Of a stretch of DNA of 64,000 nt, positions 1 through 64,000 are shown one piece after another. The notes below the pieces were generated by a model that saw only the letters and a program-made list of their open reading frames with translations, was not told where the DNA came from and made no database searches. A program made the position numbers and the translations under genes. The number at the start of each line of letters is the position of its first letter. Positions within the stretch are counted from its first letter, which is position 1. The DNA lies in the NCBI RefSeq assembly GCF_030867145.1, contig NC_134454.1:69856308-69920307 (forward strand), given 5' to 3'. This DNA comes from Opisthocomus hoazin. Its lineage: Eukaryota; Chordata; Aves; Opisthocomiformes; Opisthocomidae.

Positions 1-1148
1 CATTAGTTCAGCTTGTGCTTACCAAATTAAATGAACAAATCAAATATTAAACTATATACTCAATTTTCTCTCCACTACTACATTTTTCTTTTTTAAATCA
101 CCACAGAAAGAGAGAAATAAAATCATGCTTGGAATAAAGCACAGAAAGTTAGAACTTCACCTGGTGCAATAATGAACTACTTCAGTGATAAGAGACAAAA
201 AAAGTTTAATAAAACTACCTGGCTTGCTTAGCCTTACAAAATGAGGACCCAAGATGTATTTGAATAGTGGTTATAAACATCTGACAGAGTAACTCCACCA
301 AGAAAAGAGATATCTTAATCCAAAACACCGTCAGAGTTGCAGGAAGATACCAAGCACAGTAGATTTAAACCAGACATACAGTCCCGCAGATGAGAAGACC
401 AAGCTTCTGGAACAACTTTAAGACAAATATTTGAACCTTTCAATTCCTATTATGCTTCTAAGAAAGAAACCAAGAATTGTAACTAAAAAGTTAATGTGTA
501 GCACAATGCATGTACACAAAGATAACAATGTAATAATTAATCTACTCTTTCCCCATCTTAGGTGGTAATTATACGAGAATACTGTTTTCCCCACCAAGTT
601 TTTTCCCCTCCCCTGTTACTTGAAATCAATATAGTGTTTAAAACCCAAACATTTTAAGTGTGAAGATCACCCACTACAACACAAGTACAAATCAAAATTT
701 TTTTTTCCCTGCAATAACACAGACAGAATTCAATATGGTACAAAAGTAGAAAACACCCTATACTCATGAACTTTCACATTTAGTTACCTCCAGATTACTT
801 CAGCAAAGTGCTTCTTAAAGCTTCATCTTTTATGACAATTTTCACCTTATCTGCAACCTTTTGGTCAACTACGACTGGGACAAAATATGGAACAGCCAAA
901 ATGGCGAATATTTAAGTTCTGCCCACAAAGCTTGTTTGTAAGCTTAAAACCTCCATCAGTTAGCACATAAAACAGAGGCATGAAATACATAGACTGAGGA
1001 GATTCAGTTGAACAAACTATTCAAAACAGTGTTATGGAATACATCTCAGGTTTAACAAACATAACATCTCACATTTTAATAAAATATGTGTAATTTCTTG
1101 CAGTGAAAATAATTGTTAACATTTCTTTTTTTTCCTCCCCTATGTTTG

Positions 1149-1150
<2 letters not shown>

Positions 1151-1192
<42 letters not shown>
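1151..1192. repeat. Poly(G) homopolymer, 42 G
   Basis: Forty-two consecutive G residues on the plus strand, flanked by ordinary AT-rich sequence. Homopolymers of G this long are rare, can fold into G-quadruplex stacks, and are a common site of length error in sequencing. Confidence 0.95.
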
Positions 1193-1194
<2 letters not shown>

Positions 1195-2837
1195 GGAGAA
1201 AAAAAGATGCTAGCTCATTCTCACACCATTTGTCCTAAATCAAGGAATCCTGCCACCACAACAATGTCAGTTACGGATTTCACCCTCCTTCACTCCTGAA
1301 CGATTTCACCGAACAGGCAGACGAGCAATACGTGGCAGCAGTTTCTAACCACTAGTGAGCCTTACAGGCTACGCATAGCAGAGAACTCTAGCACCTGTTA
1401 GTCCAGCCTGTACCACTGCATAGCACATCAAAGATCAGAATACAGTGCAGTCATACACCAGACTCGTCAAAGACAGGGTAACCGCAGAGTCACTACAGAC
1501 AGAATCAGGTGCATTTATTAACCCACTCAGCTGCAGCACTAACTCAGGAAGCAGCTGTGCTGCCAGAAGTTATGCAGCAAAAGGATAAGGCAAAAACACA
1601 GACCCAGACTTTTGTTTTTTCCGTGCCAGCTATCCATAAAACACTGGAAACAATTAGACCCGATAAAGCTTTAAAATAAATTAAAAAAAAACCCCACCAC
1701 AAACTAGCACAGTCTACAGTTCAAACACTGGAACACTTACGATCTAACCTGACTTCCTTCATATACTGGAAATTCATATAATGTCTCCTGCGCTGCTCAT
1801 GTTAACACAGCAGAACAATAATAATTTCCTTTACAAATGTCTTCAACCTGGCCTTAAACATACCATCAAAAAAACAAAGGCCACTGAGGTCTGAAATAAA
1901 CACAAAAAATAATTTAAGTCATCACTCTTGCTCCCTTATAAAGATGATCCTTTATCCAGAACAACTTCTAGCTTCACTTTCATCCCTGAAATCCTTCCAG
2001 CATTAGAAACTCTCTCTATATATATTTGTCTATTTAGACAACACAAAAAATAGCTATACAGCATCTATGGACGTACGTAGTACTCTTCAGGATTTGGAAA
2101 AGTGACTCCCGTTAGAATTCATCCCAAGGGAATCTCTGCACCCGCTGTGTAAGTGGATACAAGAGCCTGCAGATGGGGGGTGGGGGGGAAGGGAAGAAAT
2201 TATCTTCTGGGATATTGCAAGGGCAGTGAGCAGAGCAAGCATACGTAATCAAAGCATTCTGAACTTTAGTTCCATGTTTTCATTTCTATAAACAGGTCAG
2301 GTAAGAAAAAATGAGCCTGATTATTAAAGTACAGAATTCTGAAAGGACTACGGCTTATAAAATAGTATGCATTCACATGTAACTGCTGTGATTTTTTTGA
2401 GACTATTTTCATGACTTAAGTAGCTCTGACTAGAGGAAATGCATTTAATATCACATTTTTAATATATTTAACTATAAACACTATCACTATTTTGCAACTC
2501 GTAAGAATCCAGTCTAAAAACCTGTAATCCTACCTTTCATTTTCCCAGGTCCACACCCACTACAGATCATAGGAGGAGCGCCTCAACAACACAACTGGTC
2601 AGTTTATCACACACAGGGTTATGAACTTAAAGCATCACTTTGTAATGAGATGTTGCTACCTTTTAATATGCTTGTAGTCCCATCAACAGCATTAACAAAG
2701 TCTCCCTCATCGTTTTCACCTTATTGATGGCTTTGATGGCTTACTAGTTTTAAATCTGTTAAGTATCTCCCTAAAAACTAAAATATAACATCCAGAGTGT
2801 TCTGAAAGACTGAGGACCAACTCGTACTTCCTTAGAA

Positions 2838-4030
2838 GATCAAAAAGAATTTCAGCCTCTCCCAACTGGAAAGCTGCTCCAGTCCCTTAATCATCTTTGT
2901 GGTCCCTTGCTGAACTCGCTCCACCAAGTCCGTGTCTTTCTTGAACCAGGGAGTGTATAACGGGACACAGTGCTCCACACGTGGCCTCACCAGGGCTGAG
3001 CAGAGGACAAACCAGAACAATCCCCAACTTGCAGGCAACACTCTTCACAACATAGCCCAGAAAGACGTTGCCCTTATTTGTAACGAGGATGCACTGGTGG
3101 ATCATGGTTGGCTTGATATCCGACAGGACCCCCAGGTCCTTCTTTGCACAGCTGCTCACCAGCTAGTCAGCCCCCAGCATGCACTGGTATATGCAGCTAC
3201 TACTCCCCAAAGGCAGGACTTCGCATTTTCCCTTTGCTGAAGTTCATAAGGATCCTCTGTCCAGTTCTCTGTTCTGTCCAGGTTCCTCTGAATGGCAGCA
3301 CAAACATCTAAGGTATCAGCCACTCCTCCCCATTTTCTACCATCTGCAGACCTGCTGAGGGTGAACCCTTCCCCACTGCCCAGAACTGTAACGAAGATGT
3401 TAAATAGTTCAGGCTCCAGTATTGAACCCTTGGGGACAACAACAACAGCTTCCTCCAAATGCCCTTTCTGCCACTGAGACGACAACCCTGACGAGCTGGG
3501 CCTGGCCATTCAGAGTGTTTTTGATAGACCTCATCATTCACTTCCCTGCACACACTTTGTCAGCTTCTCTATGAGGATGTCATGGAAGAAAACATCAAAA
3601 GCCTTACTGAAGTCCAGATACACACCATCCATTGCCTGTCAAGCTAGTCGCCTCACTGTAGAGGGCTATTAGCCTGGTTAAGCATGATTTCCCCTTCATA
3701 AAGCCATTCTGACTGCTCCCACTCACCCTCCTGTCCTTCAAGTGTTCAGAAACACTTTCCAGGATTAGTCGCTGCATCACCTTCCTATGGGTTGAAGTGA
3801 GGCTGACTGGCCTGTAGTTCCCTGGATCCTCCTTGACAACAGGACTGACATTTGCTCTCTCCTAGTGCTCAAGAGCCTCACCCAATGACTGTGAGACCTC
3901 TCAAAGATAATAAAGGAATGGCCTTGCAATGACATCAGCCGGCTCCCTCTACACTCATGGGAGCATTCTGTCAAGTCCCACGTGTATCATATTTAAGTGT
4001 CCCCTAACCTGATCCTTTCTCCACCGAGGA
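2838..4030 (-). mobile_element. CR1 LINE fragment, reverse transcriptase region
   Basis: On the minus strand, conceptual frames give the C-terminal part of a CR1 ORF2 (RPRVEHCV, FKKDTDLVERVQ, GLEQLS) at 2,840-3,040. Reverse-transcriptase segments follow to about 4,025, including the block for accepting the ground rules 'DPGNYRPVSLT' in degenerate form near 3,800. Frameshifts and stops are frequent, so it is dead. The element's 3' UTR and terminal short repeats are missing at the left end, which is unusual for CR1 and suggests later deletion. Confidence 0.85.
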
Positions 4031-7000
4031 TGGAGAAAATAGCACAGCAGAACTTAGGATGACAAGGACATGAGATCAGAGATCGCCCCCACCCAGTTTT
4101 AAGGGCACGTTGTTTAACTTGTCTAACCAGTATTTAGCTCACAGAGGAAAGGCAGTCCCACTGATACTGAAGAAACCCAGCTTCAAGGAGGTCTCGCCAA
4201 TTGTACAAAACTAAAAATGTTTCCCTAGTCCAGAAAGCTGTCTTCAATATTTAAGACAGGTTTCATTACTGTTGGCAAGATACATTCGGTAATACTATTT
4301 GCCTGAACTACCAGAACAAATAAAAACAGCTTTGCTTTTTCATAATGTCCTAGCATGAAGAAACACATAAAAATGGTGACATCACTATAATAAGGAAAAG
4401 GCTGGTCAGTATAATAGTAAAGTAGCCAAAACACATATGGTCTAGAGACTTAAATTACTAAAAGATTGGATGCATTTGGCCATCTTATGGATTTACCGTA
4501 TTAATAAATACATCCAATTTAAACGGAGTTGACCAGAATTTTGAAGGGAAAACACATTTTAAAATAATGCTAAAAATTAGGAAACCAAAACCTCAACAGC
4601 TGAACCCATCTCACCAGAAGCTGGAGACAACGAAAAACAGTTCTGCATTTTCAGCTTCTGCGCTTCTCATGCTCTGTGGATAGCCTATATCATTTTATGG
4701 GAATCCATTTCTGTGACACTGGCTATTTCAGAGACTGGCAGAAGATGATTAAAATAAAAGGCAATAAACACTGAGATAGCTAGGAATACTTCAAGCTTGC
4801 GAGTGGACTAGCAAAGTTATTAAGAGAGAAAAAAAAAAATAAGGAAGCTTCAAGCCACAAATTCCCAAAGTTGGAAGGGAGATACAAATTCAAACTTCTT
4901 GATGCTCCCTGAAGACCAGTTTAGAAATTCAGCCTATCAATTTGCATAAGGAAACCCATGAACAGCATACATACTAAAAGCACACAGATATATGCACATT
5001 CACAGTTTTCAGGAAAGTCTGAAACGAGCATGTATATATACCTAAGTGGCACATACTTATGACGTTTTACCTAATGCCTCAGAGATTATTAATACCGTAA
5101 GTAAAGCACACCACAAACTACATGTGGGAGCCTTAAATCCACCCCTCAGCTACACACTTGTTTGACAACCCACCCTCACCTTGCCAGCACAATTTTTAGT
5201 ATAGTATTTGTAAATGGGGTAAAAAAAGGTTGTAAATCAGAATTAAAGTATACTATAGTGTTGTTGTAACAGTAGAAAAAATAAAAGGTTATATATCATT
5301 CAGTGCCTCCAGTTTGTTGCTACTGCTGCTGCTTTGCTTCCTTGGTAATGAGCTGCAGCAAATACATCAAATCCTTATTAGGTCAGGAAGACAAATGCAG
5401 CATATATATGAATTTCAGAGGAGTCCAATAAATAAGTCTATATGATGTCTTAGAAATGAGTGACCATCTAACAAGAAGCAAAAGGAGGCACACAGTTTTC
5501 TAGGAGGGAATCAAAACTGAATGTTTACTATCAGAGAAATGCCAAAGATGAGCTGTACTGCATTTCACAACCATAAAAAGAGAAAGCTATTTGCCAATGC
5601 CAGTCTTTGTTTTCTAAAGAAGCATCAGGAACGGGCAAAGCTCTCAGTGAAACAGAGCAACTCTGGAATAACCAAGCTACAGAATAAATTGACTCTTCGA
5701 TTCTCCCACCTTGAGCCAGCTTCAAATGTTTATTTCACTGATTTAGCATTAGCCATAGAAAAACCACAAACTTTTGGTCTGAAAAAGGCAAAGAAACTAA
5801 GCATGCCATCAGACTACACAGTCTCTCTTCATAAACAGAAATACTCAGGATCGTTCTCAAACTAAGCAGGCATTTAAAATAACCCACTCCATCAAATGTT
5901 TTTTCCTTCCGCCATAAAACATACTTGCTTTCAAACAAAAAAATTCTTACGATAACAGATCCTTCCCTGTTATCTCTAGTCAAGAGCGGCACTCATTCGA
6001 AGTGAAGTTTGTAAGTGTAAGCTTTAAGCAATATTTCTATTTAAACCCTGTATATCTCTATTTTCATTCCCCTTTCAAAGACACAGCTTATTAGACATCT
6101 TCCTTACTCTGTGATTCATTTAGTTTGAACAGAGCAAAATAAGCTATTTCAAGTCATTTTGCTATCCAAAATTTGCATATGAATAAAACAGAAAATAATA
6201 CTCAAACCCTAACACACGCTTTACAGAGTTTTTGAAAATGGGAGCATTTCTACCGACCACAAATTGCTGCAAAAGCATGACAACTACTTGAACTAATGAT
6301 TATTTATCGCCTTTCTTTTCTCTCCATGTAAATGCACAGCCACAACAACTGAATAAGCTTAAATATTTACAACGAACCTTTTAACGCTTCAAAGGGGAAG
6401 TGTGCATGTCACCCTCCCACGACATTTCAGTGTAGAAGATGGTTTACAGACATCTAATTTTAAAACAAGATTAAGTTGGGGTATGGTAATTCTCTCAAGT
6501 TCTTTGGTTCTCTAAAATTTAATGTCAGACTCACATCTCCAATAAAGCAAAGGGAGCTGAACCTTTCAAGCTCTTCTCACCCACTGGTTCACAACGCATT
6601 AAGAAGTTCTGCACAATTCAACCGAAGCCTCTTCTTCACAGCTGTGCTACTGCAGAGCAAGTAAAATCTCCAGTTTTAGTCTTGCTGCTCCCACCATCCA
6701 ACACAGAACTGTTCTGATGAGTATTCTAGCACTGGGCAATAAGGAAGAATTACAGAAAACATCCATACTTTTTTTTTTTTTCAATTTACCTTCTTGCCCC
6801 ATCCTCTAAAAATGAGAACTAAGGCTTCCTGCAGAACACTGAGGAAGGAGTGAGATCCTCTGTCAAACCTGAACACCTCCGTAAGTTTTATGACATGCCT
6901 AGAAATGTATGAAGTCAAACTGTAACAGTCAATTTTTTGTTAACCATTTAAAGCCAACACATTCTCTAGTACAGCCACGGCCCTAAAACCTAGCTTTACA

Positions 7001-10000
7001 GTGACTCAGCAAAAAAAACAAACAACACAACCACAAAAAACCTAAGCAAAATCCACCTTCATTTCTACCTAGGGCTCAAGTTCCTCATATGAGGATGAAT
7101 CAACCAAAGCACATTCCGTTTTGCATAAGGATCTAGAATGCCGGCAGACTTCGGGGGACACTGGTATTCCAAAAATCCCAACTTTATCATACAGTCCCCC
7201 TTTCTATATATAGATATGGTTCACAAGCAACAGGTTTCACATCACTTCTGTGAATAAAATATTAATGTCATAACAATCACAACATCTTTTAGGAAATGTT
7301 TTAGAAACAGCCAAAGTTAATGAGCGCTTCGAATAACTTAATCATCACTCTTATCAAAAAGTCTCTCCTTCTCGCACTGCACCAAGATGTAAATTAATAA
7401 AAGCAAACTACTTTGTAACACAGAATAACTTCATATTTGCAGGTAAACTACAAGCAAGTTCCTTCTGCTTGAAACCCCACCCACTTGCAACACCGTTTAG
7501 CAGAAAGCTAGATAAACGCTCATCGCTTGCCCTTTTCAAGGTTTAAAGCCCAAGAGCTGAAGCGTTGGTGCGGTAACACCACCAGCCTGTTCAGCATACA
7601 TCACGTAACAAAATCACCAGCAATTCTTTGGCACTTTGGAGTCTCCACAAATATCTAGAAAAAAAAGCCATTGAAAAAGGCAGTGGTTTTGACATATCCT
7701 GAGCGCATAAAGCCAAAAAGCAGTTTTACGTGTTTCATCTGACTATGTTTACCCAAAATACGGGAAGAGGTGATTGTGGAAGAGCTGACAGCACCACACA
7801 GGGCATTATCATCAGCTACTGTGTAATACTACTACTCAAACACACACAGACACAAAAAAGCAAAACAAACAGCGTGCCAAGTCTCATTTGAGTTCGTTTA
7901 TAATAAGGTCTGCAAACAGTTCTCCTTGCAGGATGGAATTTATTCCCAGTACTACAAAATAAATAAAAGCAACTTCCCCAGAGGTCACTGTCACACTGTT
8001 TTATCCACACCTTTCCAACAGAGGAATCTCATTACAGTGGAGGAATAAAAATACATTAACTTGTGAAGTACTAACAAAGCTAAATATCTACACAATTTCC
8101 CTATATCATTTTACAGATGTAATTCCACTTAAGCTTTCCTGCAAGTTTAAACTCTGCTTGCTCCTAAAAGCTTCCACCAACAGCTCTTTCACACAGCAGA
8201 GCAGCCTACGCCACTCTAAGACAATTTCTCAATACAAATGTACCCATCTCTGGATCCTACCAGAATAAACACAACCAGTAAAAGAGCCAAGCTGCTGACA
8301 GTTATTGCAGTACAAAAGCTATGTTTACATCAAGGCTCAAAAATGTAAGCTCCTGGGGGCAAGGACCTTATTTTCATAGCTGTCTGCAAACCATTTAACA
8401 GACTGTCATGGCTGTACAAACAAAACCCTAAAGAAGGAATTCAAGTGGACCAGCACGCTAGGCATTTTCTCCTCAATGGGCTTCACCCAAGTATGAATTT
8501 TGCACAGGGTACAAGGGCACAGCTGTAAAACATGCCTGAATCCCTGTCAAACACACACGCATGAAAACACGAACAACTGCACCTCCCAAGTGGAAAAATG
8601 GTGAGAAGAAAAAAGAATTACCCTACCAGCAAACAGACGGAAGCACAAACAGAGTAATTTAATTACGCTAAAAAGCAAACTCTTCAAAACACCCAGAAGG
8701 GAAAGAGTCCAGATAAAGATGTCATCCAAAATAGTAAGAGGGGGATGCAGCTCCCTGATTTCAGTCAGAGCCTCTTGTCAAGAGCTAAAAGTATCTCACA
8801 GCACTGTAAGTTTATGGCTTGAAAAGAGAGATACATCACTTCTTCTACGCATTAAGAAGCACGTACTTGTATTACTATCATTTATGACCATACAATAGAC
8901 AAAAATCAAATTAAATGGCCACTCGTGCCATTTACTGAATGTTTTCAAAGAAAACACAAACTAATCCAACTGAAGGAAAGAGGAAAACCATTCCTCTCTG
9001 TTGGTTTGGTTCCTTCACACGTGGCTCAGTTCTTTCAGTCAACCCCCAGCCACAGTGAGACTCGATGCAGCAGAGCCACAAGCCACAGCCACAAGAGATG
9101 ACAGAAACAGCCTCCTATTCACATCCCACAGCTACCATGTTTTAAAAACAACAAAACTCAAACAGAAGTTAAAGCAACAAAACAGCACGGCTATCCAAAG
9201 AAAGTAAAATACTGAAGCTAGTGTAAAGTTTTAGATACTGAAAAGACAACACACAGAATAGAACTACTTCTGCGAGCCTGAGAATTTAAAAAACTTGTTT
9301 AGACACTAGCCTTTCACTTGTGGTCAAAATAACAAGTTACAAGGGGAAAAAACACTGTAGTAATCTGCAGATACAGTTTCACATGCTTAACTTTACTTTT
9401 TTCTACAAGGCTTCAACAGAAGCCATCTTTGAAAACAGCTTTACATTGCCCTTAGAGAAAACCTTTATTTTTTTTTTCCTCATTAGCTCACGACTACTAA
9501 TACTTCAGCATTGCAGAAGCGCTGAAAAAATTTTTAAAAGGTGGCGACTAAGGTAAATATGTTACCTTTACCAGACACTCAGTTTACAGTCCACCCAAAA
9601 ATGCTTTAATGATTTAAAGCTTTACGAATAATCAAGGTGGGGTTACGGGGAAACAGTTTGAGTAAAATTACCACTGACTTTTGAATTAAGTTGTTCTGCC
9701 CATCTTAGTTTTCTTTGAAGCAGTAGCAAATCAGCTGAATGCAAACCTACAAAAGAATTATTGTAAACATATTAATTTCAACATTTAAACTATATCTATC
9801 TTCAGAAACATTTAAGCACTACAGGAGGAAGCGGACAGCAATACATGTGAAAATAACATGTGAAATTAGTTAGTTCACCCGTAGATTTTGGTTTTAATCC
9901 TTCCAAAAAGGTGGAGGTTTTTTTGTAACATTATGCTTGCAGACCAGTCAGGCTCATTCATTCCCATTACATAACAGGAAATTACTCTGAACTCAACCTT

Positions 10001-10244
10001 AACCTATCAACACATTAAAAAGCTAGTTTGCAGAGGCAGTAAACTAATTTTTGGTAAAAAAATATCTGGCTTACCTAAGTGACAAAGAACAGTAGAAAGA
10101 AATAAAAACAAACAAACACATGAACAAAACCCACAAATCCAGAACTACATTATTAGTACTTTCATGTTGCTAAAACACCTAACACAAATGGAAAGACTGA
10201 GATGTGCAAGCCATCCAGCAGACTTCTTCAGACTACACAATTAA
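4031..10244. other. Non-coding stretch, nothing recognised
   Basis: AT-rich sequence with short open frames that resemble no protein I know. It contains a few A or T runs (for example near 6,769 and 9,468). Probably intronic DNA of the minus-strand neighbour. Confidence 0.5.
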
Positions 10245-10245
10245 C

Positions 10246-10492
10246 GTGAAGTCTGAGTATTTTCCGTCTGAACATGAGGAGGAACTTCTTCCCTCTGAGG
10301 GTGACGGAGCACTGGAACAGGCTGCCCAGGGAGGTTGTGGAGTCTCCTTCTCTGGAGATATTCAAGACCTGCCTGGACAAGATCCTGTGCAGCCTGCTGT
10401 AGGTGACCCTGCTTCGGCAGGAGGGTTGGACTAGATGACCCACAGAGGTCCCTTCCAACCCCTACTATTCTGTGATTCTGTGATTCTGTGAG
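10246..10492 (+). mobile_element. CR1 LINE 3' end fragment
   Basis: Plus-strand CR1 tail: last ORF2 codons ([12 protein letters not shown]-like, in degenerate form), the 3' UTR motif GGTTGGACTAGATGACC, and tandem ATTCTGTG units at the end (10,465-10,490). It closely resembles the tail of the copy ending at 24,386, so both probably belong to the same subfamily. Severe 5' truncation is normal for CR1. Confidence 0.92.
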
Positions 10493-11639
10493 TTACCTAC
10501 AGATTCAGTCTAGATGTATCTATTTTTTGATCTCCCAGAAAAATCACACTCCTACCTAAACATTTCTCCTTCTACATGTGTTCTTCAAATTCTTAAAGAA
10601 TTATTCCATTAATTATTACATAGAGCAAGTAAAAATCAGATTCTGCAAGCTCATTTCAATGTTCTCAAATGAAAACAACCATCTAGGCAGTAAATGTTCC
10701 TGGTTTAACGATTCTACTGACATTTCTTTGAGTGTAGATTTGATTTATGAACACTGTATCACTTACCTAATCCAAGAGGACGCCACAAGGTGTTAGTGCT
10801 GTGTGATTTGTATTTTTCCAGTTTGTTTTCCTTGAGATAATATCCAGAGTTCTTGTTGATACTACATTCGTAGCTGTTTGACATAGATCTGACCTCACAG
10901 AAATCAGCTACCCATCCTTCTTGCTCACAGATTCCGCAAAGCTATTTCCAAAATTCGCCAACTCTCTGTCTTAAAGAGGTTTTTTCTCCTCTGACAGCTT
11001 CTTCTCTTGTCTATGCCATGTACATATCATTACAAAAGGCATCAGCTCCAGGTGAAATAAATACACTTTCTACACCACAAACTGCGGAGCCGAAAATCCA
11101 GATGTCACATCTGAACTGTGGAGTATTTCCCAGCTTCGGGTAGCAGAGGCATGGGTAAACAACAGCTATCTGGATACCTCCATACTGCTTACTGGCAGCA
11201 ACATTTTTCAACAAAAATATTAAACAGAATATAAAAGGAAAAATGATTAAAAAAATCTATTAGACTCTTCATTCAGAAAACAGGTCTCACTTCAAAATGA
11301 CAGAAGATCATCTCAAAAAATGTGAAACATAAGATAAGGGGGAAAACACCTGCCATGAAACTTTTCAGCAACGTCTACACAGCGACTCAGGCTGCATTTA
11401 AGCTGGAGCCAGTTAACGATACTGGTTATGCCTAACCACTCGGACAGAGCGCTGCCGAAAAGGAAAAAAAAAAATAGATTATCTAAAAGCAGGAAAGCAC
11501 TTTATTTTGGCAGCCGAAGTATTCGAGACTTGACAAATTCAGCCACTTATCCATGCCATGTGGACAAGAGGGCGAGGTGCTCGGGAAGAAAAAATCTCAC
11601 ACCTTCCAACTTCCAGCTCACTTCTCGGGTGCCGGCTGA
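10493..11639. other. Non-coding stretch, nothing recognised
   Basis: AT-rich DNA between a CR1 tail and the CpG island. No recognisable coding sequence. Confidence 0.45.
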
Positions 11640-12519
11640 CGGTTTCAGCAGCTTTCTCAGGAGGCAGCACAGCGCCCGGTACCTCTCCCCGCTCACCGGG
11701 AGCCGCTGCCGCAGGCCGGTTCCCACCTCCTGCCCTCCCTACCAGCCGCAGGCTGCAGACATCCAGGGCTCCCTCTGCAACCCGAACTGCCTGCGGCGAG
11801 AAGAACCAGAGCCGTCAGGTTTTCCCATCGGCGACCCGGACCGACCCGACGGGCCAACACGCAGACCCCAAGGCGGAACGGCGGGGGCGGCGGGCGAAGC
11901 CTACCGGGGAGCGGGGCCCACCGGCGGTAACGCTCTCCCACCTCCCACTGCCGCGGGTGGGGGAGGAGCAGCTGGGAAGAAAGGGAGGGAAGGCAGGAAG
12001 GAAGGAAGGGGCATTTGTCGCTTTATTGGGACAGACGAGCCGGTCTGCAGGCGGCAGCCGGCGGGGGGAGCGACGGGGCGGCAGGCGCGGACCGGGGCCA
12101 GGGGCTCGCTGCGGCAGCGCAGACCGAGCCCGGCGCGGCACCGGGGAGCCGAGCCCCGCCGCCCAGCGCCCGGGCAGAACGGCAGCCTCCCGGGCACGGC
12201 CGAGCCCTCGGTCGCGGAGGGCGCCAGGAAGGCGCTGCCGGCCCGGGGAGCCCCCGCCGCCCCCCTCGCAGCAGCCGCCGCCGCCGCTCCCCCGCCGGGG
12301 CCCCGGGGGCGGCTCCCCCTGCCCTCCCCGAGGGCGGGCCCGGCAGCGCGGCGGGGGAGGGAACGGGGCGGCCCGGCGCCCCGCACGCCGCTGCCGGTAC
12401 CCGCCCCGGCCCCTCCGCGCCTCGTCCCCCGGCCCGCCGCCGCCGTGACCGCCGCGGGGGGGTGCGGAGTGCCCTGGGCCCGGCGGCGGCCAACATCACC
12501 CCCCTCCCCCCCCCGGGAG

Positions 12520-12600
12520 CCGCGGGGGCCGCGCGCGCACACCCCCCCGCGCGCGCACACCCCCCGCGCGCTCACGCACGCACACATACACACACACACC
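12520..12600. repeat. CA/CG-rich simple repeat
   Basis: Alternating GCGCGC and CACACA blocks inside CpG island A. Alternating purine-pyrimidine tracts like this can adopt Z-DNA. Likely variable in length. Confidence 0.8.
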
Positions 12601-12759
12601 CCGCTCGCCTCGCTCCCAAAATGGCGCCGCTCCGAGCCGCAATGCTCTGCGCGCACAAGCCTCGCGAGAGCCGCCGCGCGACCCCGCGGGAACCCGGGGC
12701 GGGGCTTCCCGGGCGCCGCCGAGGGTGCGACCCCGCCCCCGCCGGCGGGAGCCCCCCTG

Positions 12760-12773
12760 CCGTGACGTCACGG
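12760..12773. promoter_or_regulatory. Consensus CRE palindrome
   Basis: CCGTGACGTCACGG is a perfect 14-bp palindrome centred on TGACGTCA, the full CREB/ATF site. It lies in CpG island A, about 90 bp from the CTCGCGAGAG motif, as expected for a housekeeping promoter. Confidence 0.7.
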
Positions 12774-13112
12774 GGAACAATCCCGAACGTTCCGCGCGGG
12801 GCGGCGGGGGAATCCCCAGCCCGCGGGAGTCCCCGGCGCCGCCGTAATTAACCGTGCAGCGGCGCAACCCGCGCGGCGCCAGCCCTAGCGGCAACGGCGG
12901 CGCAACGCCGAGGGGCCGGAACCGGTCACCGGTCACCGACACCGAGGCGCGGGCTGCGGGGCGCGATGGCGGGCCCGGGGCCGGTGGGAGAGCTGAACCG
13001 GGCGGCGGGCGGTGCGCGCCGTCCCTGCGGCGGGGGGCTGCAGCCTCCGGACCCGCGGCTCGCGGGTCGGAAACCTCATCTCCAACCCAGCGCCGATCAT
13101 CCGGCCGCTAAT

Positions 13113-14188
13113 TAGGTGAAAACCTAAATATACGAAACTGGGTTTGCCATCAGGAAGGGTGCAGGGGAGCGATTCTAGAGCCTGCGCCTGGCTCCGGGTT
13201 TGGTCTCGATGGCAGTTTCCTCCGTGAGACTGAAATTATTCCAGGAGCTGAAATTATGCACTGATGGTTTATTAAAAAAAAAAAGTCTCAGAAAGATGGG
13301 GTTTTTTAAAACATGTTTTGCAGGCACATATACGATGACAAAATAACCCATTTTCATCACTTGGTAAAATTAGTAGAAAGCAACAATTGCTAGAGAAAAC
13401 TGTTAAAAATCAACAACCGAGATAATTAGAAAGCAGGAAAATCGGTGAGAGTTTCATCTTCAAAAAACTGACGGAAGCTCTGAGGCTGCCGTGGCCACGT
13501 TTGCCCTCAGCCGGACTCTGAGCAGCCAACCCCTGTCCCAGTCTCCAGCAGCGACGGCGTTTTTCCGTTGACCTTGGCCTGTGCTGCAGAGGTGAGGCTT
13601 CCCAGGCAGGGCGAGGGGCCGCACCCCGCGCCCCTCGGTTATTTCTACAGGCGGTTGCCAAGCCTGAACCCTCGGAGGGAGAAGGCAGGGCAGCGTGCTG
13701 CCGCCCGGCCCGACTGCCAGCCGTGCCACCCGCCCAGCAGCCCAGCCTGGTGCCTCCACCTGCGGTCATAGCAACGCAAGCACCAAAACTGCCCACGCTC
13801 TCAAGTTTCAGAACTAAAATCTTTCTCAAAACAGTAATTTATAACCTACACACTGATCAATGTAACCCCTATCAGACACATGCTGCAGTAGTAGCTAGAA
13901 GCTAATGGGTTTGTTCAAGCAGGAAAAGTCATCAAAAGCTTCTCAGGACTCCAGGACTCACTGGGCTGCACCACCCAAACACGTGTAGTACAAGGACATC
14001 TCTGACCAAAGGTATCAGATACGAGTCCCAAAGCAACATACACAATCCTAAAATACAATGGGTAACAGCATCTAGGAAAACAAGGCAAGAGGTGAACCCA
14101 AAGCAACAAGAAAGCAAAGCGTATAGAATCAATAACGTGTCTCCAGGCTACCTTGGCAGCACATGCTTCACACTGTATTAATGGTCTA
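13113..14188. other. Intergenic, nothing recognised
   Basis: Moderately GC-rich near 13,480-13,760, then AT-rich. Short open frames here show no similarity that I recognise. Confidence 0.4.
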
Positions 14189-14189
14189 A

Positions 14190-14628
14190 ACTCATAGAAT
14201 CACAGAATCATGAAGGTTGGAAAAGACCTCGAAGCTCATCAAGTCCAACCGTCAGCCCATCCCCACCATGCCCGCTAGACCATGTCCAGAAGTGCCATAT
14301 CTACAAGGTTTTTGAATACCTCCAGGGACGGTGTCTCCACCGCTTCCCTGGGCAGCCTGTTGCAAGGCTTTACAACTCGTTCAGTGAAGAAATGTTTCCT
14401 AACAGCCAATCTAAACCTCCGCTGACACAACTTGAGGCCATTGCCTCTCGTCCGATCGCTAGTTACTTGGGAGAAGGGACCAACACCGGCCTCACTAGAA
14501 CCGCCTTTTAGGTAGTTGTAGAGATGGACAAGGTCTCCCCTCAGCCTCCTCTTCTCCAGGCTCAACAATCCCAGTTCCCTCCACCGCTCCTCATGTGAGA
14601 GAGTTATGGCTAAATCCTCCACACTGCA
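14190..14628 (-). mobile_element. CR1 LINE 3' end fragment
   Basis: The plus strand begins with TCATAGAATCACAGAATCAT, the reverse complement of a CR1 terminus, followed by the conserved 3' UTR and the ORF2 C-terminus on the minus strand ([43 protein letters not shown]). The last 115 codons are open, ending near 14,275. The 5' part of the LINE is missing. Confidence 0.92.
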
Positions 14629-15234
14629 CAGCTATTCTGAGCATCTTCTGGCTTTGCAATACATCATACACTGTGGCTATCAAAAGAGAAACACAATGAG
14701 CAGCAGGAGATTATCAGTTTATCCATATCAGTCCTCCTAGTGGGTTTCTATTCACGTTGCTTCATACATGATCCTTCTACTTCCTTCCGGTGACGAAATC
14801 ACATCAATTTCAGTTGCCACGGGAAAAGCTGTGATAGTCGTTGGGGAAATTACTTTACAGCAGTAATGGTAAATAAGTTTGATTTCTCTCTCCAGTTGTT
14901 TCATAGAAGGAGGTATAATGCCGTTTCCACTTCACGAAAAGCAAGGCTTTGACCCGGCAAACAGCTGAGGCGACGTCGGTACCCTACCGAGATCCCCCAC
15001 AAACCTCGCACTGAACTCAAATCAAATCTTTCCACGTGCTGTAGTTTACCTGTCACAAGTGTCCAAGCAGTTCCAGCAAAGCCAACAGCACATTCTTAGC
15101 GTGTGAGGTCTAGTTTAAAGGAACTACTCTGCGAGCCTGCTGGCACGGGAATTTGGTTTGTTGAAAGGTTCCTGCCATGCACAGCCCAACTACTCCAGCT
15201 TGTACTTACACGGGGTTTATACCAGCAAAACAAT
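14629..15234. other. Intergenic, nothing recognised
   Basis: Unique-looking sequence with no recognised coding or repeat content. Confidence 0.4.
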
Positions 15235-15745
15235 GCTTCTGCTAACATGGGTCGTTTTGCTGGCGTGGGGCATCGTCATCGCTGGGCACAGCGAGGTGGC
15301 AGATGCTCTCCGTTAACCCCCACCTCCGCACCAGGGGAAGGGGAAAAGGAGGAGAAGGGAGAGAGAGGCTTACAAACTGGATATGACAACAGAACTAGTG
15401 CAACATACCCGAAACCAATATGGAGTATCTCCGAGCGTCCCGCCAGCGGCACCCAGGCAGGCACCAGAAGTCCCAGACTGGACTCCACGCTAGATGGGAA
15501 GCAGACTCAGGAATGCACGGACTGGCATCTGGATCAGGATGGTAGGCAGGACTAGGAGCAGGGTCTGCTTCAGAACCCAGCCACGGACGAAAAGAAGCAA
15601 GACCCTCGCGATCCCCCGGCTTTAAACCGAGTGTGACGTGCATGGCATGGAATACCTCACCGGTTGATATCGGGTCACCTGTTCTGCCCGCTCCTCCCTG
15701 CACGTACAACCCTTGACGACTCCTCACTTGCACAACGTAAGAGGT
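15235..15745 (-). mobile_element. Possible solo retroviral LTR
   Basis: A block of about 0.5 kb with base composition unlike its flanks. On the minus strand it shows LTR-like order: a segment resembling bird ERV U3 (GAGGTATTCCATGCCATGCA), a TTTAAAG box about 40 bp downstream, then a pyrimidine-rich CTCTCTCCC stretch. No neighbouring gag or pol is present. The ends were not defined exactly and a 150-codon plus-strand open frame across it looks accidental. Confidence 0.38.
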
Positions 15746-17389
15746 GTGCCAACGACTTTGGCTGCTATACTAATAATTATAAGCACAGGCCTTTTCTGAC
15801 TGCCATTCCTACCATCAGCTCAGTGAAATGATCAACGCTAGGTGTTACCAGCTTTGGCGCGTACACCATCTGAAAGATATGCAGCCAACTTCAGAAAAAT
15901 GCAGTTACTTAGAAGAACTTAGCTGTAAGGAAAATTCATTAAAAGAGAATTGGTTCTGTTTTAACCAAAACCAGGACAGGGATAATTAAACTACACTGAT
16001 AAAACCACATGTATTCTATTACTGATGAAGAAATGCTCGCATAAACGTAGTCATTGTCTGTCATGAAGAACAAGACGACAGAAGATTGACAGAATGGCAA
16101 ATTTGTGAAGCAATATTTACAGCATTTTTTAGTTACAAAGCATGTTGTTTGGTCTTCTAAACCCAAACAGTACCTGGATCTTCAGAAGTATACAGAGCAC
16201 AGAAGAGAGCAAAAGTATTCAAGTCATCAATATTTAACAGAAACAGCTTCTGAAACTAGGTAGACTGAGCAGAACATGTCTGCTTTGGAAAACTGCTGTA
16301 GGAGGCTATGATGACATTTACGTTGGAAATTAATATGGAGGAAGAAGACATATCCATATGAACAGTTCTCTTTTGTTAAGCAAACTTGGAGAAGTAGGCC
16401 AAGATTTTTGCCACAGATGCTCACACATGTTTTTAAAAGTCCTTTCAATGAACCATGACAGAAGTGAAGGGTAACTCATGTGGAATCTAGACAAAAGTTG
16501 AGGTTTAAGAACAAGCTAAGAATTCCTGGTTTTGAATGACTGTGGTACCTCTGGGTAGTTTGATGGAGAGAGAAGAAAAACACATTTAGCACTTTCCTCC
16601 AAATTCAGTATTCTCAATAATATCTGTAATTTAAGGTTCTGTTTGGTGTAGATCAGGGTACAGACTGTGAGATATCTGGAGAGAGATAGCTCATTCCATA
16701 TTCAGGGAGTGCCTACATCAGTGTATGAAAGCATTGAACAAATACAATGAAACAAAAATATGTGGGAAATGATGAGGTATTAGAAATGAAACCAGAAAGA
16801 TTTTAACTTCCATCAAATACTAACCATCCATATTTAAATGCAAGTTTTAGAACTCGTTATAATATGAAAAATGTATCATGAATTTAAAACTATATTATTT
16901 ACCACACAAACTTGGATGAAGGGATGAAGTATGAGATCAAAAGTTAAAAACATATTTTGGCGGGCACTTGAAATATGCTGACTTCTGTTTGTTCTAGGAG
17001 TAGAATACAAGATATTTCTGCAAGTATATTACACACTCATAATGTTAATCAAGCAAATATTAAAGAAAAATATGGAAACATAGTTAATTCCTTACTTATA
17101 CACATCTTTGTGTCACTCCATGAAGATGTACAAAACAAATCACCTTATACTAAAAACCCAGTGTTCCCAGTATGCAATCCGTCTGAACCAAGGAATCAGG
17201 CAGATGGCCAAAATCAAAATTTCCATATAACAGGCTTAAAGTCTGATTAATACAGATTTGATCCAGAAAGCTTCTGATGCAGTGAGCCCAATATTTAAAA
17301 ACTAGAAGCAAATGGCCACCTAATATTAATAATAAAGACCCAATTCTAATGTATGTTCTTCTCAACAGAAGAGTATTTGCCCTGCAGCA
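15746..17389. other. Intergenic, nothing recognised
   Basis: AT-rich sequence. Short open frames show no recognisable family. Confidence 0.4.
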
Positions 17390-17437
17390 CTGGGAGTAAA
17401 CGAACAGAGTTAAAGACGTGCACTCGCCTGCAGGGCT

Positions 17438-18034
17438 GTGATCTTACTGGCATCACAGAGACATAGTGGGATGGCTTCTATGACTAGAGTGTTGGAATGG
17501 AAGGATACAAGCTCTTTAGGAGGGACAAGCAGGGGAGATGAGGAGTGGATGTCACCCTCTATGCCAGTGACTAGCTGGAGTGCATGGAGCTCTGCCTGGG
17601 CATGGATGAGGAGCCAACCAAAAGCTTTACGGGTCAGGATTAAAGAAACAGCAGGGACAGGTGATGTTATAGTGGAGGTCTGCTACAGGCCACCTGACCA
17701 GGAAGACCGAGTGGATGAGGCCCTCTATAGACAGATAGGAGCAGCCTCATGTTCACAAGCCCTGGTCTTCGCGGAGGGGCTTCAACCATCCCGATATCTG
17801 CTGGCGGGACAACGCAGCAGGGCATTGCAATCCAGGAGGTTCCTGGAATGCGTTGGTGATAAATTCCTTCTTCAAGTGATAGAGGAGCCCATGAGGAGGG
17901 GTGCTATGCTGGACCTTGTTCTCACCAACAAGGAGGGGCTGGTGGGGAATGGGAAGCTCGAGGGCAGCCTTGGCTGCAGTGACCATGAAATAGTGGAATT
18001 CAAGATCCTTAGGGTTAGCAAGGAGGGCACATAG
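17438..18034 (+). pseudogene. CR1 ORF2 endonuclease-region remnant
   Basis: A 198-codon open stretch from the LINE endonuclease domain (VCYRPPDQEDRVDEALYRQI, DLVLTNKEGLVG, GSLGCSDHEIVEFKIL), including the conserved SDH triad residues of apurinic endonucleases in 'GCSDHE'. It lacks the N-terminal catalytic part. Confidence 0.85.
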
Positions 18035-18435
18035 CAAGCTTGCTGCCCTGGACTTCAGGAGAGTAGACTTTGGGCTCTTCGGGGATCTGCTGGGTAGAGT
18101 ACCATGGGATAAAGCCCTGGAGGGAAGAGGGGCTCAAGAAAGCTGGTGAATATTCAAGGGTCACTTCCTCCAAGCTCAGGAGCAATGCATCCCAACAAAG
18201 ACGAAGTCAGGCAAAAACACCAGGAGGCCTACATGGATGAACAAGGAGCTCCTGGATAAACCTAAACACAAAAAAGAAGCCACAAGAGGGTGGAAGCAAG
18301 GATAGGTAGCCTATGAGGAATGCAGAGAAATTGTCCGAGCAGCCAGGGGTCAGGTTAGGAAAGCTAAAGCCCTGATAGAATTAGATCTGGCTAGGGACGT
18401 CAAGGGCAACAAGAAAAGCTTCTATTGGTACACTG

Positions 18436-19968
18436 GTGATGAAAGGAAGGCTAGGGAAAATGTGGGCCCTCTCTGGAAGGAAACAGGAGACCTGGTTACC
18501 TGGGATATGGAGAAGGCTGAGGTATTCAATGAGTTTTTTGCCTCAGTCTTCACCAGCAAGTGCTCCAGCCACACGACCCAAGTCACAGGTTGCAAAGGCA
18601 GGGACTGGGAGAATGAAGAACCGCCCACTGTAGGACAAGATCAGGTTCGAGACCATCTAAGCAAGCTGAAGGTGCATAAGTCCATGGGACCTGATGAAGG
18701 GCATCCATGGGTCCTGAGGGAACTGGCAGATGAAGTTGCTAAGTCACTATCCATCATGTTTGAGAAGTCATGGCAGTCCAGTTAAGTTCCCACTGACTGG
18801 AAAAGTGGAAACCTAACCCTCATTTTTAAAAAGGGGAAAAAAGGAAGACCCAGGGAACTGCAGGCCAATCAGTCTCACCTCTGTGCCCGGTAAGATCATG
18901 GAGTAGATCCTCCTGGAAACTATGCTAAGGCACATAGAAAATAAAGAGGTGATTCGTGACAGCCAACATGGCTTCACTAAGGGCAAATCGTGCTTGACAG
19001 ATTTGGTGGCCTTCTACGACGAGGTTACTGCATTGGTAGATAAGGACAGACCAGCTCTACCTGGACTTGAGCCAAGCACTTGACACTGTCCCACATGACA
19101 TCCTTGTCTCTAAATTGGAGTGACATAGATTCAATGGATGGAGCACTCGGTGAATAAGGAATTGGCTGGATAGTCGCACTCAAAGGGTTGTGGTCAATGG
19201 CTTGATGTCCAAGTGGAGACCAGTGACGAGTAGCATTCCTCAGGGGTTGTTATTAGGAACAGCACTGTTTAACATCTTTGTCGGTGACATGGACAGTGGG
19301 ATTGAAGGCACCTGCAGCAAGTCTGCTGATGACACCAAACTGTGTGGTGTGGTCAACATGCTGGAGGGAAGGGATGCCATCCAGAAGGACCTTGACAGGC
19401 TTGAGAGGTGGGCCTGTGTGAACCTTGTGAAGTTCAACAAGGCCAAGTGTGAGGTCCTGCACATGGGTTGGGGCAATCCCAAGCACAAATACAGGCTGGG
19501 CAGAGAATGTATTGAATACTGCCCTGAGGAGAAGGACTTGGGGTGTTGGTTGACGAGAAGCTTGACATGACCCAGCAATGTGCGCTCACAGCCCAGAAGG
19601 CCAAGCATATCCTGGGCTGCATCAAAAGTAGCGTGGCCAGCAGGTCAAGGGAGGGGATTCTGCCCCTCTACTCCACTCTGGTGAGACCCCACCTGGACTC
19701 CTGCATCCAACTCTGGAGCCCACAGGACAGGAAAGACATGGAGCTGTTGGAGCAGGTCCAGAGGAGGGCCTCAAAAATGATCAGAGGGCTGGAGCACCTC
19801 TCCTGTGAGGAAAGGCTGAGAGAGTTGGAGCCGTTCAGCCTGGGGAGAAGGGTCCGGGGAGATCTTATTGCAGCCTTTCAGTACTTAAAGGGGGCCTGCA
19901 AGAAAGCTGGAGAGGGACTTTTTACAAGGGCATGTGGTGATAGGACAGGGGTATTGGGTCTAAACTGA
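18436..19968 (+). pseudogene. CR1 ORF2 reverse-transcriptase remnant
   Basis: RT of the same LINE, split over frames 18,462-18,785, 19,190-19,570 and 19,543-19,968. The palm motif reads SADDTKLCG near 19,325, with the usual ADD retained. A stop and shift between 18,785 and 19,190 removes continuity, so no active enzyme is possible. Confidence 0.88.
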
Positions 19969-20230
19969 AAGAGGGTAGATTTACATTAGATCTAAGAAAG
20001 AAATTCTTCGCCATGAGGGTGGTGAGGCACTAGAAGAGGTTGCGGATGCCAGAGAAGTTGTGGATGCCCCCTCCCTGGAAGCGTTCAAGGCCAGGTTGGA
20101 TGGGGCTTTGAGCAACTTGGTCTAGTTTAAGGTGTCCCTGCCCATGGAGGGATGGGGGGGAGGGGGTGGGTGGAACTAGATGATCTTTAAAGTCCTTTCC
20201 AACACAAACCATTCTGTGGTTCTATGATTT

Positions 20231-22654
20231 GTACAATCAGATCCCAAACACAGTGAGAATTCCTCAGTACAAACACAGTTCTAACAAACAGTCCTTATTG
20301 CAAAATTTTAAACATCTTTCAGCTTCAGATTCACAATACGAAACATTTTAAGTAACAAAATTAGAAGAATGGCAGCATTATACAAAAGTACGTAGCAACA
20401 TTCAGTCATTATCATTTGCAGTAACACAATGACCACCAGTATGAAGTATCTGGGCTTGTCTATTTATATGTACTGTCCCTCCCAGGAAAGGAATTTTCCA
20501 ATTTCTTCAGGATTTCAGTGGGTCTACGTGCACAAATGAGACAATGGGATTTGACTGTATTAGAAGTATAAAGTCAGGTCTGAAAATTGAAACATAAGTG
20601 CCTGTTGACTCAACATTTTCTAAAGAACTTTAGTAGTAAAATCACCACTGACTTGGACAGGAGCAGCATTCTGGTCAAGGTCTTCAATCAAGCTGTAGGT
20701 AACAGTTCATATTTTGAAGCAATACCTCATATAACTCATAGTTTAAAGATCTGCTGTGGCATGATCCCCAAAAAGAACTACTATCATTGTTGACAGAGTG
20801 GACTCAGCTGTTGCAATTCCTTCTCTTTATTACAAATCAGCCTTTGAGGGAAAAAAAAAAAAAACAACAACACATGCCTCAAATATGAGCAAAATAAATT
20901 CACTTAAAAGTATTTTCAAGAAGGACTAAAACCAGCTTTCTGACTAGAAGAAGGTTTTTTCCATCTTTAAACCAGGCTGAAATGACCCAGCAAAGCTTTA
21001 GTGTTCTAAGAAGGTTAAATGCAAAAGGTTAAAGAGGGAAATCTAGCTTTTCCTGAGCTGATCCTCTTTCTCTATTTTTCCCTTCATGGACAAAAACAGT
21101 CAGCAGAGGTTTCTACTATCTGGTGTGTTGTTCTGCCATCTGAAACTTTGCAAAAAAGACATAAATCAACCCAAATCAAAAAAAAACAACCCAAGGAAAT
21201 TAATGGTATGAAAGGCTGTGAATAGGGTCACAAGCAAATGAAATGTTTTCTGACTTATATTCCTGGAGCTATGTTATGCTGTTTTCCAGATCCCTCTAAA
21301 CACATTTCAGAGGCTCTTTTTTATTTGTTTAGAATTGGAAATTTGGAGATATGGTTCCTTCTTACTGGATACCCACCCAACATAAGAGATACTTACGCTC
21401 TTACATAGTGGCATTTTTGCATATTGCCATTAGAAACTCCTGGTATTTGTAAATAAGTGGAAAATAACTCTAAATTTGAAGTCCCTGAAAAACAAACTTT
21501 CGGCTATGAAGATGATGCAACAGCTTCAAATCAGCATTGTCTTGTTCTGATTTTCGCTTCTGCCAGAGATTCCGCATTAGGCTTTGGCTGAGTTCTTTTT
21601 AACTTTTCTGTGCCTTATTTTTCACATCTGCAGAATATAAATGCTTGTGTATCTTATGAACTTTTTGAAAGACAATGATGATACTTTCTGTAAACCTGCT
21701 AATTATTATAAAATGGCTGAAAAGAAATAGGGAAAACAGCCTCAAAACACAACTACAGGGCTTCCTGTTTAGCAAACATTCCTTCTCAGTCCTACCGAAA
21801 CAGTGATATCCTATTATACTACACTAACTTTGCCAGAACGGCTAACAGTATTCCTTTACTATGTACAAGCAAGTTTCCTGGAAACATCTTTCATATTATG
21901 GTAGCTATTGTGCATGCGTTTAAAATATTTTGAGACACACCAAAAAGCACAATGGTTTTTTCCTTCATACAACGTGGCACATCTGCCGATGCTATAAAAT
22001 GAAAATCAGCGAGGTGTAATACTAAGGAGATTTTGTTTCTCATCATGCTCTTAATTGTTTACAATTTAATCGCACAACTCCTACACTCCTCCTTGCCCAG
22101 CAGTAAGGCAGACAGAGGAGGTACTCAGTCATGTTTTTCTAAGTGTAGCTGACTAACAGTTGTTTTCAGTTACATTGCAAGTGAAGTCACATTTCAGTAT
22201 GAAGACAATCAGAAAGCTGCTTTCTCTAAGCAAGAAGTCTTTCCTGGGAAAGCTGAGCCTTTGCAGGAGCATAGGGCTTATCCCCTTCGCACCAGGACTA
22301 TCCTATCCCTTCAGTGGTAAAACCAGGAGGGCTGTAGGGTGCAGCCTCAGGTGGTTCCCTGATAACAAAACTTCCTTAGACCACCTCTCTAAAAGTCTTG
22401 AGGGAGCTGCAGCCGGCAGGAGCTTTGTGGAGGTGACTCCCTGCTAAGGAACAGGCAGGGAGAAGCCACCTGGCAAGTGAGGGGAGGAATCTTCTCCATC
22501 TTTGAGAAGATGGGGAAGACTCTGCAGTCTAGAAAGAGGGAGAAGCTCAGTGTAAGCTAAGAAAGCAACAAGTAGAAGAGGCTGGAGGGCAAACTGACCA
22601 AGATACTGCTTGCTAGAAACCCCTCAGCACTTTAGACTGAATGACAAAAACCCA
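20231..22654. other. Intergenic, nothing recognised
   Basis: AT-rich DNA between two CR1 copies. No recognised gene. The segment 22,440-22,654 may be a diverged 5' part of the following CR1, but I could not match it. Confidence 0.4.
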
Positions 22655-24386
22655 AACAAAAACAGTGATTTGGAGTTACTGAATGCCTTCTTTGCTTCAG
22701 TCTTCAGTGCCAAGTCCAGTCCTCAGGAATACTAGGCCCTGGAGGTAAGAGAGGAAGCCTGCAGAGAGGATGACATTCCCTTGGTCGAGCAGGACTGTGT
22801 GAGGGATCGCTTAAGCGATCTGGACGTCCACAAATCCATGGGCCCCGATGGAATGCACCCACAAGTGCTGAGAGAGTTGGCGGATGTCATTGCTGAGCCA
22901 CTCTCCATCATCTTTGAAAAGTCCTGGAGGACAGGAGAGGTGCCCGAGGACTGGAGAAAGGCCAATGTCACTCCAGTCTTCAAAACGGGCATCTTCAAAA
23001 CGGGCAAGAAGGAGGACCCAGGGAACTACAGGCTGGTCAGCCTCACCTCCATCCCGGGAAAGGTGATGGAGCAGCTAATTCTAGAGGTCATCATCAAGCA
23101 AGTGGAGGAAAATAAGTTTATCAGGAGTAGTCAGCGTGGATTCACTAAGGGGAAATCATGCCTGACCAATCTGATAGCTTTCTACGATGGCATGACTGGC
23201 TGGGTACATGAGGGGAGAGCCGTGGATGTTGTCTACCTAGACTTCAGCAAGGCTTTTGACACTGTGTCCCATAACATCCTCCTAGGGAAGCTCAGGAAGT
23301 GTGGGCTGGATGAGTGGTCGGTGAGGTGGATTGAGAACTGGCTGAATGGCAGAGCTTGGAGTGTTGTCGTCAGCGACGCTGAGTCTAGTTGGAGGCTGGT
23401 AACTAGTGGTGTCCCCAGGGGTCAGTACTGGGCCCAGTCTTGTTTAACTTCTTCATCAATGACCTGGATGAAGAGTTAGAATGTACCCTCAGCAAGTTTG
23501 CTGATGACACCAAACTGGCAGGTGTGGTAGATACACCAGAAGGCTGTGCTGCCATTCAGTGTGACCTGGATAGGCTGGAGAGTTGGGCGCAGAGGAACCT
23601 GATGAAACTCAACAAGGACAAGTGCAGGGTCGTGCACCTGAGGAGGAACAACCCCATGCACCAGTACAAGCTTGAGGCGGACCTGCTGGAGAGCAGCTCT
23701 GAGGAGAGGGACCTGGGTGTCCTGGTGGACGACAGGTTGACTATGAGCCAGCAGTGTGCCCTGGCTGCCAAGAATGCCAATGGCATTCTGGGGTGCATTA
23801 AGAATAGTGTGGCCAGCAGGTCGAGGGAGGTTCTCCTCCCCCTCTACTCTGCCCTAGTGAGGCCTCATCTGGAGTACTGTGTCCAGTTCTGGGCTCCCCA
23901 CTTCAAGAAAGATGAGGAACTACTGGAGAGAGTCCAGCGGAGGGCTACGAGGATGATGAGGGGACTGGAGCATCTCTCCTATGAGGAAAGGCTGAGGGAG
24001 CTGGGCTTGTTTAGCCTGAAGAAGAGAAGGCTGAGAGGGGACCTAATATAAATGCTTATAAATATCTGAAGGGCGGGTGTCAAGAGGATGGGGCCAGACT
24101 CTTTTCAGTGGTGCCCAGCGACAGGACAAGGGGCAACGGGTACAAATTGAAGCATAGGAAGTTCCGTCTGAACATGAGGAAGAACTTCTTCCCTCTGAGG
24201 GTGGCGGAGCACTGGAACAGGCTGCCCAGGGAGGCTGTGGAGTCTCCTTCTCTGGAGATATTCAAGACCCGCCTGGACAAGGTCCTGTGCAGCCTGCTGT
24301 AGATGACCCTGCTTCGGCAGGAGGGTTGGACTAGATGACCCACAGAGGTCCCATCCAACCCCGAACATTCTGTGATTCTGTGATTC
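22655..24386 (+). mobile_element. CR1 LINE, 1.7 kb, well-preserved RT
   Basis: Plus-strand CR1 from the start of the RT domain to the 3' terminus (ATTCTGTGATTCTGTGATTC at 24,367-24,386). RT coding sequence is open over 22,781-23,479 and 23,440-24,051, with apparently one frame change near 23,430-23,450 and a stop at about 24,050. Its better preservation than the copy at 17,390 suggests a younger insertion. Confidence 0.93.
22781..24051 (+). pseudogene. CR1 ORF2 reverse transcriptase, frameshifted
   Basis: Motifs in order: [89 protein letters not shown], then in the second frame [13 protein letters not shown] with the catalytic ADD, and [18 protein letters not shown]. The break lies between the palm motifs 'SGVPRG' and 'FNFFINDL'. 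Typical non-LTR retrotransposon RT, 5' truncated and so without its endonuclease. Confidence 0.92.
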
Positions 24387-25084
24387 AACTAAGGATGATT
24401 CGTAAGGAAGTTCTCACTGAAAAGCTGCTTTTCCTGGTAGAGGGGAACTGAAGGAGAGACTTGGCCAGGAGAGTCAGGCTGCCTAAGTTCCTGCTACAAT
24501 AACTAACCTTTTGTTTACAACCATTTATGGTTAAATACAAATGAAATTGCTTAAATTCATGAAAGAAGCCATTAAAAAAATCCCCTGCTGTCATGACATG
24601 CGTGTGCTGTATCTGTCTGTAAGTCTGGGTAAAACATCTCCTTGCTGTACATCTGCTGGCTCTTGGTAAGCTTCAACAAAAATAAGGTTGTTTGCCTATT
24701 GCTAAAATTAAATTATTATTATTGTTATCAATACTATGAAAAGTAAATCACTTAAAACTTTTTATCCATGTTCTTTAGGATGAAATTAAACTTTCTTTTT
24801 TATAAAAATAGCAGAATACTAAATGCTTGGGACGTAGGTAAGGGAAACTATTCCCTTTGAAAATTTTGCATGAAAGTTAAGTGATCAAAACTATTTTAAA
24901 AAGTCAAATTTGCTTACATTATACAGGAGTCCAGTTAGTACAGCAGAAAGCTGTGTTACTTGCACTCATGAAAATTAAAGGACCGGGAGACAGACACAAG
25001 GGGATTTAAAAACTTGCTTTGCGTATGCATTGTCTATCGCAAATACAATCCTCAAAACCATGGTGCCTGCACAATGAGCAATGT
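24387..25084. other. Intergenic, nothing recognised
   Basis: AT-rich DNA with no recognised gene or repeat. Confidence 0.4.
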
Positions 25085-25086
25085 GA

Positions 25087-25180
25087 TTACAGAATCACAG
25101 AATCACAGAATAGTAGGGGTTGGAAGGGACCTCTGTGGGTCATCTAGTCCAACCCTCCTGCCGAAGCAGGGTCATCTAGG
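25087..25180 (-). mobile_element. Very short CR1 3' end
   Basis: About 95 bp of CR1 terminus in reverse: three AGAATCAC units, then GGTTGGAAGGGACCTCTG, then CTAGTCCAACCCTCCTGCC. It matches the tails at 10,246 and 24,386. A typical extreme 5' truncation. Confidence 0.92.
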
Positions 25181-28100
25181 TGATGCACCTAATACACAGG
25201 TGGGATTCCTTTCCTAGCTCAAAGAATATAGATTTGTAGGAGACGGTGACTTGTAGTTTTACAACTTTGTCTTCACAACTTTACCTTTTCAAGTGAGTTA
25301 AATAGTGCTGGCACATGGTCATCCATAATGTCAAACTGCTAGGATGGTCCCCATGTGCTTCGTGCCCTGCTCCCACCAGCCTGGCTCCTCAGCACCCTTC
25401 AGGAGTTACTGTGTTTGACAGACCACCTGCAACAGGCAGTCCCTGACGGAAGCAGAGGTTTTGGTAGCAGAGATGTGGGCAGTTCTGTGCAGTTTGGTGG
25501 TTTTAACATCTAGGAAACATCCCTGAGCGTATTTAACTTGCTAGTAGAGATACAGCTGAAGGGTCTCAGACCAGCTCCATCTCCAAAAAAGTGGTAGGCT
25601 TTGCTTTTTGTCATTACACCTACGGAAGGGGCTATTTGAGGCCATCACTCTAGGACTTTGGGCAACAGATTTGCTGGAAGAGCGTGGACTGAAGTGAAAG
25701 AGTATCACAACATTCACACCACCCAGATATAGACCAAGACTTCAAACATGATTATGGTATTCTCTGATCACCATATGTCTGTTGGATGTATCCACGACAG
25801 CATACACCCAAGAGTGCAGAAAGGAAAAGACTTAATACAGAATTTTATCATTCTTTATGGGTAAAGGAGAAAAAAATAACTATAGACCAAGAGATTTTCT
25901 TCCAGATATTCTGCACTCTTTATCTTACAACTCCTAATCTATAACTGCTATTGGTTTTATTTTTTTTTTAAAGACTGGATTCTTCTGTAATTCATTCCAG
26001 TTCTTTCCAATTTTTGGACTGTTTGAATCAATTGAAACAAAAAATCAGTTCAAAATCCTTTTTTTTTTTCTTTTTTTTTGATGTGAGATTAACTTAGATG
26101 TCAAAATATAGTCAAAATATGGACACAAAATGTATCTTTCTCCATTACTTCAGAAAGAACACTTTCAGCAGATTTTTGTCCCACCCTCTTGATTCCAATT
26201 CAAGAGAAAAGACACCTTGAAATACAGAACTCCACACTGTCTTCTACGCCCAGCAGCTATGGAAAAAGTGCATTTGCATTTATGTAACTATTTGATTCAC
26301 TGTATATGCACACACATATTTTTTTCAGCCATCTCTAATTCCAGAGTCCTTGTAAAATGGAAGGAGCAATCTCACATTGCCTTTCTGCTCAGGAAGACAA
26401 GGCAAAGAGTAGAAGCACACCTGTGAAAGCTCCATACCAACACCACACCAGGCTCCACAAAAGCACAAAGTAGTTTGGTTTCCAAGCTACATTTTAAGAG
26501 CATACCATGCTCTCACCCCTGTTTCTGGAGAAAAATGCTAATTGAGAAAGAGGTGGTGCAACCACATCCTTATTCTCTTCTATCCCCTTCAAACGGGCTT
26601 ATCCAAGTATCTTCACCATCCTCTATCTTGATCTGTACTCAGTGAAAACCACTGGGAGCTAAAACATGTTGTAACAGCATAGAATATAAATGTAATCTAG
26701 ATATTCCTATCAAAATCCAGCCCCTACTCAGATACTGGATCATCGCAGCCCTTTTCAAACCTTCAGGATCCAGATTTTCACCATTATTTTTTTGTAGGTA
26801 TTGAAATCTGTAAACATTTGTAAGCTTTTCTGTTATGCTGCAATTTCCAAGTGCAAAACTGAATCTTGGGGAAAGACAGGAAAAGAAAATACTTGTTTTC
26901 TTTACTGTTATGCTTTAAAACCCCATAAGTTTTACTCCCCCTCCCCTCCCCCCCTCTTGCAGCCCCCTGTCCACACCTCTGAGCATCAGCTGTTCCAGAA
27001 TTCCTGCAACTTATGCAACAGCTCTGGAACACGTTTCATGACCTGCTGTGGTAGAGCTATGCGTTCATACTATTTTATCAAAGTGGTCTGATTTATAATG
27101 ATAATTAAAAAAATCAGTTCTAAATCTGATCTAAATCTGATAAAAGAATTTAAGTGGCAAATTAACAACAGAAGATTTTTCTGTAAAACTGCACACAACT
27201 GAAAAAATCATGTCGAACGGTTGAAAGACTGTGAACTACTTCAGAAGTCAGGGAGTAGCTACTTGCATTCAAATCAGGAAGAATTCCTATTAAGAAAATG
27301 TATATAGTAGCAAATTTGTACTTCCCTGGATTGGGGATTCTTCCTGCTGCACTTTGTGTGCTATTTTGTTGATAAGATACAGGTCTGCATATGTGTTACA
27401 CAGTCCGTGTTCATGGGAAGCTGTTTTGCCTTACCCAAGCTGAAGCTTCAAGGGAAGAGGGATAGGAGCTGGTTTGGTGTCTCCAGAGGGAACGAAACTG
27501 GAGGAGGCTAAGGAGCGTTAGTGGGTTACAATGGCATTCCAGACCAGTCAAAGGTGGAAAGGATTAAATCTTCCTTCTTAATTTTTGCGTACATACAGCG
27601 TGCTCTGATATAGCCTATCTATCTCTCACTGACCATTCTTACCAGATAATGCCCTAACCTGTGTATACAACTTTCAAACAAGGCAAAGACTGATCAGGGA
27701 TCAGAGGATGAGATACTGCTGGAGCTGCTTGTGACTGTGACAACTTTCCTAAAAATGTGTCTCTGCAAAGTCTCGGGATTTTTATGTTGTCAACATCTTA
27801 GCCCAGGTACATCAAGAATAGGTGTGTCTACATCTTAGGCTGCTGTGCAGTCTGAGGGTACACAAACTGTTTATATGCTGCAATTAGACAAGATTTGACT
27901 CAGCCATTCAGCACATGACACAAGTTAATTTACTGTGTTTCTCAGAGCAACAAGTCCCAGCAGAACGAACAGTATAGAGCTCCACTGCTTAAGTCCCTCA
28001 GCTGGCGTCGGATTTCTACACTGCCTGCAAACCCAACTTAGAACACATCCAAAGAAGCCATTCACTTTGTGACAGAGCCTTGAGCCTCCTGAATTCCCCA

Positions 28101-28226
28101 TGTGGGACACAGTCTGGGGCATTACTGCACCTGAGTGTTGCTGTGAAACACACCACCCCTCCAGCAGAGCAATGGTCGGTGTAGCAAGTATGGCAGATGC
28201 TATTTCAGCCAGAAGTAGAAACACAG
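25181..28226. other. Intergenic, nothing recognised
   Basis: No gene recognised. Poly(T) runs near 25,957 and 26,059, and a pyrimidine-rich stretch near 26,935-26,960. The right edge is the outer boundary of the provirus. Confidence 0.4.
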
Positions 28227-28781
28227 TGTTGTCGCAAAAGTGCGAGTTCGTTCCCGGTGTGCAATGACCAGTCTCCCACACTGAGACGAGATACTGATTT
28301 ATGACGAAGTTGTACAAGTTTGGATGCTGGATAAAACTAGCACACCCGATTCACAAAAGACATCAATCTTCATACAATTTCTTATCAATAAGCTTCAGCC
28401 CCTGGGGCAGTCCTGTGCCTGTGGCTGATTACACCATTAGCATAGTACTTAGTCAGCATTTTCACACTGTGCATATTCAGTGAGGAAGGGTCTGGGGGTC
28501 TTTCCCCCAGGGGGTGTCATTCTTAGTATTACAATGTATTATAATGTAGGATAAGTTACTTTCAGACACTACTTTTCAGCCAGAACCAGCCAAAATGACC
28601 TCAGCGCTAACAAGCGGTCTTCTCAAGGTGTCTTCATCTCTTCCACGGAGAGCTCCTTGATTTAGAGGTAACACTAACTCTTCTTCCAAGTGAAAACAAC
28701 AAACTCCCATTTTCTAATTACACAAAGGCCTTTATACAGAACACTAGTTCTTTCAATTACGTTAGGGCCTCTATGACAACA
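28227..28781 (-). repeat. 3' LTR of the provirus (555 bp)
   Basis: On the minus strand it starts TGTTGTCATAG and ends GCGACAACA, giving the expected TG...CA ends with a 7-bp inverted repeat (TGTTGTC/GACAACA). The first 485 bases (plus-strand order) match the other LTR at all but about nine positions. The remaining 70 bases, the start of U3, are much more different. Confidence 0.93.
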
Positions 28782-28794
28782 ATTCCCCCCCTTT
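28782..28794 (-). other. Polypurine tract
   Basis: AAAGGGGGGGAAT on the minus strand directly upstream of the 3' LTR, as required for priming of plus-strand retroviral DNA. Its position fixes the inner edge of the LTR. Confidence 0.85.
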
Positions 28795-28832
28795 GGGACT
28801 TACGTATTACTTTTCTTAATACTGAAGTCCCA

Positions 28833-29285
28833 CTATATTAGCTTACTGATTAGTGATGAACCGCATTTTATACAACATTGTACAATCACAACTACACATA
28901 CTAATGTAAGAATAACTAAAATTCCCATTATGATTAACTTCTTAACCCAAAGTGACAAATCAGGAATCCAGGACATCAGCCACGACCAAATTTCTTGAAA
29001 TCCACATGAGATGTCATCCTTTTGTATTTCATGTCTACCTTCACTGTTTTCTGTATTGTCATAAAATGCACATTCTGAGTCCAAGGATCTTCCTGATTGC
29101 TCAAGGCCATTACTAACTCGATTCCATTTAACAACAACAAGCCCAAGATTAAACAACACATGATGATTGCATAAGTACCTGAAAAGAAAAATTGAAATTA
29201 CTAGAAGTGTTATACTTAGCAGAATAAAACTTTGCTTACATTCAATGCAGAAATAAGGTTCTAAGTCAGTCCATGTACAATTCAT
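28833..29285 (-). pseudogene. Env transmembrane-subunit remnant
   Basis: The last third reads as a retroviral TM end: a tryptophan-rich stretch before the membrane (IWSWLMSWIPDLSLW), a hydrophobic anchor of about 25 residues with paired cysteines (VQCCIKC), and a short tail. Fusion peptide, heptad repeats and disulphide motif are not seen, so the ectodomain is largely missing. In another frame at 28,976-29,161 there is a signal-peptide-like start (MCCLILGLLLLNG), 14 bases after a possible splice acceptor. Described only as a remnant; not functional. Confidence 0.65.
29175..29189 (-). other. Possible viral splice acceptor
   Basis: On the minus strand a pyrimidine tract ends TTTTTCTTTTCAG, followed within about 20 bases by the ATG of a signal-peptide-like frame. 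This is the arrangement of a retroviral env splice acceptor, here placed downstream of the LIN28B segment. Confidence 0.4.
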
Positions 29286-29838
29286 TTACTTCTGTACTCA
29301 ATGAAGCTTCCTGTGGTGATGACCCGCTTGAGCATTCCAAGATCTCTGACCTGCCCTCCTGAGAGTTTATGGGGGCAGTCAGCCACCACCTGCATGACGC
29401 TTTGACAGTAATGGCATTTCTTTGGCTGGTAGGTAGGAAGAGTACATTCTTTAGTGTGGTGGTGAAGGCCTTCACAGTTGTAGCATCTATTTCTCTTTGG
29501 TTTTCTTTTTTGTGCTGTCTTCCCTTTGGGTTGTATTTCACTGCTTCTCCTTCTTTTAGGCTTCTGAATCCTTCCATGTAAATCTCTCTTCCGTGTACGA
29601 AAACATCAGTCAGAGACTCTAAGGGGCTTCCCTCTTGGTTGCTCATGGAGATAAACCTGAATCCCATTCTCACATTGAACAATTTGCAATGGCTGGTTCT
29701 GTGCAAAACCTGGGATTCCTCTTCTTCTTCCTGCTCCAGAAACTTCCCAGGCTCGTCTCCACCTTTACTTGCTGCTTCAGCCATCTTGTCCCACAGGCCC
29801 ACTGCTCCCTGTGCTCTGGTATCCCGGAAGCCCATCAT
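29266..29838 (-). CDS. 190-codon hybrid open frame over the LIN28B insert
   Basis: The longest open frame of the provirus. It starts 18 codons upstream of the LIN28B ATG, in sequence of unknown origin (GFRDTRAQGAVGLWDK), and runs through the cold-shock part. It crosses the knuckle region out of frame, then re-enters the LIN28B frame for the tail and stops just inside the TM-like region. Whether it is translated is unknown. It could be a chance survival, since the element's other frames are broken. Confidence 0.4.
   Translation of the reverse strand: MMGFRDTRAQGAVGLWDKMAEAASKGGDEPGKFLEQEEEEESQVLHRTSHCKLFNVRMGFRFISMSNQEGSPLESLTDVFVHGREIYMEGFRSLKEGEAVKYNPKGRQHKKENQREIDATTVKAFTTTLKNVLFLPTSQRNAITVKASCRWWLTAPINSQEGRSEILECSSGSSPQEASLSTEVNELYMD
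29285..29784 (-). pseudogene. LIN28B: LIN28B-derived cDNA segment inside the provirus
   Basis: From its ATG at 29,784 the minus strand follows LIN28B: an acidic start (MAEAASKGG, PGKFLEQ, EEESQVL), then the cold-shock domain (HCKLFNVRMGFRFISM, EGSPLES, DVFVH, YMEGFRSLKEGEAV). After a deletion and change of frame come the basic linker (KRKPK) and both CCHC knuckles (CYNCEGLHHHTKEC; CHYCQSVMQVVADC, 29,375-29,485). A second deletion returns to the first frame for the C-terminal tail (SSGSSPQEAS), which identifies LIN28B rather than LIN28A. Introns are absent and no poly(A) lies at its end. Changes at key sites (KWFN to KLFN, GFGF to GFRF, the knuckle-2 His to Gln) indicate no normal let-7 binding. 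In the host, LIN28B blocks let-7 maturation. Confidence 0.9.
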
Positions 29839-30361
29839 CCAGTACTTCTTCCGGAATTATTTCAAATTCTGGTTTACTCAATTTACCTTTACATGTATAT
29901 AAATGGAGTTTCCAGTATGGCAGTTACTGGGACACTCACGTTCCATCAAGAACATAATTCTTTCTAAATATTAGTCCAATTTTCTGGGGAAATTTGGTAA
30001 AATGAATCCTGTTCCACCCTTCAGGCTCTATCAAGGGCAAGAGCGACACCATATTGGCTCTCAAATGGAGTTTTCACTCTGCCCCAAGTACAGCTGGCAG
30101 CACAGGGTTTTTTACGATTGTATTCAAATTACTTTCTAATATCTTGGAGAAATTAAAATTAATGATAAAAAAGCTAGTACCTTCTCCTGAAGATTTGGGA
30201 ATTTGAACACAAACTCTTGGGTCAGTGTTGTTCCAAATGTGCATGAGCCCTTGAATTTTTTCCCAGGCTAGATTATGCGAGACCTTTTCACCTTGTTCTC
30301 CGGTACCAGAGGAGAAGAGACAAGTCATACAAAATAGCGAGAACGATAGTAATATATACAT
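29839..30361 (-). pseudogene. Env-like leader region (5' part), broken
   Basis: A 95-codon frame (30,074-30,361) starts with a hydrophobic leader (MYILLSFSLFCMTCLF), as for a secreted or surface protein, and then a segment with N-linked glycosylation potential (WNNTDPRVCV). Stops break it downstream, although coding-like stretches (EGWNRIHFTKFPQKIG) reach the LIN28B junction. Its place after pol suggests the surface subunit of env, but I do not recognise the family with certainty. Confidence 0.5.
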
Positions 30362-30499
30362 ATTAAAAAGATTATAAGGCTAAAAACTGTACAAAAAACC
30401 CCCATAAAACTAGAAATTAATGTTAGTCCTATCTTCATTAACCAAGCTCCCCGCCCTGTGAGTTTTGTAGTATGGACTGCAGCCAGGAACCAGGAGTCC

Positions 30500-32260
30500 C
30501 ACCTTATCTCTAATACTCTTGAATTACTTTTTCCAATAATACTTTAACTGCCTCTCTAGCCTGATTGGTGTGACAGGGAAAGGCTTCAGGACATCTTGTA
30601 AATGTATCTGTTAGACCCAAAAGATACTTATATTGATTACATCATGGTAATTCAGAAAAATCAATTTGCCAGCATTCTCCTGGAAAATTTCCTGCTATTA
30701 CCTCTCCAGGTGGAGCTCTAGGTTCCATCTTTGGATTATTCTTACAACAAATTATGCACTGCTTTTCTACTTGAATTGCATAACTTGTCATTTTAGGTCC
30801 AATTGCACAATGCTTTATGCTAGCATCTAAAGATTCAGCTCCTGTATGACTTCCTTCACAAATTTGCTGCAGTAATTTTCTCATCTTGGGAGCAGTTACC
30901 AGATGTTATTTGTTACTGATGATCCACCATTCTTCAGTGTCTTTTTGATTGCTCCATGAGCATGGATCACTCCCAATGCATATTTAGATAAATATTCACC
31001 CGTTGATCCTCTAATAACTCCAAGGCTCTTGTTAATGCTATTAGTTCAGCCTTTTGAGCAGAACTGTCAGGCGGTAATGGTCCTGATTCCAATACCTTTT
31101 CCAAAGTCACTATTGCATACTCAGATTTACGTTCCTCTTTGATGACAAAACTGCTACCATCAGTATATAATGTATGATCTAGAGTTTCGAGAGGCAGGAT
31201 TTAAAGAATGGGAAATTCTCATACTCACATCATCTTGTTCTAGCAAAGCAGCTTGATACTGCACCATCCAACTAGGGGATAGCCAGTGGTGTCTGCGCTG
31301 TTCCAACACTGCCGTCACTACATGAGGCACATAAACAGTTACTTTTTTGACCCATGGTTAGCTTTCTGGCTTCTTGGATTAATAATACTGTTGTAGTCAA
31401 TGCTTGGAGACAAGCAGCCATCCTTTATCCAATTGTTTGGCTTTTCCAATCTCTGAGCATTTGTGTTAGAACCCCTAATGCAACATGCAGTCTTCCGTGC
31501 ACATATAAAGAAAAGGCTTAGTTTAATCTGGCAGTCCCAAAGCAGGGGCACTTATCAAGGCTCTGTTTATATCATCAAATCTCTTTGGCAATTAGGTGTC
31601 CATTCTAATAGTTCATCTGATCCTTTAACTGTCTCTTACAGAGGTTTAACCATTAAACCAAAATTCAGAATCCACATGTGACACCGACCGGCCATTCCAA
31701 GAAATCCTCTTAACTCTCTTTGTCTTGGGAGGTGAGATTCTGCAAATGGCCTCCTTTTGATCAGGGCTCAATTGCCCTTTCCCCTGAGAAATTTCAAAAC
31801 CCAGCTAAGTCGCTGGGGGCTTTTTGACCAGCTGGGCCTTTTCTGTGACACCCACTATCCTGCTAGGCCCACAAAGTTCAGCAAGCTAATAGAGGCATTA
31901 TTTACACTGCATTTCAGTTTTGGTACCCAATAATATGTCATCGACTCACTGCAAGAGAGTCACTTCTGAGTTTCTTCCCCGCCATTCTTCTAATCCTTTA
32001 GCCAATACGTTACCAAACAGAGTCTGGCTATTTATTAATCCCTGGGCAAGCAGCATCCAGCATAGCTGCATCTTCCTTCCTGTAGCAGGGCTTTCCCATT
32101 CAAATGCAAAACGTTCCTGGCTCCCAGGTTCCAATGGGATGCAAAAGGAAGCATCTTTTAAATCCAGAACTGAAAAATAAACATTACTTGCAGCAATGTT
32201 AGTCAGCAACACGTAAGGATTGGATGCACATCAGCTACAATCTGATTGATAGCTCTTAAA
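30500..32260 (-). pseudogene. Pol remnant: RT, RNase H, partial integrase
   Basis: Read on the minus strand. RT occupies about 31,900-32,260 with QDLRAINQIV, YFSVLDLKDA and FAFEW. Its catalytic YVDD reads stop-VDD (31,937-31,948). RNase H is at about 31,030-31,190 with the DG of LYTDGSSF and the E of AQKAELIAL. The integrase zinc domain is at 30,642-30,884 (H, H, C, C retained in KHCAIGP...QCIICCKN), followed by WQIDFSELP and a short part of the core up to about 30,500. The remainder of integrase is absent. Many frameshifts; dead. Confidence 0.85.
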
Positions 32261-32699
32261 TCTTGATTGGTATTCTCGTAAGAGTTCATACTGTAAAAAT
32301 TTATTTATCAATTCCTCCAGTCCTATCTTAGTTTCTGTTTTCGTAGGATATTGTTTTCACCTTACTGGCTTCGCATCAGGTTTCAGTTCCATCTTAATAG
32401 GATCAGCTTTGGCTCTTCCTGGGATTCCTATTGACCACACCAAAGGAATGACAGCATTGAGAATCTCTTCTGGAATACTGAGATCCTGTTCTTCTTGTTT
32501 CTGTAACAAACAAATTTGAGCCTTCCAGGCATAATTTTTTTTTTTCTTTGGAACATGCAATTGGATTGCATTTTCGGCAAATATTACTTGAGCTTGTAAT
32601 TTATTTAACAGATCTCACCCTAAGAGAGGTACCAGGCACTCTGTATATATAGAAATTCTTGTCTTATAGATTTTTCCAATTGTACATTTCATTGGTGGT

Positions 32700-32880
32700 A
32701 AAAATGGCCTTATTTCCTTTTTCCTGTTACCCCAACAACTGGCATGTTAAATTTACTACAAGGTCCTTTACATGTAGTTACCACAGAATAAGTTGCTCCT
32801 GTGTCAATCAAAAATCTACAGTTTTGTTCTCCAGCTTAGTTGGAACCAGGGGATCTGCTGGGGACACCTTTATAGTCACC
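32700..32880 (-). pseudogene. Retroviral aspartic protease remnant
   Basis: A minus-strand frame contains CRFLIDTGATYSVV. The DTGA at 32,794-32,805 is the active-site loop of retroviral proteases. A stop shortly downstream ends the frame. Confidence 0.75.
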
Positions 32881-34060
32881 TCTCGTCCTCTTCAGTCTGA
32901 ATCCAACTATCTAACATACTCAGGTCTGGAGCTGTACACTGCTTCAGGACTTGCCCTGTTAATTGGGGCACTTTGTCTTCCAATGCGCTTCTTTTCTGGG
33001 GAAGACTACCCCATCTTCCCGCCTTTTCATTCCATCTTTCTGTATCATGGCTTCTAAGTTCTTCTCTGCCTTTTCCATTAAAAACAGCAGCTAGCAAAGA
33101 AGCCTGTAACTTGATACCTTTCTCTCCTAGTAACTTTACACAACCATTTGTAAAATCCAGAGGGATTTTCCTCTGGCTCCTGTTATATTTTATACAATTT
33201 AGACACATTCCCATTCCCTCTGTTTTTTCCCAATACTGGGCTAAACTTCTCATCTCCTATCTCCATGCTCACTTCCTCTTCACCAACAATTGCACCTACT
33301 CTGCACCAGTCTTAACACATTCTTTTCCCTTCCAACAGCCATTACAACAACTATCTTTTGTTTTTCTCTTTCTTTTTGTTGCTTCAAACATATCGTTAGC
33401 ATCAGCCATTGGCAATTTACAGTCCTCTCGACTTTCATGGTCATTTTGTAAATTAAGGAACAAATCAAAACATACCACTTCATCCCACTTTTCCAACTGT
33501 CTACAAAACAGCACCAATTGTAACAGTGTATCGTAATTCACAGTTCCATTTTCAGGCTTTTTCTTGCCATCATCTAGATCATACATCAGTCACCAAGCAT
33601 TACAATATCATAATAATTTTTCTTTAGTTAGGGTATCCCCACCAAACTTTTTCCAATGTTTTAGGATGCATCCAAGGGGGGTATAGGGAGATATCTCACT
33701 CAAAGCCTTAGAACCCATAACACCTTTTCCTAGGAATCTCCTTTAACCTACTATTGCATGCAAATTTACCAGTCTCCTACCAAGGTCTTTCATGAAGCGA
33801 TTTAACGTAAAGCATTCGCGCATGTCAAAACCTATCACCAGTATCAAACTCTATGACTCTGCCTGCTCCGATTGTCACTGTGCAAACATAGGAGAGCACT
33901 CCGCCACGTACTTAAAAGGAGAGCGTCCCAGTGCATAATCAAAATTCCTTTTAATCACATGCAGCTTAGATGGGGCTATCAATCCCACGAGGTACCATTC
34001 AGATCTGAAACCCAACTCAAATACCACAGAATTCCAGAACAGGCACTACCCTTACATTAG
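32876..34060 (-). pseudogene. Gag-region remnant
   Basis: Two open stretches (33,296-33,586 and 32,876-33,253) lie between the 5' leader and the protease, the position of gag. The second has a capsid-like basic, charged composition (PLDFTNGCVKLL, LQASLLAAVFNGKG). I see no intact CCHC box and no clear matrix domain, so the assignment is mainly positional. Confidence 0.55.
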
Positions 34061-34237
34061 TCTTTCATGAATTCGGTATCTTGATTTTCGCTCTGCACCT
34101 TTGAGTCGCTTACCACCCAGTCAGGGGGCAGAGCCGATGGAGTCTCCGACCAGATAGAGTCGGTATGTGCTGGAGACCGTTCAATCCAACTCCCTGCTGG
34201 CTGCAGCAAGTCGATCCGGGCAAGGCTTTTCAGCACA

Positions 34238-34255
34238 GCCCTGTTTGGGTTGCCA
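34238..34255 (-). other. Primer-binding site
   Basis: TGGCAACCCAAACAGGGC on the minus strand, four bases after the 5' LTR. It begins with the TGG required to pair with a tRNA CCA end. By eye it is nearest to lysine-type sites (GAACAGGG-like core), but the match is inexact. Confidence 0.6.
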
Positions 34256-34259
34256 AAAC

Positions 34260-34797
34260 TGTTATCGCAATAGTGCGAGTTCATTCCCTGTGTGCAATGA
34301 CCAGTCTCCCACACTGAGACGAGATACTGATTTATGACGAAGTTGTACAAGTTTGGATGCTAGATAAAACTAGCACACCCGATTCACAAAAGACATCAAT
34401 CTTCATACAATTTCTTATCGATAAGCTTCAGCCCCTGGGGCAGTCCTGTGCCTGTGGCTGATTACACCATTAGCATAGTACTTAGTCAGCATTTTCACAC
34501 TGTGCATGTTCAGTGAGGAAGGGTCTGGGGGTCTATCCCCCAGGGGGTGTCATTCTTAGTATTACAATGTATTATAATGTAGGATAAGTTACTTTCAGAC
34601 ACTACTTTTCAGCCAGAACCAGCCAAAATGACCTCAGCGCTAACAAGCGGTCTTCTCAAGGTGTCTTCATCTCTTCCACAGAGAGCTCCTTGATTTAGAG
34701 GTAACACTAACTCTTCTTCCAAGTGAAAACAACAAACTCCCATTACTCAGATAAAAAATACAGAGTGCTAGCTCTTTCAGTTATGTCAGGGCCCCTA
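34260..34797 (-). repeat. 5' LTR of the provirus
   Basis: Matches the 3' LTR with about nine substitutions over 485 bases (34,260-34,744). The U3 end (34,745-34,797) differs much more and lacks the final TGTTGTCAT-type terminus. It runs directly into the MIER3 CpG island. Transcription from this LTR would run leftward, away from MIER3. Confidence 0.9.
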
Positions 34798-35271
34798 GGA
34801 AGGGGCTCCACACCAAGCCAAGCGCGGGGGGCACCCCGGCCCCGGGGCAGGAGGGCACGCCCCAGCAGCCAGCGCCACGCTGCCCCAGGTGGGAGGCTCC
34901 CGCTGCCCCCCGGGCCCCGGAGGCCTCCCCGGGCGGGGCGGCTGGAGGGCGGCGGCCGGCGCCGCGCCCCCCGGGCCCGGGCGAGGCGGCGGGTGCCGAG
35001 CGCCCTCTCCGGGCGGGGCGGGCCCGCGGCGCGGCGGCCCGGGACGGACGGAGCGCCCTCGCCGGGCGGGGCGGGATGCCGCGGCGCCGCCGGAGGTGGG
35101 GTCCCGGCGCTGCCCCGGCCCCGGCGCCGCCTCCTCCGCCCCAGCTCGGTCCCGCCGGCCCCTCCGCTCCCTCCCCGGCCGGCTCCGGCTGGGGCTCGGC
35201 CGCTGCCATTGGCTTAGCGGCCCCATCCGGGCACTCGGCGCAGCGCTGTTCCTCAGCCCGATCGTCCCAAT

Positions 35272-54959
<19,688 letters not shown>

Positions 54960-57043
54960 CTGTGGAAAACTAAACAAACAGTGGGTACTTTATGCAGTAG
55001 TAGTAAACTTGATGGCAGCTGTCAGGTTTGCTTAGTCTTTCACTGGAAGTTTGAACTTTATGACATCAGTGATGTCTTTGTATGTATAGAACTATATCTT
55101 GATTTATCAAGAGTAATTTCTTTTTTCAGTCCATAAATGTGGAAATGTCATAGGATGTTCGGCATTGTTTGGGACTAAGAGAACTCTGTGGTGCAGCTTT
55201 AAGCTCTGCTTCAATTTTTTTTTAAAGCCTGTAGATGGAGGCCACCATTTCAAAACCAGCACAGAAGTTCTGAATGGATTGGAGTGGCTTTTCAGTCTAA
55301 GTTACTTTTGCCGTCACGGATGCAGTGGAATAACAATGTTTACAGGTACCAATCCTGATCCCTGCTCAATGTAGCATTTATTTTTTTTTTTTCTTAATAA
55401 GGCAGGGATGGGTTTCTTTAATTTAAACTGCACAAACATACAAGGATGTTTTTTGAATAGAACCTTCTCTCATGTGATACTAAACTAGAGCACTTCAGTT
55501 TACAAAACAGCAAGTTCATCTTGGAAGCTAGCACAAGGGACTTAACGTGAGTAAAGTGTGAAGACCTGCACTTCGATGGTGTGGCAAAGTTATAGGCCAT
55601 GGCTACCTTATACAGAAGTAAGTACGCTGCCGGAGATGTCTCTGTACTCTAAACTTACTTAGTGGCTTAAACTGACGTGTTTTAGGCTATATTTTATTCA
55701 GATGAGTGTTGTCCACAACTTTGAGGAGTAATGTAATCGTGTACCTTGACTTTCCTAAGGCAGATGAGTTGTATAAAGCTACAGTCTGCACAGCTTAGGA
55801 TTTACCACTAAACAAACCGCCTACATTTGGAAGACATCTTAAATTGTTTGGAGCAGTGCAGTTCAAAGTGTTATAGTTTTGAGGGACTGTCTAGTTTGTA
55901 TAGGAAGAGTAGAACCTTGAAGTATGTATTTTAAAGTTTTTCTCTAGTGTGGATTGCATTTACTTGTTTTGGCAAGTCATTGGCTCAAAAATGGCACTTC
56001 ACCACCTTGGTCGAATAGGAAAGGATGAGTAAAAATGTTTGCCATAAAAGCAACTATTTAACTTCAGTAAATTTTTTATTTTGAACTTTGAGTGCAATTT
56101 AGCCATCCAGAAAGTCTGTCTTGAACATGTTCTGGTTCCTGCGGGGGAGTGAAACCAAACGTAGTACTGGATTGTGACATGTTGTTGTTGCATACAGCTT
56201 GCAGGTTTTTTTAATGGGAATCTGAACCTTACTTCAATAGGATTACCCCTTTCCCTCCGTACTTTTTCTTTGCACTGTTTGTATGATAAATTTAATTGCC
56301 ACTGTTTTGTTTTCGTTATCCAAGTGATTAAGTTTGCGTTGCTGGTATTTGTAATAGTTGCTTCAAGGTTATGCTGAGTAAGTAGAAAGTAGTGACTTTA
56401 ATATTTGAAAGGGAAGAGGGTATTTATTATGCATACTGTGAACTGCATTGACATCCTGAGTTTTGGATGCAGCGTACGGAGTTTTCTTTACAGCGTTGTA
56501 ATGAAGATTGCTTTGAAGTATTTACACAACAGCACATTTACCGTATCAAAAACAAATTAGTTTAGAACAGTGGACAAAAGTAGAGATAATTTTGTAACCA
56601 GTTTGTAACTTCCACATCTGAAATACGTAACTTTAGTAAGTGCACAGTAAATAACGGGTAGCCTTGGCCTTGTGTTGTACTCTGACATTTCTAGCCGAGC
56701 TGTCAGCTTCTTGTTGCTGTGTTTTGTGCTGAACTTTGTACCTTGTTTCTTTTGTTTATGAATCAACACATTTTATGTAATTTTGTAAAATACTGGCCAT
56801 AATCCTCCATTCTTATACATTCAAGTTGATCTATGGGTTTACAGTGAGTGGCTGGTCTGTATAAAAATCATTATACAAAGATGACTGAATGCTTATGCCA
56901 GTTGCACTTAAATGAACATGCCCATTCTCATTAGCTGATGCAGTAATATATTCAGTTTATCTATGCATTGCTGGGCTCTTAATGTAGACAGACTTGTCTA
57001 AGGTTTGGGTGGTCAGCAAGTTGAATGGACACTTTAGTTATTT

Positions 57044-57049
57044 AATAAA
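57044..57049 (+). terminator. Alternative MIER3 poly(A) signal
   Basis: AATAAA in TTTAATAAAGACTTTTG, 2.1 kb after the stop. It would give a shorter 3' UTR. Confidence 0.5.
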
Positions 57050-58411
57050 GACTTTTGACCAAAATTCAGAAAATGATATGAGAGAAAAATGAATTCCGGC
57101 TAGTCTAATAGATTTTTTAAATGCTGATCGTATTTAGCCTGTTGGCTAGCTAGCTGGTATCGTTTACTTTTAATTCCATGTTAAAATAAGGCAATAATTT
57201 GCAAGATTTTGTAAATATGTAAATTCTTCATATCTTTTTAGATATCTATTTCAATATTTTCTGACTACTTCTGTGTATAGTAACATTTTTGTGCATGCTT
57301 GATGTGACATAAATTTGTACCACTATGACTTTATCCATGTAAAATAGCTATTTATTGAACTTTACTTTTAAAAGCTGGACTTACTTATTTTTCTCTCAGT
57401 TTAAGCATTTAAATGGAGAACTTGTTACTGTTTATTAAAAGAATTGCGTTTTGAAAGTCAGCATGAAGATAACTGAATTGCAACCATATGAAGAAAATAC
57501 ATTGCCTTGGTTCTTAGACGGGGAAGCACAATTCTTATAACAAACTGTGATGAATTCTTTGTCCCTTGCCACGCTTTTTCTTCATACAGACAAACCAAAA
57601 AATCCATAATGGGCAATTTGCAGTGTTGGTAAATGTATCCTTTTTATGTAGAGGGAATCTGAAGAGGATAGCTGATTCATTTAGAAGTGTAACTGGTGCT
57701 GTGATTATAGCAATACTTTTACTTTGGTTAGTCATACGCCATCTTCTCACACTAGGTTTTTTAATGTTTAGTTTTCCTCTTGTCATGGTCAAACTGCCGA
57801 ATTTACTTGAAGGTTGTACAATACTGTTTGAAGAATACTAAATTGTGTACAATTAGGTCAATGAATTGTGCAATTGTTTCCTGTTTTTAATTTTTAAAAC
57901 TGAGGGTCAAAAATATAGGAATGCTTCAGATTGAGTAGAACATAAGTGATACTACTTAATTTAACCAAAGTCTAGTGAATATTTCAGCTTTGAATGTAAA
58001 CTAATGGATAAACTGACCAACAGGGACACTATTTGCCCAGCGTTACAAGCACATTGTCTACAGACAGGGAAACTAAATACAGTAATTTATAAAATAATGA
58101 CAAGGTTACTATTTTTTTTATTCCTATTTTTCATTGAAAGAAAGAAGAAGGAAGATACTATCGATTGTAAAATACAGTAGGAATGGTTATAGTCCTCCTA
58201 ATAAAACAGAGATTCCAGTTATTCTCAGTTCAAAGTAAGTACTCTGTGCATAACAACAAATCTAGTGACAATCGGAACATGTTTTAGTATCAGGTGTTCA
58301 AGAGGAAGTCGCTATTGTTGCATTGGTTTTAATATTTGTACATAAACACTGATTTTTTTTGAGCATTATTTTGTATTTGTTGTACTTTAATACCTGGTGT
58401 ACAGTTCCAGA

Positions 58412-58417
58412 AATAAA
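58412..58417 (+). terminator. Distal MIER3 poly(A) signal
   Basis: AATAAA in AGAAATAAACGTC, 3.45 kb after the stop, followed by T-rich sequence (TTTCTTTACTTG). Confidence 0.6.
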
Positions 58418-58435
58418 CGTCTGGAAACCTTTCTT

Positions 58436-61400
58436 TACTTGTAAAGCTTTTCGTGCATCTGCACTATGTTTGCTACTACATTTTCAGAAATGTTTAGCAG
58501 TAAGTGAAGGCATTTTAAGAACTCCGAAGGCATTTTAAGAACTCATGCTACCACGCTACCTAATGTTACATAGAAAAGAGTGAAAAAAAACGCAGCATTG
58601 CAGCAATGCAGGTGAAGCAGTAAGTAACGATTTCCCTTGAACATTAAAACATGATGGCTTCAGTGTAGCAAAATCTTAGATGGGACCCAAATGTAGCTTC
58701 AGAGTAGCGCGCCGCAGCTGTATAACCCGGTATTCACACTACGTGGTGAGCTGTGGGGAACACACTCCGATTCTCCGGTGTACGAACACTTCACCAGATC
58801 CTTGAGTTCACGTCAAGCTAGATTACAGGTGTGAACAAAAAAATTTTACTCAGCTGGGGCCTTAATGCTGCAGTTACATTATTTGAAGTGCTTTTGCTCT
58901 TCATTTTCCTTTCCCTCAAGAAAACGAACACCAATCTTGGACTCTGGAAAGCACTGTATTACTTCCAAGATCTCGCACACCAATTCTGTCACAGGGCAGA
59001 ATTAGCTGGTGCTGTGCCTTCCTAGGCCCAGCGTGCTTGCTTTTGCAGTGGCTGGCGCAGTAGAGCTTCGGGTAAAGAAATGGATTATTTAATTTTTAAT
59101 TCGATAGGAGTGCACGCTGATACAATTCTGAAGAGCAGAAGTTGTAATTTGCCAAGTAATGTAACGAGCTTTTCTTCCCCCGATGAAGAGATGTGAGAGA
59201 AGTGATGCAAGGTGCAGAACAAAACACCTGTCCAAAACTGCGGTGACAAGCTGCACCTCCTCTTTTCTGGCTGGTTAGCGTAAAGATCAATGTCATTAGC
59301 ACAAATCATGACGACTCCATCTAGTCCTTTCTTGTTCTGATGCAACTGATTGTTAGCCTTGCGATGCTGGACGCTTAAAAATGGTTTTAACTAGTGTACG
59401 CGTATATGATGTAAAGCTCTCACCCCAACTCTGTCGTTACTGTAACAGAAATGTAAGTAATTAATCCTGGGACACATCTGCTTCTGCCATTAAGATGAGC
59501 AGCCCCTGAAGTCCTGGTGGTGCTTGGCCGTTTGGTGCCCTCATACCTGTTCTGTCCACAAAGCGCAAGGCACCGAAGACTGGAAGTGAGACCCCAGCGA
59601 CCGGTTTGCTAGGATGCTTTTTACCAGTTCTTGCATTTCTCTTCCCTCGTGGCAGGGAAGAGTAGTGTAGCGCTCCCAGCAAACCCCGTCCCTCGGCTAC
59701 CAGAGGGGGCCAGCTTTTCCATGCCGCTCGCTGAGCTCCACAGCCGGCACGGGGAAGGAGCGCGCAGCTGGGGAGCTGTTGGGCCGGTACAGCATCACCT
59801 TTCTGTATAAAACCAGGGTGTGGTAGAGCGTGGCTTCACAACACCCAGCAAGGGGATCGTGGCTCTGAGCACAGGCGAGAGGGACGGACGAGCAGCAGCA
59901 CGTATGCACACTCACACCTCCTCTCCTCCTACCAGAGTGCCGCAGGAGCTGCCCGGGGAAACATAGCCCCTACACCAGTCCCACTCAGACACGCGTACAC
60001 TTGTGTTTGTTGTGTGTATGCATGTATGACACGTTTATGACTATATACAAACACACACGTACCCTTCAGTAGTTTAACAGGCTGTATTTTTGCAGTGCCT
60101 GACAAACTCATCATCAGTCCTTCCAAATCGGAAGCGCCACAGGGATGTTTACCTTGATCGCACTCCCCACGGCCACAAGCAGCAGTGACAGAGAAAACGT
60201 CTCTGAGAACAAAGCCCTGAGGGAAGGGTGGCTTCTCAGCTGCCACCGATCCCCCAGCCCTTCTGGGTGGACTCCCTGTGTGGGCCAGCATCTCAAACAC
60301 AGGTGTGCTGACTGGGAAAGCTGACACAGGCCATCTCATGTCCACCTGCTCTAAATCAGACTGGTGATACTTGGGAATCTTGATTACCAAGCACTTCAGT
60401 AGCTTGATTAAGAATCGCTTTTTTTAAAATGAATTCCTGATTCTTGTGCTGAGCCCACGCAGCTCCTCACCCCTGCAGACACATCCCCTTTCTGCTGTGG
60501 GCCATCTCTCTGTCCTTTCTGGGACTCTGCAGCACCCCTGTGAAGTTTGTTAACTCATCTCTTGATCTTTCGAGCACTTCTGTCTGCCTGCCATCCCGAA
60601 TCAACAGGGATTACAGACAGCAGCTTAATCTCCAGGAGAATTAGTCGACTGTTACCACCAGCTTCACCTTTTGAGCTAAGAAATTGCAAGTCAGAGCCTT
60701 GTACACCCGTTTTCTTCAGAATAGCCTGGTGACACCAGCTGGGTGTCCCTTGGTGCAATCACCTAATTTATTCCAAAATCTGATTTCACCACCCAAACAG
60801 CAGCAGCTGGCCCTCGGCATCCCCAAATCAACACCCTAGCGTCAAGGGCTCCATCCTCCCACCCCTGCTGGGGAGGCACACGGATTCTGCCCAGCCTGCT
60901 CAGCTGCTCAGCCTGACCCCCTCCAGGGGTGAGGAGTTCAGACAAACCCAGGAGAAACAAGCCTAAACCTCCCCGTGCAGTGGTGAACCTTCCCGTTTTC
61001 CCCACGTGCTCCCCGTTTTGCTCTTACGCTGGTGAGGTGGGCTGACCATGGCTGGGCCCAGATGCCCACCAAGCCGCTCTACCACTGCCCTCCTCGGCAG
61101 GACAGGGGCAGAAAACAAGATAAGGTCTTGTGGGTCGAGATAAAGGATGCTGGCCTTTGGGGCCGAGTGCTCGGAGAAGCACCCCGGGCGTGGTGTGAGC
61201 CCTGCTCGGTGGCAGAACGTGGCCATGCGACCAGCGCCCTTCTCACCACCAACACAAAGCACAGCTCCGCAGGGCTGCTGAGGGGGAGGCCGGCTCCTTC
61301 CCCGCCAGGCCAGACGAAGCCATTGGTGGTCCTCACCCAGGATCCCAGCCAGCGCACTGTGGCTGGCAACAGGCTTCGACGTACAAATCATCTCCTGAAT

Positions 61401-63688
61401 CGGTGCAGTTTCCAACACACGCAGGCTATGGGCCCGCATCTGGGAGAAGGATGCGGATCTGCTCTGTCAGTAATTGAAACTACCTTGAAGTTGGATGCTC
61501 CCTTCCCTGTTCCACCACCAAGTGCACAGGCATTTAGACACAGAGTTGGCTAAGTGAGTCCCTGTTTTCAGGGAATTTCAATGAAAATCACCCAGGCAAA
61601 TCATCTTCCAAGAGAGAGACTGTACTTACTGCAACAAGTAGCTTACTACTGTTAACAGCCCATGAACAGACTGGGTAGAGGACTCCCCTGGGTTATTATC
61701 AGCTACGCGTTACCTCTGAAGTAACATCAGAATGCATCCGCCTCTCGGGCACTGGGGTGTCAGCTGGGTGGTAACGCATGGGCACACACGGAACAAGAAC
61801 AGCTGGCACCTTTAGCAAAGGGACGGGAATCCAGAGACGACAAGGAAAAGTCTGATGCCCCTGAAGCCCTTCCGTAGGCTGCAGCCACACCGTTGTTTCT
61901 ACTCATCTGTTTTCTTTTCTCCCCATCAGTCCCCAAGCTGTGCTGCTTCTTGCTCTGAAGTACCACCTGACTGCACCTCCTCCTCCTCCTCCTGCCACTT
62001 TTTGGCTTTCTGTATGCACCAGCAGCCAGACACCAACTGCTGCTGCCAGCGGCAGGCCAGGTGCTGCTGTCCCTCGTGCACAAGCAGCACCCGAGGCAGG
62101 CTGTCGGGTTCCAGTACTTCAGCAGGGAGAAGCCAGTCCCATGCACCCGGCCAGTGACAGGCAGCCTGCACTTCGGCACTGCAGTCCCCCACTGCCGGGC
62201 AACACTGGCGCCCAGGAGGCAGCGAGCGCCGCAAAACAAACCTCTCTCAACACACGAGTTGTAAACCTAAGTTCCACAGTCCTCAGACAGGAGTATGCTT
62301 TCAAATCTGGTCATTTAAGAAGGATTAACAAGTGTGTAACGAGACAGCTGAAGAGGTCTATGCCCTCGCACGACAGCATCTCAGCCTGGAGAACACGAAC
62401 AGGAGCACCCGGCGGTTCTGACGCGCCAAGGCAACTATTCCCCCCGCCCCGACAGCCCGAGCTGCCGGGCTAAGCAACATCGCCGGGCCCCGACAGCCAG
62501 CCTCCTCTCTGGAGACCCGGCGGTGCCCAGCAACCCCCTCCCCGAGAGCGCTGGATGAGGCCCAGCTCGGGAGGGAAGGGATCCTCAGAGCGACGGTGGG
62601 CGAGCGTCCTCTCCAGCAGACTGCAGACCGCTGCCTGCTCTGATCTGTCACCACGCGGTGAAGACACAAGGACCGTCACCAGAAGTTGTCCCCAGCATCT
62701 TCGTAACACCTGTACAACGCACGCTGGGCCACATGCCACCATCTCATAGCTCTGCTACTTCACTCTTCCCAAGAAAGCCAGCCTTCTCTGGCTGAGGAGG
62801 ACTCCCAGATGAGTATGAAAGACAAGGTTTGGGTTTGGAAAGCGACCAACTAACAAAGACACTGAAAAACTCCACATTCTGACAGGGAGACTAGAGGCTC
62901 CTGCAGCTAATCAGGGCACCCCGCCTGCCCCAGCCGCTACCAGGCTCGTCAGAGCACACCACTTCCCGGCTCCTCCATTCTCATGAGCTTATGCCAACCA
63001 CAAATTCACTGGGAGGCTTGCTTGGACTTTTGCACAAAGCACTGGGATGATTTTTCTTGTCCAAGCTGTTCAGCCAGACCCAAAGACTGACGAGATGTCT
63101 CTTGCTTACTTTCTGAAGGCAGTCTGCAGACAGCAGCAAGAATTAATGTGGGAACGCCTGGCTCTGTTTATCCCAGTAACTCAAGAAAAAAAAAATACAC
63201 TGCACACTTGCTTGGCATTGTTTCCCTAGCGACGCCGCAACACAAAGTTCTGTCTCTTCGAGAATAAGAGCTACGAAAGTTGCCACATGCCAGGAAACTT
63301 TCACTGAACCACTGCAACAAGGACTGGACAGGGGTCCGAGGTACGTCCAAAGCCACCGGCCCAAGCTGGCCTCCTGATGACAGCACACCACGTGGGCGCA
63401 TCTGAAGCGCGTATCAGCACTGCTGCACAACCGGCTTCATGAAAGATCTGGGCAGCAGGAAGTTTCAGCATTCTAAAAGGACACAGATACTAAAGGGACC
63501 AACTCCAAGAAAAGCAGAACAAGAATTAGTAACTAACATGAACTACGAGGATTATCTGAGGAACAGTTCACAAGAGGGAAGTCGTTTTTACAAACTGTGT
63601 CTATTAAGTGAAATGGCAAAATACTAAAACTGAGCCCCAGACAACTGTGAAAACAAGAAGATTAACTGACATGTCCAGAACTTCGGTT
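58436..63688. other. Intergenic between MIER3 and SETD9, nothing recognised
   Basis: More GC-rich than the gene to its left (notably 59,480-62,760). Open frames up to about 177 codons exist on both strands but show no domain or conserved motif, and they overlap each other, as chance frames in GC-rich DNA do. A CT-rich (CTCCTCCTC) run lies near 61,975. I see no exon of SETD9 here. Confidence 0.5.
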
Positions 63689-63694
63689 TTTATT
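63689..63694 (-). terminator. Candidate SETD9 poly(A) signal
   Basis: AATAAA on the minus strand, about 265 bases after the SETD9 stop codon. Confidence 0.45.
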
Positions 63695-63957
63695 TCATGA
63701 GCTACTGCATGGACAGCTGAATACCAATAAGCACTAGTATCAACAACAGCAGACAGCTGAGAACCTACTGATGTAAACAGTTAAACCTTCGCGTCTGCAT
63801 CAAATGTGAGTATTCTCAGGGGAACAGAAGCCTGCAGCTTGCTTTCTGAATGGTAAAGCTACAGCCCTCTGTTATGTAAAAACACTCATGAAGCTTGACG
63901 TACACACGCAGGAAGTATTTTAATGACACAGATTTCTTCAGTCTTGAATCCATTAAT

Positions 63958-64000
63958 TCAGTTGACAACAGTGTAGTAATTAGAAAAAAGTTCTTCTCCT
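63958..64000 (-). CDS. SETD9: SETD9 C-terminus (partial, runs off window)
   Basis: The minus strand reads GEELFSNYYTVVN and then TGA (63,958-63,960). The EELFSNYYT sequence is the conserved end of SET domain-containing protein 9, a predicted lysine methyltransferase; the GEEL and NYY residues correspond to the closing SET-domain segment. SETD9 lies next to MIER3 in vertebrates in this convergent orientation, which supports the call despite the few residues. The rest of the gene is beyond the right edge. Confidence 0.85.
   Translation of the reverse strand, partial: GEELFSNYYTVVN

What the first reader, a model, noticed from the sequence alone, without database searches (positions are those of the whole stretch)
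29266..29842. An endogenous retrovirus carries a captured LIN28B cDNA between pol/env-like and env segments
Inside a two-LTR provirus, the segment at 29,285-29,784 (minus strand) matches LIN28B from the start codon through the cold-shock domain, both zinc knuckles and the C-terminal tail. It contains no intron and no poly(A), and viral-type sequence flanks both sides. This is the layout of an acute transforming retrovirus (host mRNA replacing env sequence), but fixed in a bird germline. LIN28B promotes stem-cell and tumour growth by blocking let-7, so its capture is biologically sensible. I know of no described endogenous retrovirus carrying LIN28. An alternative is a processed pseudogene inserted into the provirus, but CR1 rarely makes those and the poly(A) and target duplication are missing.
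Basis: partly seen in the sequence, partly recalled or inferred. Interest (0 to 1): 0.95.

Follow-up and report, generated by a model that had tools for sequence, protein, structure and literature searches.

The report
Bird retrovirus fossils carrying stolen LIN28B
Fossil retroviruses in a bird genome, most likely the hoatzin's, carry a spliced copy of the stem-cell gene LIN28B that the virus took from a host messenger RNA and then spread to about ten places, a rare preserved example of a virus capturing a growth-control gene.

Summary
Window 29,809-29,296 (minus strand) is LIN28B with exons 1-4 joined and part of the 5'UTR, inside a two-LTR gamma-like provirus (28,227-34,800). It is not a one-off: 10 loci in this 1.48-Gb genome carry the segment (C1 in part). 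Of 10 aligned proviral rows, 9 share one 116-nt deletion in exon 4; the tenth has no alignable sequence there. Viral sequence abuts LIN28B at recurring junctions. Two forms exist. In four C40 rows LIN28B follows protease and precedes integrase, where RT and RNase H should be; C1 shows only the 5' side. In the window, C14, C10 and C7 (C8 in part), a gag'/pro'/LIN28B block follows a pol that reaches into integrase, and ends at the end of pol. LIN28B-free relative L050 has integrase there. This is retroviral capture of a host mRNA, not a processed pseudogene. Corrections: LIN28B replaced pol sequence, not env, and the window copy has an 82-nt frameshifting deletion. All 8 copies examined are damaged; selection on the gene is not shown. 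Precedents exist (KIT-ligand, nectin3 in crocodilian ERVs); my paper searches listed no LIN28 capture.

The parts
34260..34800 (-). 5' LTR (its first few bases are altered)
   Evidence: Direct repeat with 28,227-28,776, 94% gapped identity; K2P 0.050
34238..34255 (-). primer-binding-site-like sequence TGGCAACCCAAACAGGGC just after the 5' LTR
   Evidence: read from sequence; primer tRNA not identified
32480..32886 (-). protease region of the provirus (broken)
   Evidence: tblastn with the protease ORF of L024, two hits, E about 1e-12
31949..32230 (-). reverse transcriptase piece; closest solved relatives are MLV-type RT
   Evidence: Pfam RVT_1 1.4e-6, just below cut-off; 1d1u/1mml 3e-20
30970..31200 (-). 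RNase H piece
   Evidence: Pfam RNase_H 2.6e-9
30448..30905 (-). integrase zinc domain (30,905-30,645) and start of integrase core (30,683-30,448)
   Evidence: Pfam Integrase_H2C2 9e-4, below cut-off; tblastn to integrase core of L024, 1e-27
29843..30385 (-). second, partial gag'/protease'/pol-leader fragment that travels with LIN28B: 30,385-30,327; 30,235-29,899; 29,902-29,872; 29,878-29,843. The gag' label is by position only
   Evidence: The blocks lie upstream of LIN28B, before or inside protease: first block in L024, L025, L027; second in L023, L026; third in L023, L024, L025, L027; fourth in L023-L027
29296..29809 (-). captured LIN28B: part of 5'UTR, exons 1-4 spliced; ATG at 29,784; CSD in frame
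   Evidence: Alignment with the host gene's four exons and nine other proviral rows
29538..29539 (-). junction of the 82-nt deletion seen only in the window copy (frameshift)
29366..29367 (-). junction of the 116-nt exon-4 deletion shared by every copy that holds this stretch; ACT-type microhomology
29266..29838 (-). 190-aa open reading frame over the LIN28B segment (CSD in frame, knuckles out of frame)
29281..29293 (-). viral sequence at the end of pol, where LIN28B homology stops
   Evidence: Resembles, by eye, the pol stop region of LIN28B-free L050 at about 6,745-6,770; L050 and L019 align from L050 6,754 on
28836..29285 (-). ORF with a membrane-spanning stretch, probably an env TM remnant
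   Evidence: Pfam GP41 5e-4, below cut-off; hydrophobic segment seen in translation
28783..28794 (-). polypurine-tract-like AAAGGGGGGGAA
28227..28782 (-). 3' LTR; most partial LTR matches elsewhere in the genome start within a few bases of 28,782

Best explanation
A gamma-like retrovirus of this bird's lineage packaged a LIN28B mRNA and its reverse transcriptase switched templates. The first product joined gag-pro-(start of RT) to the LIN28B 5'UTR and, at the other end, LIN28B exon 4 to the integrase zinc domain, so RT and RNase H were lost and the virus depended on a helper. A 116-nt deletion in exon 4 left a protein with the cold-shock domain and both zinc knuckles (the let-7-binding part; recalled) followed by a short new tail, without the native C-terminus. 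By further recombination the gag'/pro'/LIN28B block entered the integrase gene of a pol-bearing relative; this second form also spread, and the window holds its most clearly proviral copy. Shown: spliced mRNA origin, one shared deletion, nested junctions, an LTR pair round the window copy, many loci, a LIN28B-free relative. Inferred: helper dependence, the order of steps, and that LIN28B favoured infected stem or germ cells by blocking let-7. The copies examined are now fossils.
For: Ten loci with intron-free LIN28B plus the four-exon gene. Both flanks align between the window and C14, C7, C10 and C8. The exon-4 deletion (CDS 498-613) is in 8 of 8 copies tested. Nested indels: about 50 nt at the 5' junction kept in 3 of 10 rows (C40:31 pair, C1) and lost in 7; at the 3' end 4 C40 rows keep about 40 nt more LIN28B, 5 rows switch to the end of pol, C1 cannot be read. 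Protease before LIN28B in all four C40 loci and C1, integrase core after it in all four C40 loci. L050, a LIN28B-free provirus with LTRs 96.9% identical, has integrase at this place. RT is MLV-like. The C10 stretch encodes P0054, a JGI metagenome protein, letter for letter (210 of 210), so that copy is no assembly artefact.
Against: Only the window copy showed a clear LTR pair; no TSD was recognised. C14 and C8 share a 2.5-kb 3' flank at 97%, and the C40:31 loci are a near-identical inverted pair, so not all loci are independent integrations. C8 gave no protease or integrase match. RNase H/integrase-like sequence upstream in the C40 copies matched neither the window nor L050, so those loci look composite. 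In L024 and C1 the RT-start-like leader is in another frame than protease. Selection on the captured gene is not clear.
Confidence: 0.88

Rival explanations
1. A LINE-made processed pseudogene of LIN28B landed in one old ERV and was then carried along by the ERV's own copying.
For: Intron-free copy; an RT-bearing repeat, probably a CR1 LINE, lies in one C40 locus (L026 2220-3485).
Against: The 3' end lies inside exon 4, with no 3'UTR, poly(A) or TSD; viral sequence (RT, RNase H) is missing at the site rather than interrupted; the 5' end reaches the 5'UTR while the 3' end is truncated, the opposite of a typical LINE product (the last point is general knowledge).
Confidence: 0.05
2. One proviral locus with LIN28B was multiplied by segmental duplication or satellite-like amplification, not by retroviral replication.
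For: The C40:31 Mb pair is inverted and the same over the LIN28B columns compared (K2P 0.0; a few differences outside); C14 and C8 share a 2.5-kb flank at 97%; the C40 copies share upstream sequence.
Against: Loci lie on C41, C14, C10, C8, C7, C40 and C1. Among the flank stretches of C7, C14, C10 and C8 compared, only the C14/C8 stretch is shared; the window's left flank matches L019 and the C40 loci only over what look like repeats, and its right flank gave no hit. There are two junction forms in differing viral contexts. The window's LTRs differ by 5.0% while its LIN28B is 16.5-22.2% from seven other copies (C1 left out).
Confidence: 0.1
3. The captured LIN28B was a neutral passenger and gave the virus nothing. 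This concerns function only and is compatible with the capture itself.
For: Private changes are neutral (36 synonymous of 135, 35.6 expected, 8 stops); the excess of synonymous shared changes is not significant. ERVs spread without helpful cargo.
Against: The gene stayed through a move into a second viral context and spread in both forms; 0 stops among 66 shared changes; the captured part is the RNA-binding core of a growth regulator.
Confidence: 0.45

Closest known systems
CrocERV29 with KIT-ligand (crocodilians; PMC4299795, passages and section 15 read)
   Same: Multi-copy endogenous retrovirus lineage with a captured host mRNA of a growth-control gene
   Different: KIT-ligand sits between pol and env without significant loss of viral regions and its ORFs are reported under purifying selection; here pol sequence is lost and the ORFs are damaged; different gene and host
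CrocERV31 with nectin3 (same paper)
   Same: Host mRNA replaces viral coding sequence and the lineage still spread in the germline
   Different: nectin3 replaces env; LIN28B replaces RT-RNase H or integrase parts
Acute transforming retroviruses such as those with src, myc, kit (general knowledge; RSV and Hz4-FeSV are named in section 15 of PMC4299795)
   Same: Spliced host growth gene inside a retroviral genome, loss of viral genes, template-switch-like junctions
   Different: Seen here only as endogenous fossils; transformation untested; cargo is an RNA-binding protein
Host LIN28B (C2 gene of this genome; same as hoatzin record P0003 at 224 of 226 aligned residues)
   Same: Cold-shock domain and two CCHC knuckles
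   Different: The viral copies have no introns, a 116-nt deletion, no native C-terminus, and lie in proviruses

Membership tests
Endogenous retrovirus | Paired LTRs with PBS and PPT | tested here: met
   Window LTR pair, PBS-like and PPT-like sequence. Of the other nine loci, C14, C7 and C10 showed part of a 3' LTR and none a pair
Endogenous retrovirus | pol domains RT, RNase H, integrase | tested here: met
   RNase H above cut-off; RT just below the Pfam cut-off but 3e-20 to MLV-type RT; integrase zinc domain below cut-off, core by tblastn 1e-27
Endogenous retrovirus | Target-site duplication | tested here: not met
   None recognisable by eye; the edge of the 5' LTR is altered
Gene-transducing (oncogene-type) retrovirus | Spliced host mRNA sequence inside the provirus | tested here: met
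Gene-transducing (oncogene-type) retrovirus | Same virus-host junctions in several proviruses | tested here: met
Gene-transducing (oncogene-type) retrovirus | Viral coding sequence lost at the capture site | tested here: met
   RT-RNase H missing between protease and integrase in the C40 form
Gene-transducing (oncogene-type) retrovirus | Cargo drives growth or transformation | not testable with these tools
   No expression or function data
Processed pseudogene | 3'UTR with poly(A) and TSD | tested here: not met
   3' end inside exon 4, followed by viral sequence, in 9 of 10 rows; C1 cannot be read there
LIN28 protein family | Cold-shock domain plus two CCHC knuckles | tested here: inconclusive
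   Present by homology, but each of 8 copies has a lost motif residue, a stop or a frameshift

The most novel reading that the evidence does not exclude
A retrovirus captured a pluripotency and germ-cell regulator, cut down to its let-7-binding core, and by acting in primordial germ or stem cells the cargo itself promoted germline colonisation; the lineage kept the gene through recombination into a second viral backbone over tens of millions of years.
Probability: 0.2. Interest if true: 0.92.

Novelty: new member of a known kind. Interest (0 to 1): 0.78.

Why it matters
Host-gene capture by retroviruses is known mostly from tumour isolates (general knowledge); multi-copy germline examples are few. 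LIN28B is a regulator of let-7, stemness and germ cells, so its capture makes a testable link between what a virus carries and how it enters the germline. The nested junctions let the order of capture, deletion and recombination be read step by step from fossils.

Tried and rejected
Processed pseudogene: rejected on the 3' end, missing poly(A)/TSD and missing viral sequence. LIN28B replacing env: rejected, because LIN28B-free L050 has integrase at this place and the same short region before its 3' LTR. In-frame LIN28B-integrase fusion in the C40 form: knuckle frame and integrase-zinc frame agree in L023 and L024, but a stop lies between them at the same place in both, so not claimed. Selection: codon-position test not significant. 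The first synonymous test gave P 0.02 for shared changes; this rose to 0.09 after leaving out 7 changes found in n-1 or n copies, which may be host-side, and a Fisher test against private changes without CpG sites gave 0.45, so not claimed. dN/dS against the host is 0.14-0.41 in 8 copies and 0.37-0.63 in 5 copy-copy pairs; the first includes the host's own constrained branch, and the method ignores transition bias. Viral contig scan with P0054: no relative. Rfam and tRNA scans of the window: nothing.

Rows dropped: C1 was left out of the quoted distances, the selection counts and the tree, because past LIN28B position 229 it is not homologous; W31b was left out of the tree and selection counts as a near-duplicate of W31a.

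Full report
What is there. The window lies at C41:69,856,308-69,920,307 of a 1.48-Gb genome. The flagged segment (29,262-29,842, minus strand) finds itself, nine other places with intron-free matches at 78-84% identity (C1 only over part of the segment), and the exons of one normal gene on C2; one further weak match on C17 may be LIN28A and was not followed. The nine are on C14, C10, C8, C7, C1 and four on C40, two of which form a near-identical inverted pair. With the window that makes 10 loci, 9 if the pair counts once; the search warns that such counts are lower bounds.

The host gene. From C2 I read exon 1 (5'UTR and ATGGCCGAAG, followed by GT), exon 2, exon 3 and exon 4, which join to a 249-residue LIN28B. 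It agrees with the hoatzin record P0003 at 224 of 226 aligned residues, the two differences lying at the edge of a 20-residue gap in that record. Of six other bird and turtle records compared, five differ at 5-10 aligned residues and the peafowl model P0050 at 40. The stretches TVLQQP and SETLERS occur in P0003 and in none of seven other records checked.

Spliced mRNA origin. In the alignment of the host cDNA with ten proviral rows, the copies run across the exon joins that they hold. They begin in the 5'UTR (GGAGCAG...) and, where readable, end inside exon 4. Nine of ten rows lack the same 116 nt of exon 4 (CDS 498-613); the tenth, C1, has no alignable sequence there. The break has ACT-type microhomology, as expected of reverse-transcriptase jumps (general knowledge).

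Viral context of the window. LTRs at 28,227-28,782 and 34,260-34,800, a PBS-like TGGCAACCCAAACAGGGC after the 5' LTR and a PPT-like AAAGGGGGGGAA before the 3' LTR put the provirus on the minus strand. Open pieces, searched apart, match RT, RNase H, integrase zinc domain and, weakly, an env TM; the RT is closest to MLV-type RT among solved structures. Many partial matches to the LTR alone are scattered over the genome.

Two forms. In the C40 copies a protease ORF precedes LIN28B (L024 3498-4121, Pfam RVP 6.7e-14; also L023, L025, L026 and, for C1, L027). A piece that by eye resembles the integrase zinc domain follows it in L023 and L024, then integrase core (L024 4917-5318, Pfam rve 2.2e-7, just below cut-off; L023 1.3e-3; tblastn in L023, L025 and L026). 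In the C40:31 copy and C1 a leader reading EPVTIT(L/F)S(T/M)TGKHE, open in the frame of the LIN28B start codon, resembles by eye the RT start of L050; it is in another frame than protease in both. So LIN28B stands where RT and RNase H should be. C1's 3' side was not recognised. In the window, C14, C7 and C10 the upstream part is a pol reaching into integrase core, then fragments that in the C40 form lie before or in protease (30,385-29,843), then LIN28B, then the end of pol. C8 keeps only some of these blocks and gave no integrase match. The LIN28B-free provirus L050 (C41:77.69 Mb, LTRs 96.9% identical) carries integrase at this place and the same short region before its 3' LTR. This shows where the foreign block lies and that env was not what it replaced.

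Nested changes. About 50 nt at the 5' junction are kept in three rows (C40:31 pair, C1) and lost in seven. LIN28B reaches about 40 nt further 3' in the four C40 rows than in the five window-type rows. The tree of eight copies rooted on the host gives the window-type copies 85% support, C14+C10+C8 100%, and weak support inside the C40 group (47 and 35). A single capture followed by deletions and a transfer of the block to a second viral backbone explains this most simply.

Age. Distances from host LIN28B are 7.4-8.4% for the three distinct C40 copies and 12.5-15.1% for the five window-type copies; the window LTRs differ by 5.0%. With a neutral rate near 2 per billion years per site (recalled), the window copy would be roughly 12 million years old and the capture several times older. 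LTR conversion could make the first figure too low.

State of the gene. Before the 116-nt deletion the window has an 82-nt deletion, and C10, C8, C7 and W42 have frameshifting indels; C14, C8, C7, W23, W31a and W42 have stops when read in the host frame. A residue of the start, cold-shock or knuckle motifs is changed or hit by a stop in 8 of 8 copies. C10 keeps a 210-aa ORF over CSD and knuckles, the same as JGI metagenome protein P0054 at 210 of 210 residues; its N-terminus is out of the LIN28B frame through a 1-nt insertion and its second knuckle lacks the first cysteine. The shared deletion shifts the tail and ends the protein soon after the second knuckle.

Selection. Private changes match neutrality (36 synonymous of 135; 35.6 expected; 8 stops). 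Changes shared by 2 to n-2 copies have 26 synonymous of 66 against 20.5 expected (P 0.09) and no stops; without CpG sites shared and private changes do not differ (P 0.45). A benefit to the virus is plausible but not shown.

Literature. PMC4299795 (passages found, and section 15) describes KIT-ligand and nectin3 capture by crocodilian ERVs and names RSV and a walleye virus as precedents; LIN28 does not occur in its main text. Seven full-text searches listed no paper on a retrovirus carrying LIN28. Only titles and abstract starts were seen, four of the lists were capped (20 of 309, 20 of 255, 10 of 339, 10 of 56), and most subscription papers are not held. Listed was PMC10363060, on a transposable-element-derived LIN28B transcript, which by its title and abstract start concerns promoter use, not capture.

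Open points. C14 and C8 share a 2.5-kb 3' flank at 97% although the proviral part is 91% alike; I could not search the genome for it. The RNase H/integrase-like sequence before the block in the C40 copies (L024 1826-2738) matched neither the window nor L050.

Noticed in passing
L019 6770-9300 (C14) and L022 5689-8217 (C8): A 2.5-kb stretch, 97% identical, follows the proviral part in both copies while that part is only about 91% alike; a relative at 82% lies upstream of an env-side remnant in L051.
   Followed up: partly
L050 (C41:77,692,500-77,700,700): LIN28B-free provirus of the same family with an LTR pair 96.9% identical, itself with a very short region between pol and 3' LTR.
   Followed up: partly
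C40 and C41: C40 (50 Mb) holds four of the ten LIN28B loci and C41 is 91 Mb; by size and order they could be W and Z chromosomes. Not tested.
   Followed up: no
L024 1826-2738, L023 1433-2356, L026 517-1167: RNase H and integrase-core sequence, apparently of a different retroviral lineage, lies upstream of the LIN28B block in C40 copies.
   Followed up: partly
L026 2220-3485: 422-aa ORF with a reverse transcriptase domain (E 6e-29), probably a CR1-type LINE inserted into the C40:42 Mb copy.
   Followed up: no
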